Assembly (NCBI RefSeq): GCF_040361275.1
Contig: NZ_APNH01000003.1
Coordinates: forward strand, 620,001 to 684,000
DNA: 64,000 bases
Reading direction: 5' to 3'
DNA from: Salinisphaera sp. T31B1
Lineage (GTDB): Bacteria > Pseudomonadota > Gammaproteobacteria > Nevskiales > Salinisphaeraceae
Shown here: piece after piece, positions 1-64,000 of the stretch
Numbering within the stretch: position 1 is the first letter of the stretch
Layout of the letters: every line of letters begins with the position of its first letter
The notes under the pieces: generated by a model
Told to the model about the DNA's origin: nothing
Databases searched by the model: none
What the model saw: only the letters and a program-made list of their open reading frames with translations
Made by a program: the position numbers and the translations under genes

Positions 1-575
1 AGCTCCGGGAACACTCGTTTGGAAACCAGGCGGTTCTCGACCATGTACGACACGCCCGAGGGTACGCGCAGGTTGTCCTCGAGGACGTAAAAGTCGCCGT
101 TGCCGTCGCGGACCAAGTCGGAACCACAGATATGCGCCCAGATATCGCCCGGCGGCCGGATGCCGACGCATTCGGGTCGGAAGTTGACCGACTGCTCCAG
201 CACCTCACGCGGGAAGACGCCGTCGGCGATGATCGCCTGATCGCCGTACAGATCGGCGATGAACATGTTCAGTGCGGTGACCCGCTGGATCAGCCCATCT
301 CGAACCCGCTGCCATTCGGATTCTCCGATGGTGCGTGGCAGCACATCGAACGGCCAGGCACGATCGATCATCCCTGCATCGGAATACACCGTGAAGGTGA
401 TGCCCATCGACTTGATCGACAGATCGGCCGCCGTGCGGCGGTTGAGCAGCTCCGGCGCGCCGAGTTCGCCGAGCTGTCGGATGAGCGAGCGGGCCGACAC
501 GCGGGGCAGGCCGTTGTCGTCGAACAGCTCGTCGAAGAAACCTGGGCTTCGATAGCCTTGCCAGAAGTCGTTCAT
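1..575 (-). CDS. Circularly permuted type 2 ATP-grasp protein (partial, N-terminal part)
   Basis: The first 191 codons of a gene that runs off the left edge, read on the minus strand from an ATG at 575. The product matches the N-terminus of the circularly permuted ATP-grasp family (formerly DUF404/DUF407): an early GFFDELFDD segment, a central stretch on a Tyr-Gly-Asp-Gln loop, and the conserved CGSDLVRDGNGDFYVLEDN segment near the visible end. Family members are usually about 480-500 residues and sit beside alpha-E domain and transglutaminase-like genes; these are thought to form or modify peptide-like products, but the substrate is unknown. Neighbours would lie left of this window. No Shine-Dalgarno sequence is obvious before the ATG and no earlier start in frame is better. 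It is divergent from minC, with about 100 bp between them. Confidence 0.85.
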   Translation of the reverse strand, partial: MNDFWQGYRSPGFFDELFDDNGLPRVSARSLIRQLGELGAPELLNRRTAADLSIKSMGITFTVYSDAGMIDRAWPFDVLPRTIGESEWQRVRDGLIQRVTALNMFIADLYGDQAIIADGVFPREVLEQSVNFRPECVGIRPPGDIWAHICGSDLVRDGNGDFYVLEDNLRVPSGVSYMVENRLVSKRVFPE

Positions 576-645
576 GGAATAGTCACACGCAATCGTTGCA
601 TGCCTAGATTAGCGCCATTTTCTATGCAATGGGCGCGCCATGGTC

Positions 646-654
646 TGCTAGACT
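646..654 (+). promoter_or_regulatory. Candidate extended -10 promoter of minC
   Basis: The sequence TGCTAGACT has the TGn extension followed by a TAGACT -10 hexamer, 21 bases upstream of the minC start codon. No good -35 hexamer was seen. This would drive minCDE; it is a pattern match only. Confidence 0.35.
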
Positions 655-675
655 CCGCGTCTTGTTTCTCACGCG

Positions 676-1416
676 ATGAACAGCATGGCGGGCACCAGCA
701 CTGCGACAGACAGCGGCGTCGTTTTCAAGGGTCGGATGATGACGCTGACCGTGCTCGAGATGCGTGAGACCGACAGCGACCGTATCGCCCAGCTCATCGC
801 TGATCAGCTGCGTCGCACGCCGGGGTTTTTCTCGCGCATGCCGGTACTGTTGTCGCTGCCCGAAGCGTTGCCCGATCTGGCCGATGTAGCGCGCATCCTG
901 CGCGAAGTCGGGCTGGTACTGGTCGGCGTGCTCGATCCGAGCGAAGAGGCAAGCCTGGCCGCACAGCGCGCCGGTTTGGGCGTGATCGCTTCGCCGGCCC
1001 GCGGCAACAGCGCGGCCGCGGGGCGCCCCGCCGAGCCGCAGCGTGCGCCCGAACGCGCCGACGCCGGGCCGGGCGGTTCGACCCGGACCCCGAGCCGGCT
1101 GGTGACACGGCCGGTCCGCTCGGGCCAGCAGATCTACGCTCGGGGCGGCGATCTGGTCATCGCCTCGTCGGTGAGCGAGGGTGCGGAAGTGCTTGCCGAC
1201 GGCCATATCCATATTTACGGGGCGCTGCGTGGCCGGGCGTTGGCCGGAGCCAGCGGGGATACCGAAGCACGAATATTCTGCCGGCGATTCGAACCCGATC
1301 TGGTTGCGATCGCCGGCTGCTACAAGGTGGCCGACGCCATCGACGAGGACGTACGCTCCAAAACGGTACAGGTCACCCTGGAGCACGACAACTTGACTAT
1401 AGAATTGCAGGAGTAG
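676..1416 (+). CDS. minC: Septum site-determining protein MinC
   Basis: Inhibitor of FtsZ ring assembly, recruited to the membrane by MinD. The 246-residue protein has the N-terminal FtsZ-antagonist domain (about 13-110), a flexible Ala/Pro/Gly/Arg-rich linker (about 110-145) and the C-terminal beta-helix domain that binds MinD and FtsZ tails. Motifs RSGQQIYA, LADGHIHIYG and RGRALAG are typical of the C-terminal domain. The ATG at 676 was chosen; a second in-frame ATG lies three codons on. It is the first gene of minCDE, followed by minD after only 3 bases, so translation is probably coupled. Confidence 0.95.
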   Translation: MNSMAGTSTATDSGVVFKGRMMTLTVLEMRETDSDRIAQLIADQLRRTPGFFSRMPVLLSLPEALPDLADVARILREVGLVLVGVLDPSEEASLAAQRAGLGVIASPARGNSAAAGRPAEPQRAPERADAGPGGSTRTPSRLVTRPVRSGQQIYARGGDLVIASSVSEGAEVLADGHIHIYGALRGRALAGASGDTEARIFCRRFEPDLVAIAGCYKVADAIDEDVRSKTVQVTLEHDNLTIELQE

Positions 1417-1419
1417 CGA

Positions 1420-2226
1420 GTGGCAAAAACGATCGTCGTCACGTCCGGTAAAGGCGGGGTCGGCAAGACCACCACCGCGGCGTCATTTGCAACGGGCCTG
1501 GCCATGCGTGGCCACAAGACCATCGTCATCGATTTCGACGTGGGCTTGCGGAACCTCGACCTCATCATGGGGTGTGAGCGTCGCGTGGTCTTCGACTTCA
1601 TCAACGTCATCCAGGGCGAGGCCAATCTGAAGCAGGCCATGATCCGCGACAAGCGGGTCGAGAATCTCTATATCCTTGCCGCATCGCAGACCCGTGACAA
1701 GGATGCGCTGGCGCTGGAGGGGGTGGAGCGAACGCTCAACAAGCTGGCCGAGGAATTCGACTATATCGTCTGCGATTCACCGGCCGGTATCGAGACCGGT
1801 GCGATCATGGCCATGTATTTCGCCGACGAGGCGCTGGTGGTCACTAACCCGGAAGTCTCCTCGGTGCGCGACTCCGATCGCGTGCTCGGCATGCTGTCGT
1901 CCAAGACCAAGCGTGCCAAGGAAGGCGGCGAGCCGGTCAAGGAGCATCTGGTGGTCACACGTTACGCTCCGAACCGGGTTGGCAAGGGCGAGATGCTCTC
2001 GCTGGGCGACGTGAATGACATCCTGGGTATCCCGCTGCTCGGCGTGATTCCGGAATCGGAAACGGTGCTCAATGCATCGAACTCGGGCATGCCGGTGGCG
2101 CTGGAAGACAACGCCGATGCTGGCCAGGCTTATCTGGATATGGTGGCGCGCTTTCTCGGCGAGAATCGTCCGATGCGCTTCACCGAAGCGAAGAAAGGCT
2201 TTCTCGATCGCCTGATGGGGAGATAA
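1420..2226 (+). CDS. minD: Septum site-determining protein MinD (ATPase)
   Basis: Membrane-associated ParA/MinD-family ATPase that carries MinC to the inner membrane and oscillates with MinE. The deviant Walker A motif GKGGVGKTT starts at residue 10, and a C-terminal amphipathic membrane-targeting helix ends in FLDRLMGR. The length of 268 residues is normal for the family. The start is GTG at 1420, preceded by a GCAGGAG ribosome-binding site that overlaps the end of minC. Confidence 0.97.
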   Translation: MAKTIVVTSGKGGVGKTTTAASFATGLAMRGHKTIVIDFDVGLRNLDLIMGCERRVVFDFINVIQGEANLKQAMIRDKRVENLYILAASQTRDKDALALEGVERTLNKLAEEFDYIVCDSPAGIETGAIMAMYFADEALVVTNPEVSSVRDSDRVLGMLSSKTKRAKEGGEPVKEHLVVTRYAPNRVGKGEMLSLGDVNDILGIPLLGVIPESETVLNASNSGMPVALEDNADAGQAYLDMVARFLGENRPMRFTEAKKGFLDRLMGR

Positions 2227-2229
2227 ACC

Positions 2230-2490
2230 ATGGGTTGGCTCGACGTATTCCGTTCCGAAAAGAAGGGCTCGGCAAGCATGGCCAAGGAGCGGCTTCAGCT
2301 CGTGGTCGCCCATCGGCGAAGCGGCGGGGGCGATCACCCGGCCTATTTTCCCGAGTTGCAGCGCGATCTGCTGGCCGTTCTACGCAAGTACATCGAAGTC
2401 GGCGACGAAGCCGTGCAGATGGAAATCGAGCGCGAGGGCGATCTCGAAGTGCTCGAGCTCAACATCACGCTGCCGGATTCGCGTCACTGA
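2230..2490 (+). CDS. minE: Cell division topological specificity factor MinE
   Basis: An 86-residue protein that stimulates MinD ATPase and confines MinCD to the poles. The N-terminal MinD-binding/membrane segment (about 1-30) and the C-terminal dimerisation domain (LDVLELNITLP-like end) are both present. It starts 3 bases after minD, completing the standard minCDE operon. No terminator was seen in the 74 bp before the next gene. Confidence 0.95.
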   Translation: MGWLDVFRSEKKGSASMAKERLQLVVAHRRSGGGDHPAYFPELQRDLLAVLRKYIEVGDEAVQMEIEREGDLEVLELNITLPDSRH

Positions 2491-2564
2491 CCAGAATCCG
2501 AGGCGATTGAAAGCAGTCGCGCCAGACATATGTAAAAATACCCATTTTCGCTAGGAGATGGGTG

Positions 2565-4193
2565 ATGGCGACGACGCAGCAGACATACGACTACGTGATC
2601 GTGGGCGGTGGATCGGCTGGCTGTGTGCTGGCCAACCGCCTCTCTGCGGATCCCGACGTCTCCGTCTGCCTGCTCGAGGCCGGGCCAGCCGACTGGAACC
2701 CGCTGATCCATATTCCCATCGGCATCATCGGGCTGATGTGGTCGAAACTGTTCAACTGGGCGTACTACACCGCACCGCAGAAACATATGGGCGGCCGCGA
2801 GATGTTCTGGCCCCGTGGAAAGACGCTCGGTGGCTCGAGTGCAATCAACGCCCAGTGTTATACGCGCGGCAACGCCTGGGACTACGACCAGTGGGCGGAG
2901 TTGGGCAATCGGGGCTGGGGTTATCGCGATATGCTCGGCTATTTCCGCAAGTCCGAGCGTTTCGAGAACGGCGAGAACGAGTATCATGGCGCCGACGGTG
3001 GCTACACGGTGAGCAACCTGCGCCACGTCAACCCGCTCAGTCGCGCCTTTATCGAATCCGCGGTGGCCTGCGGCTATCGACGTAATGACGATTTCGGCGG
3101 TGCCACGGAGCAGGGCTTCGGGCTGTACAACGTGGCCCAGAACAACGGCCGCCGCTGCAGCAACGCCGATGCGTTTCTCCACCCGATCGCGCATCGGGAC
3201 AATCTAACGGTCATCACGCGCGCGCGTGCGAAGAAGATTCTGATCGAAGGCAAGCGGGCAGTAGGTGTGGCCTACAGGAAAGGCCGGTTCGGCGGTGACC
3301 GCCATCTGACCGCGAAGCGGGAAGTGCTGCTATGCGGCGGCGCGATCAATTCTCCGCAGCTGCTGATGCTTTCGGGCGTCGGCCCGCGCGTCGAGCTTGA
3401 AACCCACGCCATTCCCGTTGTCCATGCGCTCGAAGGCGTGGGACAGAATCTCCAGGACCATCTCGACGTCAGCGTGATCGATATCGAGAAAACCCGGCTC
3501 AGTCTGCGGCTGGGACCAAGGTTTCTGCTGGTCGATGCGCCCCGGGCCATCTGGCAGTATTTCGTTCATGGTCGCGGTCAGCTGACCAGCAATGTCGCCG
3601 AAGCCGGGGGCTTTCTCAGCAGTTCCGACGATGAGCGTCTGGCTGACATGCAGCTGCATTTCATTGCCACGATCGAACAGGATCACGGCCACAATCTGTG
3701 GAATACGATCAAGCATCACGGCTATACGCTGCGCATCTGCGATCTAAGGCCCAGGTCTCGAGGCCACGTGGGTCTTCGCAGCGCCGATCCCATGGCCGAC
3801 GCGTATATCGACCCGAATTATCTGGCCGAGCCCGAAGACCTGGCCCAGCTGGTCAAGGCCGTCAAGATCGCGCGACGCATCATGCGCGCCGAGCCGCTGG
3901 CCAGCCATCGATCGGGCGAACTCGAACCCGGCGATTCCGTTCAGGACGATGCCACGATCGAGGCTTATATTCGTGAGCGGGCCGAAACCATCTACCATCC
4001 GGTGGGCACCTGTCGAATGGGCCATGACGATCGGGCCGTGGTCGATGACCGGCTACGGGTTCACGGACTCGACGGTTTGCGCGTGGTCGATGCCTCGATC
4101 ATGCCGACGCTGGTGGGTGGCAATACCAACGCGCCGACCACGGCCATCGCCGAAAAGGCTGCCGATATGATCCGCGAAGATGCACGAGCTTGA
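2565..4193 (+). CDS. GMC-family FAD oxidoreductase (choline dehydrogenase-like)
   Basis: A flavoprotein alcohol oxidoreductase of the glucose-methanol-choline family, about 542 residues. The N-terminal Rossmann motif is VIVGGGSAGCVLANRL; the second GMC signature GGAINSPQLLMLSGVG and the C-terminal NTNAPTTAIAEKAADMI flavin-binding segment are present, and the catalytic His lies in YHPVGTCRMG. BetA, alkane-alcohol dehydrogenase AlkJ and related enzymes share this fold, so the substrate cannot be assigned; no betB or betI is adjacent. An AGGAG site at 2553-2557 supports ATG 2565, though GTG 2562 is also in frame. It is convergent with the following LysR gene. Confidence 0.9.
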   Translation: MATTQQTYDYVIVGGGSAGCVLANRLSADPDVSVCLLEAGPADWNPLIHIPIGIIGLMWSKLFNWAYYTAPQKHMGGREMFWPRGKTLGGSSAINAQCYTRGNAWDYDQWAELGNRGWGYRDMLGYFRKSERFENGENEYHGADGGYTVSNLRHVNPLSRAFIESAVACGYRRNDDFGGATEQGFGLYNVAQNNGRRCSNADAFLHPIAHRDNLTVITRARAKKILIEGKRAVGVAYRKGRFGGDRHLTAKREVLLCGGAINSPQLLMLSGVGPRVELETHAIPVVHALEGVGQNLQDHLDVSVIDIEKTRLSLRLGPRFLLVDAPRAIWQYFVHGRGQLTSNVAEAGGFLSSSDDERLADMQLHFIATIEQDHGHNLWNTIKHHGYTLRICDLRPRSRGHVGLRSADPMADAYIDPNYLAEPEDLAQLVKAVKIARRIMRAEPLASHRSGELEPGDSVQDDATIEAYIRERAETIYHPVGTCRMGHDDRAVVDDRLRVHGLDGLRVVDASIMPTLVGGNTNAPTTAIAEKAADMIREDARA

Positions 4194-4220
4194 CCGACCG
4201 CCGCTTCGGCTGCGCCCGGG

Positions 4221-5126
4221 TCAGGTCGATTCCAGGATGCTCGTGCAGTGATCGACGCAGTCGAGAAACGGGGCCAGACAGGGGTTGCGGTTGTCCGTGC
4301 TCCAGTAGATTCCCTGCTCGATTTCAGGTGCATCGTGGATCGCTCGGAACACCGCGCCGGACAGTTGCATGCGCCGCATGGATTCCGGTACGAGCGATAC
4401 GCCCAGCCCCGCGGCGACCAGGTTCACGATGGTCTGCTGCAGATGGGTCTCCAGTCGGATGTTGGGCTCGAAGCCGTGGCGCGCACAGCAATGCGCGAGT
4501 GCTTCGTAGAGGGCGGGTGCGGTAGCCCGCGGAAATGTGACGAAGGGTTCGCCAGCGAGTTCGTCGACCGCGATGCGTGTCCGGTCGGCCAGCCGGTGCG
4601 TGCTCGGTAATACGGCGCAGATCGGCTCGCGGAACAGAGGACGATACTGCAGGCTCGGCCGGAGCTGGGCGGGAAAGCCGATACCGACATCGGCACGCGC
4701 ACAGGCCAGTGCGTCGTCGAGCTGGCCGGGCAGGGTTTCTTCCAGCCGGATCGCGATGGCGGGTCGGTGATCGCTGAATGCGCGCACCAGCCTGGGCAAC
4801 ACGTTCCACGCCGCATACATGGTGAAGCCGACGCTCAGCTCGCCGCGATCACCCGCGGCCGTGGCCCGTACCGCACGCTCGGCACGATCCATGTCCTCAA
4901 GCAATTGTCGTACGTGGACATGAAAATCCGCGCCAGCGGGCGTCAGAACGACCGAGCGAGAGCTGCGCCTGAACAGTGTGACACCAAGCCGGGCCTCCAG
5001 CGCTGCGATCTGCCGGCTCAACGGCGGTTGGGTGATATTCAGTTGTCGCGCGGCTGCACCAAAGTTGAGGGTTTCGGCGACGGTCGCGAAATAACGTAGC
5101 TGGCGAAAATCCATGGGCATGCGCAA
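4221..5126 (-). CDS. LysR-family transcriptional regulator
   Basis: A 301-residue LysR-type regulator: winged HTH at about residues 5-64 (LNFGAAARQLNITQPPLSR) and a periplasmic-binding-like effector domain from about 90 to 295. The N-terminus MDFRQLRYF suggests translation could also start four codons later, at 5114. It is divergent from the AEC carrier gene that begins 91 bp away and convergent with the GMC oxidoreductase, so either neighbour is a plausible target. The BenM/CatR-like subgroup is suggested by FRQLRYFATVAE, but the effector is unknown. Confidence 0.92.
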   Translation of the reverse strand: MRMPMDFRQLRYFATVAETLNFGAAARQLNITQPPLSRQIAALEARLGVTLFRRSSRSVVLTPAGADFHVHVRQLLEDMDRAERAVRATAAGDRGELSVGFTMYAAWNVLPRLVRAFSDHRPAIAIRLEETLPGQLDDALACARADVGIGFPAQLRPSLQYRPLFREPICAVLPSTHRLADRTRIAVDELAGEPFVTFPRATAPALYEALAHCCARHGFEPNIRLETHLQQTIVNLVAAGLGVSLVPESMRRMQLSGAVFRAIHDAPEIEQGIYWSTDNRNPCLAPFLDCVDHCTSILEST

Positions 5127-5217
5127 AGAGTATCGATAGGGGCGTTATATAGCATTAGACGGTATTGATCCCCACACATATCCTCGTCGGTCTCCTGTTC
5201 GCTGCATCGGTCGCCAG

Positions 5218-6147
5218 TTGGGTTCCGTCATCAACGTGTTGTTGCCTATCTTCGGGCTGATTCTGGCCGGTTATATCTGTCGTCGTACCCGGCGGCTGGG
5301 CGCGACCGCTGCGTCCGAACTCAACCGCTTTGTGGTCTGGCTGTGCCTGCCGGCGCTGCTGTTCGAATCCACCGCGAACGCAAGCTGGGCTGCGATATGG
5401 CATCCGGGATTCATCGCCGTGTCGGTCCTGTCCACCTTGGGCGTATTCATTCTGACACTGGCATGCCGCTTACGCGGGCCGCTAGGTCTGACGGATGCGA
5501 GCATCGACGCGCTGGGCGCCTCGTATGCCAATACCGGCTATATCGGCATCCCGTTATGTGTGCTGGTGTTGGGCGACGAAGGGCTGGTACCCGCGCTGAT
5601 AGCCACGCTCGTCGTGGTGTGCGTGTTGTTCGGGGTCGCGGTCGTCTGTGTCGAGATCGGTCTGCAAGCGGAGCGCACACTGTCCCAGGCCGTGGTCAAG
5701 GTTCTATCAGCACTCGTTCGGAATCCGTTGGTCGTGGCCCCGGCCGTCGGGGGTGTGTGGGCGGCCAGCGGTTTGACGCTGATCGAGCCGGCGGCGAAAT
5801 TCCTGCATCTGATGGGGCTGGCGACGACACCGTGTGCGCTGGTTTCACTGGGCGCATTTCTTGCCCAGTCGAAAGGCATTCACGCGCGGGGTGCGCCGGG
5901 ACTGGTGGCGCTCAAGCTCGTGGCACAGCCGGCGTTGGCATGGGTTCTTGCCGCCTATGTGTTCGATCTGCCGCTGTTCTGGGCCCAGGCCGCTTTGCTC
6001 TTGGCCGCTCTGCCAACGGGTACCGGACCGTACATGCTCGCCGAGTTCTATCACCGCGAGGCGTCAGTGGTGTCCAGCACGATCTTGCTATCGACATTGG
6101 GCTCGCTACTGACTTTGTCATTCTGTCTGTACCTGATCGCATCCTGA
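5218..6147 (+). CDS. AEC-family transporter (auxin efflux carrier / malonate permease-like)
   Basis: A 309-residue integral membrane protein with about ten hydrophobic segments. It has two similar halves with the AEC/BART fold: a family-typical N-terminus VINVLLPIFGLILAGYI, the NTGYIGIPL motif in the first half and the PTGTGPYMLAEFY segment in the second. Bacterial members carry organic anions such as malate or malonate, but the substrate here is unknown. No ATG exists at the N-terminus; the TTG at 5218 matches the family start. The gene is divergent from the LysR gene, which may regulate it. Confidence 0.85.
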   Translation: MGSVINVLLPIFGLILAGYICRRTRRLGATAASELNRFVVWLCLPALLFESTANASWAAIWHPGFIAVSVLSTLGVFILTLACRLRGPLGLTDASIDALGASYANTGYIGIPLCVLVLGDEGLVPALIATLVVVCVLFGVAVVCVEIGLQAERTLSQAVVKVLSALVRNPLVVAPAVGGVWAASGLTLIEPAAKFLHLMGLATTPCALVSLGAFLAQSKGIHARGAPGLVALKLVAQPALAWVLAAYVFDLPLFWAQAALLLAALPTGTGPYMLAEFYHREASVVSSTILLSTLGSLLTLSFCLYLIAS

Positions 6148-6251
6148 GTGCGCGCAGCGGCCGGGAGGGCGCTGCGTTCGTATACTGATGCGCGCCGATG
6201 ATCCGCAGCTCGCACGCTCGTCCATGCAGGGTCGGTGGATGAATAGGGCGC

Positions 6252-6281
6252 TTGCGTTAAAAATAAGCATAGGCTTAATAT
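6252..6281 (+). promoter_or_regulatory. Candidate metal-responsive promoter/operator of the Mn exporter gene
   Basis: A -35-like TTGCGT (6252-6257) and a -10-like TAATAT (6276-6281) are separated by 18 bases. An inverted repeat TAAGC-ATAG-GCTTA (6264-6277) lies across the spacer and -10. Its AT-rich, AGGCTTA-type half-sites resemble operators of DtxR/MntR-type metalloregulators. The predicted transcription start falls at or next to the ATG (6288), so the mRNA could be leaderless. Function is inferred from pattern only. Confidence 0.4.
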
Positions 6282-6287
6282 CAGCCC

Positions 6288-7520
6288 ATGATGAAACAAA
6301 CATCGCACGGGTTGACGCGCACGGATCGCATCGGCGAGCCGTCGGGATACAGGCTGCCTGGATGGCGATGGGCAGTACCGCTGCTGCTCGCGGTGGCCCT
6401 GTTCAGCGATGCCGATGTTGGCACCCTGGTGCGAGATACCCTGGCCGAAGCCTATCTCCAGGTCAGCGTATTCGTGGCAGCGACGCTGATGCTGCTTTAC
6501 ACGGTGGAGCAGCGCTTTTCCATCGATCTCGAAGCCCGGCTGGCCGGGGCCGGTCGAGCCCAGGTTCCGCTCGCGGCCGGGCTGGGCCTTTTGCCTGGCT
6601 GTGGCGGCGCGATCGTGGTGGTGACACAGTTCGTCAACGGACGAATGGGTTTTGGCGGGTTGGTCGCTGTATTGATTGCCACCATGGGCGACGCGGCCTT
6701 TCTGCTGATCGCCGCGGCGCCGGGAACGGCCGGCGTCGTGCTGGGTATCAGCCTGATATCCGCGCTGGTCTGCGGGTGGACAGTCGATGCAGTACACGGC
6801 CCGGGTTTTCTGCGCCCCGCGGCCACGGCGAACCGGACCGCCGTCGTTCAATACGGTGAAGCGCCAGAACGGTCGTCATGGCTCGACACCGGCTGGGTCG
6901 TGCTTTGGATCGCCGGGCTGCCGTTGGCCATCGCCATCGCACTGCAACAGGATCCGAACAGCTGGTTCGGGGGATTGTCAGATTACCAACCGGCCACCTG
7001 GTTGGGATGCAGCGGGGCGATGCTCGCGCTGATCATGTGGGCCGCGCGCGCCGATGCGGCTGCGAGCGAATGCAACGGCGCGATTCCGGGTTTGGGGCAC
7101 GCGCATATAACCAGGCGATTCGGCGGTTCGCTGCGGTTACGGGCACTGGCCCGGCGCGCGCGACCCGATACGAATTTCGTGACCGTCTGGGTGGTCGCCG
7201 CGTTCCTGGTGTTCGAGCTGAGCGTTTTGTTCACGGGGACCGATCCGGCAGCCTGGTTCGATATCGCTGCGCCGCTGATGCCGTTGGCGGGGGTCGTGGT
7301 TGGTTTCATACCGGGCTGTGGCCCGCAGATTCTGCTGACCACGCTCTATCTGAGCGGCGTGGTGCCGATGTCGACGCTTGCGGCCAACGCGATCAGCAAC
7401 GACGGCGATGCGCTGTTTCCGGCCTTGGCACTGGCGCCGCGGGCAGCGTTGCTGGCCACCCTGTATTCAGCCCTGCCTGCGCTGCTGGTTGGCTATGCCA
7501 TGTTCCTGTACGGCGTCTAG
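6288..7520 (+). CDS. Putative manganese/heavy-metal exporter, 10-TM ArsP_2-like family
   Basis: A polytopic membrane protein of 410 residues with about ten transmembrane segments. Two internally repeated signature loops are visible, LLPGCGGAIVVVTQFVNG at about 100 and FIPGCGPQILLTTLYLSG at about 342. They indicate an inverted-repeat permease of the kind annotated as putative manganese transporter or 10-TM heavy-metal exporter (PF11449). The paired Pro-Gly-Cys-Gly motifs in membrane segments probably line the ion path. Two ATG codons (6288, 6291) are adjacent and no Shine-Dalgarno sequence is visible, consistent with a leaderless transcript. Mn as substrate rests on family annotation and on the operator-like repeat upstream. 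Confidence 0.8.
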   Translation: MMKQTSHGLTRTDRIGEPSGYRLPGWRWAVPLLLAVALFSDADVGTLVRDTLAEAYLQVSVFVAATLMLLYTVEQRFSIDLEARLAGAGRAQVPLAAGLGLLPGCGGAIVVVTQFVNGRMGFGGLVAVLIATMGDAAFLLIAAAPGTAGVVLGISLISALVCGWTVDAVHGPGFLRPAATANRTAVVQYGEAPERSSWLDTGWVVLWIAGLPLAIAIALQQDPNSWFGGLSDYQPATWLGCSGAMLALIMWAARADAAASECNGAIPGLGHAHITRRFGGSLRLRALARRARPDTNFVTVWVVAAFLVFELSVLFTGTDPAAWFDIAAPLMPLAGVVVGFIPGCGPQILLTTLYLSGVVPMSTLAANAISNDGDALFPALALAPRAALLATLYSALPALLVGYAMFLYGV

Positions 7521-7590
7521 TATCGGCCGGACGTGCGGTCGCCGGCCCGCGTGGCCGGCGATCCGCGCCTCCACGATTCCGGCCGGCCGT

Positions 7591-9252
7591 TCAGCTGTCG
7601 CGCAGGTCCTTGCGCAGGATCTTGCCGACGTTGGATTTGGGCAGCTCGTCGATGAAGGCGACCTGCTTGGGCACCTTGTAACCGGTCAATTCCTTGCGGC
7701 AGAACTCGATCAGTTCCTTTTCGGTCAGGCTGTCGTCCTTCTTGACCACGAAGACCTTGACCACTTCGCCGGATTTTTCGTCCTCGACCCCGACACAGGC
7801 TGCTTCCATGACCTTCGGGTGCTGGGCGACAACGTCCTCGATCTCGTTCGGGTACACGTTGAAGCCGGACACCAGAATCATGTCCTTCTTGCGATCGACG
7901 ATATAGAAAAAGCCCTGATCGTCCATCTTGGCCACATCGCCGGTGCGTAAGAAGCCGTCCGGGAAAAACGTCTTCTCGTTCTCCTCGGGTTTGTTCCAGT
8001 AGCCGGCCATGACCTGAGGCCCCTGGATACACAGCTCGCCGGCTTCGCCGTGCGGTACCTCATTGCCCTCGTCGTCGCGTATCGACACGAGCGTGGAGGG
8101 TAGCGGCAGGCCGATCGAGCCGTTGTAGTCTTCCAGCGACAGCGGGTTGATACAGGCGCCCGGTGATGTCTCGGTCAGACCGTACGCTTCGATCAGCGGC
8201 ACCCCAGTGGCCTGCTTCCATTTCTCGGCCACGGCCTTCTGTACGGCCGCACCGCCGCCCAGTGTGAGCTTGAGCTTCGAGAAATCGAGCTTGGTGAAAT
8301 CGTCGTTGTTGACCAGGGCGTTGAACAGCGTGTTCACGCCCGTGAAGGCGGTGGGCTTGTGCTTGTCGAATTCCTTGACCAGCGCCGGGATATCGCGCGG
8401 ATTGGTGATCAGCACGTTCTTGCCGCCGAGCTGCATGAACACCATGCAGTTAGCCATCAGGGCGAACACATGGTAGAGCGGCAGCGGCGTGATGATCACT
8501 TCCTTGCCGCGCTCGGTCCAGGGGTCGAGCCATTCGTTGCACTGGGCGATATTGGCGATCAGATTGCGATGCAAGAGCATCGCGCCCTTGGCCAGGCCCG
8601 TGGTGCCACCGGTGTATTGAAGAAACGCGATGTCCTCGCCGGACAGCTCGACCGGCTTGAGCGTCTGTTTTGCGCCCTTGGCGAGCGCATCGTTGAAGCG
8701 CGTCGCCCCCGGCAGCTTGAAGCTCGGCACCATCCGCTTGACGTGCTTGACCACGGCGTTGACGAGCGTGCGCTTGAGCAGGGGCAGCCGATCGCCGATC
8801 TGGGTGGTGATGACCGCCTCGAGGGCGACCTTGTCGATGACCTGTTCGAGCGTCGCCGCGAAGTTCTCCACGATGACGATGCCGCGCACGCCGGCGTCGC
8901 TCAGCTGGTGCTCGAGTTCGCGGGCGGTGTAGAGCGGATTGACGTTGACCACCACCATGCCCGCGCGCAGGATTCCGAACAGCGCGATCGGATACTGCAG
9001 CAGGTTCGGCATCATGATGGCGATGCGGTCGCCCTTGGCGAAACCGAGGTCGTTCTGCAGAAAAGCGGCAAAATTGCGGCTTTGCGTATCGAGATCGTCG
9101 TAGGTGATCTCGCAATCCATGTTGCTAAATGCCGGATTCGGCCCGAAGTTCTTGATGCTCTGTTCGAAAAGATCGACGATCGTGCGCTTGGGATCGACTT
9201 CGACCTCTGCGGCCACGCCTTGCGGATATTGTTCCAGCCAGGTCTTGTTCAC
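7591..9252 (-). CDS. fadD: Long-chain fatty acid-CoA ligase (second copy of tandem pair)
   Basis: Acyl-CoA synthetase that activates fatty acids with ATP and CoA for beta-oxidation or polymer synthesis, about 553 residues. The AMP-binding signature [15 protein letters not shown], the YGLTETSPG adenylation motif, [15 protein letters not shown] and the hinge/C-terminal lysine region [14 protein letters not shown] are all present. The start is GTG at 9252, with an AGAGGAG site just upstream; an earlier in-frame ATG at 9294 is less likely. It lies downstream of a paralogous fadD on the same strand, 218 bp apart, an arrangement also known in pseudomonads (fadD1/fadD2). Confidence 0.93.
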
Positions 9253-9470
9253 GAGCGCTCCTCTTTGACGATATCGCCCGGTGTCCGCAGACAACCGGTT
9301 CGGGGTCTTTTTTCGAGTATATCAGCAGCGAATGGTATGAACGGATAGGCCAATCGTGGTATTCGCATCGGGGCGAAGGCAGGGGCTTTGGCGATCGAGC
9401 TGCGATGGTGGCGACAAACTGCGCTAGTGTCGCGGCCGGCCGGCGTGAGTCCGGCCGGGGCATCGCGCGG

Positions 9471-11126
9471 TCAGCGCAACTCCTTGCGTAGGATCTTGCC
9501 CACGTTGGATTTCGGCACTTCCGCGATGAATTCGTAGTGTTTGGGCACCTTGTAGCCGGTCAGATGCTCGCGGCAGTAGCGGCGTACTTCGTCGAGCGTC
9601 AGGTCGGCGCGTTTTCGCACCACGAACAGCTTCACTGCCTCGCCCGATTTCTCGTCGGGTACGCCCACCGCGGCGGCTTCCAGCACGCCGTCGTGCGTGG
9701 CGACCACGTCCTCGATCTCGTTCGGGTAGACGTTGAAGCCCGAGACCAGAATCATGTCCTTCTTGCGATCGACGATATAGAACAGGCCCTGTTCGTTCTG
9801 TCTCGCGATATCGCCGGTACGAAAAAAGCCGTCGTCGGTGAAGGCTTGTGCATTGACCGTGTCCTGATGCCAGTAGCCGGACATGACCTGCGGGCCGCGT
9901 ACACACAGTTCGCCAGGCTCGCCCAGCGCCACGCTCTGGCCGGCATCGTCACGGATATCGACGTCGGTGGAGGGCAGGGGCATGCCGATCGAATGGTTGA
10001 ACTGGCGCACGTCCAGTGCGTTGCAGCTGACTACCGGGGAGGTCTCGGACAGCCCGTAGCCTTCAATGATCGGAGAACCGGTGGTTTGCGACCAGCGCTC
10101 GGCCACTGCCTGCTGGGTGGCCATGCCCCCGGCCATGGAGAATTTCAGGGTCGAGAAATCCAATGCGTCGAAGCCCGGTGTGTTGAGCAGGCCGTTATAG
10201 AGTGTGTTCACACCGGTGATTGCCGAAAAGCGATACTGCGAGAGGATCTTCACGAATCCCGGCATGTCCCGGGGATTGGTCACGAGCACGTTGTGCCCGC
10301 CAAGCGAGAAATAGACCAGCGTATTCACGGTCAGCGCAAAGATGTGATACATCGGCAGCGCAGTGATGATGACCTCGCCGCTGGCACGCACCTCCGGTTT
10401 GAACCATTCCTGGCACTGGAGCACGTTGGCGACCACGTTCGCGTTCGACAGCATCGCGCCCTTGGCCGGGCCGGTCGTACCCCCGGTGTATTGCAGAAAG
10501 ACCAGTTCGTCGGCGTTCGGCTGCGGCGGGCGGAAATCCGCCGGCCGCCCTGCGGTCAACGCGCTGCGGAAATCGATGGCGCCGGGCAGGTTCCAGGGCG
10601 GTACCAGTTTCTTGATCTTTTTGACCACGAAATTGGTCAACAGACGGCGCGGTGTCGGCAACATGTCGCCGATTTGGGTCGTGATGACGGTTTCGACCGG
10701 CACGCTGTCGTAGATCTTTTCCAGCGTGGCGGCGAAGTTCTCCATGACGACGAGCGTCTTGACCTCGGCGTCGGTGAGCTGGTGCTCGAGCTCACGCGCG
10801 GTGTACAGCGGGTTGACGTTGACCACGACCAGGCCGGCGCGCAACGCCGCGAACAGGACCACCGCGTACTGCAGGCAATTGGGCATCATGATCGCCAGCC
10901 GCTCGCCGCGCTGCATGCCCAGTACCGTTTGCAGATAGGCTGCGAAGCCGGCCGAGACCGTATCTAGTTCGGCATAGGTCAGCGTCGCGCCCATACAGGA
11001 AAATGCGGGCCGGTCGGCGTAGTCGCGACAGCTTCGATCGATGACCTCTGCAACTGAGGCGAAGGTGTCCGTATCGATCGTGTGGCGAACGCCGATCGGA
11101 TAGTGATCGAGCCAGTTCTTGTTCAT
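9471..11126 (-). CDS. fadD: Long-chain fatty acid-CoA ligase (first copy of tandem pair)
   Basis: A 551-residue paralogue of the neighbouring acyl-CoA synthetase, with the same start context (MNKNWLDHYPIGV), AMP-binding loop [24 protein letters not shown] motif and C-terminal [14 protein letters not shown]. The two are clearly homologous along their whole length but diverged, for example in the loop after the AMP-binding motif, which suggests different chain-length or expression niches rather than recent duplication. The upstream gene yihY is on the same strand 42 bp away. Confidence 0.93.
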   Translation of the reverse strand: MNKNWLDHYPIGVRHTIDTDTFASVAEVIDRSCRDYADRPAFSCMGATLTYAELDTVSAGFAAYLQTVLGMQRGERLAIMMPNCLQYAVVLFAALRAGLVVVNVNPLYTARELEHQLTDAEVKTLVVMENFAATLEKIYDSVPVETVITTQIGDMLPTPRRLLTNFVVKKIKKLVPPWNLPGAIDFRSALTAGRPADFRPPQPNADELVFLQYTGGTTGPAKGAMLSNANVVANVLQCQEWFKPEVRASGEVIITALPMYHIFALTVNTLVYFSLGGHNVLVTNPRDMPGFVKILSQYRFSAITGVNTLYNGLLNTPGFDALDFSTLKFSMAGGMATQQAVAERWSQTTGSPIIEGYGLSETSPVVSCNALDVRQFNHSIGMPLPSTDVDIRDDAGQSVALGEPGELCVRGPQVMSGYWHQDTVNAQAFTDDGFFRTGDIARQNEQGLFYIVDRKKDMILVSGFNVYPNEIEDVVATHDGVLEAAAVGVPDEKSGEAVKLFVVRKRADLTLDEVRRYCREHLTGYKVPKHYEFIAEVPKSNVGKILRKELR

Positions 11127-11168
11127 CTTCCCCAGTCCCCCTTGCAGATGAGTCGACCGCTCGAACGG

Positions 11169-12509
11169 TCAACCGGACGGCGGCTTGGCCATGCTCGCCG
11201 TCACCAGGCCCCTCAGCGACAGATCTCCGAGCGTGTCTTGGCGTGCGCGCTCGGTGCGCTCGATCCATTGTAGGACTTCCCGGTGCGGCCCGTCGTTACG
11301 CGACGGCGGCGCGGCCGCGGGGTCGCCATGGCGTACCGCATCCAGAATATCGTTGACCTTCAGGCATTCGATATCGCGACGTGGCAGCACCGTCACCACG
11401 CTATCGCCGCTCTCGACCAGAATATTCGCTCCGACGAGCTGGTCGACGATGTCGTAGACGTGATCCGGCGCGACCCCCAGATACCGCGCCAGCCGCCCCA
11501 CCTGCCAGGGCGGGTTTGCCTGCATGAAACTGTGGCCGATGATCGTCATCATCAGCAGGGCGATTTCCTCGCGTCGATCGGCGCCCAGGCGGGGCGGATA
11601 GGGCGCCCGGGTGAGCTGCTCGGTGTGCTGGAGCAAGAATGACACGCGACAGCCGGTGAGCATGATCAGCCAGGACACATAAAGCCACACGAGCAACAGA
11701 ATCAGGATCGCGAAGCTGGAATAGATGGCGTTGTAGTTGCTCGAATTGGCCGCGAACAGCGCAAAGCCCAGGCTGGCGGTCTGCCAGAGCACGCCGGCGA
11801 ACACGCCGCCGCCCAGTGCGGGCAGCACGTTGACCCGCGTATTGGGCATGAACGCGTACAGGAAGGTGAAACCGACGCTGTAAAGGATGTAGGGCACCAG
11901 TCGGCCGATGACATACAGCGATGCGCCGAAAGGCTCTATGGTGCTCAGATAGCCCACGACCGTGTTGCTGCTCAACGACGCGGTCATGCTGCTGGCCGCG
12001 AGCACCACGATCGGGCCGACAATGAGCACGCTCAGATACTCGGTGAATCGCCGCCCCAGCGAGCGGGGTTTGCGAACCTGCCAGATGTAGTTGCAGCCGT
12101 TCTCTACCTTCTGGATGAGCGACACCACCGAGTACATCAGCAGCACCACGCCGATCGCGCCGAGTACGCCGACCTGAACGTTCTCGACAAAGCCCACGAC
12201 CTTGTCGATGATCTCGTCGGCCTGAGGACCGAGCGGTGCCAGGAACCGGTGCAGAACGGGCCGCAGCGCGTTATTCACGCCAAAGGCCTTGAGCATGGAA
12301 AACGCCAGCGCCAGCAGCGGCACGAGCGACAGCAGGGTGGTATAGACCAGCCCCATCGCACGCATGGTGATTTCGCCGTTCTGGATATCGCGCACCAGAA
12401 CCTGCAGCAGTCGGACCGCGGTGATGCCCCACCGACGCGGCCCGCGCGCGTCAGCCAGATCCGGCTCCCAGATCAGCGCGTTGAAGCGGTTGCGTATCGC
12501 ATTCAGCAT
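11169..12509 (-). CDS. YihY/BrkB-family inner membrane protein
   Basis: A 446-residue member of the YihY/UPF0761 family, historically mis-called ribonuclease BN. Six hydrophobic segments lie between about residues 45 and 285, after the family-typical amphipathic start with ITMRAMGLVYTTLLSLVPLLA. The C-terminal 150 residues are soluble and winged-helix-like (WQVGRLARYLGVAPDHVYDIVDQL), as in the longer proteobacterial members. The open frame extends upstream to 12989, but that part has no homologous character and overlaps the divergent PHA synthase gene, so ATG 12509 was taken. Its biochemical role is not established for the family. Confidence 0.85.
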   Translation of the reverse strand: MLNAIRNRFNALIWEPDLADARGPRRWGITAVRLLQVLVRDIQNGEITMRAMGLVYTTLLSLVPLLALAFSMLKAFGVNNALRPVLHRFLAPLGPQADEIIDKVVGFVENVQVGVLGAIGVVLLMYSVVSLIQKVENGCNYIWQVRKPRSLGRRFTEYLSVLIVGPIVVLAASSMTASLSSNTVVGYLSTIEPFGASLYVIGRLVPYILYSVGFTFLYAFMPNTRVNVLPALGGGVFAGVLWQTASLGFALFAANSSNYNAIYSSFAILILLLVWLYVSWLIMLTGCRVSFLLQHTEQLTRAPYPPRLGADRREEIALLMMTIIGHSFMQANPPWQVGRLARYLGVAPDHVYDIVDQLVGANILVESGDSVVTVLPRRDIECLKVNDILDAVRHGDPAAAPPSRNDGPHREVLQWIERTERARQDTLGDLSLRGLVTASMAKPPSG

Positions 12510-12644
12510 GATTCGATGGCTCAGATCGTCGTCTGCTCCATTGTAGCCGGCAATCCGACGGGGCTGTGGGCTGCCGGGTGCTGGGCCGGTTCCAGGGGTT
12601 GCTGTAATGTCTGACCACGAGCCCGATTCCGAAGCCGACAGGCC

Positions 12645-14348
12645 ATGAGTGCACGCGCATCCGACGCCCGTTCCCTTGCCACCGACGCCTCGCCGCGTGC
12701 TCTGCGCGATCTGACCGGTGCCCACACCTTCGTGGGGTCCCGTTGGGGGGAGGCGCTGGCCGGCGGACGCGAACTGCTGGCCGTGCTGGCCTCCCACCCG
12801 GTGACCGTAGCGCGGGTTCAGGCGCGTCTGGGCATCGAGATGACGCGCATTGCACTGGGCCGCTCGCGTCTCGAACCCGATCCCGCCGATCGCCGGTTCA
12901 CCGATCCGGCCTGGCAGGATAACCCTGCCTTCCGGCGCGTTCTGCAGACGTATCTGGCCTGGTCCGGTGCGCTGCTGGAACTGGTCCATTCGTTACGGCT
13001 CGGCGCCGACCAGCGTCGACGGCTGCTGTTCGTAGCCGAGCATCTGGTGGCTGCCGGCGCGCCATCGAACCTGTTCGTCACTCATCCGGGCTTCTATGAC
13101 CGGGCGGTCCACACGCGCGGAGCGTCGATCGTCGCCGGCGTCCGCCACCTGCTGACCGATCTGCGGACCAACCGGGGGCTGCCGCGACAGGTTGACGGCG
13201 ACGCGTTCGTCATCGGCCGAAATATCGCGACCACGCCCGGTGCGGTCGTTTATCGCAACCAGATGTTCGAGCTGATCCAGTACAGCCCGCGTACACCGTC
13301 GGTGGACAGCCGCCCGGTTCTGTTCTGCCCGCCTCAGATCAACAAGTTCTATGTGATCGATCTGGCCGAGGACAAGAGCTTCGTACGCCATGCACTCGAT
13401 GCCGGCCAGCAGGTATTCACCGTGTCCTGGCGCAACCCGACCGCGGCCCAGCGTGACTGGGGACTCGATGCCTACGTGCATGCACTGATCGAGGCAATCG
13501 ACGTGGTCCGCGAGATCGGCGGCGAGGCGCCGGTGAAGCTCGTCGGCGCGTGTGCGGGCGGGCTCACCGCGACGATCGCACTGGCCTACCTGTCGGCGCG
13601 AGGGCAGGGCGACAAGGTCTGTTGTCTATCGCTGCTGGTGACCATGCTCGACTCGCCGCGTGCGCGCCGGCTGGCCCGGGTTGCCGACGAAGCCGCGGTG
13701 GCGGCCGCGCTCGCCCGATCACAGGTCCAGGGCGTGCTCGACGGCGACGACATGGCGCGGACCTTCGCTTGGCTCAGACCCAACGAGCTGATCTGGCACT
13801 TCGTAGTCAACAACTATGTGCTGGGCCAGCCGCCGCCCGCCTTCGACGTGTTGTACTGGAACAGCGATACCACGCGCCTGCCGGCCGCCTTGCACGCCGA
13901 CCTGCTCGGCATCTATCGCGACAATCGCCTGCGCCGGCCCGGCGGGCTGCGTATCGACGACACGCCGATCGATGTCAGCGCGATCGACCACGACGTTTTC
14001 ATGGTGGCCGGGGCGCGCGATCACATCACGCCATGGCAGGCCTGCTATCGCAGCATGCAGATGTTTCAGGCCAACATGCGGTTCGTGCTCGGCTCGGCAG
14101 GCCATGTACAGTCGATCCTGTGCCCGCCGAGCGATGATACGGCCCGCTTTTTCGTCAACGACGACTACAGCCTCGACCCGGCAGCCTGGCGCCGCGGCGC
14201 ACGCGAGCAGACCGGCTCGTGGTGGCCCGCCTGGATTCGCTGGTGTGAAACTCACGGCGGCGAACCGACGCCGGCGCCCACGGTCTACGGGAATGACGAT
14301 CACGAACCGATTGAGGCCGCCCCAGGGCGTTATGTCCGTCAAAGTTGA
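12645..14348 (+). CDS. phaC: Class II poly(3-hydroxyalkanoate) synthase
   Basis: Polymerises (R)-3-hydroxyacyl-CoA into storage polyester at the granule surface. At 567 residues it matches the usual length of medium-chain-length (class II) synthases. The lipase-like box GACAGG carries the catalytic Cys; the catalytic Asp is in GARDHITPW and the His in GSAGHVQSIL. The C-terminus PGRYVRQS resembles the PGxYVxQK end of Pseudomonas PhaC1/PhaC2. It is followed with overlap by a PhaZ-like gene, as in the Pseudomonas phaC1-phaZ-phaC2 locus, but no second synthase or phasin is seen. Upstream fadD genes on the other strand could supply acyl-CoA. Confidence 0.92.
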   Translation: MSARASDARSLATDASPRALRDLTGAHTFVGSRWGEALAGGRELLAVLASHPVTVARVQARLGIEMTRIALGRSRLEPDPADRRFTDPAWQDNPAFRRVLQTYLAWSGALLELVHSLRLGADQRRRLLFVAEHLVAAGAPSNLFVTHPGFYDRAVHTRGASIVAGVRHLLTDLRTNRGLPRQVDGDAFVIGRNIATTPGAVVYRNQMFELIQYSPRTPSVDSRPVLFCPPQINKFYVIDLAEDKSFVRHALDAGQQVFTVSWRNPTAAQRDWGLDAYVHALIEAIDVVREIGGEAPVKLVGACAGGLTATIALAYLSARGQGDKVCCLSLLVTMLDSPRARRLARVADEAAVAAALARSQVQGVLDGDDMARTFAWLRPNELIWHFVVNNYVLGQPPPAFDVLYWNSDTTRLPAALHADLLGIYRDNRLRRPGGLRIDDTPIDVSAIDHDVFMVAGARDHITPWQACYRSMQMFQANMRFVLGSAGHVQSILCPPSDDTARFFVNDDYSLDPAAWRRGAREQTGSWWPAWIRWCETHGGEPTPAPTVYGNDDHEPIEAAPGRYVRQS

Positions 14349-15180
14349 TTCCACTCGAGCCGAATACGTCGATATCGAAGGCGAGCGGCTGCACGTCGTG
14401 GTCACCCCCGGAGCCGGGGTGCCGCTCCTCGTGTGCAACGAGTTCGTGGCGAATCTCGAAATTCTCGACGACTTCGCCGGTGCGCTCGACCGGCCGGTGA
14501 TCCGTTTCGATCTGCCCGGCGTCGGGCGCTCTTCGGATGTGCGTGCGATGCGCCGGATGGGCGGACTGGCCCGCGTACTGGCCGGGCTGCTCGACGGGCT
14601 CGGCATCGACCGGCCGGTGGATATCATGGGCATCGGCTGGGGCGGATTGCTCGCCCAGCAGTTTGCGCGTGATCACGCCGAGCGAACGCGCCGGCTTGTG
14701 CTTGCGGCGACCTCGAGCGGACAGCTGATGCTGCCCGGACGTCTGGCCAGCCTCGTGCGCCTCGCGCGGCCTGCCGGACTGGCACGGGCCGCGCCCGACG
14801 CCGCCCAGGCACGCCGGTTGTTCGGCGGCCGGCGCAACGACGAGTGCGATGCGATTGCGGTGGCGCTCGCCCGTGCCCGGACGCCGACCCGGCGTGGGCA
14901 CGCGGGCCAGCTGTATGCGCTCGCCGGCTATACCAGTCTCGGCTGGCTGCACCGGCTCAACGTGCCCACGCTGGTGATGGCCGGCGATGACGATGCGATC
15001 GTCCCGGTCGTCAACAGCCGCGTGCTTGCGCTGCTGTTGCCGCTCGCGCGTCTGGCGGTGGTCCGCGGCGGGGGCCACTGGTTTGTGCTCGAACGGACCG
15101 ACGAAGTGGTGCGGCTGATCAGCGAATTCCTCGATTCACGGGTGGCGATCACCGAGCGCGATCAAAACAACACACTTTAA
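14332..15180 (+). CDS. PHA depolymerase-like alpha/beta hydrolase lacking the nucleophile Ser
   Basis: A 282-residue alpha/beta-hydrolase homologous to intracellular medium-chain PHA depolymerase (PhaZ), which degrades granules. The nucleophile elbow, normally GVSWGG, reads GIGWGG here: codons ATG GGC ATC GGC TGG are clear at 14624-14640, so the catalytic Ser is Gly. The Asp (AGDDDAIVP) and His (GGGHWFVLER) of the triad are retained. The frame is intact, so this is probably a pseudo-enzyme with a structural or regulatory role, or a decaying copy. The ATG at 14332 overlaps the phaC end; an ATG at 14293 (MTITNRLRPPQG) is the alternative start. Confidence 0.85.
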   Translation: MSVKVDSTRAEYVDIEGERLHVVVTPGAGVPLLVCNEFVANLEILDDFAGALDRPVIRFDLPGVGRSSDVRAMRRMGGLARVLAGLLDGLGIDRPVDIMGIGWGGLLAQQFARDHAERTRRLVLAATSSGQLMLPGRLASLVRLARPAGLARAAPDAAQARRLFGGRRNDECDAIAVALARARTPTRRGHAGQLYALAGYTSLGWLHRLNVPTLVMAGDDDAIVPVVNSRVLALLLPLARLAVVRGGGHWFVLERTDEVVRLISEFLDSRVAITERDQNNTL

Positions 15181-15295
15181 AACATCGTTCCAGGCCGCTG
15201 ATTGATTGTGCTTATTGCAGTGCGGCAAAGGTCGTACAGCGACAGGTGACGTTTTACGGCATACTCGGACTGGGAGAATCCTGCGAGGAGTCGGA

Positions 15296-16288
15296 TTGAG
15301 CGCAGCAGTCGAAAGACGGCCGCAGCCGCGGTCGGTCCCGCCGAAGCTAAGCGTGCTGCGTCGGCGCACGCAAATCCAGGTCGAGTTCGTCGATGTCGAT
15401 GGCGTGCGCCTGCGCGTCGGCGTACGACGCGGGCGTGGACGTCCGATGCTCATTTTCAACGGCATCGGCGCGAATCTCGATATGACCCTGCCGCTGGTCA
15501 ATGCGCTCGACGACGTCGAGGTCATCGTGTTCGATGTACCCGGGGCCGGTGAGTCCCCGGCATTGACGATGCCGCGCCGATTCGCCTGGCTGGCGCGTCT
15601 GAGTGCGAAGCTGCTCGACCGGCTCGGTTACGACGAACCGCTCAACGTGATCGGCGTGTCCTGGGGCGGGGCGCTCGCACAGCAATTCGCGCTCGATTTT
15701 CCTGCACGGACCAATCGGCTCGTGCTGGCGGCGACATCTACCGGACTGCTGGCGTTGCCGGCACGCTCGAATGTGATCAAGCGGCTGACGACCGCGCGCC
15801 GTTACCAGAAGAACGAAAATCTGGCGGAGCTGGCGCCCGCGCTTTATGGCGGGCTCATGCGCCGCCGTCCAGAGCTCATCGAGCGACGGGGCGATTATGC
15901 GGCGGGACCGTCCACCCGCGGTTATATCAATCAGCTACTGGCCGGTCTGGGCTGGACCAGCGTGCATCGGCTGCATCGCCTGCGCTGTCCGACCCTGATC
16001 ATGGGCGGCGACGACGATCCGGTCATGCCGCTGGTCAATATCCGCCTGCTGTACTGGCTGATTCCCAAGTCCTACCTGCACGTCGTGCGCGGTGGTGGTC
16101 ACCTGTTCCTGCTGGTCCGCGCCAATGAAAGCGCGGCGGTGATCAAACGCTTCATCAACGAACGCCGCTACGACGGCACCGACGGACAAGACTACTTTGT
16201 CGCCCGTGATCTGCCGTCCGACGGGACGCTTACGCCGCTCGATCCGGCGTCCGGGCCTTCGCTGCTGCCATCATCTGACGATGGCTAA
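15296..16288 (+). CDS. phaZ: Intracellular poly(3-hydroxyalkanoate) depolymerase
   Basis: A second PhaZ-like alpha/beta-hydrolase of about 330 residues with the complete triad: nucleophile elbow GVSWGG followed by ALAQQFALDFP, Asp in MGGDDDPVMP and His in RGGGHLFLL. It is closely similar to Pseudomonas PhaZ (about 283 residues) and carries an extra 40-residue C-terminal tail. A GAGGAG site at 15285-15290 points to TTG 15296 as the start; the longer open frame from 15206 lacks support. It follows the serine-less paralogue by 115 bp. Its end overlaps the convergent acyltransferase gene by 59 bp. Confidence 0.85.
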   Translation: MSAAVERRPQPRSVPPKLSVLRRRTQIQVEFVDVDGVRLRVGVRRGRGRPMLIFNGIGANLDMTLPLVNALDDVEVIVFDVPGAGESPALTMPRRFAWLARLSAKLLDRLGYDEPLNVIGVSWGGALAQQFALDFPARTNRLVLAATSTGLLALPARSNVIKRLTTARRYQKNENLAELAPALYGGLMRRRPELIERRGDYAAGPSTRGYINQLLAGLGWTSVHRLHRLRCPTLIMGGDDDPVMPLVNIRLLYWLIPKSYLHVVRGGGHLFLLVRANESAAVIKRFINERRYDGTDGQDYFVARDLPSDGTLTPLDPASGPSLLPSSDDG

Positions 16289-17036
16289 TGGCATGAAAGC
16301 TCGCTTCGGCCAGGCTGCGACGGTCGTAGCCGCGGGGGTCGATGGCCGCACACACACGGACCTGCGCACGTAGATCATGCACGCGAAACAGATCCCGGAA
16401 GTGTGGCCAGATCGGCGCTTCGTCCACCCAGGGCACCAGGGCATGATGCATATCGGCCGGCGTGGTGTCGTCGCAGTAACGTAGCGCGACCGGCATCACC
16501 GGATATCCGCCTTCGATAGCGGCCGCGAACAGTCGCGCATGGAAACGTCGCGGCTGTGGATCCCAGGTCGTGGTGCCTTCGGGAAAGAACAACACGCTGC
16601 GGCCCGAATCCAGAACCTGACGAATCTGGGCGGATGTCTCGCCGGTCTTGCCCGCGCCGCGTGCAAGAAACAGTGTGCCGGCGGCACGCGCGAACGAGCC
16701 GACCATCGGCCAGCCACCGATCTCGGCCTTGGACACGAAAGACGTATTGAAGACATGGCCGAGCACGACGATATCCAACCATGAGCTGTGATTGGCCACG
16801 ATCAGCGCCGGGCCGGCCAGGGGCTGGCCGTCGAGTTCCAGGGTCACGCCCAGCACGCGCAGCATGCGCCCATGCCACCAGCGCACGATCTTCCACGAGC
16901 GGTTGCCGATCATTGGTACCAGCGGCAAGAGGACGAGGCCGAGCAGTAACAGCCCGATCAACCGTGCGGCCTTGACGCACAGCGACAGGCGGCCGATCAG
17001 CGGCCGGGCGGCGGTGATGGAAGATGGTTGGGGCAT
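16230..17036 (-). CDS. 1-acyl-sn-glycerol-3-phosphate acyltransferase (PlsC family)
   Basis: A membrane-bound lysophosphatidic or related acyltransferase of 268 residues. One or two N-terminal hydrophobic segments (about 25-45) precede the catalytic NHSSWLD box (HX4D) and the FPEGTTTW substrate-binding block; a third family block, YPVMPVALRY, follows. The ATG at 17036 was chosen because the sequence further upstream is not protein-like for the family. It could make phosphatidic acid or acylate another lipid (OlsA and PlsC share this fold). The stop codon lies inside the end of the convergent phaZ. Confidence 0.85.
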   Translation of the reverse strand: MPQPSSITAARPLIGRLSLCVKAARLIGLLLLGLVLLPLVPMIGNRSWKIVRWWHGRMLRVLGVTLELDGQPLAGPALIVANHSSWLDIVVLGHVFNTSFVSKAEIGGWPMVGSFARAAGTLFLARGAGKTGETSAQIRQVLDSGRSVLFFPEGTTTWDPQPRRFHARLFAAAIEGGYPVMPVALRYCDDTTPADMHHALVPWVDEAPIWPHFRDLFRVHDLRAQVRVCAAIDPRGYDRRSLAEASFHAISHRQMMAAAKARTPDRAA

Positions 17037-17420
17037 ATCGCGGGCACAAGTTAGCGATTTGGTGTTGCCTGGACAAGTCTTTGGTCTTCGAACACCGCCG
17101 ATTGCCGTGCAAATCGTGTCAACAATTATAGACAGCCACGAACCGTGGTGACGGGCGCGCGTCGTTGACCGATGCGCGATCGCGGGCATCGGTACTGCGG
17201 GCGGACGCTGCGGACGCACCACGGCCGGACTTGGCGCCGGCACGCATTTGCGACCGGAGAACACGGACTTTCTGCGCTGGCGACGACTCATCGACGCGGT
17301 CGTGACCGGCCTCGAACGCCGGCAGTGGTCCCGCGATCATCCGCGCGTGCGCGCCACCGCTACCCGATTCGGCCGGCAATCACGATGCAGGGGCTGTCGC
17401 GTATCGCAGCGCACCCCCGA
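17037..17420. other. Intergenic region without a recognisable gene
   Basis: 384 bp between the acyltransferase start and the end of the RNase T-like gene. Only short open frames are present (the best is 17248-17430 on the plus strand, TTG start, Arg-rich), with no ribosome-binding site or family motif. The right part may be degraded coding DNA. The acyltransferase promoter should lie in the AT-richer stretch near 17100-17135. Confidence 0.5.
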
Positions 17421-18077
17421 TCAACTCTGAGGAACCGGTGGAACGCTTTCGTAGACCGGGCGGAAGCGGTTGACGATATGACAAAACAGTCGCGCGGTCT
17501 GCTCGGTGTCGTAGCGCGCCGAATGGGCTGCATCGTTGTCCCATTCCATGCCGGCTGCGGCTGCTGCCCGGCGCAACACCGTCTGGCCGTAGGCTACGCC
17601 GCCGAGCGTTGCGGTATCGAAACAGGAGAACGGATGGAACGGGCTGCGCTTGATGCCGGTTCGCTGGATTGCCGCGTTGAGAAAACCGAGATCGAAATGA
17701 GCGTTATGTCCGACCAGTACCGCGCGCTTGCAGCCGGTGTCCTTCACCGTGGCACGGATGGCGCGGAATATGCGAGACAGCGCGTCATGCTCGGCAATCG
17801 CCGGGCGTAGTGGATGGTGCGGATCGATCCCGTTGACCTCCAGTGAGGCCGGTTCGATATTGGCACCCTCGAACGGGGTGACGTGATACGACATCGATTC
17901 GCGAATGCCGAGTTCGCCGCTGTCGTCGAAATCCACGGTCACGGCCGCGATTTCCAGTAGCGCGTCGGTTGCGCTGTTGAAGCCGCCGGTCTCGACGTCG
18001 ACGACGACCGGCAGAAAGCCACGGAAACGGTTGGCCATCGCCGGCGGCGTGGCTGTCGGGGGATCGGTATCTGTCAT
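17421..18077 (-). CDS. rnt: Ribonuclease T-like DEDD exonuclease
   Basis: A 3'-to-5' exonuclease of the DnaQ superfamily, 218 residues, close to RNase T (about 215), which trims tRNA and other stable RNA 3' ends. The acidic motifs are visible: VDVETGGFN (ExoI), [14 protein letters not shown] (ExoII) and [11 protein letters not shown] (ExoIII, DEDDh type). ATG 18077 was taken; the frame runs further upstream into the argG promoter region, which is not likely coding. It is divergent from argG. Confidence 0.9.
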
Positions 18078-18161
18078 GGCGCGATAGTAGCAGCCCGGCG
18101 GTGTGGTCGCCGAGGCAATCGGCTCGGTCGCTGCCGGACATGAAGTTGCCCGTGCCATGCG

Positions 18162-18167
18162 TATAAT
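18162..18167 (+). promoter_or_regulatory. Candidate -10 element of argG
   Basis: A perfect TATAAT hexamer 59 bases before the argG start, within GCGTATAATGCGCG. There is no convincing -35 at normal spacing; a TTGCCC lies only 10 bases upstream. Confidence 0.45.
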
Positions 18168-18226
18168 GCGCGCCGAGTCGATCACACGCGCCGGCGGGCG
18201 CGCGCATACGGGACGCAAGCAAGACT

Positions 18227-19435
18227 ATGAGCGACGTCAAGAAAGTAGTGCTGGCCTATTCGGGCGGCCTGGATACCTCGGTCATCCTGAAATGGTTACA
18301 GGATGAATACGACTGCGAAGTCGTGACCTTCACGGCCGATATCGGCCAGGGCGAGGAGCTCGACGAAGTCCGACCCAAGGCCGAAAAGCTCGGCGTGAAG
18401 GAAGTCTTCATCGACGACCTGCGCGAAGAATTCGTGCGCGATTTCGTCTACCCGATGTTTCGTGCCAACGCGATCTACGAGGGCGAATATCTGCTCGGCA
18501 CCTCAATCGCCCGCCCGCTGATCTCCAAGCGCCTGGTCGAGATCGCCAAGGAAACCGGCGCCGATGCCATCGCGCACGGCGCGACCGGCAAGGGCAACGA
18601 TCAGGTGCGTTTCGAGCTGTCGGCGTACGCGCTGATGCCGGGCATCAAGGTGATCGCCCCCTGGCGCGAGTGGAACCTGAATTCGCGCGAGAAGCTGCTG
18701 GCCTATGCCGCGGACAACGGCATCGATATCCGCAAGAAGGCCGACGGCGGTTCGCCTTATTCCACCGATGCCAATGCGTTGCACATCTCTTACGAGGGCG
18801 GCGTGCTGGAAGACCCGTGGACGCCGGCCGAGGATTCGATGTGGGAGTGGAGCGTGTCGCCCGAAAACGCGCCGGATGCCGCCCAGGAAATCGATCTGAC
18901 CTTCGAAAAGGGCGATATCGTGGCCATCGACGGCGAACAGCTCACGCCTTACCAGGTGCTGGCCAGGCTCAACGAACTGGCCGGCGCGCACGGCATTGGG
19001 CGTATCGATATCGTCGAGAACCGCTACGTCGGCATGAAGTCGCGCGGCTGCTACGAAACGCCGGGCGGCACGGTGATGCTGCGCGCCCATCGCGCGATCG
19101 AATCGATCACGCTCGATCGCGAAGCCGCGCATCTCAAGGACGAACTGATGCCGCGCTACGCCAAGCTGATCTACAACGGCTACTGGTTCTCGCCGGAGCG
19201 CGAGATGCTGCAGGCCGCGATCGACAAGTCGCAGGCCCACGTCAACGGCACCGTGCGCGTCAAGCTCTACAAGGGCAGCGTGTCGGTCGTCGGTCGTGCG
19301 TCGGAATCCGACAGCCTGTTCGATGAGGCGATCGCCACCTTCGAGGACGATCGCGGCGCCTACGACCAGAAGGACGCGGCCGGCTTCATTCGCCTGAACG
19401 CGCTGCGTCTGCGCCTGGGGCATCGCCAGCGCTGA
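18227..19435 (+). CDS. argG: Argininosuccinate synthase
   Basis: Condenses citrulline and aspartate with ATP to argininosuccinate, the penultimate step of arginine synthesis. At 402 residues it is the normal length of the type I enzyme. The ATP-pyrophosphatase P-loop AYSGGLDTS is at about residues 10-18; [29 protein letters not shown] and [13 protein letters not shown] are further family blocks. It is monocistronic by context: rnt is divergent and an MFS gene follows after 116 bp. A consensus -10 lies upstream. Confidence 0.97.
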
Positions 19436-19551
19436 TCGTCCCCGGTTCGCCCCTGCGGAGCCGATTCGATACGTTGGCCGGAGCCGGCGATGATACTCGC
19501 GCCGGCACGGGCGTTAGCGCAGTGGCCGATGCCCATTGAGCATGGGGAAGG

Positions 19552-20850
19552 ATGATGGGTCGTGTCGTCGTGTCGTTGGCTGCGATGTTCGTCAGTCTGG
19601 CGCTATTCATTGCCGGTACGGCGCTGCTCACAACCGTCCTTTCGCTGGAACTCGTGCGCGAGGGCTACTCTGCGCTGGTGGTCGGCGTGGTGCTGGTATG
19701 CCACTCGATCGGCTTCGTGCTGGGCTCGTTCTTCTCGACGCGGCTGATCGTCCGGGTCGGTCAGGTGCGATCGTTCTCTGCGTTTGCCGCGGTCGGCTGC
19801 GCCGCAGCGCTCATTCACCCGATGTGGGTCGACGCTGTGCTCTGGGCAGTGCTTCGTGGCCTGGTCGGGTTCTGTGCCGCCGGCTTGATCATGGTGCTCG
19901 AAAGCTGGATTTCGGCACGTGCGACCAACGCCACGCGTGGCGCGCTGCTGGGCATCTATCAGGTGGTGTATTTCTTTGCCGCGGCGCTGGGGCAGTATCT
20001 GGTGTCTTTCGATACCGCCGAGGCCTATACGATCTACAGCGTGGTCGCGATCCTGGTGGTGCTGTCGTTGGTACCGCTGGCGCTGACGCGCGCCGAGGCG
20101 CCCCAAGTGACCGCGGCCGAGCATCTGGGTTTTGTCGCACTCTATCGTCTGTCGCCCAGCGGCCTGTTCGGGGGCGTGGCCGGCGGTATGATCGTGTCGT
20201 GTTTTCTGGCACTCGGGCCTGTCTACGCCAGCCGTATCGGCATGTCGATACCGCAGATCTCGTACTACATGGCCATGGCCGTACTGGCGACCATGGTGCT
20301 GCAATGGCCGGTTGGGCGGTTGTCGGACCGGTTCGATCGGCGCTGGGTGATCGCCCTGAGCAGCGCGGTCGCGGCGGGGGGCGCGGCGTTGGGCATCGGC
20401 CTCGGCGAGATCGCTGAGTGGGTGGTGTATATCGCTACGGCGCTGTTGTTCGGGCTCGCGGGGTGTCTTTATCCGCTGAGCCTGGCCATGATCAACGACA
20501 ATATGGACGCCGGTGACCCGGTACGCGCCAGCGCCGGACTGCTGCTTGCCTACGGCGCCGGTACCTGTCTCGGACCGGTGGGCGGGGCACTGACCATGCA
20601 ATGGATAGGGCCGGCTGGCCTGTTCGGGTTCACCGGCGGGCTGTTCGCCCTCTATACCGCGTTGGTGGTCTGGCGCGGATTTACCACCCAAGCGCTGCCT
20701 GTCGAGCAACAGGGGCGTTTCGTTGGAATCGTGGCGACCCAGACCGCGCCCGCCTTGCTGGATATGGACCCGCGTGCCGAGCCGTTCGATGCGGCCCACG
20801 GCGTCGAGATCAGCGATACGACAGACAGCACGGATACCGCGTCCGCGTAA
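19552..20850 (+). CDS. Major facilitator superfamily transporter (YcaD-like)
   Basis: A 12-segment MFS carrier of 432 residues. The loop 2-3 region (SFFSTRLIVRVGQVRSF), the WISARATNATRGALLGIYQ segment after TM5 and the QWPVGRLSDRFDRRWV loop between TM8 and TM9 are typical of the YcaD/MFS-1 subgroup. The hydrophilic C-terminal tail of about 55 residues is acidic and Thr-rich. The substrate is unknown. The GGGAAGG ribosome-binding site precedes two consecutive ATG codons (19552 and 19555). Confidence 0.87.
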   Translation: MMGRVVVSLAAMFVSLALFIAGTALLTTVLSLELVREGYSALVVGVVLVCHSIGFVLGSFFSTRLIVRVGQVRSFSAFAAVGCAAALIHPMWVDAVLWAVLRGLVGFCAAGLIMVLESWISARATNATRGALLGIYQVVYFFAAALGQYLVSFDTAEAYTIYSVVAILVVLSLVPLALTRAEAPQVTAAEHLGFVALYRLSPSGLFGGVAGGMIVSCFLALGPVYASRIGMSIPQISYYMAMAVLATMVLQWPVGRLSDRFDRRWVIALSSAVAAGGAALGIGLGEIAEWVVYIATALLFGLAGCLYPLSLAMINDNMDAGDPVRASAGLLLAYGAGTCLGPVGGALTMQWIGPAGLFGFTGGLFALYTALVVWRGFTTQALPVEQQGRFVGIVATQTAPALLDMDPRAEPFDAAHGVEISDTTDSTDTASA

Positions 20851-20871
20851 TTGGCCCGAGGCCCGTCAACA

Positions 20872-20902
20872 CAAGCGCTTGCGGCGTGCCCGCTTGCTTT
20901 TT
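20872..20902 (+). terminator. Probable rho-independent terminator after the MFS gene
   Basis: Stem CAAGCG (20872-20877) pairs with CGCTTG (20891-20896), followed by CTTTTT. The loop is long, so strength is uncertain. Confidence 0.4.
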
Positions 20903-20950
20903 CTGGCCCGGTGTTTCGCGTAGTCTTGCCAGTTCCAAGATTGGACACGG

Positions 20951-21904
20951 ATGATTTCAATGAAACGATATATTGCTTTGCTGGCGTGTGTCTTCGCGCT
21001 GTCGGCCTGTGGCAATCAGGGCGATGACAACGCATCGGCCGATAACCAGGCGGCCAACGACAGCAGCGCCGCCAGCGACAGCAGCGCGAATGGCGGTGAC
21101 GCCAACCAGACCGACGGCAGCGGCGATTTCGCCAACGATCAGGAAAAACGCAGCTACGCGCTGGGTATGGATATCGGTAACTCGCTCAAGGAGCTGCCGG
21201 TCGAGATCGACATGGATTCGCTCACCCAGGGCGTACGGGATGTGGTCGACGGTGGCCAGACGAAGCTCAGTCAGGAAGAGCTGGACGGTGTGATGCAGAG
21301 CTTCGTACAGGACATGGAAGCCGCCCAGAAGCAAAAGGCCGAACAGCAGGCGCAGACCAATCAGGAAAAAGGCAAGAAATTCCTGGCCGAGAACAAGTCC
21401 AAGGACGGCGTCAAGACCACCGACAGCGGCCTGCAGTACAAGGTCATCGAGCCGGGCGACGGCCCGTCCCCGGGCGAGAACGACAGCGTGACGGTCCACT
21501 ATACCGGCAAGCTGATCGACGGCACCGTGTTCGACAGCTCCCGCGAGCGCGGTGAGCCGGTCACCTTCCCGGTCAACGCCGTGATTCCGGGCTGGACCGA
21601 AGCGTTGCAGCTGATGAAGCAGGGCGCCAAGTATGAGCTCTATATTCCTGCCGATCTTGCCTATGGCGAGCGGGGTGCGGGCGCCCAGATCGGCCCGAAC
21701 GAAACCCTGATCTTCGACGTGGAACTCCTCAAGGTCGACAAGGGCGGCGATTCCGGTTCGGCCGATGCCCCTCAGAGCTCCAGTGGTAATGGCGGTGCCG
21801 GTGCCGATGGTTCGGCGAGCAACGACAACGCCGCGGGCGGTGACCCGAGCGGCACTGGCCAGGACGATGGGCAGAACGGCGGTGAGGCAGACCAGAAACC
21901 CTAG
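20951..21904 (+). CDS. FKBP-type peptidyl-prolyl isomerase lipoprotein (Mip/FkpA-like)
   Basis: An exported proline isomerase and chaperone of 317 residues. A lipoprotein signal peptide ends in the lipobox LSAC, with the acylated Cys at about residue 20. A Ser/Asn/Asp-rich linker follows to about 60, then the alpha-helical dimerisation domain (KRSYALGMDIGNSL, about 65-145) and the FKBP catalytic domain (about 155-260) with VHYTGKLIDGTVFDSS and PADLAYGERGAG. The last 55 residues are a Gly/Ser/Asp/Asn-rich disordered tail, not usual in Mip or FkpA. The lack of Asp at Mip position +2 suggests outer-membrane sorting. A strong terminator follows. Confidence 0.9.
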   Translation: MISMKRYIALLACVFALSACGNQGDDNASADNQAANDSSAASDSSANGGDANQTDGSGDFANDQEKRSYALGMDIGNSLKELPVEIDMDSLTQGVRDVVDGGQTKLSQEELDGVMQSFVQDMEAAQKQKAEQQAQTNQEKGKKFLAENKSKDGVKTTDSGLQYKVIEPGDGPSPGENDSVTVHYTGKLIDGTVFDSSRERGEPVTFPVNAVIPGWTEALQLMKQGAKYELYIPADLAYGERGAGAQIGPNETLIFDVELLKVDKGGDSGSADAPQSSSGNGGAGADGSASNDNAAGGDPSGTGQDDGQNGGEADQKP

Positions 21905-21978
21905 TCGGTTTCCGGGGCCGCGGCGTACGCCGCGGGCCTCAGCCTTGCCACGATGTCGTGGCAGGCCACGTCCCATCA

Positions 21979-22011
21979 GGCTGTCGATGCCTTGCATCGA
22001 CAGCCTTTTTT
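21979..22011 (+). terminator. Rho-independent terminator of the FKBP gene
   Basis: A perfect 12-bp stem (GGCTGTCGATGC / GCATCGACAGCC) with a CTT loop is followed by TTTTTT, 75 bp after the stop codon. Confidence 0.9.
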
Positions 22012-22112
22012 GTGCAGCGCTTCGCGGGTATGGGTTCGGATGATGGGCCCGCCATCCGTGTCCCAACCCAACCTGCTACGCGCCGTCGACCAGGTATCGA
22101 TTGTTCGAAACG

Positions 22113-22142
22113 AAAAAGGCCGCCGGCATATCGCCTGCGGCC
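22113..22142 (-). terminator. Rho-independent terminator of pckA
   Basis: On the minus strand the stem GGCCGC...GCGGCC is followed by TTTTT; it lies about 32 bp past the pckA stop codon. Confidence 0.75.
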
Positions 22143-22173
22143 CTCGTGTATCGTTCGCTCGGATAGCGTCGGG

Positions 22174-23829
22174 TTACATCACCGCCTCGATACCCAGTGC
22201 CTCGAAGTTCTTGGCTCGGTAGTTGTCCCGGAACATGTCTCGAAGTTTTTCGGCCTGCACGTCGTAGGCGCTGGCGTCGTGCCAGGTGTTGCGCGGATTG
22301 AGAATCTCGCTGGGCACACCGGGGCAGGACGTCGGCATGTCCAGATTGAACACCGGGTGGGTTTCGTAGCTCACCTTGTCGGCGTCGAGCTCGCCTTCCA
22401 GCGCGGCGTTGAGCAATGCCCGCGTGTGCTTGATCGAGATACGCTGGCCGATGCCATGCGGTCCACCGGACCAGCCCGTATTCAGCAATACGCAGCGTGC
22501 CTTGTGAGTGCGCATCTTCTCGGCCAGCAGTTCGGCATAAACCGACGGCTTCTGGGACATGAACGGCGCGCCGAAGCAGGCCGAGAATGCCGCCTTGGGC
22601 TCGGTCACGCCGACTTCGGTACCCGCCAGCTTCGCGGTAAAGCCGGATACGAAGTGATACATCACGTCCTTGGCATCCAGGATCGAAATCGGCGGCAGTA
22701 CGCCGAAGGCGTCGGCGGTAAGCAGCACGATCGTTTCCGGATGCGGGCCGCAGGCGCCCTCGGCAACGTTCGGATTGGCCGAAAGCGGATAGCACAGCCG
22801 CGTGTTTTCAGTGATCGACCCATCGGTCAGATCCAGATCCTGCGGATCGGTATCGGCCATGGCCCGACCCGGCAGGGGCGGTACGTTCTCGATGACACAG
22901 CCGGGCGTGGATAGCGCTGCTGCGATGACCGGCTCGGCGTCCTTGTCCAGATCGATCAGCTTGGCATAGCAGCCGCCCTCGAAGTTGGAAACGCCGTCGG
23001 CGGTCCAGGCGTGTTCGTCGTCGCCGATCAGCTGACGGTTGGGATCGGCCGACAGGGTCGTCTTGCCAGTGCCCGAGAGCCCGAACAGCACCGCGCCGTC
23101 GCCGCCGGCCCCGACGTTGGCCGAGCAGTGCATCGGCAGCTCGCCCATTTCCGGCAGCATGTAGTTCATGACCGTGAACATGGTCTTCTTGACCACGCCG
23201 CAGTAGTCGGCGCGCCCGAGTACGAGCCCGATACGGTTGCGCATGTCCACGATCACCGCGCGCCCGGACTTGGTGCCGTCGCGCTCGGGATCGCAGTGGA
23301 AGCTCGGTACGTTGAGCATCGTCCAGCGCTTGTCACCGGCGTTGTCGACGTCGACATGTTCGACGAACATGTTGGTGGCGAAAAGCGCATGCGTGGCGTA
23401 CTCGCTGACCACGCGGTAGGGCACGGCATAGGCCGAATCCCAGCCGCAGAACACGTCCTGTGCATAAAGATGGTGGCCGCGCTCGTTCAGGTGGGCGGCC
23501 ACGCGTTCGAGGAGCGGGCCGAAGCGTGTCGAATCGAACGGCTGGAAATCGGATTTCCACCAAACCTTGTCTTCGAGTTCGGGCCAGGCCACGGCGAACG
23601 TATCCTGCACCGGGCGGCCGGTACAGCTCGGGTCGGAGTAGTACACCAGCGGGCCTTCGACACCGAGCGCCGTGGCATGTGCCTTGGGTTCGTCGTCGGG
23701 CCCGTCCGGCCGGATGCGGCCACGGTCGTTGGCGAGCGCTTCCTCGAAGAGCTGATCCTTGCTCAGGTTGTGGCGATATTCCAGGCCTTCGAGGCCCAGC
23801 GTACGGTTCAACTCTGCATTGAGCGTCAT
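22174..23829 (-). CDS. pckA: Phosphoenolpyruvate carboxykinase (ATP)
   Basis: The gluconeogenic enzyme converting oxaloacetate and ATP to phosphoenolpyruvate and CO2. At 551 residues it is slightly longer than E. coli Pck (540). The kinase-1a P-loop is FGLSGTGKTTLS, the metal/oxaloacetate region is FSACFGAPFM, and NEGG-like NFEGGCYAK and NTGWSGG are further signatures. It is flanked by a minus-strand terminator and is monocistronic. Confidence 0.96.
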   Translation of the reverse strand: MTLNAELNRTLGLEGLEYRHNLSKDQLFEEALANDRGRIRPDGPDDEPKAHATALGVEGPLVYYSDPSCTGRPVQDTFAVAWPELEDKVWWKSDFQPFDSTRFGPLLERVAAHLNERGHHLYAQDVFCGWDSAYAVPYRVVSEYATHALFATNMFVEHVDVDNAGDKRWTMLNVPSFHCDPERDGTKSGRAVIVDMRNRIGLVLGRADYCGVVKKTMFTVMNYMLPEMGELPMHCSANVGAGGDGAVLFGLSGTGKTTLSADPNRQLIGDDEHAWTADGVSNFEGGCYAKLIDLDKDAEPVIAAALSTPGCVIENVPPLPGRAMADTDPQDLDLTDGSITENTRLCYPLSANPNVAEGACGPHPETIVLLTADAFGVLPPISILDAKDVMYHFVSGFTAKLAGTEVGVTEPKAAFSACFGAPFMSQKPSVYAELLAEKMRTHKARCVLLNTGWSGGPHGIGQRISIKHTRALLNAALEGELDADKVSYETHPVFNLDMPTSCPGVPSEILNPRNTWHDASAYDVQAEKLRDMFRDNYRAKNFEALGIEAVM

Positions 23830-23974
23830 GAGGCAGTCGTCCAGAACGAAGCGTGCCCGCCGGGCCCGCGAAAAACGGGCAGATTACCGATTCGCCAAAA
23901 CCGTGGCAACTGGACCGATGCTCGGACACGGGCAGCGCATGCGGCCCCGCACGGCTGCACGCACGCAGCGTGTC

Positions 23975-25339
23975 TCACTGCGCCGTGCGGCGCGACAAAC
24001 CGGCATTCTGCTGCGGGTCCCGGTCGTCGATATCGAATTCGTTGGGCACGCGAACCACCAGCGTGCCGTCCGGATCGGAGCGGATCGTGCCGGCAGCGCT
24101 CTGGGCGCGATAATGATACAGATGAAACGCCAGCGGCTCGTCGCTGTCGCTGAGTAGTTGCAGATGCGCGTTGACCAGCAGCGTCGAGAAAAAGCGCGCG
24201 TCCCCGGATTGCAGCCAGATATAGCTATCCGCGGCGTGCGGCGGGTCGATATAACCGGCGTCGCTTGTATCGCTGGCGAATTTCAGCGTGAGGCCGGCAT
24301 CGCTCAAACGGGCGTCCACAATCTTGTCGACGATGACCTGCGGGGGCGGGAACATGGTCTCAGGGTCCATGACGAGACGGTTGCCGTCGAGCGCGACGCC
24401 CGGGCGGTCGAAAGGCGTGACCTTGGACAACGGCAGATGCAGTGCGGCAAGCAGCGGCTTGACGGGCAGGCCCAACTGCTCAACGTGATCGGGCTCGTAG
24501 ACGAGCTTGTTGTCGGGCGTGACCGTAATCGGGCCTTCCAGCGTCGTGGGTATTCCGCCGACCGGAGGAATGAAGCCAAACAACCGGGCGCCGACCGTGA
24601 CCTTGAGCCGGCCGTCGCTGGTCCGGTTTTCCACCGACGACAGAGAGCGCGGTTCGTAGGTGAGCACATAGTGGTTGAACAGGGCATCGAGATCCTCGGG
24701 CCGGATCAGCACTTCGCCCGACAGGATATGGATGCTGTACTGGTCCGGGTCGTCGAAATTGACCGGCGCGCCAGCCTCCTTCGGCTCCAGCGCGGCTTTC
24801 AGGTGACGTATGTGATAACCCACGCCGTCGGCGAGATAGAAATCGACGTTGCGTGCCTCCAGCGCGACATGCTTTACCCCCGAGTCGCGGGCATTCGGCG
24901 CCGCCATGCCCTGCTTGAAGCCGGCCGGCACCTGGCGGTTGTTCCATCGTGCGGCGAGCCGGTCGTATTGCTGCTGCTGGCGGCGGACCAGAGACGGCAC
25001 GATGGTATCGGACGGGTCGAGGGTATTGCCCGGGCCGCGCTGCGATTGGTGTCCGCTCTGTTCGCCGGCGCCCGTACGGCCGACCTGGCTCTGACTGCCC
25101 GGAGCGGCGTCGTCGCCCGAGCCGGTATCTGTCTCGGCCTGTTGCTCGTCGGAATCCTGTTCGTCGGATCGTCCGGGGGCCGGTGCCGGCCTGCCATGAC
25201 TGCCCGGGCCTAGCGTTTCACGCATCTGGCCTTGTGCCAGGGCGACCGGGACGATGCCGGGTCCGGCCAGGCCGAGCAGCAGCCCGGCGAGAGCCAGCGT
25301 TTGCAGGCCGCGCGCTAACACCGGTCGATTAAGACGCAT
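23975..25339 (-). CDS. Exported protein of unknown function, paralogue A of an overlapping pair
   Basis: A 454-residue protein with an N-terminal signal peptide (hydrophobic core LALAGLLLGLAG, likely cleavage after VALA-QG near residue 36). A low-complexity Gln/Ser/Gly/Asp-rich linker runs to about 120, and the C-terminal domain is beta-rich. From about 150 to 425 it aligns with the upstream gene product: shared DDP, HxLxGEV, ALFNxYxxxY, DGRLKV, LVYEPDxV, LDGNRLVMD, PPPQ, DAGLTLKF and a closing YNYRAQ/YHYRAQ. No enzyme motif was recognised. ATG 25339 gives a clean signal peptide; the gene overlaps the upstream partner by 11 bp, so the two are co-translated. Confidence 0.8.
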   Translation of the reverse strand: MRLNRPVLARGLQTLALAGLLLGLAGPGIVPVALAQGQMRETLGPGSHGRPAPAPGRSDEQDSDEQQAETDTGSGDDAAPGSQSQVGRTGAGEQSGHQSQRGPGNTLDPSDTIVPSLVRRQQQQYDRLAARWNNRQVPAGFKQGMAAPNARDSGVKHVALEARNVDFYLADGVGYHIRHLKAALEPKEAGAPVNFDDPDQYSIHILSGEVLIRPEDLDALFNHYVLTYEPRSLSSVENRTSDGRLKVTVGARLFGFIPPVGGIPTTLEGPITVTPDNKLVYEPDHVEQLGLPVKPLLAALHLPLSKVTPFDRPGVALDGNRLVMDPETMFPPPQVIVDKIVDARLSDAGLTLKFASDTSDAGYIDPPHAADSYIWLQSGDARFFSTLLVNAHLQLLSDSDEPLAFHLYHYRAQSAAGTIRSDPDGTLVVRVPNEFDIDDRDPQQNAGLSRRTAQ

Positions 25340-26432
25340 CGCCGTTCTCCGGTCGTGCCGGCGGAAGATAGTCGGCCGGCTGGTATGGGCCGAGATAGGC
25401 GACCAATTCACCGGCAGGTGTGGCATCGAAGAATCCGTTCAGGATTTGCGCACGATAGTTGTAAAGCGACGTGTCGAGCTTGCCCCCGTCGCCCGCTACG
25501 AGTTGCATGCGTACATCGGTGACCAGCGCCCGGAACGTCTTGACGTCGCCGCCCTGGAGCATCACGTAGCTGTCGGCCTTGACGATGGGTTCGGGGAACG
25601 CGGGATTGAAATCGCTCGTGAAGCTCAGGTGAACGCCCGCGTCGTCGATCTTCAGGTCGGAAACATGTACATCCTGGGTTGGAGGCGGCAATGCGTGGTT
25701 GAGGTCCAGTACCACGTTGTTGCCTTCGAGCTGGGCGCCTTCGGTATCGATCTGGAGCAGTTTGGATACCTGCAGGTTGATCGCATCCAGCAGCCCCTTG
25801 GCCTCGATCTTGGCGACCTTGATCTGGTCGGGTTCGTAAACGAACAGATGATGGGCCACCAACCGTACCCCGCCTTCCATGTGAAACGGCAGCCAGAGCC
25901 CGGGAATCTTGGCTGTCTCGCCGTCGACCACGAGCCGACCGTCACGGGTGCTGACTTCCAGGTTGCGCATCTGGGTATCGGGATAATCGGTCAGGTACTG
26001 GTTGAACAGCGCCGTCAATGCCGATGCCGGCATGATCACGTCGCCGTTGAGTGGGTGGAACACGAACGAGGTGGGGTCATCGAGGGTGACCGGGCGCGGA
26101 GGGTCGGTCGGTTCGAGCAGCGCTGAGAGCTGTGCAGTATCGAAACCGATATCGCCGGCGATGCGGAAGAAGGTATTGCGTATGAACAGCCCCACGGCAG
26201 GCCGTCCGCTGTTGCGCAGCCCGGGTTCGCCGTTCCGGGGATTGAACGCCCCGGCGTACTTTTCGTGGGCGGCGCGCAACTCATCCAGGGCGGCAAGCTG
26301 GGTCTTCTTGGCCGTGATCATCGCCGGGGGCGAGGTGTCCAGGCCCTGGGCCATGCGCATGCCGACCAGTGCGACAGCGATGAGCAGCACTACGGCCAGT
26401 CCGCTCCAGAGCGATATCTTCTTCACCGCCAT
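25329..26432 (-). CDS. Membrane-anchored protein of unknown function, paralogue B of an overlapping pair
   Basis: A 367-residue protein with a single N-terminal hydrophobic segment (LAVVLLIAVALVGM, about 10-24) after a basic start, so probably anchored in the inner membrane with the bulk in the periplasm. It is homologous to the downstream gene product over about 270 residues (FHPLNGDVIMP, ALFNQYLTDY, DGRLVVDG, FVYEPDQIK, LEGNNVVLD, IDDAGVHLSF, YNYRAQ). The regular pattern of short amphipathic strands suggests a lipid-binding or scaffold-like beta fold, but this is inference. No known domain was identified. It is first in a two-gene operon. Confidence 0.8.
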   Translation of the reverse strand: MAVKKISLWSGLAVVLLIAVALVGMRMAQGLDTSPPAMITAKKTQLAALDELRAAHEKYAGAFNPRNGEPGLRNSGRPAVGLFIRNTFFRIAGDIGFDTAQLSALLEPTDPPRPVTLDDPTSFVFHPLNGDVIMPASALTALFNQYLTDYPDTQMRNLEVSTRDGRLVVDGETAKIPGLWLPFHMEGGVRLVAHHLFVYEPDQIKVAKIEAKGLLDAINLQVSKLLQIDTEGAQLEGNNVVLDLNHALPPPTQDVHVSDLKIDDAGVHLSFTSDFNPAFPEPIVKADSYVMLQGGDVKTFRALVTDVRMQLVAGDGGKLDTSLYNYRAQILNGFFDATPAGELVAYLGPYQPADYLPPARPENGDAS

Positions 26433-26528
26433 CGACGCTCTCCACCACGTCTTTGTTTTGCCCCATCCTCACGCAGTCGCGCGATAAAGACAATAATTCT
26501 TTTCAGTTTGGCTGGCCGTACCGACGGT

Positions 26529-27188
26529 TCATGTCACCAGTTCGGCAAGGCTGTCGACGAGATGATCCGGGCCGCTCTGACTGATCGGATCGCCGTGGTT
26601 GTAGCCATAGGTTACGGCGACGGTTCGAAAGCCGGCCGCCTTGCCGGCGGCGACGTCGTGACGGGAATCGCCGACCATCAGCCCGGCACCGGGAGGGATA
26701 TCGCCTTGCCGGGCGGCGTGCAGCAGCGGTGCCGGGTGGGGCTTCTTCTCTGCCAGGCTGTCGCCTCCGAGAGTCAGCGAAAAGTAATCCGTCAGGCCGA
26801 GGGTGTCGAGAATGGCCGGCAGGAACGCGATCGGCTTGTTGGTGACCAGCATCAGATCGAAGTCGCGATCACGCAGGGCGGTAAGACATTCCGTGACGCC
26901 GTCGTATAGCTGCGTGCGTTCGCAGGGCGCCTTGGCGTAATGCGCCAGGAAGCGGGTATGCGCCTCGTCGATCGAAACGCCATGGGCGTCGGCGTCGGCC
27001 AGCGCGCGCTCGACCAGTTTGTGGCTGCCGTTGCCTACCCAGTGGCGCACCTTGTCGATGCCGGCGGCCGGCAGGTCGTGATCGGCCAGCGTTCTGTCCA
27101 CGGCCATGGCCAGGTCGGGCGCCGAATCGATCAGCGTGCCGTCCAGATCGAACACGACTAGGGCGATATCCTCGAGTGCGGGGTGCAT
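26529..27188 (-). CDS. gph: Phosphoglycolate phosphatase (HAD family)
   Basis: Dephosphorylates 2-phosphoglycolate produced by DNA repair or oxygenase activity. The 219-residue protein has HAD motif I FDLDGTLIDS at about residues 13-22, motif II in VTNKP, motif III Lys in AEKKPHPAPLL and motif IV GDSRHDVAAGKAAG. The cap domain with WVGNGSHKLVERAL is typical of Gph. The start ATG at 27188 agrees with the family. Related HAD phosphatases (MupP, for instance) cannot be fully excluded. Confidence 0.88.
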   Translation of the reverse strand: MHPALEDIALVVFDLDGTLIDSAPDLAMAVDRTLADHDLPAAGIDKVRHWVGNGSHKLVERALADADAHGVSIDEAHTRFLAHYAKAPCERTQLYDGVTECLTALRDRDFDLMLVTNKPIAFLPAILDTLGLTDYFSLTLGGDSLAEKKPHPAPLLHAARQGDIPPGAGLMVGDSRHDVAAGKAAGFRTVAVTYGYNHGDPISQSGPDHLVDSLAELVT

Positions 27189-27278
27189 GGCGCTTCCTTG
27201 GTCAATAGAGTGATATACGTGAACGCGCCGGTCGCGTACGCGGCCGGCGGCAAGCGGGCGAAAGGCTGGGGTGCCGGG

Positions 27279-27944
27279 TCAGGCGGTCACCCACCGGGCT
27301 TCGGGCAGCTGCGGACCGGAGAGCACCATCTGCATACCCGGCGTAACCGGCCCGACGCCCTCGGGCGTTCCGGTATAGATCAGATCGCCCGGTAGCAGCC
27401 GCCAGTGAGCGCTGAGCTCGGCGATGATGTCGGCCACGCTCTTGAGCATCTGGCCGGTGTCACCGATCTGGCGTGTTTCGCCGTCGACGGTCAGCTCGAA
27501 GTGCATGGCGGTCAGATCCATGTCGTCGGCCAGTGGGACCAGCGGGCCCAGCGGAGCGCTATGATCGAAGGCCTTGGCTTTTTCCCAGGGCTCGCCGGTG
27601 TTCTTGAGTCCGGTCTGTACATCGCGCAGGGTTAGATCCAAGCCGAGGCCGATCCCGCTGATATGCTCGCGCGCCGCGCTGGCGGCAATCGATGTGCCGC
27701 CGTGCCCGATCTCGACCACCAGTTCGGCTTCGTGATGGATCTCGCCGGCATCGGCCGGCAGGGTGATCGCTTCGCCCGGCGCGACCAGCGCGCTAGCCGG
27801 TTTCATGAACACCACGCATTCCTGGCCGGGCAGGGAGTTGTTGAGTTCGGCGATATGCTTGGCGTAGTTGCGCCCGATACAGAAGATACGGGGCGTGCTG
27901 CGCGCGGCAAAGGCGTCGGCGGGACGGGGCGTACTCGCGGTCAT
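27279..27944 (-). CDS. Fumarylacetoacetate hydrolase family protein (YcgM-like)
   Basis: A 221-residue FAH-fold enzyme. Metal-binding acidic residues lie in IHHEAELVVEIG and GLDLTLRDVQ; the RNYAKHIAELNN start is typical of the YcgM/FAHD1 subgroup, whose members include acylpyruvate hydrolases and oxaloacetate decarboxylases. The exact substrate is unknown. It overlaps the upstream nth gene by 4 bp (ATGA), implying translational coupling. Confidence 0.88.
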   Translation of the reverse strand: MTASTPRPADAFAARSTPRIFCIGRNYAKHIAELNNSLPGQECVVFMKPASALVAPGEAITLPADAGEIHHEAELVVEIGHGGTSIAASAAREHISGIGLGLDLTLRDVQTGLKNTGEPWEKAKAFDHSAPLGPLVPLADDMDLTAMHFELTVDGETRQIGDTGQMLKSVADIIAELSAHWRLLPGDLIYTGTPEGVGPVTPGMQMVLSGPQLPEARWVTA

Positions 27945-28597
27945 CGGGTTTTTTCCTTGTTAGATGCAGTCGTCTTGTGTCGATATTCGCACAGATCGAC
28001 GATGCGGCAATCGCCACACAGCGGAGTCCGGGCGCGACAGACATACCGGCCGTGCAGAATCAGCCAGTGATGGGCGTTCTGCAGGAAGGGCTGGGGCACC
28101 AGACGCATGAGCCGGTCCTCGACGGCGCGCACGGTCTTGCCCGGTGCGATGCCCGTTCGATTGGATACCCGGTAGATATGCGTATCTACCGCCATCGCGG
28201 CCTGGCCGAACGCCGTGTTGAGCACGACGTTCGCGGTCTTGCGGCCCACGCCCGGCAGAGCGACGAGAGCCTCACGAGTGGCCGGAACCTCGCCGTCGTG
28301 TTCGTCGACCAGCGCCCGGCAGGTCTTGATGATGTTCGCCGCCTTGCTGTTGTACAGGCCGATCGTCTTCACATAGCGCTTCAAGCCGTCCTCGCCGAGC
28401 TCGAGGATCGCCTGCGGCGTGTTCGCGACCGGGAACAGCTTCGCGGTTGCCTTGTTCACGCCGACATCGGTGGCCTGGGCAGACAGGATCACCGCGACCA
28501 GCAGTTCGAACGCCGAGTCATACTGCAGCTCGGTCTTGGGGCTCGGGTTCGCGTCGCGCAGACGCTGGAATATCTCGGTTCGTTTGGCCTTGTTCAT
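27941..28597 (-). CDS. nth: Endonuclease III (DNA glycosylase/AP lyase)
   Basis: Base-excision repair enzyme that removes oxidised pyrimidines. It has 218 residues, the usual length. The helix-hairpin-helix LPGVGRKTANVV carries the catalytic Lys, VDTHIYRVSNR carries the catalytic Asp, and the C-terminal CRARTPLCGDCRIVDLC binds the 4Fe-4S cluster with C-X6-C-X2-C-X5-C spacing. It lies near rnfB on the same strand, as in many gammaproteobacteria, and is coupled to the downstream FAH-family gene. Confidence 0.95.
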   Translation of the reverse strand: MNKAKRTEIFQRLRDANPSPKTELQYDSAFELLVAVILSAQATDVGVNKATAKLFPVANTPQAILELGEDGLKRYVKTIGLYNSKAANIIKTCRALVDEHDGEVPATREALVALPGVGRKTANVVLNTAFGQAAMAVDTHIYRVSNRTGIAPGKTVRAVEDRLMRLVPQPFLQNAHHWLILHGRYVCRARTPLCGDCRIVDLCEYRHKTTASNKEKTR

Positions 28598-28711
28598 CTC
28601 GCTGACTTCGACGGCGCGGGTAGCGCGTTTGTTGTATCGATCGCCTGCACGCGACCGCGCACGTTTGGTGGATGCGCGAAGCTCGGCGTCTACAAAAACC
28701 AGTCCCGGCAG

Positions 28712-29371
28712 CTAGCCGTTATGGCTCTCGCGTTTTGCCTTGGCTCTCGCGATCGCATCGGCAATCGTGGATTTCTTTGCAGCCGAACCGGCGACGGCGT
28801 CCTCGCGCGCATCGACGGTCGCCTCGTGTCGACTGGCGCGCCGGCGGCGGGTGGTCGTGCGGTTGAGCCGTTTCTGGCGCGCCTCGAACAGCTCGCGCGC
28901 CCGTGCGGCGCGTTCGGCATCGATCTCGCGTACCGGCGGCCACAGCGGCTGGCCGGTTTCGGCGGTCGATTCCGGCATGTCGATACAGTCCACCGGGCAG
29001 GCCGGCACGCACAGCTCGCAGCCGGTGCAGTCGTATTCGATCACCGTATGCATCTGCTTGGCCGCGCCGATGATGGCGTCGGTCGGACAGACCTGGATAC
29101 AGCGCGTGCAGCCGATGCATTCGGCCTCGCGAATGAAGGCGACCTTGGCAACGCTGGCATCGCCGCATTCGGGGTCGATCGGTTTGACCGACTTGCCGGT
29201 GAGTGCGGCCAGGCGTTCGACCGTGGCGTCGCCGCCGGGCGGACAGCGATTGATATCCGTCTCGCCCGCGGCGATCGCCTCGGCATAGGGCCGGCAGCCG
29301 TCATAGCCGCAGCGCCGACACTGGGTCTGCGGCAGCAGCGCGTCGATGGCGTCGACAGACGGCTCGTTCAT
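28712..29371 (-). CDS. rnfB: RnfB/RsxB-like polyferredoxin without membrane anchor
   Basis: An electron-transfer iron-sulfur protein of 219 residues. An N-terminal 4Fe-4S domain ([13 protein letters not shown]...CPPGG, about 18-45) is followed by two ferredoxin 4Fe-4S motifs, [12 protein letters not shown] (about 85-96) and [12 protein letters not shown] (about 115-126). The C-terminal tail is basic and Ala/Arg-rich. The N-terminal transmembrane helix of canonical RnfB is missing and no rnfACDGE genes are adjacent, so it may act as a free ferredoxin or serve an Rnf complex encoded elsewhere. The metG gene ends upstream on the same strand with a 4-bp gap. Confidence 0.88.
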
Positions 29372-29375
29372 CGGG

Positions 29376-31427
29376 CTATTTGATCTTGTCGCCCGGCTTC
29401 GCGCCCGCGTCGGGCGACAGGATATGCGGCGTATCGCCCGCGGCCAGCACCATGCCTTCGGAGACGCCGAAACGCATCTTGCGCGGGGCCAGGTTGGCGA
29501 CCATGACGGTCAGCCGGCCTTCCAGCTGCATCGGGTCGTAGGCGGCCTTGATACCGGCAAAGACCTGCTTCTTGCCCAGCGGGCCGAGGTCCAGGGTCAG
29601 CCGCAGGAGCTTGTCCGCGCCTTCGACATGATCGGCGGCCTCGATACGCGCCACGCGCAGATCGACCTTGGCGAAATCGCCGATCTCGATCGTTTCGCTG
29701 CTTTGATCGGCCGTGGGTTCTTTGCTGGCCTTCTTTTCGGTCGCTTTTTCGACCACCGCAGCCTCGGCCGGCGCAGCCTTGGCGGCCAGGTCTTCCTGGC
29801 TGGCCTCGATCATCTTGTCGATCGCCGGCTGCTCCACGCGGCGCAGCAACGGCTTGAACTTGTTGATCATCCCCGAAATCGGCGTATTCAGATCGGCCCA
29901 GGTCAACGGCTCGGTATCGAGAAAGGCCTCGGCACGAGCAGCCGTCTCCGGCAGCACTGGCTTGAGATAGATCGTGAGCTGGGCGAACAGGTTCAGCGCG
30001 GTGGTGCAGATCTGCTGCAGTTCCTCGTCGCGGCCGTCCTCCTTGGCCAGCTGCCAGGGCGCGCGCTCAGCGACATAGGCATTGGCTTCGTCGGCCAGTG
30101 CCATGATCTGGCGAATCGCCTGGGCGAAACGACGTTGCTCGTAATGGTCGGCGATCTCGTCGGCCGCGGCGGCGAAGCGCTCGAACAGCTCGGGCTTGTC
30201 CAGCGTAGCGGCGAGCTGACCGTCGAAGCGCTTGGTGATGAAGTTCGCACAGCGGCTGGCGATATTGACGTACTTGCCGACCAGGTCCGAATTGATCCGG
30301 GCCATGAAGTCGTCGAGGTTCAGATCGAGATCCTCGACCTTGCCCGAGAGCTTGGCGGTGAAGTAGTAGCGCAAAAACTCCGCCGGCAGGTGCTTGAGCC
30401 AGGTGCGCGCCTTGATGAAGGTGCCGCGCGACTTGGACATCTTCTCGCCGTTGACGGTGAGAAAGCCGTGCGCATGGATCGCCGTGGGCGTGCGATAGCC
30501 GGCGCCTTGCAACATCGCCGGCCAGAACAGCGCATGGAAATAGACGATGTCCTTGCCGATGAAGTGGTACAGCTCGGCGTCGGAATCGGCCTTCCAGAAG
30601 GCGTCGAAATCGAGGTCGTCGCGCTGTTTGCACAGGTTCGCGAAGCTCGCCATGTAGCCGATCGGCGCATCCAGCCACACGTAGAAGTACTTGTCCTCGG
30701 TGCCCGGGATCTTGAAGCCGAAGTAGGGCGCATCGCGGGAGATGTCCCAGTCCTTCAGACCGGCCTCGAACCATTCGTCGAGCTTGCGGGTCACGGCCTC
30801 CTGCAGGTGATCGCTGCGTGTCCAGTCGTGCAGGAACTGCTCGAAGTCGGCGAGCTGGAAGAAATAGTGTTCGGAGTCGCGCTCGACGGGTGTTGCGCCC
30901 GACAGCACCGATACCGGGTTTTTCAGCTCGGTGGGCTGATAGGTCGCCCCGCATACTTCGCAGGCGTCGCCATACTGATCCGCGCTGCCGCATTTCGGGC
31001 ATTCGCCGCGGATGAAGCGATCCGGCAGAAACATCTGCTTTTCTTCGTCGTAGGCCTGCGAGATGGTGCGGCGCGCGATATGGCCGGCCTTTTCCAGACG
31101 CGTATAGATCTCGCTCGCCGCCTCGCGGTTCTCGTCCGAGTGGGTCGAGTGATAGTTGTCGAAGCCGATCAGGAAATCGTCGAAGTCGGCCTTGTGCTCG
31201 GCGCCCACATCGGCGATCAGCTGCTCGGGGCTGATCCCCATGTCGCGCGCCTTGAGCATGATCGGCGTGCCGTGGGCATCGTCCGCGCAGACATAGATGC
31301 AGTTGTTGCCGCGCAGCTTCTGGAAGCGCACCCAGACATCGGTCTGAATATATTCCACCAGATGGCCGAGATGGATCGACCCGTTGGCATAGGGCAGGGC
31401 AGAGGTGACAAGAATATCGCGCGCCAT
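29376..31427 (-). CDS. metG: Methionyl-tRNA synthetase
   Basis: Charges tRNA-Met; 683 residues, class I synthetase of the long dimeric type. The HIGH-like motif occurs in [11 protein letters not shown] near the N-terminus, the zinc knuckle is [18 protein letters not shown], and the KMSKS loop is [10 protein letters not shown]. The C-terminal 110 residues form the EMAP-II-like tRNA-binding domain ([20 protein letters not shown]). ATG 31427 matches the conserved start [15 protein letters not shown]. It is divergent from mrp/apbC, the arrangement seen in E. coli and Pseudomonas. Confidence 0.97.
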
Positions 31428-31548
31428 GGCTCGTTCGTATCCGACTTTTTCGAGCCGGCCAGTATGCCATAGGCGCCCCGGTGGTCGGCCTGTCCTTGCT
31501 ATCATCGGCGCAGTTTCAATTCATGCAGACAATCATAGGGTGCACGCC

Positions 31549-32640
31549 ATGAGCGATTCCCTGAAGAAGACGGTCGAGACCGAACTCAGCCGTTTTCACG
31601 AGCCCTACCTGGATACCGACCTGATGGGCGCGCGCGCCGTGCGTTCGCTGGAGGCCGATAACGGCCACGTAAAGCTCGCGCTGGACCTGGGTTTTCCCTG
31701 TGGAAGCTACGGCCAGCAGCTGGCCGAACGTATCCGCTCGATGCTGGAGGCCGTCTCGGGAATCGAGCGCGCCGATGTGACGGTCGGGTTTTCAGTAGCC
31801 GCACGCGCCGTGCAGCCCTCGCTCAAGCGTGTCGAGGGCGTACGCAATATCATCGCGGTGGCCTCGGCCAAGGGCGGTGTCGGCAAGTCCACGGTCGCCG
31901 CCAACCTCGCGCTGGCACTCAAGGCGGACGGGGCAGCGGTCGGCCTGCTCGATGCCGATATCTATGGCCCCAGCCAGCCGCGCCTGATGGGCATTGAGGG
32001 GCGCGCCCAGGCGAAGGACGGAAAGACCCTGCTGCCGATGGTCGCGCACGGTCTGCAGACCATGTCGATCGGGTATCTGATCGACAAGGAATCGCCGGCG
32101 ATCCTGCGCGGGCCCATGGTGACTTCGGCGCTGCAGCAGATGCTGTTCCAGACCGCCTGGAACGATCTCGACTATCTGATCATCGATCTGCCGCCGGGCA
32201 CTGGCGATATCCAGCTCACCCTGGCGCAGAAGATTCCGGTTTCCGGTGCGGTGGTGGTTACCACGCCGCAGGACCTGGCACTGATCGATGCCCGAAAGGG
32301 CGTGGAGATGTTCAAGAAGGTGAATGTGCCGGTGTTGGGCATCGTCGAGAACATGAGTACGCATATCTGCTCGCAGTGCGGTCACCAGGAGGCGATCTTC
32401 GGCTCGCACGGTGGCCAGCGCCTGGCCGACGAATACGGCGTCGACCTGCTGGGCGAACTGCCGCTGGATATCTCGATCCGCGAGTATGCCGATGCCGGTA
32501 CGCCGACTGTGGTGGCCGCGCCGGACAGCCAGATCGCTGCGGCGTATATGGACGTCTCTCGCAACACGGCCGCCCGTCTGGCGCGCCAGAAGAAGGACTA
32601 CGCCAGCAAGTTCCCGAATATCAAGGTCGAGAACACCTAG
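31549..32640 (+). CDS. apbC: Iron-sulfur cluster carrier ATPase Mrp/ApbC
   Basis: A P-loop scaffold protein that binds and transfers Fe-S clusters. Of 363 residues, the first about 90 form the MIP18/DUF59-like domain, followed by the deviant Walker A SAKGGVGKSTVAANLA, LLDADIYGPSQP, and the cluster-binding CSQCG motif in HICSQCGHQ. The start at ATG 31549 has an AGGG upstream at suitable spacing. It is divergent from metG, 121 bp apart, and convergent with a LysR gene. Confidence 0.94.
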   Translation: MSDSLKKTVETELSRFHEPYLDTDLMGARAVRSLEADNGHVKLALDLGFPCGSYGQQLAERIRSMLEAVSGIERADVTVGFSVAARAVQPSLKRVEGVRNIIAVASAKGGVGKSTVAANLALALKADGAAVGLLDADIYGPSQPRLMGIEGRAQAKDGKTLLPMVAHGLQTMSIGYLIDKESPAILRGPMVTSALQQMLFQTAWNDLDYLIIDLPPGTGDIQLTLAQKIPVSGAVVVTTPQDLALIDARKGVEMFKKVNVPVLGIVENMSTHICSQCGHQEAIFGSHGGQRLADEYGVDLLGELPLDISIREYADAGTPTVVAAPDSQIAAAYMDVSRNTAARLARQKKDYASKFPNIKVENT

Positions 32641-32649
32641 CTGCGATAT

Positions 32650-33552
32650 TCAGGCGCGCAGGGCGCGAAAGGCGGCGACTACATGCCCCGCGAGCGCCTT
32701 GCCGGCCTCGGAACACTGTGCGCCGAACACGAGTGCGGTATAGGTATCGGCCAGCGGCGGCAGTTTGGGATCGTCGATGATTTCCAGGTCGGCCCCGTTG
32801 GCCAGCGGTCGCGGAAAGGGCGCGATCGCCAGGTCGGCCAGCACCGCCGCGCGCTGGCCGGCGCTGTGATCACTGCTGTAGGCCACGCGATAGCGCCGGC
32901 CCACGCGATCGAGCGCGTCCACCGCACTGGCGCGCCATGCACAGCCGGGCTCGGCAAGCGCCACCGGCAGCGGATCGCGCAGGCGCGCGCTACCGCCGCG
33001 ACGTGCGGCCCATACCAGCGGTTCCGTATGCACGATTTCGCCGCGTTTCGGATCGACATCGCGATTGCCGATCGTGACGAGCGCGAAATCGATCTCGTCG
33101 GCATCCAGGCGCGCGAGCATCAGGTTGCTCGTGCCGGTCATCACATCGACCTGCACGGCGGGATTCGAGCGGGCGAACGCGCCGAGCACCTGGGGTAGCA
33201 CGCGCGTACCCACATCGTCCGGCGTGCCGATACGTACGGTGCCGTCGAGTGCCGGCGCCAGGAAACAGGCCACGGCCTCGGCATTGAGTTGCAGCAGTTG
33301 ACGCGCATAGCGCAGCAGCAGTTCGCCGTGCTCGGTCAGCTGTACCCGGCGCGCTTCACGCACGAAAAGGCGCTTGTCGAGCGTGGTCTCCAGCCCCTTG
33401 ATCTGCATGCTCAGCGCCGACGGCGTACGAAACACCGCCTTCGCGGCACGGGTGAAACTGCCGTGCTCGGCAATGGCAACAAAACTGCGCAGTACTTCGG
33501 TATCGAGCAGTCGCTCGGTAGCGCCGCTGGTCTGGCGGGGCAGTCCCGTCAT
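32650..33552 (-). CDS. LysR-family regulator of the LrhA/HexA/PecT type
   Basis: A 300-residue LysR regulator with HTH at about 16-75 (GSFTRAAKAVFRTPSALSMQI). The start LDTEVLRSFVAIAEHGSFTRAA is characteristic of the LrhA/HexA/PecT branch, which controls motility, virulence or stress genes in other bacteria. It is divergent from a DUF1127 gene, and a 15-bp LysR-type inverted repeat lies just upstream of its start, so autoregulation and control of the DUF1127 gene are likely. The effector is unknown. Confidence 0.92.
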   Translation of the reverse strand: MTGLPRQTSGATERLLDTEVLRSFVAIAEHGSFTRAAKAVFRTPSALSMQIKGLETTLDKRLFVREARRVQLTEHGELLLRYARQLLQLNAEAVACFLAPALDGTVRIGTPDDVGTRVLPQVLGAFARSNPAVQVDVMTGTSNLMLARLDADEIDFALVTIGNRDVDPKRGEIVHTEPLVWAARRGGSARLRDPLPVALAEPGCAWRASAVDALDRVGRRYRVAYSSDHSAGQRAAVLADLAIAPFPRPLANGADLEIIDDPKLPPLADTYTALVFGAQCSEAGKALAGHVVAAFRALRA

Positions 33553-33562
33553 CGTTTTAGCA

Positions 33563-33577
33563 TTCAGAAAAACTGAA
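33563..33577. promoter_or_regulatory. LysR-type operator (TTCAG-N5-CTGAA) between lysR and DUF1127
   Basis: A perfect 5-bp inverted repeat with an AAAAA spacer, containing the T-N11-A core expected of LysR boxes. It starts 11 bp upstream of the lysR start codon in the divergent intergenic region. Confidence 0.6.
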
Positions 33578-33678
33578 AGCAGAGTATAGATCTTTTCGCT
33601 GGTTTGAACAGTCGCCCGCTTCCATGCTGATGCCTGGCCCGTGAATACGGGCAGTCGATCAATCCACGGAGGTGCGAT

Positions 33679-33972
33679 ATGCGTCAGGAATCTACGTCAG
33701 CCCGCCAAGAACCGGTGCGCTCACACGAACCCATGTGTGCGCAGATCCAGCGGCTGTATACGCCGGCCATGCCGCCGCTCTGGCTTTTCGCGCTGATCGA
33801 ACGCGCGCTGCAGCGCCGGCGCAACCGGCGTGCGATCAAGGCGTTGCTCGAACGCGACGACTATATCCTGTGCGACCTGGGTTACAGCCGCACACAGCTT
33901 AGCCGTGGTCTCAACGAACCACCGGTACACGACGGTCGAGCGGGCGTGCACAGGGTGTGCAGCCGCGCTTAA
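33679..33972 (+). CDS. DUF1127 small basic protein
   Basis: A 97-residue protein whose central part (about 38-78) is a DUF1127 domain: Arg-rich RALQRRRNRRAIKALLERDDYIL followed by LGYSRTQLSRGL. DUF1127 proteins are short, often stress-induced and some bind RNA or affect phosphate and motility control; the role here is unknown. A strong GGAGGTG ribosome-binding site at 33667-33673 supports ATG 33679. It is divergent from an LrhA-type LysR gene that probably controls it. Confidence 0.85.
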   Translation: MRQESTSARQEPVRSHEPMCAQIQRLYTPAMPPLWLFALIERALQRRRNRRAIKALLERDDYILCDLGYSRTQLSRGLNEPPVHDGRAGVHRVCSRA

Positions 33973-34000
33973 GCGCCACGGCAACCCATCGCAACCAAGT

Positions 34001-34026
34001 GGCGGCCCGTGCGTTACCGGGCCGCC
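34001..34026. terminator. GC hairpin between convergent DUF1127 and oxidoreductase genes
   Basis: A perfect 9-bp stem (GGCGGCCCG / CGGGCCGCC) with an 8-base loop. No T-run follows on either strand, so it may be a weak or rho-assisted terminator. Confidence 0.4.
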
Positions 34027-34036
34027 CCATGCGCAA

Positions 34037-35044
34037 TCAGGCGTTGCGGGCTTCGTCGCCGATATCGATGACGATCTTGCCGATCGCGGCTCCGGCTTCC
34101 AGATGCGAGTGCGCGGCGGCGATATCGTCGAGGTTGAATCGGCGTTCGTCGAGCAGTGGCTTGAGCTGCCCGGCGGCCGCCAGCCCGGCTGCTTTGGCCA
34201 GTATTTCGCCGTGATGCTGAGGATGGGTGCCGTTCAGCATGCTCGTGAGCATGAAGATCACGTGCAGCGTCAGGCTCTTGCCGTGCATGGGCGTAAGATC
34301 GGCCTCGTACTGCGATACGATCGTCGCGACCTGGCCGTTGACGCGCGCTCCGGCGAACGACGTGGCGATATCCGAGCCGCCGGTCGCATCGAAGACCACG
34401 TCGAAGCCGCGCCCGCCGGTCAGGCGCTCGACATAATCGGCCACCGCTTCTTCGCGATAGTTGATGGTTTCGTCCGCGCCCATGCGTCGGGCGATATCGG
34501 CCTTGGCGGCCGACGATACGGTCGCGGCCACGCGGGCGCCCTGGCTCTTGGCAAGTTGGATGGCGATATGACCGACGCCGCCGGCCCCGCCGTGGATCAG
34601 CACGTGATCGCCGGGCGCGACACGACAACGATCGATCATCGCTTCCCAGGCGGTGATGGTGACAAGAGGCAGCGCGGCCGTCTCCCGCCAGTCCAGGGTA
34701 TCCGGCTTGGTGGCCATGAGTTCGGCGTCCACCGCGATATATTCACCGTATGCGCCGCCGCGACCGCGCAGCCCCCCGGCACAGCCGTACACGGCGTCTC
34801 CTTCGGTAAAACGCGTCACACCGTCGCCGACGGCTTCCACGATGCCTGCTACATCGCAGCCAAGCACGCCCGGCAGCGCCGGGGCGATCGGCGGCCCGGC
34901 GGTACGCAGCTTGGTATCCACCGGATTGACGCTCGAGGCGACCTGACGGACTAGCAGCTGGCCAGGCCCCGGGGTGGGCGTATCGATTTCGGCGGCTTCG
35001 AAAACATCCGGGGTGCCGAACTCGCGAATCAACTGGACGTGCAT
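34037..35044 (-). CDS. Zinc-independent NADPH:quinone oxidoreductase (MDR family)
   Basis: A medium-chain dehydrogenase/reductase of 335 residues. The N-terminal GroES-like half (SSVNPVDTKLR, GCDVAGIVEAVGDGV) is followed by the Rossmann half with LIHGGAGGVGHIAIQLAK, the quinone-reductase version of the NADPH-binding motif. Zinc-ligand Cys and His residues are absent. The reaction is likely one- or two-electron reduction of quinones or enones. ATG 35044 was chosen; the frame extends to 35311 without family similarity. It is divergent from dcd. Confidence 0.9.
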   Translation of the reverse strand: MHVQLIREFGTPDVFEAAEIDTPTPGPGQLLVRQVASSVNPVDTKLRTAGPPIAPALPGVLGCDVAGIVEAVGDGVTRFTEGDAVYGCAGGLRGRGGAYGEYIAVDAELMATKPDTLDWRETAALPLVTITAWEAMIDRCRVAPGDHVLIHGGAGGVGHIAIQLAKSQGARVAATVSSAAKADIARRMGADETINYREEAVADYVERLTGGRGFDVVFDATGGSDIATSFAGARVNGQVATIVSQYEADLTPMHGKSLTLHVIFMLTSMLNGTHPQHHGEILAKAAGLAAAGQLKPLLDERRFNLDDIAAAHSHLEAGAAIGKIVIDIGDEARNA

Positions 35045-35204
35045 GAGCAACTCTCGATTGAACGATGGTCGATAAGATACGTGCTCGGGCAAGCGCGCGT
35101 CACCATCGGCGGCCGCTTCGATGGCCCGTTGGCGATGGCGCTGGGCCGATGCACGCGGAGCCAGTAAACTGCGCGGCTGGACCCGCGCTGAGCAGTTTCC
35201 GACG

Positions 35205-35771
35205 ATGAGCATAAAATCCGACCGATGGATCCGCCGCATGGCCGACGAGCACGGCATGATCGAGCCGTTCGAGCCACGCCAAGTCAAGAAGAACGAAGGC
35301 GGCCGCATCATCTCTTACGGCGTGTCCAGCTACGGCTACGACGTGCGCTGTTCGCCGCAGTTCAAGATATTCACCAATATCAACACCGCGATGGTCGACC
35401 CCAAGGCCTTCGATTCGAAGAGCTTCGTCGATTTCGAGGGCGATGTCTGCATCATCCCGCCGAACTCCTTCGCGCTGGCCTCCACGGTCGAGTATTTCCG
35501 CATTCCCCGCAGCGTACTCACCGTGTGTCTGGGCAAATCGACGTACGCACGCTGCGGCATCATCGTCAACGTCACTCCGCTCGAGCCGGAGTGGGAGGGG
35601 CATGTGACGCTGGAGTTTTCCAACACCACGCCTTTGCCGGCCAAGATCTACGCCCACGAAGGCGTGGCGCAGATGCTGTTTCTCGAATCCGATGAGGTCT
35701 GCGAAACCTCGTACGCGGACCGTGGCGGCAAGTATCAGGGTCAGCGCGGCGTCACCTTGCCGCGCACCTGA
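35205..35771 (+). CDS. dcd: dCTP deaminase
   Basis: Deaminates dCTP to dUTP for thymidylate synthesis. The 188-residue length equals the family norm. Conserved blocks are [38 protein letters not shown] and the catalytic Glu in [17 protein letters not shown]. The divergent quinone oxidoreductase lies upstream. The downstream XRE-cupin gene begins 18 bp after the stop and could be co-transcribed. Confidence 0.96.
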
Positions 35772-35789
35772 GCCAAAGGCTCGCCCATC

Positions 35790-36383
35790 ATGAGATCGCA
35801 AGCCGCCCGTCAAGCCGTTTCCGAACAAGTCAGGGTTCTGGCCGAAGAGCTCAAGAGCCATCGCAAGGCGCAGAATCTTTCTCTGGAGAAACTCAGCGCG
35901 CGATCCGGCGTGAGCCGTTCGATGATCTCCAAGATCGAACGCGGCGAGACTGCGCCTTCGACAGGAACGCTGTCGCAGCTGGCCGAGGCGCTGGGTACGA
36001 CGTTTTCGCAGTTGATGGCCCAACCGGTGGAACGCGAATTCGTGGTGATTCCGGCCGCTCGTCAGCCGGTGCTGCGGGACGAGGTGTCCGGCTATATGCG
36101 GCGCTGTATTTCACCGGTATTGCCGGGCCGCGGTATTGACTGGGTGCTCAATACCTTGCCGCCGTCGGGCACGACCGGGGAATTCGTCGCGCATCGACGC
36201 GGCGTGGAAGAATATATCTATGTCCTGAGCGGACAACTCAAAGCGAGTGTGGGCGATCGCAGTACCGTGCTCGATACGCACGACGCACTGTATTTCGAGG
36301 CCGATGAGACCCATGTATTCACCAACGTCGGCGATGGCCCCTGCGAGTATTTCCTGATCATCAACAGTGATCGCGCCCGCTGA
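35790..36383 (+). CDS. XRE-family regulator with cupin domain
   Basis: A 197-residue transcription factor. An XRE HTH at about 18-75 (SARSGVSRSMISKIERGETAPSTGTLSQLAEALG) is joined to a C-terminal cupin_2 sensor domain at about 115-190 (GVEEYIYVLSGQLKASVGD, ADETHVFTNVGDGPCEYF). Such proteins (SutR, PuuR and relatives) regulate adjacent catabolic or transport genes in response to a small molecule. It heads an accessory cluster of ridA, MOSC, reductase and transporter, and two palindromes downstream of it are candidate operators. Confidence 0.92.
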   Translation: MRSQAARQAVSEQVRVLAEELKSHRKAQNLSLEKLSARSGVSRSMISKIERGETAPSTGTLSQLAEALGTTFSQLMAQPVEREFVVIPAARQPVLRDEVSGYMRRCISPVLPGRGIDWVLNTLPPSGTTGEFVAHRRGVEEYIYVLSGQLKASVGDRSTVLDTHDALYFEADETHVFTNVGDGPCEYFLIINSDRAR

Positions 36384-36408
36384 GTACGATCACGCGCATC
36401 TCGCCTGG

Positions 36409-36422
36409 TGGAAAAATTTCCA
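36409..36422. promoter_or_regulatory. Palindrome upstream of ridA
   Basis: TGGAAA-AA-TTTCCA, an inverted repeat with perfect 6-bp arms, 38 bp before the ridA start and next to an AT-rich TATATT element (36424-36429). It is a candidate operator for the XRE-cupin regulator encoded immediately upstream. Confidence 0.45.
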
Positions 36423-36460
36423 TTATATTGTCCTCCTCTCTTGTCTGATTGGAAGGATGC

Positions 36461-36838
36461 ATGAGCGATTTGACCACCGTGTTGAGTCCGGACGCCCCCG
36501 CGCCCGCGGGCCCCTATTCGCAGGCGATCGCCGGCCAGGGGCTCCTATTCGTATCGGGCCAACTGCCCATGGATATGGATGGTCGGATGCCAGAAGGCAT
36601 CGAAGCGCAAACCCGGCAATCCCTGGCAAATGTGCGTGCCGTGCTGGCGGCGGGCGGTTCGTCCTTGGCACGGATCGCCAAGACGACCGTCTATCTGGCC
36701 GACATGAACGACTTCGCGGCCATGAATACGATCTATGCGGATGTCTTCGGACAAGCGCTGCCGGCGCGGAGCGCGTTCGAAGTGGCACGCTTGCCGCGTG
36801 ACGCACGCGTCGAGATCGAATGTATCGCGTTTACCTGA
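36461..36838 (+). CDS. RidA-family enamine/imine deaminase
   Basis: A 125-residue YjgF/RidA protein. Members hydrolyse reactive enamines and imines released by PLP or flavin enzymes. The family signature is recognisable (PAPAGPYSQAI, FVSGQLPMD, and the C-terminal VEIECIAF); the catalytic Arg is expected at ARSAFEVARLP. A GGAAGG site at 36451-36456 supports ATG 36461. It is followed by a MOSC gene after 18 bp, suggesting an operon in which RidA cleans up an imine intermediate. Confidence 0.9.
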   Translation: MSDLTTVLSPDAPAPAGPYSQAIAGQGLLFVSGQLPMDMDGRMPEGIEAQTRQSLANVRAVLAAGGSSLARIAKTTVYLADMNDFAAMNTIYADVFGQALPARSAFEVARLPRDARVEIECIAFT

Positions 36839-36856
36839 ACCGACCGGAGTAGCCTC

Positions 36857-37351
36857 ATGACTGACTGGCAAGGCGGCGAATTGCTGCATATTCATATAGC
36901 GCCGGCGGCCGCCTATGAGATGGAACCGCTGGACGAAGCCGAGTTGGTGGCCGGGCGCGGTATCGTCGGCGACCGCTATTTTCTGGGGACGGGCACCTAT
37001 TCACCCAAGCCGGATATCCGCGAAGTGACCCTGATCGAGGTCGAAGTCCTCGAGGCGCTGGCCGCCAACGACCCGCCGTTGCAGGACGGGCCGATCGTGC
37101 TCGACCCGAGCGAGCACCGCCGTAACCTGACGACTCGCGGTGTGCCGCTGAATCATCTGGTCGGCAAGCGTTTTTGTGTGGGCGAGACCGTCCTGCGGGG
37201 CGGGCGCCTGAATTTCCCGTGCAAGTACCTGGAGGAGCTGCTGGGCGAGCCGGTGTATCTGCCGCTGTACAACCGCTCCGGCCTGAACTGCACGATCGAG
37301 ACCGGCGGGACCATACGGCCCGGCGATCAAATCTCGCCGATCGACGGCTGA
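36857..37351 (+). CDS. MOSC domain protein (molybdenum cofactor-binding)
   Basis: A 164-residue stand-alone MOSC protein. MOSC domains bind molybdenum cofactor and include reductases of N-hydroxylated compounds such as YiiM, YcbX and mARC. The conserved Cys that ligates Mo is probable in LNFPCKYLEELLG (about residue 122), following the GRGIVGDRYF and HRRNLTTRGV blocks. It is immediately upstream of a flavin/2Fe-2S reductase with a 4-bp gap. Elsewhere MOSC domains are fused to just this kind of reductase, so the two probably form one electron-transfer system. Confidence 0.88.
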   Translation: MTDWQGGELLHIHIAPAAAYEMEPLDEAELVAGRGIVGDRYFLGTGTYSPKPDIREVTLIEVEVLEALAANDPPLQDGPIVLDPSEHRRNLTTRGVPLNHLVGKRFCVGETVLRGGRLNFPCKYLEELLGEPVYLPLYNRSGLNCTIETGGTIRPGDQISPIDG

Positions 37352-37355
37352 TCGC

Positions 37356-38309
37356 GTGTCCGCACGGATTATCATGAAGCTCGTCGTCGACGACCGGGTC
37401 GACGACCGTGACGGGGTCGTCGTACTGACGCTGCGTCATCCCAGAAAACCGCGGCTGCCGGCCTGGCGGGGTGGGGCCCATGTGGACATGCACCTGCCGG
37501 ACGGCAAGATCCGCCAGTATTCGCTGTGTGGCGATCCGGGTGACCGCACCGTCTACCGGATCGCGGTTCAGAAAGAATCGGCCGGGCGCGGCGGCTCGTG
37601 CTGGATTCACGATCATGTCTGCCGTGGCGATATCGTCCATCTCAGTGCGCCACGGACGAATTTTGCGCTCCATGACGGGGCACGGCGCCATGTCTTCGTT
37701 GCCGGCGGCATCGGTGTGACGCCCTTGCTGGCGATGGCGCGTCAGGCGCGCCACCGCGGCGATGATTTCATCTTTCACTACTGTGCGGCGCGGCGCGAGC
37801 GGGCTGCATTGCTGACTGAGGTGGACTCGGTCGCCGGAGACCGGTTGAGAACCTATTTCTCAGACGAGCAGCGATTGGATGTCAAGACGCTGTTCGAGGG
37901 TCGCACGACCGATGATCATACCCACCTGTACGGTTGCGGCCCGGCGCGTTTGACCGATGCCATACGCGACGCGGCGCACGATGCTGGCTGGCCCGAAGAG
38001 CGCGTGCATTTCGAAGTCTTTCAGCCGCCGCTCGACGACGACTTCAAGCCGGAGCCCTTCGAGGTGGTGGTGGCCTCGAGCGGCGAGCGGGTGCCGGTAC
38101 CGGCAGATCGCACCGCGCTAAGCGTATTGCGCGATCATGGTTACAGCATGCCGTCGTCGTGCGAATTGGGCGTGTGTGGGGCCTGTATCTGCGAATATCG
38201 CGACGGTCAGGTCATCCATCGCGACAGCGTACTCAGTCTGGCCGATCGGCAGCATCGAATGACGCCTTGTATCTCCCGGGCACGTTGCCGGGTCACGCTG
38301 GATATCTGA
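37356..38309 (+). CDS. PDR/VanB-type flavin oxidoreductase with C-terminal 2Fe-2S ferredoxin domain
   Basis: A 317-residue phthalate dioxygenase reductase family protein. A flavin-binding domain (RQYSLCGDP) and a NAD-binding domain (FVAGGIGVTPLLAMAR, YGCGPARL) are followed by a plant-type 2Fe-2S domain with CELGVCGACIC plus a distal Cys near ISRARC. Such proteins pass electrons from NAD(P)H to an oxygenase; none is present here, and the neighbouring MOSC protein is the likely acceptor. The start is GTG 37356. It is an operon member with ridA and MOSC. Confidence 0.9.
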   Translation: MSARIIMKLVVDDRVDDRDGVVVLTLRHPRKPRLPAWRGGAHVDMHLPDGKIRQYSLCGDPGDRTVYRIAVQKESAGRGGSCWIHDHVCRGDIVHLSAPRTNFALHDGARRHVFVAGGIGVTPLLAMARQARHRGDDFIFHYCAARRERAALLTEVDSVAGDRLRTYFSDEQRLDVKTLFEGRTTDDHTHLYGCGPARLTDAIRDAAHDAGWPEERVHFEVFQPPLDDDFKPEPFEVVVASSGERVPVPADRTALSVLRDHGYSMPSSCELGVCGACICEYRDGQVIHRDSVLSLADRQHRMTPCISRARCRVTLDI

Positions 38310-38335
38310 CGGGCTGGTACAAGTTTTGCTTCTTG

Positions 38336-38358
38336 TTTAGTGGAAATTGTCCACTAAA
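38336..38358. promoter_or_regulatory. 23-bp palindromic operator upstream of the MHS transporter
   Basis: A perfect 9-bp inverted repeat, TTTAGTGGA-N5-TCCACTAAA, ending 12 bp before the transporter start codon. It shares the GTGGAAA core with the palindrome upstream of ridA. Binding by the local XRE-cupin factor or by a GntR-type regulator would be compatible. Confidence 0.6.
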
Positions 38359-38370
38359 GTAGAGGCTAAG

Positions 38371-39702
38371 ATGGCGATTGCAGCGCGTTCTTCGTACGCA
38401 TCCGGCCGCAAGGCCCATCCCCGTGAGGTGGTCGCAGCCTCCCAGCGGCGCAAGATCGTCGTGTCCAGCGTGATCGGTACCACAGTCGAGTGGTACGACT
38501 TCCTCATCTATGGCACGGCGGCTGCTCTGGTATTCAATCGGCTGTTCTTTCCGAGTTTCGATCCGACCGTAGGGACGATCGCGGCCTTTGGTTCGTATGC
38601 ACTCGGTTTTATCGCCCGACCGCTGGGCGGCATCGTATTCGGCCATTTCGGCGACCGGATCGGGCGCAAATCGATGTTATCGCTGACAATCATCCTGATG
38701 GGACTGGGCACTTTCCTGATCGGGTGCCTGCCGACCTACGAGCAGATCGGTGTCTGGGCGCCGATCATGCTGATCGCGCTGCGCTTGATCCAGGGGCTGG
38801 GTATCGGTGGCGAATGGGGCGGTGCCGTACTGATGGTGGTGGAAAGCGTGGACCCTCGGCGACGCGGATTCTATGGCGCGGTGGTCCAGATCGGCTACTC
38901 GCTGGGGGTTATCGCCTCGATCGGAGCCTTTGCATTGGCGACGGCGTTACCCGAGGAGGACTTTCTGAGCTGGGGCTGGCGGCTGCCGTTCCTGGCGAGT
39001 GCGCTGCTGGTGGTCGTGGGCCTGTTCATCCGTCTGCGTCTGCACGAGACGCCAGCATTCACGCAGGTCAAGCGGTCGAACACGGTGGCGAAATTGCCGG
39101 TCCTGGAAATCTTGTTCGAGCAACCGCGTACGTTCTTGACCGCCGTGGGTCTGAAAGTCTCGGAAATCGCATATGTCAGCATCGTCACAGTCTTTTCGAT
39201 CGCCTATGTCACCGGCGAACTCGGCCTACCGCGTAGCGTGATCCTCAACGGCATTCTGATCGCGGCGTTCATCGAGCTGTTCACGATCCCGTTCTTCGGC
39301 TGGCTTTCCGATCGTTACGGCCGCAAGCCACTGTTCGTGTTTGCCTGTCTTTTTTCCATTGTCTATGCGTTTCCCATGTTCTGGCTGTTCGAAACACACA
39401 ATGCGGCGGTCATCGCGGTCACCGTGGCCATCGCCTTGAGCTTCGGGCAGGGCATCATGTTCGGCACAGGCGCGGCTTGGATGTCGGAGTTGTTCGAGGC
39501 CCGTCTGCGCTACAGTGGTGCTTCGCTCGGTTTTCAGGTCGGCGCTGCCCTCAGCGGCGGCTTCACGCCGATCATTGCGGCATCGCTGCTGGCCTGGAGC
39601 GGAGCGACGTGGCCGATCTCCATGTATTTGATCGTCATCGCGCTGGTGACGCTGTTCGCGGCCGCGAACGCGCCGGAAACCGCGGGCAAGCCGATCGACT
39701 GA
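38371..39702 (+). CDS. Metabolite:H+ symporter (MHS family, MFS)
   Basis: A 443-residue, 12-segment MFS transporter. The MHS signature SVIGTTVEWYDFLIYG precedes TM1, GHFGDRIGRK is the loop 2-3 motif and RLIQGLGIGGEWGGA is the TM4 motif. Relatives (KgtP, ProP, ShiA) import organic acids, betaines or aromatic acids. The AGAGG at 38361-38365 supports ATG 38371, not the upstream TTG. The gene is preceded by a strong palindrome and probably supplies the substrate of the upstream reductase module. Confidence 0.9.
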   Translation: MAIAARSSYASGRKAHPREVVAASQRRKIVVSSVIGTTVEWYDFLIYGTAAALVFNRLFFPSFDPTVGTIAAFGSYALGFIARPLGGIVFGHFGDRIGRKSMLSLTIILMGLGTFLIGCLPTYEQIGVWAPIMLIALRLIQGLGIGGEWGGAVLMVVESVDPRRRGFYGAVVQIGYSLGVIASIGAFALATALPEEDFLSWGWRLPFLASALLVVVGLFIRLRLHETPAFTQVKRSNTVAKLPVLEILFEQPRTFLTAVGLKVSEIAYVSIVTVFSIAYVTGELGLPRSVILNGILIAAFIELFTIPFFGWLSDRYGRKPLFVFACLFSIVYAFPMFWLFETHNAAVIAVTVAIALSFGQGIMFGTGAAWMSELFEARLRYSGASLGFQVGAALSGGFTPIIAASLLAWSGATWPISMYLIVIALVTLFAAANAPETAGKPID

Positions 39703-39724
39703 CCGTCACACGGCCGATGTATGG

Positions 39725-40501
39725 CTAGCGTTCGAGCGAGGTCAGGTTCATCTGAATGATCGCGCCGTCGCCTTTCTGCTGTTCGACGCGTACTGGAATC
39801 CAGTCGGCGTTGCGGGCCAGCCAGAAGCTCAGACGCTTGTTGTCGTCGACGCGGTCCACACGCAGCGTGTCGTAGCGTCCGCCGGGGGTCGAGATCGTGC
39901 CGCCGTCGGTGGCACGCAGCCGATAGGTCTTGATCTCGTCCTCGTCGACCAGCCGGAACGCGGTCTCCGCCAGCGTATCCGGGTCGGGCGCCTCGGCGAC
40001 CCAGCGACGGGCCGCGATCTGGATCGAGAGCGGATCGAGCTCGTCGCCAGCCAGCGGCAATGTCTGCCGGGTGCCCTGCTTGTTGGCGTAGTGGACTTGC
40101 CCGGCGGCCCAGTCGAAATCCAGCGTATAGCTCTTCTTGTCATCGCCCTGGATACGGTGGCTGTAATGGCTCGGCCGTAGCGCATCGTCTTCGACACAGA
40201 ACCGGCTTTCGTCGCGCACATCGCCCAGGAACAGGCGCACCAGAGCGTTCGGATCAGCCCGCCCACGGTATATATAGCAGTTGGGCGAGGTGTCGTTCGC
40301 GAGGCTGAATTCGGTGGTGCCCAGCCCCAGCTTGCCGCGGTGGACATCGAACTTGGCGGTGAAGCCATCGGTGACCGCTGCCTGCGAGGCCAGCGCGAGC
40401 GACCACAGCAATGCAACAAGTACGACGCGGCCCTGTCGTAGGCGTCTCGAGCCGAGACAGCTCAAGCGGTCATGACGAGGCGATCGGATCGTGGTCTTCA
40501 T
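39725..40501 (-). CDS. DUF3108 exported protein
   Basis: A 258-residue protein with an N-terminal signal peptide or anchor (VVLVALLWSLALASQA, about 26-41) followed by a DUF3108 domain. This beta-rich domain is found in periplasmic or outer-membrane proteins of unknown function (blocks FTAKFDVHRGKLGLG, YIYRGRADPN, RIQGDDKKSYTLDFDW). Its place after purN is conserved in gammaproteobacteria. It overlaps the end of purN by 32 bp. Confidence 0.85.
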   Translation of the reverse strand: MKTTIRSPRHDRLSCLGSRRLRQGRVVLVALLWSLALASQAAVTDGFTAKFDVHRGKLGLGTTEFSLANDTSPNCYIYRGRADPNALVRLFLGDVRDESRFCVEDDALRPSHYSHRIQGDDKKSYTLDFDWAAGQVHYANKQGTRQTLPLAGDELDPLSIQIAARRWVAEAPDPDTLAETAFRLVDEDEIKTYRLRATDGGTISTPGGRYDTLRVDRVDDNKRLSFWLARNADWIPVRVEQQKGDGAIIQMNLTSLER

Positions 40502-41155
40502 TCGGGCAATGCTCCTGAATGCGGCCGTCGCGCCAGACGACGCCCTCGCGTAGCTGCACCCGCCCGCTTACGAGATCGCCGACGGCTTTGGCATAGAGCC
40601 GTTGTTCGACGCGGACCATCAATCGTTCGGCCAGCTCGCTTGCGGTGTCGTCCGGTCGTACGGCGATGCTGGCCTGGCGGATCGGCGGGCCGGCATCGAG
40701 TTCCGGGATGACGAAATGCACGGTCGCCCCGTGTCTGGCGTCACCGGCCTCCAGGGCTCGGGCATGGGTGTGCAGGCCGGGGTGGCGCGGCAATAGTGAT
40801 GGATGAATATTGATCAGTCTGTCGGCGAAGCGCTGTACGAAGGCTGAACTGAGAATGCGCATATAGCCGGCCAGCAGTACCCAGTCGGGGGCGGCGCCCT
40901 CGATGCGCGCTGCCAATGCGCGGTCGAAGTCTTCACGCACTGAAAACGCGCTGCTGTCGATGGCCGCACACGGCAGGCCGGCCAGCCGGGCGATGCGCAG
41001 GCCGCGCGCATCCAGGCGGTTGCTCACCACCAGCACGATGCGCGCATCCAGGCGACCGGTGTCGATGGCCTCGATCAGCGCGGCAAGGTTGCGGCCGCGG
41101 CCGGACAGGACGACGACAAGACGAGCCGGCGATTGCGTCGGCGCAGATGAGCCCG

Positions 41156-41159
<4 letters not shown>
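40470..41159 (-). CDS. purN: Phosphoribosylglycinamide formyltransferase
   Basis: Third step of purine synthesis: transfers formyl from 10-formyl-tetrahydrofolate to GAR. It has 229 residues. The catalytic Asn and His are in INIHPSLLPRHPG, the Asp in VHFVIPELDAGPPI, and GYMRILSSAFVQRF is the folate-binding loop. It is coupled to purM by a 4-bp overlap and overlaps the downstream DUF3108 gene. Confidence 0.95.
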
Positions 41160-42196
<1,037 letters not shown>

Positions 42197-42408
42197 GGCG
42201 GCTCGCTGGCTGATGAATCATCGGGCCGACCGCAACGGTCGGCATGGGTTTCGGGCTTGCGTGTTATTGTAACGCGGGATCAAGGGTGCTCGCCGGACAC
42301 CGTCAGCCGATTCATCGAGGTCGATTTGAGCCATCGTGGGACACGCCGGGTGAAATGCCCGTCAGAGGCCGGGCGGCCGCCGAGTGCAACCGCAGGGAGC
42401 CGGTAACG

Positions 42409-43455
42409 GTGCGCCGACGCAATCTGTTGATTCTGGCGCTTGTCGCAGTCCTGGGACTAATCTGGCTGCTCGGTTCGATTCTCACGCCGTTTCTCATCGG
42501 CGCCGGGTTGGCCTATGTGTGCGATCCGCTCGTCGACCGCCTTGAGCGCATGCGGTTGTCGCGAACCGGCGGCGTGATCGTGGTGTTCGCGGGCGTGGTG
42601 CTGATCTGTGCGTTGATGACACTGCTGCTGCTGCCGTTGCTTCAGCAGCAGATCGATACGCTGATCCAGAACCTGCCGCGCTATGCCGACTGGATCCAGC
42701 GCACGGTCAACCCGTGGCTGGGCAGTCTGTCGCCGTCCGGCCGACCGTTCGACGTCGATTCGATCAAGACGCTGATCGCCGACAACTGGGGAACCGCCGG
42801 CGGTTTCGCCTCGACGGTGGCGAAGAAGGCGTTCTCGTCGGGCACCGCACTCATGGCTATGGTCATGAATCTGTTGCTGATTCCGGTGATCATGTTCTAC
42901 CTGCTGCGCGATTGGGACCATATGGTCGCCTGGATTCGTGCACAGCTGCCGCGCCGATATGTCGGTACGGCCACGGAGCTGGCACGCGAGACCGATCAGG
43001 TGCTCGGCCAGTTCATCCGGGGCCAGCTGCTGGTCATGACCGTACTGGGCTCGATCTATATCGTCGGGCTCTGGCTGGCCGGTCTCGATCTTGCGCTGGT
43101 CATCGGCCTGGGTGCGGGCCTGATCAGTTTCGTGCCTTATGTCGGCGTGATTACCGGGCTGTCGCTGTCGACCATCGCCATGCTGGTCCAGACCGGCGAG
43201 CCGTTCCAGCTGATCTGGGTGTTTCTGGTCTTCGGTATCGGTCAGGTCATGGAGCAGGTGGTACTGCAACCGCTGTTGCTGGGTGATGCGATCGGTCTGC
43301 ATCCCGTATGGGTGATCTTCGCGGTACTGGCCGGCGGCCAGCTGTTCGGTTTCGTCGGCGTGCTCATCGCACTTCCGGTGGCCGCAGCCATCGCTGTGTT
43401 GGTTCGCTACGGCGGTCGGCAGTGGCGGGCGAGCCGGTTGTACCTGGATCACTAG
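42409..43455 (+). CDS. AI-2E family transporter (PerM)
   Basis: A 348-residue polytopic membrane protein of the PerM/TqsA family, with about seven to eight hydrophobic segments. The C-terminal family blocks are clear: GLGAGLISFVPYVGVITGL, FGIGQVMEQVVLQPLLLG and GQLFGFVGVLIALPVAA. The exported substrate (autoinducer-2, Na+, or another) is not known for PerM. GTG 42409 with an AGGGAG site at 42394-42399 fits the basic N-terminus (RRRNLLILALVAVL); the long upstream frame is not supported. The hda gene follows, an order conserved in pseudomonads. Confidence 0.88.
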   Translation: MRRRNLLILALVAVLGLIWLLGSILTPFLIGAGLAYVCDPLVDRLERMRLSRTGGVIVVFAGVVLICALMTLLLLPLLQQQIDTLIQNLPRYADWIQRTVNPWLGSLSPSGRPFDVDSIKTLIADNWGTAGGFASTVAKKAFSSGTALMAMVMNLLLIPVIMFYLLRDWDHMVAWIRAQLPRRYVGTATELARETDQVLGQFIRGQLLVMTVLGSIYIVGLWLAGLDLALVIGLGAGLISFVPYVGVITGLSLSTIAMLVQTGEPFQLIWVFLVFGIGQVMEQVVLQPLLLGDAIGLHPVWVIFAVLAGGQLFGFVGVLIALPVAAAIAVLVRYGGRQWRASRLYLDH

Positions 43456-43463
43456 GGGCGCGC

Positions 43464-44162
43464 ATGGCGGTTCAACTGGTACTCGGCGTACAGCTGCCCC
43501 AGAGTGCGACGCTCGACGCGTTCGTGGGCCAGCGCAATGCGCACGTCAAGGCGTCGGTCGCGGAGCTGGTGGCCGGGCGTACCGAGCGGCTGTTCGTGCA
43601 CGGGCCGACAGCCACCGGCAAGACGCATCTGCTGCAGGCCGCCTGCCGTGCGATCGGCGATTCAGGCCAGCGCAGCGTGTATCTGCCCTTGGCCCAGGTG
43701 GGACGGCAGGCGACAGCGCTTCTCACGGGTCTTCAGGACATGGACTGTGTCTGTGTCGATGACGTCGCTGCCATCGCTGGCGACCGCGAAGCCGAGATCG
43801 CACTGCTGTCGCTGACCGACGGGCTGCGCGCCCGCGGCGCGCGTCTGCTGGCCGCCGACGCCGAGCCGCCACGCGAAATCGGGCTGGCGCTGCCGGATCT
43901 GGTCAGTCGTCTGGCCTGGGGTGGGGCGATCGCGACTATCGAACTGGACGAGCCCGACCGGCAGGAGCTGCTTACCCGCCGCGCGGCCCAGCGGGGCATG
44001 GAGCTGCCCGATGCCACGGCGCGCTGGCTGCTGCGCCACCACGGCGAGCACGATGTGCCGGCACTGATGACGATCCTGGACACGCTCGATCATGCCTCGC
44101 TATCGGCGCATCGGCGCCTGACCGTACCTTTTGTAAAACAGACCCTGGCCGGGCCGCGCTGA
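43464..44162 (+). CDS. hda: DnaA regulatory inactivator Hda
   Basis: An AAA+ DnaA paralogue of 232 residues that binds the DNA sliding clamp and triggers hydrolysis of DnaA-ATP, limiting re-initiation. A clamp-binding-like segment QLVLGVQLP is at the N-terminus; the P-loop is GPTATGKTHLLQA, Walker B is CVCVDDVAAI and the arginine finger region is LVSRLAWGGA. ATG 43464 follows perM by 8 bp. Confidence 0.92.
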   Translation: MAVQLVLGVQLPQSATLDAFVGQRNAHVKASVAELVAGRTERLFVHGPTATGKTHLLQAACRAIGDSGQRSVYLPLAQVGRQATALLTGLQDMDCVCVDDVAAIAGDREAEIALLSLTDGLRARGARLLAADAEPPREIGLALPDLVSRLAWGGAIATIELDEPDRQELLTRRAAQRGMELPDATARWLLRHHGEHDVPALMTILDTLDHASLSAHRRLTVPFVKQTLAGPR

Positions 44163-44165
44163 CGG

Positions 44166-45133
<968 letters not shown>

Positions 45134-45151
45134 CTAACCTTATGGAAACCG

Positions 45152-45517
45152 TCAGGCATCGTCGCTCTGTTCCGCGACCAGTTCGAATACGCGCTCGGGC
45201 GGCCGGGCGATGATCGCGCCCTCGTCGGTTTCCAGGATGGGCCGCTGCATGAGCGCCGGCTCGACGGTGAGAATCTCGATCACGCGGTTGCGCTCCAGCG
45301 GCGGCTCATCGATATCGGCCCAGTCGGTAAAGCCGGGATCGTTGCGGCGCACCAGCGTGTCGGGTTCGCCGTCGAGCAGGTTGAGCAGCCGGTCCAGCGT
45401 CGCCGTGTCCGGTGGCTGGTCGATATAGTCGATGACGGTCGGTTCGTATCCGGCTTGGCGCAGCAGCGCCAGGGCCGCGCGCGATTTCGAGCATTGTTCG
45501 TTGTGATAGAGCCGCAT
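45152..45517 (-). CDS. arsC: ArsC-family thioredoxin-fold reductase
   Basis: A 121-residue glutaredoxin-dependent arsenate reductase-like protein. The active-site Cys is in HNEQCSKSRAAL and the anion-binding Arg in VEPALMQRPIL. It belongs to the YfgD-like branch found in housekeeping contexts, and no arsR or arsB is nearby, so arsenate may not be its physiological substrate. It is first in the arsC-wrbA-DUF2069 operon. Confidence 0.88.
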   Translation of the reverse strand: MRLYHNEQCSKSRAALALLRQAGYEPTVIDYIDQPPDTATLDRLLNLLDGEPDTLVRRNDPGFTDWADIDEPPLERNRVIEILTVEPALMQRPILETDEGAIIARPPERVFELVAEQSDDA

Positions 45518-45622
45518 GCGGGCCTCGATGGTCTGGCAAGCGCGTCATCCTGACCGTGCCGATGGCACGGCGCAACCGGCGCCGTCGTCTAACTCCCGTG
45601 CCGGCCACGCGCGGCGTGCGGG

Positions 45623-46198
45623 TCAACGGGCATACCAGCGCGTGCGTAGCGCGGTCTCGACACGGGCCGGGTACCAGTACTGGCCCAGACTGCCGTTGTA
45701 GCGAGCCAGTGCCCGGGTGAGATTGCCGTGCTCGATATCCAGGTAGTAGGCCAGAATCGTGCAGCCGTAGCGCAGGTTGGTATGCATATCGAACAGATTG
45801 TCGTCCGGACGGCCGATTTCGTCGATCCAGAACGGCATGACCTGCATCAGCCCCAGCGCGCCGGCCGAAGATACCGCAAAGCGTTGAAAACGCGATTCGA
45901 CCTGAATCAGCGCGAGCACGACCTGCGGGTCGAGCCCGGCCCGCGCGGCTTCGGCGTGCACCGTCTTGAGCAACGCCATGCGGCGGCCGACATCGGGCAC
46001 GAGCGTGCTCAACCGCGTCGACATGTCGAGCAGCCAGACTTCGGCCTCGAAGCGGTTGGAAAAACTCGCCGATGTCTTGACGGCATCCGTCAGCGCTCGG
46101 CGCAGCGCCGGATCGACCGACGCCGGCACCGCGGCGGCCGCAAACACGCGAGGCACGCTCAGCGCCAGGGCGAGCGCGACCACCGCGGTGGTCTTCAC
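45623..46198 (-). CDS. Lytic transglycosylase, SLT domain
   Basis: A periplasmic peptidoglycan lytic transglycosylase of 191 residues. A signal peptide (VVALALALSVPRVFA) is followed by an SLT/goose-lysozyme-like domain with the catalytic Glu in LALIQVESRFQRFA and the conserved GALGLMQVMP and ARYNGS motifs. It cleaves between MurNAc and GlcNAc. It overlaps proS by 4 bp. Confidence 0.9.
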   Translation of the reverse strand: MKTTAVVALALALSVPRVFAAAAVPASVDPALRRALTDAVKTSASFSNRFEAEVWLLDMSTRLSTLVPDVGRRMALLKTVHAEAARAGLDPQVVLALIQVESRFQRFAVSSAGALGLMQVMPFWIDEIGRPDDNLFDMHTNLRYGCTILAYYLDIEHGNLTRALARYNGSLGQYWYPARVETALRTRWYAR

Positions 46199-47907
46199 GG
46201 CGTGGCGGGCAGGCCCAGCGCCTGGCGGATCGCCTCCAGACTATGCTCGATCTGTTTGGATTCCGCGTCGCGGCGGCCCTTGTACTCGAGCATGCCCGCC
46301 TCCAGTCCGCGATCGGAGACCACGATACGGTGCGGCACGCCGATGAGTTCGGCATCGGCGAACATCGGGCCCGGCCGCAGGCCGCGATCGTCATAGGCGG
46401 CATCGATACCGGCCGCGCGGCACTGCGCATACAGGGTTTCGCAGGCCTCGCGCACAGCCGCGGACTTGTCGGCCTTGATCGGTATGATCATCAGATCGAA
46501 GGGTGCGATCGCGGCCGGCCAGCAGATGCCGGAATCGTCGAAACACTGCTCGATGGCCGCGGCGACGATGCGCGATACGCCGAAGCCGTAGCAGCCCATC
46601 TGTGGCACAACGGCCCTGCCGTTCTCGTCGAGCACGGTCAGGTCGAGCGCGGTGCTGTACTTGTCGCCGAGCTGGAATACGTGGCCGACCTCGATGCCGC
46701 GCAGCAGAGCCAGCGGCGAGCCGTCCGGGCTGGGATCGCCGGCGACCACGTTGCGCAGATCGGCGAACCGCGGTTCGACGCTGTCCCGACCCCAGTTGAA
46801 GTTGAGAAAATGTGCGCCGTCATAGTTCGCGCCCACCGCCATGTCAGTGGCGTTGGCCAACGCATGATCCGCGATCACCTCGAGGTTGAGATTAACGGGT
46901 CCCAGCGAACCCGGGCCGGCGCCGAAGTGGGTCCGAATGGTCGCTTCGTCGGCGAAGGTCAATGGCTTGGCCACGCCCTCGAGATTCTCGGCCTTGATCT
47001 CGTTGAGGCTGTGATCGCCGCGCAGCACCAGTAGCACCGGATCGCCCGCATCGCCCATCACGACGATCGCCTTGGCAGTCTGTTCTGGCGGTAGGTCGAG
47101 TGCAGCGCATAGCTGTGCGATGGTGGCTACGCCGGGCGTATCCACCTTGCGCAGCTCGCCGGCCGGTGCCGCCCGATCGCCGGCCGGACGCTGGGTGATC
47201 GCAGCCTCGGTGTTGGCGGCGTAGCGGCCATCCTCGGACACGGCCAGCTCGTCTTCGCCGGAGCCGGCCAGTACGTGAAACTCTTCGGACTTGGCACCAC
47301 CGATGGCACCGGAGTCGGCTGCGACGATCCGGTAATCCAGCCCGATACGGTCGAGTATGCGCGCGTAGGCCGCGCGCATGACGTGATACTCGCGATCCAG
47401 ATCAGCGGCGTCCATATGGAACGAGTACGCATCTTTCATGATGAACTCGCGTGCCCGCATCAGCCCGAAGCGGGGGCGGATCTCGTCGCGGAACTTGGTC
47501 TGGATCTGATAGAAGTTCAGTGGCAACTGCTTGTAGCTGCTGACATCGCGCTTGACGAAATCGGTAATGACCTCTTCATGGGTGGGGCCAAAACAGTATT
47601 CGCGGTCGGCGCGATCGGTCATGCGGAGCATGAGATCGCCCATCTGATCCCAGCGGCCGGACTCGCGCCAGAGTTCGGCCGGCTGTACCGCCGGCATCAG
47701 CACTTCCAGGGCGCCGGCGGCATCCATCTCCTGGCGTACGATCGCCTCGACGCGTTTGAGTACCCGCATGCCCAGCGGGCTCCAGGTATACAGCCCAGCG
47801 CCGAGCTTGCGGATCATGCCCGCGCGGAGCATCAGCTGATGAGACACGATCTCGGCGTCGGCCGGAGTCTCTTTCGTGGTGGACAGCGCGAAGGCAGATA
47901 GACGCAT
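46195..47907 (-). CDS. proS: Prolyl-tRNA synthetase (bacterial type, with editing domain)
   Basis: A class II synthetase of 570 residues. Motif 2 (FRDEIRPRFGLMRAREF) and motif 3 (GFGVSRIVAAAIEQ) are present, and the INS editing domain lies at about 225-400 between them. It charges tRNA-Pro and clears Ala-tRNA-Pro. The following transglycosylase is translationally coupled. Confidence 0.97.
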   Translation of the reverse strand: MRLSAFALSTTKETPADAEIVSHQLMLRAGMIRKLGAGLYTWSPLGMRVLKRVEAIVRQEMDAAGALEVLMPAVQPAELWRESGRWDQMGDLMLRMTDRADREYCFGPTHEEVITDFVKRDVSSYKQLPLNFYQIQTKFRDEIRPRFGLMRAREFIMKDAYSFHMDAADLDREYHVMRAAYARILDRIGLDYRIVAADSGAIGGAKSEEFHVLAGSGEDELAVSEDGRYAANTEAAITQRPAGDRAAPAGELRKVDTPGVATIAQLCAALDLPPEQTAKAIVVMGDAGDPVLLVLRGDHSLNEIKAENLEGVAKPLTFADEATIRTHFGAGPGSLGPVNLNLEVIADHALANATDMAVGANYDGAHFLNFNWGRDSVEPRFADLRNVVAGDPSPDGSPLALLRGIEVGHVFQLGDKYSTALDLTVLDENGRAVVPQMGCYGFGVSRIVAAAIEQCFDDSGICWPAAIAPFDLMIIPIKADKSAAVREACETLYAQCRAAGIDAAYDDRGLRPGPMFADAELIGVPHRIVVSDRGLEAGMLEYKGRRDAESKQIEHSLEAIRQALGLPATP

Positions 47908-48018
47908 GGGCTTGGGCCGCCGAATCGGAAAATGAAGACGAATATGGGCGCGATTCTACAAAAAAGCGCGAACAGTGGCCCGCCGGTGTTTGCCGGCCGG
48001 GTCGGGACGGCACCCAGG

Positions 48019-48429
48019 TCAGTCCATGATCTTGAGTTGTCGCTCGATCATGGATCGGTCTTGACGCTGCCACGCGCGCATCTCCAGCACGCCTTTGATG
48101 TTCAGCGAGATGATCAGATACAGCGCATCCGGATAGCCCAGGCCGTCGAGATCGGCGACCGACGGTTCCGGGGGCGCGCTCGGGTGTGAATGATAGATCG
48201 CCCCCATCGTCTGACCGGCTTCGCGCATGCGCCGCAGCGCATCGATCTGTTGGGCTGGGTCCATATCGAATTCGCGGGCGGGATCGGCGGCAACGTTGGC
48301 CACCGGGTACAGCTCGACGGGCTCGCCATCGCGGGTACCGACAAAGCCGCAGACCTCGGTCTCCGGCTGCTTCTGGGCTTCGAACAGCAGCCGGGTTGCC
48401 AGGCCCCGGCTCATCTTGATGGCTTTCAC
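48019..48429 (-). CDS. M67-family JAMM metallopeptidase-like protein
   Basis: A 136-residue Mov34/MPN domain protein. The JAMM zinc site is visible: Glu in ETEVCGFVG and HSHPSAPPEPSVADLD supplying the two His and the Asp. Bacterial M67 proteins typically remove C-terminal extensions from sulfur-carrier proteins or act in cysteine and cofactor synthesis. No partner ThiS-like gene is visible here. Confidence 0.87.
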   Translation of the reverse strand: MKAIKMSRGLATRLLFEAQKQPETEVCGFVGTRDGEPVELYPVANVAADPAREFDMDPAQQIDALRRMREAGQTMGAIYHSHPSAPPEPSVADLDGLGYPDALYLIISLNIKGVLEMRAWQRQDRSMIERQLKIMD

Positions 48430-48498
48430 GGGCTCGAATAGTCAGCGAAACGGCCGGACATGATAGCGCGACCAAGCGCGCCGTACCCGCTGAGGTGT

Positions 48499-49491
48499 TC
48501 ATCGGTCACGCAGTTCGGCCTCCCACCGGCGCCGGCCGACCGGCACCAGCTCGAAATCCAGCAGCCGCCAGTCGCCGGCTTCGATCTCGGCGCGCGCCGC
48601 GTCGATACGTTCGATCAGGCCGGGCTCGTCGCAGATCGTGTCGTGCGGACAGATCAGCGCCACGCCGGTCAGCAGACGACCTTCCTCGCGCAGGCGGATT
48701 CGCGCATCGGCGACCCAGTCCAGGCTGTCCAGATAGTCGTGGATCCGGCGCCCGGCCGGGTCGAGCGCGTTGCTGCCGATACGCCGCGGTACTTCGTCGA
48801 TCAGATCGCAGGTCGCGGTGCGCAGATGGCGCAGCCCGTGCCAGAGCACGTCGATCGAGATGACTACGGTCGCCGCGATATCCGCCCACCAGACGCCCAG
48901 CCCGATGCCGATCACGCCCAGTCCCGCTGCGGCAGCGGCTCGCCAGCTGACCCGGCCCATGGTGGCATCGGCGAACAGACCCTTGTCGTGCAGCGCGATA
49001 GCCCGGCGTTGGCGGGCACGGCCGGCGAACCAGGGCACCGCAGCGCTGTAGGCGATAGCCGCCAGAATCGGCCAGCCTGGCCAGTGCCAGACGTTGTCAG
49101 CGGCGATCGTCGTCAGAGACGGGTGGCGTCCGGCGAGCCAGCCGTGGAGGGCCGAGTACAGCAGATACAGCCCCATGCAGCTGAGTGCCAGGGCAGAGGT
49201 GAGAAAGGCGATACTGCCGGCGCGATAGAAACCGTAGGGGAAACGCGGCGTCGGTTCGCGCCGCTCGACTCGGCAGGCCGTCAGGAAAGCGATCGGCGGC
49301 AGCAGTGCCCACAGGCTCTTGAGCCAGATCGCGGTCAGCGACTGGGTGCTGCCCAGCGCTGCATAGAGTGCAATCACCACGCTGATTCGCAGGCCGAGCA
49401 CCAGCCACTCCTGGCGCCGGGCCTGCGTCAGCACGCGGCGCTTTTGCGGTGGCAGACGGCCGGGCCGGCGCGGTTCAGGGCGCCGGGTCAT
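48499..49491 (-). CDS. Cation diffusion facilitator-like membrane protein lacking the canonical metal site
   Basis: About 330 residues with a CDF architecture: about six hydrophobic segments and a C-terminal cytoplasmic domain (TCDLIDEVPRR, AGRRIHDYLDSLDWVADARIRLREE). CDF proteins export Zn2+, Fe2+ or Mn2+ using Asp/His tetrads in TM2 and TM5. Here the TM2 region reads LKSLWALLPPI where DALHxxxD is expected, and the TM5 region reads ADATMGRVS, keeping one Asp. Transport activity is therefore doubtful. ATG 49491 was chosen; ATG 49545 is possible and would abut the transpeptidase gene. Confidence 0.82.
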   Translation of the reverse strand: MTRRPEPRRPGRLPPQKRRVLTQARRQEWLVLGLRISVVIALYAALGSTQSLTAIWLKSLWALLPPIAFLTACRVERREPTPRFPYGFYRAGSIAFLTSALALSCMGLYLLYSALHGWLAGRHPSLTTIAADNVWHWPGWPILAAIAYSAAVPWFAGRARQRRAIALHDKGLFADATMGRVSWRAAAAAGLGVIGIGLGVWWADIAATVVISIDVLWHGLRHLRTATCDLIDEVPRRIGSNALDPAGRRIHDYLDSLDWVADARIRLREEGRLLTGVALICPHDTICDEPGLIERIDAARAEIEAGDWRLLDFELVPVGRRRWEAELRDR

Positions 49492-49545
49492 GGGCTCGGT
49501 AGCATAGGAAGGGCGGATACGGCGCAATCGACGACCATGGCGCAC

Positions 49546-50100
49546 TCAAGGATAGATATGGATCGGCGTACCGTCGGCCACTCGTGCCCAGATATCGTCG
49601 ATCGCCGCGTTGGACACCGCAATACAGCCGTTGGTCCAGTCGCCGGTGCGCGGTCGATCGTCATAGCCGGGCTGGCCGTGAATCATGATCAGATCGCCGG
49701 GGTCCTGGCCGTCGGCCCAGGCAGACTCGCGGTCCTGCGCATCCGGATACGAGATATGAATCGAGCGGTGGAAGATGCTGTCGGGGTTGCGCCAATCCAG
49801 CGTGTAGGCGCCCTCGGGCGTCCGGTTGTCGCCGCGATGCTGTTTGGTGCCGAGCGGATTCTTGCCGAGCGCGATCGGATACTGGCCAACGATCAGTCCG
49901 TCGTCATATAGATAGATCACCCGTTCGGACTTGAGCACCACGACCAGATCCACCGTGCCGGCCCGACCGGCCCCTGGGCCGACATCCGCCAGCGCCGCGC
50001 CGGCAACCCACAGGCCGAGCATGGCGCCCAGCAGCCATTGCAGCGCGGGGCGCTGGGTCGTGAAACGTCGCTTGAACGGACTCTTCGTCGCAGTCGGCAT
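49546..50100 (-). CDS. L,D-transpeptidase (YkuD family)
   Basis: A periplasmic peptidoglycan cross-linking or protein-anchoring enzyme of 184 residues. A signal sequence (LQWLLGAMLGLWVAGAALA, about 20-38) precedes a YkuD catalytic domain with HGQPGYDDR and the catalytic Cys in DWTNGCIAVSN. Its gene is on the same strand as the CDF-like gene and directly precedes it. Confidence 0.92.
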   Translation of the reverse strand: MPTATKSPFKRRFTTQRPALQWLLGAMLGLWVAGAALADVGPGAGRAGTVDLVVVLKSERVIYLYDDGLIVGQYPIALGKNPLGTKQHRGDNRTPEGAYTLDWRNPDSIFHRSIHISYPDAQDRESAWADGQDPGDLIMIHGQPGYDDRPRTGDWTNGCIAVSNAAIDDIWARVADGTPIHIYP

Positions 50101-50268
50101 GATGCGTAGTAGTGGCGCGGCGTGGGCGGATCATAGCGCAGCCGGTGTCGCTGACCGAACCCGGCGACGGTGCGGTGGGTGCTAGGATGCAGGACATCAG
50201 GGCGATACGGCATGCGCCCGACGGTGCATGCCGCGCCTGCACGATTTCATCTTGCAACAGGACGCGTC

Positions 50269-51279
50269 ATGAGCAAAACGCCGGTCACCATCATCAAGGG
50301 CGACGGAATCGGACCCGACATCGTCAACGCCGCCTTGCGGATACTCGACGAACTCGATCCGGGGCTGGAATACGAAGAGGTCCTCGTCGGCCAGGCGGCA
50401 CTGGATGCCGGCGAGTCGGATGTGATGCCCGACTCGGCCATGGCGTCCATCGAGCGTACCGGACTGGTCCTCAAGGGCCCGGTCACCACGCCCTCGGGCA
50501 AGGGGTACCGTTCGGTCAACGTGGCGATGCGCAAGCAGTTCGATCTGTATGCGAACGTCCGGCCGACGCTGTCCATGCCGGGCACCAAGTCGCGCTATCA
50601 CGACCTGGATATCATCACGGTGCGCGAAAACAAGGGCGGGATGTATTCCGGCGAGGGCCAGACCGTCTCCGAGGACGGTACCCGGGCCGAGGCCTTGTCG
50701 GTGATCACGCGCGAGCAGTCCGAGCGCATCATCCGGTTCGCATTCGAACTCGCGCGTTCGCGCGGGCGCAAGAAGGTCACGCTCGCGCACAAGGCCAATA
50801 TCATGAAGTCGACCTCCGGGCTGTTCCTCGAGGTCGGCCGCGAAATCTCGGCGCAGTACGACGATATCGAGCATGACGAAGTCATTGTCGACGCCTGTGC
50901 GATGAAGCTGGTGATGTATCCGGAGACGTTCGACGTCATCGTCACCACCAATCTGTTCGGCGACATCATCTCGGACCTGTGTGCCGGCCTGATCGGGGGC
51001 CTGGGGCTGGCGCCCGGGGCGAATATCGGCGAAAACTGTGCGATGTTCGAAGCCGTGCACGGCAGCGCGCCGGATATCGCCGGCAAGAACATCGCCAACC
51101 CCATTTCGGTGGTGCTGGCCGCGGCACTGTTGCTCGAACACATCGGACAGCCGGACAACGCCAACCGGATTCGTACCGCGGTTCGTGCCGCCGTTGCCGA
51201 TCACGACCGAACCACACCGGATCTGGGGGGCGACGGCACCACCGATGGTTTCACTGACGCCATCATCGAGCGTCTCTGA
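50269..51279 (+). CDS. Isocitrate dehydrogenase, NAD-dependent type
   Basis: A beta-decarboxylating dehydrogenase of 336 residues. The substrate-binding RENKGGMYSGEGQ and LAHKANIMKSTSGLF blocks and the metal/cofactor region TTNLFGDIISDLCAGLIGGLG are typical. Cofactor specificity appears NAD-type from HGSAPDIAGKNIANP and from the short length compared with NADP-type Icd (about 415). Isopropylmalate or homoisocitrate dehydrogenases are close relatives, so the assignment is probable rather than certain. ATG 50269 was chosen from the family start KTPVTIIKGDGIGP. Confidence 0.88.
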   Translation: MSKTPVTIIKGDGIGPDIVNAALRILDELDPGLEYEEVLVGQAALDAGESDVMPDSAMASIERTGLVLKGPVTTPSGKGYRSVNVAMRKQFDLYANVRPTLSMPGTKSRYHDLDIITVRENKGGMYSGEGQTVSEDGTRAEALSVITREQSERIIRFAFELARSRGRKKVTLAHKANIMKSTSGLFLEVGREISAQYDDIEHDEVIVDACAMKLVMYPETFDVIVTTNLFGDIISDLCAGLIGGLGLAPGANIGENCAMFEAVHGSAPDIAGKNIANPISVVLAAALLLEHIGQPDNANRIRTAVRAAVADHDRTTPDLGGDGTTDGFTDAIIERL

Positions 51280-51298
51280 TTGCGCGCGCTGCGCGCAA
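51280..51298 (+). terminator. Hairpin immediately after the isocitrate dehydrogenase gene
   Basis: TTGCGCGC-GCT-GCGCGCAA forms a perfect 8-bp stem directly after the stop codon. It is followed by TAAAAA, not a T-run, on the plus strand, so terminator function is uncertain. Confidence 0.35.
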
Positions 51299-51333
51299 TA
51301 AAAAGCCCCTCGCTGCCGGCGGCGGCGAGGGGC
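51299..51333 (-). terminator. Rho-independent terminator of the PEP-CTERM gene
   Basis: On the minus strand, stem GCCCCTCGC / GCGAGGGGC is followed by TTTTTAT, about 38 bp past the stop codon. Confidence 0.85.
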
Positions 51334-51370
51334 CCTGTATCGCGCCCCGGGAGCGCGAACTCAGGTCGGC

Positions 51371-52063
51371 TTAGCCCATCAGGGGCGTGCCGCCGTTCAC
51401 GCGACGCTTGCGCAGGCCCCAGAGCAGGCCGGCAGCGCCGATACCGAACAGCGCCAGGCTGCCCGGCTCGGGTACGTCCTGGCTGCCGCCCAGCAGAGCG
51501 AACGCATGGTTGTCGCTTTCGAACGCATACTGCGTGCTCGTCAGCGTGATGCTGTCGAAGGTGGGCAGCGAGAAGAAGTTGACATACATGTTGGTGTTTG
51601 CAGCGGTCTGGTTGCCGTCGGCCGGGGGCATGATGTCGGTGCCCAGGAACGATGCGACTTCCGTACCGTTGAGCAGGAACGCGATCGAGTTGTAGTCGTC
51701 GATCGAACCCCAGTACAAGCCGAAGTAATCCGCGGTCGTGCCCAGCGAGAAGGTCGCAGAGACCGGCGACTGGCTCAGGTTCTGCGGCACCGTCAGGTAG
51801 GGCGTCGAGTCGGCGCTACCGCTGGCGGGAACGAACGGCGCGGCATACAGGCCAGAGGCGCTGCCGCTGACGATCGCGTAGTTGCCGGAGCAGCTGGCAT
51901 ATCCGCAGCCGCTATTGAAGTCCACGGTGGTGGCACCGGCGACGCTGGACATCGGCACGCCGTTGGCGTCGGGGGTGGCGTCGTAGGTGATGGTGGCTGC
52001 GCTGGCGGCGCCGGCGATTGCCAGCAGGGTGCCGGCTACGGCGGTCTGTCGAATGATTTTCAT
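51371..52063 (-). CDS. PEP-CTERM sorting domain protein
   Basis: A 230-residue exported protein. A signal peptide (TLLAIAGAASA, cleavage near residue 22) and a C-terminal PEP-CTERM signal (VPEPGSLALFG, a hydrophobic stretch and RKRR) mark it for exosortase processing. The central domain is Ser/Thr/Gly-rich and beta-strand rich, with a single Cys pair (CGYASC). PEP-CTERM proteins are often linked to exopolysaccharide and biofilm; no exosortase gene is in this window. The ribosome-binding site is GAGGAAG. Confidence 0.88.
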   Translation of the reverse strand: MKIIRQTAVAGTLLAIAGAASAATITYDATPDANGVPMSSVAGATTVDFNSGCGYASCSGNYAIVSGSASGLYAAPFVPASGSADSTPYLTVPQNLSQSPVSATFSLGTTADYFGLYWGSIDDYNSIAFLLNGTEVASFLGTDIMPPADGNQTAANTNMYVNFFSLPTFDSITLTSTQYAFESDNHAFALLGGSQDVPEPGSLALFGIGAAGLLWGLRKRRVNGGTPLMG

Positions 52064-52315
52064 GTTAGGTCGCTTCCTCGTGCCTGGTTGTTGTTGTTAG
52101 GAGCACGACCGATAAAGCCAGAAGCGTGCCAGGCTGCCGATTTGTCAATTTTTCAACTGGTTAGGTTTGTCGTGTGCAATTAGTCGCGAAGCCACTGCAA
52201 AGTTTCACGACAGGGGACCCTGCGGCGGCAAGACATCGGCACGCGCTGAATGACATCGTTTTTATTTTGCATACAGGCGTTTGAAGTGTCGCTTGCGCGT
52301 CCGGCTCGGCCGAAT
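52064..52315. other. Intergenic region upstream of the PEP-CTERM gene
   Basis: 252 bp carrying the ribosome-binding site and presumably the promoter of the PEP-CTERM gene. The part near 52140-52260 is AT-richer than the surroundings. No gene or clear repeat was recognised. Confidence 0.5.
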
Positions 52316-53197
52316 TCAGACGTGCGAGGTGTCATCGCTTCCGACGCGACGGCCCACGGTCACGCGCGGTCGCCCCGCCAGATCGTCCACGGTTGCGACT
52401 TCAGACAGCTGGCCATTGCGGAACAGCTGGCGAGCCGCATGACCCTGATCGAGGCCGTGTTCGACCAGCAGCCACCCGCCCGGCTCGAGATGGGCCGCAG
52501 CGCCGGCGGCGAGGGTGGCCAGATCCGCCATCCCGTTGTCTTTGGCTACCAGGGCGGTCAGCGGTTCGTGGGCCAGGGCGGGCAGGTGCGCATCACCCTC
52601 GGCTATGTACGGTGGGTTGGACACGATGGCCTGAAAACGGCGCCCTTCGATGGCACCGAACCAGTCGCCGGCGGCAAATGTCACATGACCGAGCCCCAGG
52701 CGCGCGGCGTTGCCTCGTGCAACGGAGAGTGCGCTGTCGCTGCGATCGGTGGCCGTCAGACGCCAGTGCGGGCGTTCCCGGGCCAGGGCCAGGGCAACGG
52801 CCCCCGAGCCCGTGCCCAGGTCCACGATTTGTAGCGGCCGATCGGCGGGCAGGCGAGCCAGCACTGTCTCCACCAGGGTTTCCGTATCCGGGCGCGGAAT
52901 CAGTACATCGGGGGTGACCGCCAGATCCAGGGACCAGAATCCGACCCGGCCCAGCACATAAGCCAGCGGTTCGCCGGCCAGCCGCCGAGCCGCGCACTCG
53001 GCCAGATGCACCTGTTCGGCCTGGGCGAGCGGGCGATCGCCGGCGATTATCAGCTGGGCGTCGCTGAGACCCAGGACGTGCTGCAACAGCCAGCGCGCCT
53101 CCAGGTCGGGGGTGTCGCTGACCGCAGCCAGCCGGTGGGCCAGCGCCAGGCGTGCCTGTGCCCGCGTGACCGGTTCGTCCGGCCCGGCTCGGTTCAT
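52316..53197 (-). CDS. prmC: Release factor glutamine methyltransferase PrmC
   Basis: Methylates the Gln of the GGQ motif in release factors RF1 and RF2. The protein is 293 residues, with an N-terminal helical domain and an S-adenosylmethionine Rossmann domain: IVDLGTGSGAVALALA (motif I), the catalytic VSNPPYI motif, and GFWSLDLAVTPDVLIPRPDTE. ATG 53197 overlaps the prfA stop (TGATG), giving translational coupling with its substrate's gene. Confidence 0.95.
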   Translation of the reverse strand: MNRAGPDEPVTRAQARLALAHRLAAVSDTPDLEARWLLQHVLGLSDAQLIIAGDRPLAQAEQVHLAECAARRLAGEPLAYVLGRVGFWSLDLAVTPDVLIPRPDTETLVETVLARLPADRPLQIVDLGTGSGAVALALARERPHWRLTATDRSDSALSVARGNAARLGLGHVTFAAGDWFGAIEGRRFQAIVSNPPYIAEGDAHLPALAHEPLTALVAKDNGMADLATLAAGAAAHLEPGGWLLVEHGLDQGHAARQLFRNGQLSEVATVDDLAGRPRVTVGRRVGSDDTSHV

Positions 53198-54282
53198 CAG
53201 GCCGCGCCGAGTTCGGCGAGCTGGTCGGCCTGATATTCGCTGGTCAGCGCATCGACGATTTCCTCGAGATTGCCGGCCATTACGTCGTCGAGCTTGTACA
53301 GGGTCAGATTGATGCGGTGGTCGGTGACTCGCCCCTGCGGGAAATTGTAGGTGCGGATGCGCTCCGATCGATCGCCGCTGCCCACCAGTTTCTTGCGGGT
53401 GGCCGCCTGCTCGCTGGTCTGCTTGTCCTGCTCGGCGGTCAGCAGCTTGGTCTGCAGCAGCGCCATTGCCTTGGCGCGGTTCTTGTGCTGCGAGCGCTCC
53501 TGCTGACATTCGACCACGACGCCCGTGGGTATGTGGGTGATCCGGATCGCCGAATCGGTCTTGTTGACATGCTGGCCGCCGGCACCGGCCGCGCGGAACG
53601 TATCAACGCGGAGGTCGTTGGGGTTGATATCGATCGCGCCGACTTCGTCGAGCTCCGGCAGCACAGCGACCGTACAGGCCGAGGTGTGGATACGCCCCTG
53701 GGATTCGGTGGCCGGCACTCGTTGCACGCGGTGGGCCCCGGACTCGAACTTGAGCTGGGAGAATGCGCCGGCGCCGATCAGACGGGAAATGACTTCCTTG
53801 TAGCCACCGTGCTCGCCTGCCGACTCCGAGAGTATCTCGACCTGCCAGCCGTGCTTTTCGGCATACGTCGTATACATGCGCAGCAGGTCGCCGGCGAACA
53901 GCGCGGCTTCGTCACCCCCGGTGCCGGCGCGTATCTCCAGATAAAGATTGGCGTCATCGTTGGGATCGCGCGGGATCAGATGCCGGCGCAACGCGGCTTC
54001 CAGCGAATCCAGCCGTTCGCGAGCGCCATCGAGTTCCGATTCCGCCATCTCGCGAAGTTCGGGCTCTTCGGCGTTCTGCATCTCTTCGAGATCGGCGATC
54101 TCGCCGACCAGCGCTCGCCAGGCGCGATAATCCGCCGAGAGCTCCTCGAGCTGGGCATATTCCTGCGACATGCGCCGGAACTTGTCCTGGTCGTTGATGA
54201 TTTCGGGATCCGACAGCGAGTGGGTCAGATCCTCGTGTCGTTCGACCAGTTCCTCGAGCTTGGCGCGCAGTGAATCTTTCAT
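53197..54282 (-). CDS. prfA: Peptide chain release factor 1
   Basis: Terminates translation at UAG and UAA. It has 361 residues, the normal length. The GGQ motif [18 protein letters not shown] is present, as is the PAT-like anticodon region ([13 protein letters not shown]). It is coupled to hemA upstream by a 4-bp overlap and to prmC downstream. Confidence 0.97.
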
Positions 54283-55595
54283 TGATCGTTCTTGCCTTGG
54301 TCTGCGTCCGAGTTCGACAGCGGTTCCATGGAATGATCGAAGGCGTCTTCGATCTGGAACAGCGCGCGGGCACCGGTCAGCAGTTCCTGCTGATGGGCGC
54401 CACGGGCTTTGCGCAGGGTCGCACTCGGCGCGTGCATGAGCTTGTTGGTAAGCGTGTGGCCCACGAAATCGAGCACATCTTCCGCGGCATCGCCGCGGGC
54501 GATGCGTCGTCGTGCCTGGGCCATCACCTGCGCGCGCGCCTGGTGGGCGCGCTCGCGCATGATGCGGATGGTATCGGTGGCCTGTCGCGAGTCCAGCCAG
54601 TCGATGTATTCCTCGATACGCGCATCGAGCATGCCGTTGGCCAGCCGCGCAGCCTGTTGACGAGAGGCCATGTTGTCGTCGATCACGCTTTGCAGATCGT
54701 CGACCGAATAAAGATAGATGTCCTCAAGTTCGCCGGCCGCCGGATCGATATCGCGGGGCACGGCCAGATCAAGCACGAACATCGGCTTGCGGCGGCGCTG
54801 CTTGACCGCGGCCTTGAGCTGGGACAAGTGCACCATATAGCCAGGGGCGGCGGTCGAGGACACGACCATGTCGGCCTCGGCCAGATGGCCGGCGATATCC
54901 GACAGGGCGATCGCATATCCGTGGTAGCGGGTCGCTAGTGCCTGGGCCCGGTCCAGGCTGCGGTTGGCGAACACCATGCGGCGTACGCCGGTCTCGGCCA
55001 GGTAGCGCGCGGCCAGATCGATGGTCTCGCCGGCGCCGATGAACATCGCGCAGGTGGTGCCCAGGTCGGCGAAGATCTGCCGGGCCAGGCTCACGCCGGC
55101 ATAGGCAACCGAGACGGGATTGGCACCGATATCGGTCTGGCTGCGGATTTGCTTGGCCACCGCGAAGCTGTGTTCGAACAGCCGGGTCAGCAGCGGGCCG
55201 GCGCCGCGGGCCGCACGGGCCGACCGGTAGGCATTTTTCATCTGGCCGAGAATCTGCGGCTCGCCCAGGATCATCGAATCCAGCCCGGCAGCAACGCGCA
55301 GGCTGTGACGCACGGTATCGCGATCGCGATAGACATAGAAATGCTGTGTCATGTCGGCACAGGGCAATCCGCGCTGGTGACACAGCCAATCGCGCAGATT
55401 CGCATCGCCCGGTGCATCGGTCACCGCGTACAGTTCGGTACGGTTGCAGGTCGACAAAATGGCGCCTTCTTCGACATGGGGCAGGCGCAAAAAGTCATCG
55501 AGCGCGGAATCGAACTGCTCGGGTGGAAAGGCGGCGGTTTCGCGCACGGACAGCGGCGCGGTGGTGTGGTTCAGGCCCACGGTCAACAGCGTCAT
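54279..55595 (-). CDS. hemA: Glutamyl-tRNA reductase
   Basis: First step of C5-pathway tetrapyrrole synthesis, making glutamate-1-semialdehyde from Glu-tRNA. It is 438 residues long. The catalytic Cys is in [23 protein letters not shown] and the NADP Rossmann domain [15 protein letters not shown] are present, and the C-terminal dimerisation helix ends the protein. It heads hemA-prfA-prmC and is divergent from the TPR gene. Confidence 0.96.
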
Positions 55596-55674
55596 GGCGT
55601 CATTCTACAGCCTCGGTGAAGCAAAGCGCCGGTTTGCGTGGCAGCCCGCGCGACCGGCGCGGTATCATCCGGCC

Positions 55675-57441
55675 ATGCAAACCTACGACGTGAAAGGCCC
55701 GATGCGCGCGGGCGCCGCCGGCCGCCGGTCCGGCGCGTTCGCCTACGCCGCGCTGACCGGCATGATCCTGACCATGGCCGGCTGCGCCAGCCAGACATTG
55801 CCGGAACGGACCGACGACCTGCGAATCGATGCCACCGACGTCACTTCGCCGGCATCGAGTCGCCGCGCGGCCTACGAGTACCACGTGCTGGCCGGCGAGA
55901 TGGCTATCCAGCGAGGCAATCGGGAACGCGCGGCCACTGAATATGTGGCCGCTCTGGATTATTCCAACGATGCCGAACTGGCTCAACGCGCCACCCGGAT
56001 CGCGTTGTATGCCGGTGATGCGGCGTTGGCCTATCGTGCCGCCGACGCGTGGGCGCGTGCACAGCCGGATTCTCTGGACGCCCAGCGTATCGCCACGCGG
56101 CTGGCGCTGGTCAACGACGATGCCGCCGGCCTGGCCGAGCATGCCCCGGCGCTGGTCGACGCCTCCGCCTCGCCCGATATCGGCTACTCGCTGTTGGCCG
56201 ACGTGCTCAGCGGCGAAGACCCGCACGCGGATCTGGCCGTGGAAACACTCAGTGGCATGGCTCAGCAAGACCGGGGCAGTGCAGCCGCACAATATGCTTT
56301 GGGCGTGCTGGCGCTGCGCTATGGCCGCAACGCCGTGGCCCAGCGTGCGGCCGAACGCGCGCTGGCACTTGAGCCGGAATGGAACGACGCCGTGCTGCTT
56401 CAGGCTGGCGTGTGGATACGCAACGACGAACCCGGCAAGGCACAGGCCCTGGTCGACGATTTGCCGGGCAATGCCGCCACGCGTGCGGAGTACCACATGG
56501 CCCTGGCACGTTTGTTGATCGAGGCCGACCAGGACGAGGCAGCACTCGACGAGTTCCGGCATGCGATCGCGTTGCAGCCCGATAACAACGAAGCGCGGTA
56601 TGGCCAGGCCATCCTCTCGTTGAGCCAAGGCGATCTCGATCAGGCCGAAGATGCATTCACGCGCTTGTACGAGTCCAGCGATCGCTCCGACGACGCGGCT
56701 TACTACCTGGGCACGATCGCTGAGCAGCGCCGGGATTACGCCGAGGCCGCCGGCTGGTATCAGCGCGTTGAAAACGGCGCACACGCGTTCGAATCCCAGG
56801 TGCGCGCGGCCCGAATGATCTACAAGCAGGGCGATCTGGCCGGGGCGCGGGCGCGGCTTGTTTCATTGCGTTCGACATATCCGGAACTCGCCAATCAGCT
56901 GTATGCCGCCGAGGGCCAGATGCTCTACGAGGCCAACCAGCCGGTCGCGGCGGTGGATATCTACGATCAAGGCCTTGAGGAGGTGCCGGGCAATGCAGAA
57001 CTGCTCTATGGCCGCTCGATTGCCTATGAGCGTCTGGGCCGGGTCGATGCCGCCGAGGCGGATCTGCGCGCGGTGCTCGACGACGAGCCGGACGATGCGC
57101 GCGCACTCAACGCCCTCGGTTATCTTCTGACCAACCATACGCGTGACTACGATCGCGCCCTGGACTATATCCAGAAGGCGCTTGCGGCCGACCCCGACAA
57201 TCCGGCCATTCTCGACAGCATGGGATGGGTACAGTATCGGCTCGGCCATCTAGATCAGGCCCGGCACTACCTCGAGCGCGCCTATCGTGCCTATCCCGAT
57301 GGCGAGGTCGCCGCACACCTGGGCGAAGTCCTCTGGGCCCAGGGAGATCGCGACGCGGCGCGCCGGGTCTGGCAGGATGCGTTGGCCGACAATCCGGATC
57401 ACCCGATCTTGCGTGCCACCATGAACCGACTCGATCCATGA
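55675..57441 (+). CDS. TPR-repeat outer membrane lipoprotein
   Basis: A large 588-residue protein almost entirely made of TPR-like helical repeats (about 55-580), such as AQYALGVLALRYGRNAVAQ and ARALNALGYLLTNHTRDYDRAL. The N-terminal lipobox LTMAGC suggests a lipoprotein; starting at ATG 55702 (MRAGAAGRR) gives the cleaner signal peptide. The gene between hemA and lolB in pseudomonads encodes the same kind of TPR protein, proposed as an assembly factor. It overlaps lolB by 4 bp. Confidence 0.88.
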   Translation: MQTYDVKGPMRAGAAGRRSGAFAYAALTGMILTMAGCASQTLPERTDDLRIDATDVTSPASSRRAAYEYHVLAGEMAIQRGNRERAATEYVAALDYSNDAELAQRATRIALYAGDAALAYRAADAWARAQPDSLDAQRIATRLALVNDDAAGLAEHAPALVDASASPDIGYSLLADVLSGEDPHADLAVETLSGMAQQDRGSAAAQYALGVLALRYGRNAVAQRAAERALALEPEWNDAVLLQAGVWIRNDEPGKAQALVDDLPGNAATRAEYHMALARLLIEADQDEAALDEFRHAIALQPDNNEARYGQAILSLSQGDLDQAEDAFTRLYESSDRSDDAAYYLGTIAEQRRDYAEAAGWYQRVENGAHAFESQVRAARMIYKQGDLAGARARLVSLRSTYPELANQLYAAEGQMLYEANQPVAAVDIYDQGLEEVPGNAELLYGRSIAYERLGRVDAAEADLRAVLDDEPDDARALNALGYLLTNHTRDYDRALDYIQKALAADPDNPAILDSMGWVQYRLGHLDQARHYLERAYRAYPDGEVAAHLGEVLWAQGDRDAARRVWQDALADNPDHPILRATMNRLDP

Positions 57442-58064
57442 AACAGTTTGCTGCGCTTGCGCTGGTCGCCTTCGTCATCTCCGGCTGCGCCATCATCCGC
57501 AAGCCGCCGGAAGCCGAGCCCGGCGTGGTCGATGCCGTTGCCTGGCTCGATCACAAGCGCGCCGTCGAGGATTTCGACGTCTGGGCGCTTCAGGGACGCG
57601 TGGCCACCGGTCAGCTGCTGGGCTGGACCGGCAACCTCAGCTGGCGTCAGAACGCGGAGCATTTCGATGTGCGTTTGTCCGGTCCACTGGGTGCAGGCGG
57701 TTTCCGCGCCGAGGGCAGCCTCGAACAGGGTGTGATCATCCATACCAAGGACCGTCGTATGGTGACCACGGAGCCCGATGCGCTCGTCGAGCGCACTTTG
57801 GGGTGGACCTTCCCGCTGGAACCCTTGCGCTACTGGGCGCGCGGTCTGCCTGCGCCCGGGCAATATCAGAGCATCAGCGTGGACGGTGAGGGGCATCTCG
57901 TAGCTCTGGATCAGCAGGGCTGGAGGCTGTCGTTTCCTGCCTATTCGAGCCCCGAAGGCGCGCCGGCACTGCCGCGACGCATCGTGCTCGACAACGGCGA
58001 GACCCGGATTCGCCTGGTCGTGGACCGCTGGCTGGACAACGATGACGCATCCGGGACGAATTGA
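57438..58064 (+). CDS. lolB: Outer-membrane lipoprotein receptor LolB
   Basis: Receives lipoproteins from LolA and inserts them in the outer membrane. The 208-residue protein has a lipoprotein signal with lipobox VISGC and the LolB fold (WALQGRVATGQLLGWTGNLSWRQ, LGWTFPLEPLRYWARGLPAP). It is translationally coupled to the TPR gene. In gammaproteobacteria ispE normally follows; here a non-coding region with tRNA-Gln follows instead. Confidence 0.93.
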   Translation: MKQFAALALVAFVISGCAIIRKPPEAEPGVVDAVAWLDHKRAVEDFDVWALQGRVATGQLLGWTGNLSWRQNAEHFDVRLSGPLGAGGFRAEGSLEQGVIIHTKDRRMVTTEPDALVERTLGWTFPLEPLRYWARGLPAPGQYQSISVDGEGHLVALDQQGWRLSFPAYSSPEGAPALPRRIVLDNGETRIRLVVDRWLDNDDASGTN

Positions 58065-58143
58065 CAGCACGCGGGTCAGCCAAGAAAATACCGCGCCTTG
58101 AAACAACCCGACCCTCGGACCCGATCGCCGAGCGGCAGGATCC

Positions 58144-58229
58144 GAACGAACGAAGACAGCGAGTTTTGAAGGGGCGCGGCCTCGCGGCAAGGCATCGGGT
58201 TTTGATCCCCGTGTCCCGCAGGTATCGAA
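58144..58229 (+). pseudogene. Degenerate tRNA-Gln copy upstream of the intact gene
   Basis: Aligns with 58271-58355 (127 bp downstream). It shares the 5' flank (GAACGA-CGAAGACA-CGAGTTTTGA), the D-arm region GCGGCAAGGCATCGGG and the anticodon loop TTTTGATC. Substitutions in the acceptor arm and an insertion after the anticodon stem destroy the cloverleaf, and the 3' acceptor strand is missing. Confidence 0.8.
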
Positions 58230-58296
58230 GATCCCGCAGGTTCGTTTGCGGCCGCGTAGCAGTAGCATTCGAACGAGCGAAGACAACGAGTTTTGA

Positions 58297-58371
58297 TGGG
58301 GCGTAGCCAAGCGGTAAGGCATCGGGTTTTGATCCCGTGTACCGCAGGTTCGAATCCTGCCGCCCCAGCCA
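58297..58371 (+). tRNA. tRNA-Gln (UUG)
   Basis: A 75-base cloverleaf with encoded CCA: acceptor TGGGGCG pairs with CGCCCCA, D-arm GCCAAGCGGTAAGGC, anticodon TTG at 58329-58331 and T-arm GCAGGTTCGAATCCTGC. The outermost pair of the anticodon stem is a T-T mismatch. It sits between lolB and prs, as in pseudomonads. Confidence 0.95.
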
Positions 58372-58425
58372 ACAATGAGACGCCCGCGTAAGCGGGCACG
58401 ACTGAGGCGGCAGGATGAGAATCCT

Positions 58426-58532
58426 GCAGGTTCGACGATCACGCATGAGTGTGATCGAACCGCGGAGCGAAGCGACGCGGGCCCGTAGGGTGAGCCACCG
58501 TGAGGTGGCGAATAATCCTGCCGCCCCAGCCA
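58426..58532 (+). pseudogene. Interrupted 3' fragment of tRNA-Gln
   Basis: The T-arm start GCAGGTTCGA (58426-58435) and the remainder AATCCTGCCGCCCCAGCCA (58514-58532) match the intact tRNA exactly. They are separated by 78 bp within the T-loop. The 3' flank after CCA also repeats that of the intact gene (GACGCCCGCG-AAGCGG). Confidence 0.75.
58436..58513. repeat. Hairpin-rich insertion inside the third tRNA-Gln copy
   Basis: Three consecutive inverted repeats: CGATCAC...GTGATCG, CCGCG...CGCGG around GAGCGAAGCGA, and GCCACC-GTGA-GGTGGC. It could be a small repeat element or a local hairpin array. No open frame is present. Confidence 0.5.
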
Positions 58533-58786
58533 ATATTAGTGACGCCCGCGCAAGCGGTTATGACCGAAGGGCGAGCGGTGATCCTGCCGGGGTTTGTGAG
58601 CGCGCCAGGGCGCGACCGGCCCGCTTGGCCAGATACCGCGGCCCAGGCCGTCTTCGGCCCGGTCGTAAGCGATATGTCTGTACGCGCGGGCAGGGGAGGC
58701 AGGGACGGTTCCTGCAGGGCCGGTAATCGGCCCGACAAGGCTCCTGCCACGACAACGAATTCGATTGATAGCACGGCAGCGCACAC

Positions 58787-59740
58787 ATGACAGATTCCAG
58801 GTTGATGGTGTTTACCGGCAACGCCAATCCGGCGTTGGCGCGGGATGTAGCGGGCTATCTCAAGCTGCCGGTCGGCAAGGCCAGTGTGGGCAAGTTCTCC
58901 GACGGCGAAATCGCGGTCGAGATCGAAGAGAACGTACGCGGACGCGACGTGTTCGTGGTGCAGTCGACCTGTCGGCCGACCAACGACAATGTGATGGAGC
59001 TGTTGATGCTGATCGATGCGCTCCACCGGGCATCGGCCGGTCGAATCACGGCGGTCGTGCCGTATTTCGGCTATGCACGCCAGGATCGCCGCCCCAGATC
59101 GGCGCGGGTGCCCATCTCGGCCAAGGTCGTCGCCAGCATGCTCGGAGCGGTTGGCACCGACCGTGTGCTGACGGTCGATCTGCACGCCGATCAGATCCAG
59201 GGCTTTTTCGACATGCCGGTCGACAATGTCTATGCCTCGCCAATCCTCCTGGGCGATATATGGCGCCAGAAGGAAGATAATCTCATCGTCGTGTCGCCGG
59301 ACGTTGGAGGCGTGGTCCGCGCGCGGGCCTTGGCCAAGCGGCTGGAGGATGCCGATCTGGCCATCATCGACAAGCGCCGACCCAAGGCAAACGAAGCGAA
59401 GGTGATGAACATCATCGGCGATGTGCGCGGCAAGACCTGCATCATGGTCGATGATCTGGTCGATACCGCCGGTACGTTGTGCCAGGCTGCCGACGCGCTG
59501 AAGAACCAGGGTGCAGTGAAGGTCAAGGCCTATGTCACTCATCCCGTGCTATCGGGTAAGGCCGTGGAGAACATCAGCAATTCGCGGCTCGACGAACTGG
59601 TCGTCTCGGACACCATTCCGTTGTCGCCGGATGCCGCCGCCTGCGGCAAGATCCGCCAGCTGCATATTGCCGCGCTGCTGGCCGAGACCATCCGGCGGGT
59701 GAGCAACGAGGAGTCGGTGTCGACGCTGTATGTCGACTGA
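58787..59740 (+). CDS. prs: Ribose-phosphate pyrophosphokinase
   Basis: Makes PRPP from ribose-5-phosphate and ATP for nucleotide, His and Trp synthesis. The class I enzyme has 317 residues. [15 protein letters not shown], the metal-binding [13 protein letters not shown] and the PRPP loop [12 protein letters not shown] are conserved. It is followed by rplY after a hairpin/promoter region. Confidence 0.97.
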
Positions 59741-59758
59741 TCAGCGCACAAGTTGTTA

Positions 59759-59817
59759 AAAAGACCGCCCGCAGGCCGTGCATTTGCCGCACAACGGCGT
59801 ATACTACGCGGTCTTTT
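59759..59817. promoter_or_regulatory. Inverted repeat enclosing the rplY promoter
   Basis: AAAAGACCGC (59759-59768) and GCGGTCTTTT (59808-59817) form a perfect 10-bp inverted repeat around a TATACT -10 element (59800-59805). The right arm plus its T-run could end prs transcription. If so, the prs terminator and the rplY promoter share sequence. Confidence 0.45.
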
Positions 59818-59908
59818 GGGCCCGGCGGGCCGCGACCTGCCAGCATGAATACGATCGGGAGGCCAGGTGCGAGCGCACTGGCCATCTTAATATCTGGAGC
59901 GAATCGAT

Positions 59909-60637
59909 ATGGATGCCTTTGAGCTGAATGCGGAAAAACGGACCGCCACGGGCCGCGCCGAGAATCGCCGGCTGCGCAAGTCCGGTCGTGTGCCGGCCGT
60001 CATCTACGGCGGCAATGGTGATCCGGTCATGCTGAGCCTGGAGCACAACGACCTCAACCATCATTTGGACAACGAGGCGTTCTTCTCCCACATCATCAAG
60101 ATCAAGATCAACGGCGGCGCGACCGAGGAAGCGGTTCTGCGCGATCTGCAGCGTCATCCGGCAAGGCCGTTCATTGAACACGCCGACTTCCTGCGCATCG
60201 TGGCCGGCGAGACGCTGCGCATGAGCGTTCCGCTGCACTTCGCCGGCGAAGACGAGTGCCCGGGCGTGACCGACGAAGACGGCGTCATCCAGCACAACAT
60301 GAACGACGTCGAGATCGAGTGTCTGCCGCGTAATCTGCCGGAGTACATCGAAGTCGACTGCTCCAAGCTGCATCTGCACGACTCGGTGCACCTGAGCGAG
60401 CTGGTGCTGCCCGAGGGCGTCGAGATCGTCGAACTGATGGGCGACGAGGACGAGCAGACCGACCGCACCGTGGTGTCGGTGCAGGTGCCGCGTGCAGCCA
60501 TCGAGCTCGAGGCCGAGGAAGAGGCCGAGGCCGAAGCGGCCGCCGCAGAGGCGGCCGAGGGCGAAGAAGACGACGCCGGCGAAGACGACGGCGACTCGGG
60601 CGAGTCCGAAGGCGAGGACAGCGACGAGGACAAGTAG
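59909..60637 (+). CDS. rplY: Large ribosomal subunit protein bL25 (CTC form)
   Basis: A 5S rRNA-binding ribosomal protein of 242 residues, the long TL5/CTC type. The N-terminal L25 domain (about 1-95: RRLRKSGRVPAVIYGG, FIEHADFLRI) is followed by the beta-barrel domain (about 97-190). The last about 45 residues are almost entirely Glu, Asp, Ala and Gly, an acidic tail longer than usual that fits a halophilic proteome. It is followed by a GC hairpin, then pth. Confidence 0.95.
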   Translation: MDAFELNAEKRTATGRAENRRLRKSGRVPAVIYGGNGDPVMLSLEHNDLNHHLDNEAFFSHIIKIKINGGATEEAVLRDLQRHPARPFIEHADFLRIVAGETLRMSVPLHFAGEDECPGVTDEDGVIQHNMNDVEIECLPRNLPEYIEVDCSKLHLHDSVHLSELVLPEGVEIVELMGDEDEQTDRTVVSVQVPRAAIELEAEEEAEAEAAAAEAAEGEEDDAGEDDGDSGESEGEDSDEDK

Positions 60638-60684
60638 CCCCGTCGCGGGTCGGCTGGCTTCTACACCACCCGAACGACCCAGAC

Positions 60685-60717
60685 CATGAGCCCGGGCGAT
60701 CCTCGTCCGGGCTCATG
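60685..60717 (+). terminator. Hairpin between rplY and pth
   Basis: An 11-bp perfect stem (CATGAGCCCGG / CCGGGCTCATG) with an 11-base loop and no T-run. It may partially terminate or stabilise the rplY mRNA. Confidence 0.4.
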
Positions 60718-60771
60718 CGCGTCCGGCATCAGGCCGCCGGCGCAGGTCTTTATATCGAGCGGCGAGCGCAC

Positions 60772-61359
60772 ATGAGCGAGGCGATACGGGCGATCGTGGC
60801 CCTGGGCAATCCCGGGGCCGACCATGAACGTGATCGGCACAACGCCGGTTTCTGGCTGGCCGACGCGCTCGCGCGCCGCTGGCGCGTCTCGTTCGCCCCG
60901 GAAAAGCGTTTCAAGGGTGAGTTGGCCCGCGTTGGGGCTGGCCCGGAAACGCTGTGGCTGCTCAAGCCCATGACCTTCATGAATGTCAGCGGCGAGGCGA
61001 TACAGCCGCTGTGCGCGTTCCACAAGATCGCTGCGCCGCAGATACTGGTCGTCCACGACGAGCTCGACCTGCCCGCCGGTACGGCCCGGCTCAAGGAATC
61101 GGGTGGGCACGGCGGCCACAATGGACTCCGCGACATCCACCGCGTGATCGGCTCACAGTACAAGCGCCTGCGTATCGGCGTCGGCCATCCCGGCGATAGT
61201 GCCGGGGTGCTGGCACACGTACTGGGCAAACCGTCCGCCGACGATCAGATCGCCATCGACGCGGCCATCGACGCGGCGCTGGAGGCTATCGACACCATCC
61301 GCGAGCGTGGCTGGAACCGCGGCGCCCAGCAGCTCAACTCCCGTAAGCAACCCGGTTGA
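60772..61359 (+). CDS. pth: Peptidyl-tRNA hydrolase
   Basis: Recycles peptidyl-tRNA released by stalled ribosomes. The protein has 195 residues. The catalytic His is in [13 protein letters not shown], and [12 protein letters not shown] and [26 protein letters not shown] are family blocks. ATG 60772 fits the family start AIVALGNPG. It is followed by ychF after 4 bp. Confidence 0.95.
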
Positions 61360-61363
61360 TTCC

Positions 61364-62455
61364 ATGGCACTTCAGGTAGGCATCGTCGGACTGCCGAACG
61401 TTGGCAAGTCCACGCTATTCAACGCGCTCACCGCCGCCGAGATACCGGCGGAGAATTATCCGTTCTGCACCATCGATCCGAACGTGGGCGTGGTGGCGGT
61501 GCCCGATCCGCGGCTGGCCGCGCTTGCCGGGATCGTCGCCCCGGAGAAGACGCTGCCCACCACGATCGAGTTCGTCGATATCGCCGGTCTGGTGGCGGGC
61601 GCATCGACCGGCGAGGGGCTCGGCAACCAGTTTCTTGCCAACATCCGTGAGACCGATGCAGTGCTGCACGTCGTGCGGTGCTTCGAGGACGACGACGTCA
61701 TGCATGTCGCCGGTCGCGTCGATCCCATATCGGATATCGAGACCATCGATACCGAGCTGGCGCTGGCGGATCTGACCACCGTCACGCGCGCCGCAGAGCG
61801 AACCGCCAAGGCGGCCAAGTCCGGCGACAAGACCGCCAAGCGTAATGCCGCGCTGTTCGAGCGCGTGCGCGATCATCTGGATACCGGCGCGCCGGTCCGT
61901 GCGATGACCCTGGACGAGGACGAGCATCTGGCCCTGCGCGAGCTGCATCTGATCACGGCCAAGCCGGCCTTGTTTGTCGCCAACGTCGACGAGAACGGGT
62001 TCGAGGACAATCCGCTGCTTGACCGGGTCCAGGCGCATGCACAGGCGCAGAACGCTCTAGTCGTACCGGTGTGTGCAGCGCTGGAAGGCGAGCTGGCTCA
62101 GCTCGATGGTGACGACAAGGCCGAGTTTCTCGCCGATCTCGGGTTGAACGAGCCCGGGCTCGACCGCGTGATCCGGGCAGCCTATTCACTGCTCGGGCTG
62201 CAGACGTTCTTTACCGCCGGGCCCAAGGAGGTTCGCGCCTGGACGGTGCGTACCGGCGCCACCGCACCGCAGGCCGCGGGCGTGATTCATACCGATTTCG
62301 AGCGCGGCTTCATTCGTGCCGAGGTGATCGGCTACGACGACTATGTCAGCCTCAAGGGGGAAAAAGGGGCCAAGGAGGCCGGACGCCATCGGCTGGAGGG
62401 CAAGGAATATCGGATGGTCGAAGGCGACGTCGTGCACTTCCGGTTCAACGTGTGA
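61364..62455 (+). CDS. ychF: Redox-regulated ATPase YchF (Obg family)
   Basis: A 363-residue translation-associated P-loop ATPase that prefers ATP through a modified G4 motif. Blocks: G1 [41 protein letters not shown], a coiled-coil insert (about 130-200) and a C-terminal TGS domain ([20 protein letters not shown]). The pth-ychF order is conserved in gammaproteobacteria. Confidence 0.96.
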
Positions 62456-62524
62456 ATCCTGCGCGTCAATTCCGTCCAGCGTCTTGACATCCATCCGCCG
62501 GACGAAGAAAATGCGCCGCTTTCC

Positions 62525-62600
62525 GGCTATGTAGCTCAGGGGTTAGAGCATCGCATTCATAATGCGAGAGTCGGTGGTTCAAATCCACCCATAGCCACCA
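62525..62600 (+). tRNA. tRNA-Met (CAU), elongator type; likely island attachment site
   Basis: A 76-base cloverleaf with encoded CCA: acceptor GGCTATG pairs with CATAGCC, anticodon stem TCGCA/TGCGA and anticodon CAT at 62558-62560. It has a 7-bp paired acceptor stem, unlike initiator tRNA. Its 3' end faces the integrase gene, so the 3' half is the probable attB/attL crossover region. Confidence 0.95.
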
Positions 62601-62686
62601 TTTCAAAACAGGGGCTTGCGGTCCCCTCCCCATTGTCCCCCGCCAGCCCGCGGGGGATATGTGGGGGACTTACCGTCCCCCCGCAA

Positions 62687-63826
62687 TCATCCGACCACCC
62701 GCAAAAGCGGGCGGCTTTTGCCGTCGCAAACCTTGTTCGCGGCGGCAATCAGGTTGTGGATCTCGGCCGCGGAATAGTCCGTTGTGATCGATCCCGACCG
62801 GTGCCCCAGCAGATCCGCGCGGTCCTCCTTTGATACATCTGCTGCCCTGAGGCGCCGGCCGAACGTGTGGCGCAGGTCGTGCACGCGAATGCGCGCGTAG
62901 TCCCGCGGGCACGGCCCGCCGATCGTCTCCGAGTATTTCTCTGCCGCTTTCGTGCGCGCAGACCGCCACCCGTTATTGAGCATGCGGCCGACTGGCCCTA
63001 TGAAGCCGGCGCGGCTTGGCCGCGACGATGGCCAGACCCACGTGCCGTGCGCGCCGCGCTGCCCGTCGATGACGTTCTGCGCGACACGGTTGCACACGAC
63101 CAGCCGGGCTTCGCCGTTCTTCGCCACTTCGGGCGGGATCACGAACACGGAATGGCCATCGATCCGTTCCTCCCACGACCATTTCATCTGACAGATTTCC
63201 TGATCGCGCATGCCGGTGTTCACATCGAACAACGCCATGCGTTCCAGGTCCCTTGGCAGATGATCGAACAGCAGGCGCTGCTCGTCCCATGTGAGCGGGT
63301 ATGGCCGCCGCTTGCCGTGCTCCGGCAGTTTCTGGATCAGCGGGACGGTATTCAGCCAAGGCCGCCCATTCTCGTCTCGCCACAAACGCGCAGAGAGCGT
63401 GAGCGGGCGCCTGACGGCCGCCATGTCCCGATTCACCGTGCCGTTGCACACGCGCGCGCTACGGGCCGCTATGGCCGGCTGTAGCGTGCCCTGATGTACT
63501 TGATGCAGCGGCAAGTGCCCGATGTACGGCATGAAGAAATCCAGCGCCAGTATGTCGCGGGCGATCGTGCGCGGGCGTTTGTGGCCGTTTTCGTCCAGAT
63601 ACCGCGCCGCCGCCTGGGCGAACGTTCGCGCTTCTGAAACCCCGTAGACCTGCCGCTGCCGTGCCTGCTCGACCTCGTATGCTAGCCGGCGCTCCGCTTC
63701 TGCGTAGTCGCTCGTGCCCGTGCTGACGCGTAGGCGCTCGCCGCCGACCCTCTTGTCGATTTCCCACCAGTACGTCTGGCGATCTCTCGACCATCGCTTT
63801 GTGAGCCCTGTTGCTCGTTTCGGCAT
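62687..63826 (-). CDS. int: Tyrosine recombinase (phage/island integrase)
   Basis: A site-specific integrase of 379 residues. An N-terminal arm and core-binding domain (about 60-165) precede the catalytic domain with Arg in NTGMRDQEICQMKW, HxxRH in RVHDLRHTFGRRL and the second His in DLLGHRSGSITTDYS with the nucleophile Tyr. It reads toward the tRNA-Met, as P4-type integrases do next to their attL. The start ATG 63826 is preceded by a GGAGG site inside the upstream small gene. Confidence 0.95.
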   Translation of the reverse strand: MPKRATGLTKRWSRDRQTYWWEIDKRVGGERLRVSTGTSDYAEAERRLAYEVEQARQRQVYGVSEARTFAQAAARYLDENGHKRPRTIARDILALDFFMPYIGHLPLHQVHQGTLQPAIAARSARVCNGTVNRDMAAVRRPLTLSARLWRDENGRPWLNTVPLIQKLPEHGKRRPYPLTWDEQRLLFDHLPRDLERMALFDVNTGMRDQEICQMKWSWEERIDGHSVFVIPPEVAKNGEARLVVCNRVAQNVIDGQRGAHGTWVWPSSRPSRAGFIGPVGRMLNNGWRSARTKAAEKYSETIGGPCPRDYARIRVHDLRHTFGRRLRAADVSKEDRADLLGHRSGSITTDYSAAEIHNLIAAANKVCDGKSRPLLRVVG

Positions 63827-64000
63827 AAATCCTCCGATGAGCCCGGGCGTCCGTTGCGCTGACGATATTCGTCGAATAGCGCGTCGAGCTCAAGCCGGTC
63901 GACGACTTTCGTGCCCGCGCTGAACTCGATCAGCGTGAGCCGCGGGCGAAATTCGCGGTCGAACACGGCCCGGCCGACGCCGACGTAGGTGTGCGCCTCG
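63682..64000 (-). CDS. Small HTH (excisionase-like) protein upstream of the integrase, partial
   Basis: Runs off the right edge, so its start is not visible. The visible segment EAHTYVGVGRAVFDREF...VDRLELDALFDEY resembles small winged-HTH excisionase/AlpA-like proteins encoded before island integrases. The frame stays open to 63682 and so overlaps the integrase start by about 145 bp. The overlapping C-terminal part is basic and Ala/Arg-rich. The call is moderate because it is short and partial. Confidence 0.5.
   Translation of the reverse strand, partial: EAHTYVGVGRAVFDREFRPRLTLIEFSAGTKVVDRLELDALFDEYRQRNGRPGSSEDLCRNEQQGSQSDGREIARRTGGKSTRGSAASAYASARARATTQKRSAG

Follow-up and report, generated by a model that had tools for sequence, protein, structure and literature searches.

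A paralogous gene pair of Salinisphaera and its relatives as a candidate two-part, TULIP-like unit of the bacterial envelope

Introduction

How lipids are moved across the periplasm is still an open question, and bacterial TULIP-like proteins have received little study. LmeA (PF11209, DUF2993) is a mycobacterial periplasmic phospholipid-binding protein; in the accessible parts of the pertinent reports it is described as a phospholipid-binding TULIP (PMC7643837) with both a TULIP and a Chorein-N domain (PMC7643837, PMC6791001). The DUF4403 proteins are portrayed as mostly predicted lipoproteins in the accessible part of PMC6791001, where bacterial TULIPs are also said to possess extra strands on either side of the core, which can form a BPI-like dimer interface (Levine, PMC6791001). 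YceB, a lipoprotein of E. coli, has the TULIP fold as well.

The locus considered here belongs to Salinisphaera sp. T31B1 and lies within a stretch of 64,000 nucleotides (contig NZ_APNH01000003.1, positions 620,001 to 684,000), which was analysed as a whole and is referred to as the window. A preliminary description had recognised in it two overlapping genes, termed A and B below, for paralogous exported proteins. The analysis presented here indicates that A and B genuinely constitute a two-part unit of the envelope, so far uncharacterised, which has been kept together over long divergence. A search of the open-access literature found no description of the pair, and the accessible part of the LmcA structure paper (PMC8972800) offers no lead on it.

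The gene pair in the window

The ORFs and the sequence bear out the two adjacent, overlapping reading frames at the place and with the overlap previously assigned to them (Table 1). In both cases a GGAG motif is found 7 bases ahead of the ATG, at window positions 25347-25350 for B and 26440-26443 for A. BLASTP aligns A with B at 34% identity and 51% positives (E=2e-49), which upholds the paralogy of the two products; the alignment, however, extends over 320 residues, and not over about 270 as had been stated. The conserved blocks listed earlier as common to both proteins are present. This is the sole A-B pair in the genome of Salinisphaera sp. T31B1, although the profile search of that genome also lists a third, short piece within the B frame. 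Besides two tRNA genes on the plus strand (Gln, 58297-58371; Met, 62525-62600), the Rfam scan of the window revealed no family at threshold.

Table 1. Features of the A-B locus in window coordinates
Feature	Position	Strand	Basis
Protein A (P0002), 367 aa, upstream pair member	25329..26432	-	ORF and translation, 28-row alignment
Protein B (P0001), 454 aa, downstream pair member	23975..25339	-	ORF and translation
Overlap of A stop and B start, 11 bp	25329..25339	-	sequence
Predicted N-terminal membrane anchor of A, residues 7-28	26349..26414	-	sequence; lipobox and clear cleavage site absent
Putative LmeA-like (TULIP-like) core of A, residues 118-271	25620..26081	-	Pfam PF11209 match and secondary structure of the model
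C-terminal beta module of A, residues 285-347 (SYxxxxGGD, LYxYRxQ)	25392..25580	-	conserved in A/B alignments; past the LmeA match
Predicted cleavable signal of B, residues 1-35	25235..25339	-	ALA/Q-type site, by eye
Disordered linker of B, residues 36-110	25010..25234	-	low pLDDT
Part of B homologous to the LmeA-like core of A, residues 196-354	24278..24754	-	alignments
C-terminal beta module of B, residues 371-433 (SYIWxQSGD, LYxYRAQxAAG)	24041..24229	-	conserved in alignments

Distribution and genomic context

The expectation that relatives would retain the pair was borne out in part, since it was detected in 10 of 14 Salinisphaera genomes, the window's included, and is missing from the other four; the unit is therefore dispensable in the genus. 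None of the 27 relatives searched outside Salinisphaera has the pair, and all ten carriers among the 85 genomes sampled at the level of the order are Salinisphaera. In Cycloclasticus 10 of 18 genomes harbour it, some of the remaining eight being incomplete. When genome contigs were searched, P0002 alone as a query gave no match, and the B alignment retrieved 19 loci: nine at 52-62% identity (seven titled Salinisphaera, one 'Endozoicomonas sp. G2_2' and one 'Lysobacterales bacterium') and ten at 34-40% identity, six of them titled Cycloclasticus. The record titled Endozoicomonas sp. G2_2 (NZ_JAGHQU010000004.1, L071) looks misnamed and seems to come from Salinisphaera.

Broader samples extended this range, all counts, including those given above, being lower bounds that depend on the profile, the sampling and the first look. 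With the 28-row profile and at most five candidates scored per genome, 4 of 369 genomes of the class sample were positive, adding one new genus. A wider profile applied to the phylum sample recovered 6 of 398 genomes, including three of family f165 (genus g293) and two of f193, families which we take to be those of Pseudomonas and Burkholderiaceae, respectively. Within f193, matches occur in at least 102 of 398 genomes and at least four of 25 genera. The protein family has no curated model in the copies of Pfam and NCBIfam that were searched. The f165 and f193 matches rule out the idea that the family is confined to marine hydrocarbon degraders. No match was obtained among viral contigs or, at the protein level, among plasmids; a 15-kb piece around a fused locus of f193 (see below) matches two plasmids, over 50-78 bases only.

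The genes surrounding the pair differ from lineage to lineage. As judged by matches to genes of the window, the order in Salinisphaera is nth-FAH-gph-A-B-pckA, with gph not found in all genomes; the Cycloclasticus pairs are presumably flanked by an MFS-like gene and a nucleotidase-like gene, and we assume the neighbours in f165 to be DUF2868/DUF3482-like genes. A match to pckA was found in three of the four pair-less Salinisphaera genomes and not in the fourth. These three keep the order of the flanks, represented by gph and pckA in two of them and by FAH and pckA in the third. About 1.2 kb lies between gph and pckA in two pair-less genomes (L106, 5763-6941; L107, 5696-6859); this stretch contains an open reading frame that codes for 249 or 297 aa, and tblastn detected nothing similar to A or B in it.

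Pairing, fusion and common history

Wherever a locus was read with both genes on a single contig, A immediately precedes B in the same orientation. With the start codons chosen here, on which all overlap and gap figures rest, the genes overlap by 4-17 bp in six of the eight other Salinisphaera loci of this kind (pair 1) and are 4 and 7 bp apart in the remaining two; in the ninth other genome A and B are situated at contig ends. TTG is the apparent start of three pair-1 A genes (L008:1489, L010:1489, L011:1468). Four Salinisphaera genomes possess, elsewhere, a second and strongly diverged A-B pair (L066, L067, L069 and L070, at G008:C29, G013:C25, G001:C18 and G009:C43), whose products measure 336-352 aa (A) and 318-350 aa (B) and whose genes overlap by 4-16 bp in all four cases. 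The ten Cycloclasticus loci show gaps of 25-33 bp, and all three f165 loci an overlap of 4 bp.

A different arrangement is met in f193, where A followed by B forms one open frame in all 32 loci and thus in every one of the 31 genomes inspected. Of these genomes, mostly the best-scoring of at least 102, 30 belong to genus g343 and one to g342. One of the fused chains, that of L119 (6836-9043, minus strand), measures 736 aa. For four f193 genomes (G908, G961, G1016 and G1077) the matches listed comprise four or five domains rather than two, pointing to an additional copy. When proteins encoded separately elsewhere are found fused, this is classically taken as evidence for joint function.

In a tree of 48 proteins a single branch divides 24 A from 24 B sequences with support of 100/98. 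The same division, 22 A against 22 B, is obtained in a second tree that includes the fusion halves and the f165 proteins (100/98; present in 200 of 200 bootstrap trees), in which the midpoint root, used for drawing only, falls on the A/B branch; Treekit flags long branches, above all those of the second Salinisphaera pair. The simplest account would be one duplication before the lineages parted, after which the unit was probably inherited or transferred jointly. That A and B diverged only once and have stayed associated ever since is good evidence that they act jointly. The single split, the constant A-then-B order and the fusion elsewhere thus support the joint action proposed for the two proteins in the preliminary description, and we hold this to be considerably surer than lipid binding.

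Export and anchoring

Signals, anchors and lipoboxes were called by eye, without a predictor. In the AlphaFold2 model of A (mean pLDDT 84.5; 78.3 for B) residues 3-28 form an uncleaved-looking N-terminal helix, in agreement with the membrane anchoring proposed for this protein. The signal and disordered linker proposed for B are likewise corroborated, by the ALA/Q-type site and by pLDDT values below 50 at residues 1-11, 28-87 and 91-102. The linker is long in five of the ten Salinisphaera pair-1 B proteins (431-454 aa) and short or absent in the other five (379-398 aa).

Judged in the same way, all ten pair-1 A proteins of Salinisphaera have a TM-like N-terminal segment, and the pair-2 A proteins carry lipobox-like cysteines (4/4). 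The A proteins of Cycloclasticus (10/10) and f165 (3/3) have cleavable-looking signals, and in both lineages this is the only export element seen on A and B alike. The different anchoring ascribed to the two partners consequently holds for some lineages, such as Salinisphaera, but not for Cycloclasticus and f165; the anchor, where one is seen, is on A. A lipobox-like motif is present in all 31 f193 fusions (CAGC in 21, CTGC in seven, and MSAC, GAGC and CSGC in one each), although with the commonest start it lies at residue 51, which is far in for a signal peptide. The export-type N-termini, as read by eye, thus support the view that A and B are an exported paralogous pair.

Domain architecture and relation to known folds

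The model of A places beta modules on either side of the LmeA-like stretch. The latter runs through a strand, a helix (residues 136-147) and a four-stranded meander (155-206) to short helices and, at its end, a hairpin (257-271). Several of the most strongly conserved positions belong to the C-terminal beta module (SYxxxxGGD, LYxYRxQ) and others to the core (PPP). An internal repeat relating the N-terminal to the C-terminal beta module was considered and rejected as too weak (hhalign P=0.0014, probability 18%, 53 columns). The B proteins of Cycloclasticus have a C-terminal extension with a cysteine motif of the type C-x-N-R-A-G-F-x-x-C; in six aligned sequences (L039:1429-2721, L046, L047, L048, L049 and L050) it occurs twice in four and once in L047 (the first copy) and L048 (the last copy).

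The Pfam scan of A returned PF11209 at residues 118-271 (profile positions 83-216, E=7.1e-4, 20.1 bits), that of B returned no match and NCBIfam yielded nothing for either protein. The earlier statement that no known family could be recognised therefore stands for NCBIfam and, in Pfam, for B, but has to be qualified for A by this sub-threshold match to LmeA. The curated cut-off of 27.3 bits is reached by none of the proteins scanned, the best scores being 20.1 (P0002) and 20.5 bits (L147), and in the seven proteins with coordinates the match is partial, covering positions 83-215/216 of the 217-position profile. PF11209 also appears below threshold in 20 of the 31 f193 fusions (best E=5.3e-4). 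In L119 and five of eight re-scanned fusions the match is located at residues 149-299/300 (profile 83-215/216), on residues homologous to those of P0002, G130 and G266 of the latter corresponding to G161 and G295 of L119; the A domain of L119 and P0002 share 28% identity. Since most of the fusions are near-copies of one another, all but one of the others being 86-95% identical to the first, they count as a single lineage for the LmeA evidence; the same weak match in P0002 and the fusions thus means that two lineages agree.

In other scans PF11209 was found in one of 28 members (P0002 itself) and one of six (L119), and in none of ten sequences (six natural, four consensus). The B proteins scanned alone were all negative, as was a whole-genome search of five Salinisphaera and Cycloclasticus genomes, the window's included, and a search of four actinobacterial plasmids found no LmeA sequence. 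Nevertheless, no family other than LmeA comes up repeatedly at homologous positions of two lineages in the Pfam scans, which produced no row for DUF4403 and, for the pair and fusion proteins, none for PF07273 (DUF1439).

The best VIA-align neighbour of the B model is YceB (3l6i; Z 5.7, rmsd 4.3, 130 aligned residues, target of 172 residues), matched to residues 164-355; one must bear in mind the tool's warning that Z values of this size may mean a common arrangement only. For the A model VtrC (5kew) ranks best with Z 4.9, and TULIPs follow lower in the list (LBP, Z 3.9; SPLUNC1, Z 3.8; BPIFA1), as does BPI (Z 3.7) in the list for B. Foldseek gave no PDB match at E<=0.001 for either model. At the sequence level, the best PDB matches had E of 0.44 and 0.71, and one search returned 0 rows; PHROGs contributed a single Rz-like spanin row (E=0.55) for P0002. 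Profile-profile comparison with YceB (hhalign), based on seven members of its family from eight loci, the off-centre L092 being left out, gave probabilities of 0.1-0.4, against 0.3-4.7 for the reversed control, which exceeded the real score in two of three comparisons. The evidence leans towards the lipid-binding character proposed in the preliminary description, given the sub-threshold LmeA match in two lineages and YceB as the structure nearest to B, weak as these matches are. None of the results points to the bridge across the periplasm that was suggested there as well.

Proposed mechanism and alternative explanations

We slightly favour a reading in which A and B each supply one half of a periplasmic TULIP-like lipid-binding unit of the LmeA/YceB kind; among the mechanisms considered, lipid binding through a TULIP-like core has the best support, with chances that seem a little better than even. 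A TULIP-like core in A and B is supported but not proven; heterodimer geometry, lipid binding and lipid transfer are what we infer. One old duplication would have given rise to A and B, and the coupled two-gene unit, or one fused chain, would allow a one-to-one A-B assembly. By analogy with BPI-type TULIPs, the beta modules beside the cores may serve as the A-B interface, which is placed there because the modules sit where bacterial TULIPs, according to the accessible part of PMC6791001, have extra dimer-interface strands. The product would be an elongated A-B body with two hydrophobic pockets. Membrane tethering via A is the best reading in some lineages; in Salinisphaera A would fasten the unit to the inner membrane, with the linker-borne B as the mobile or distal half. 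The unit may bind a lipid, or some other hydrophobic molecule, at one membrane and then pass it on.

Such an assembly could also be a heteromeric envelope complex other than a lipid carrier, e.g. a scaffold of structural or chaperone-like type that binds protein or polysaccharide through its beta-rich domains. The pairing, the single split and the fusion need no lipid, and the fold matches are both weak and heterogeneous, calycin-like and glycosidase rows ranking near the top; however, the recurrence of LmeA, and of no other family, in two lineages and the TULIP entries in both structural lists render a scaffold unlikely. We give very little credence to a ligand-sensing heterodimer resembling VtrA/VtrC or ToxR/ToxS, in which a calycin-like pair would bind an amphipathic molecule and signal via the anchor of A. 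VtrC (5kew) and ToxS (8u2f) are indeed among the best VIA-align rows for A (Z 4.9 and 4.5) and B (Z 5.0 and 4.2), but the match spans some 80-100 residues with the general shape of a beta-barrel, neither Cycloclasticus, f165 nor the fusions show a TM link, and A, with about six residues ahead of its anchor, has no room for a DNA-binding domain.

The pair might, finally, take part in the uptake or handling of hydrophobic growth substrates such as hydrocarbons, and not in membrane lipid traffic. Salinisphaera and Cycloclasticus, the first two genera in which it was found, include marine hydrocarbon degraders. Nevertheless, its presence in at least 102 of 398 f193 genomes and in three f165 genomes, the failure to find it in 8 of 18 Cycloclasticus genomes (some incomplete) and neighbours that look like housekeeping genes, as far as their presumed names go, make this role quite improbable.

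The TULIP-like reading of A and B as a lipid-binding unit can be carried further, tentatively and with chances somewhat short of even, to a new periplasmic lipid-transfer system: an obligate A-B TULIP-like heterodimer, tethered by A and in one large lineage fused to a single lipoprotein, which would shuttle one specific lipid from one membrane to the other, without recourse to Mla, Lpt or AsmA-like proteins, in Salinisphaera, Cycloclasticus and probably Pseudomonas and Burkholderiaceae. If this is true, bacteria possess a heterodimeric TULIP that occurs in two versions, encoded by a two-gene unit or built as a BPI-like single chain. As apparently the same unit occurs in two natural forms, separate and fused, the pairing hypothesis is easy to test.

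Comparison with known systems

The likeness to LmeA lies in the alignment of core residues 118-271 of A with profile positions 83-216, in a helix and beta region ahead of the core, and in what appears to be export with an N-terminal membrane anchor, as judged by eye in all ten Salinisphaera pair-1 A proteins (other lineages differ). In contrast to LmeA, A and B carry a C-terminal beta module of about 60-75 residues past the match and are always found as an A-B pair or fusion, and all scores stay below the gathering threshold. YceB provides the nearest structure to the B model; it is, however, a short single domain and shows no sequence relation to A or B by Pfam or hhalign. With the DUF4403 and BPI-type pseudodimers the f193 fusions (31/31) share the presence of two homologous domains per chain, whereas A and B are also commonly two chains, and their domains have a C-terminal module specific to the family.
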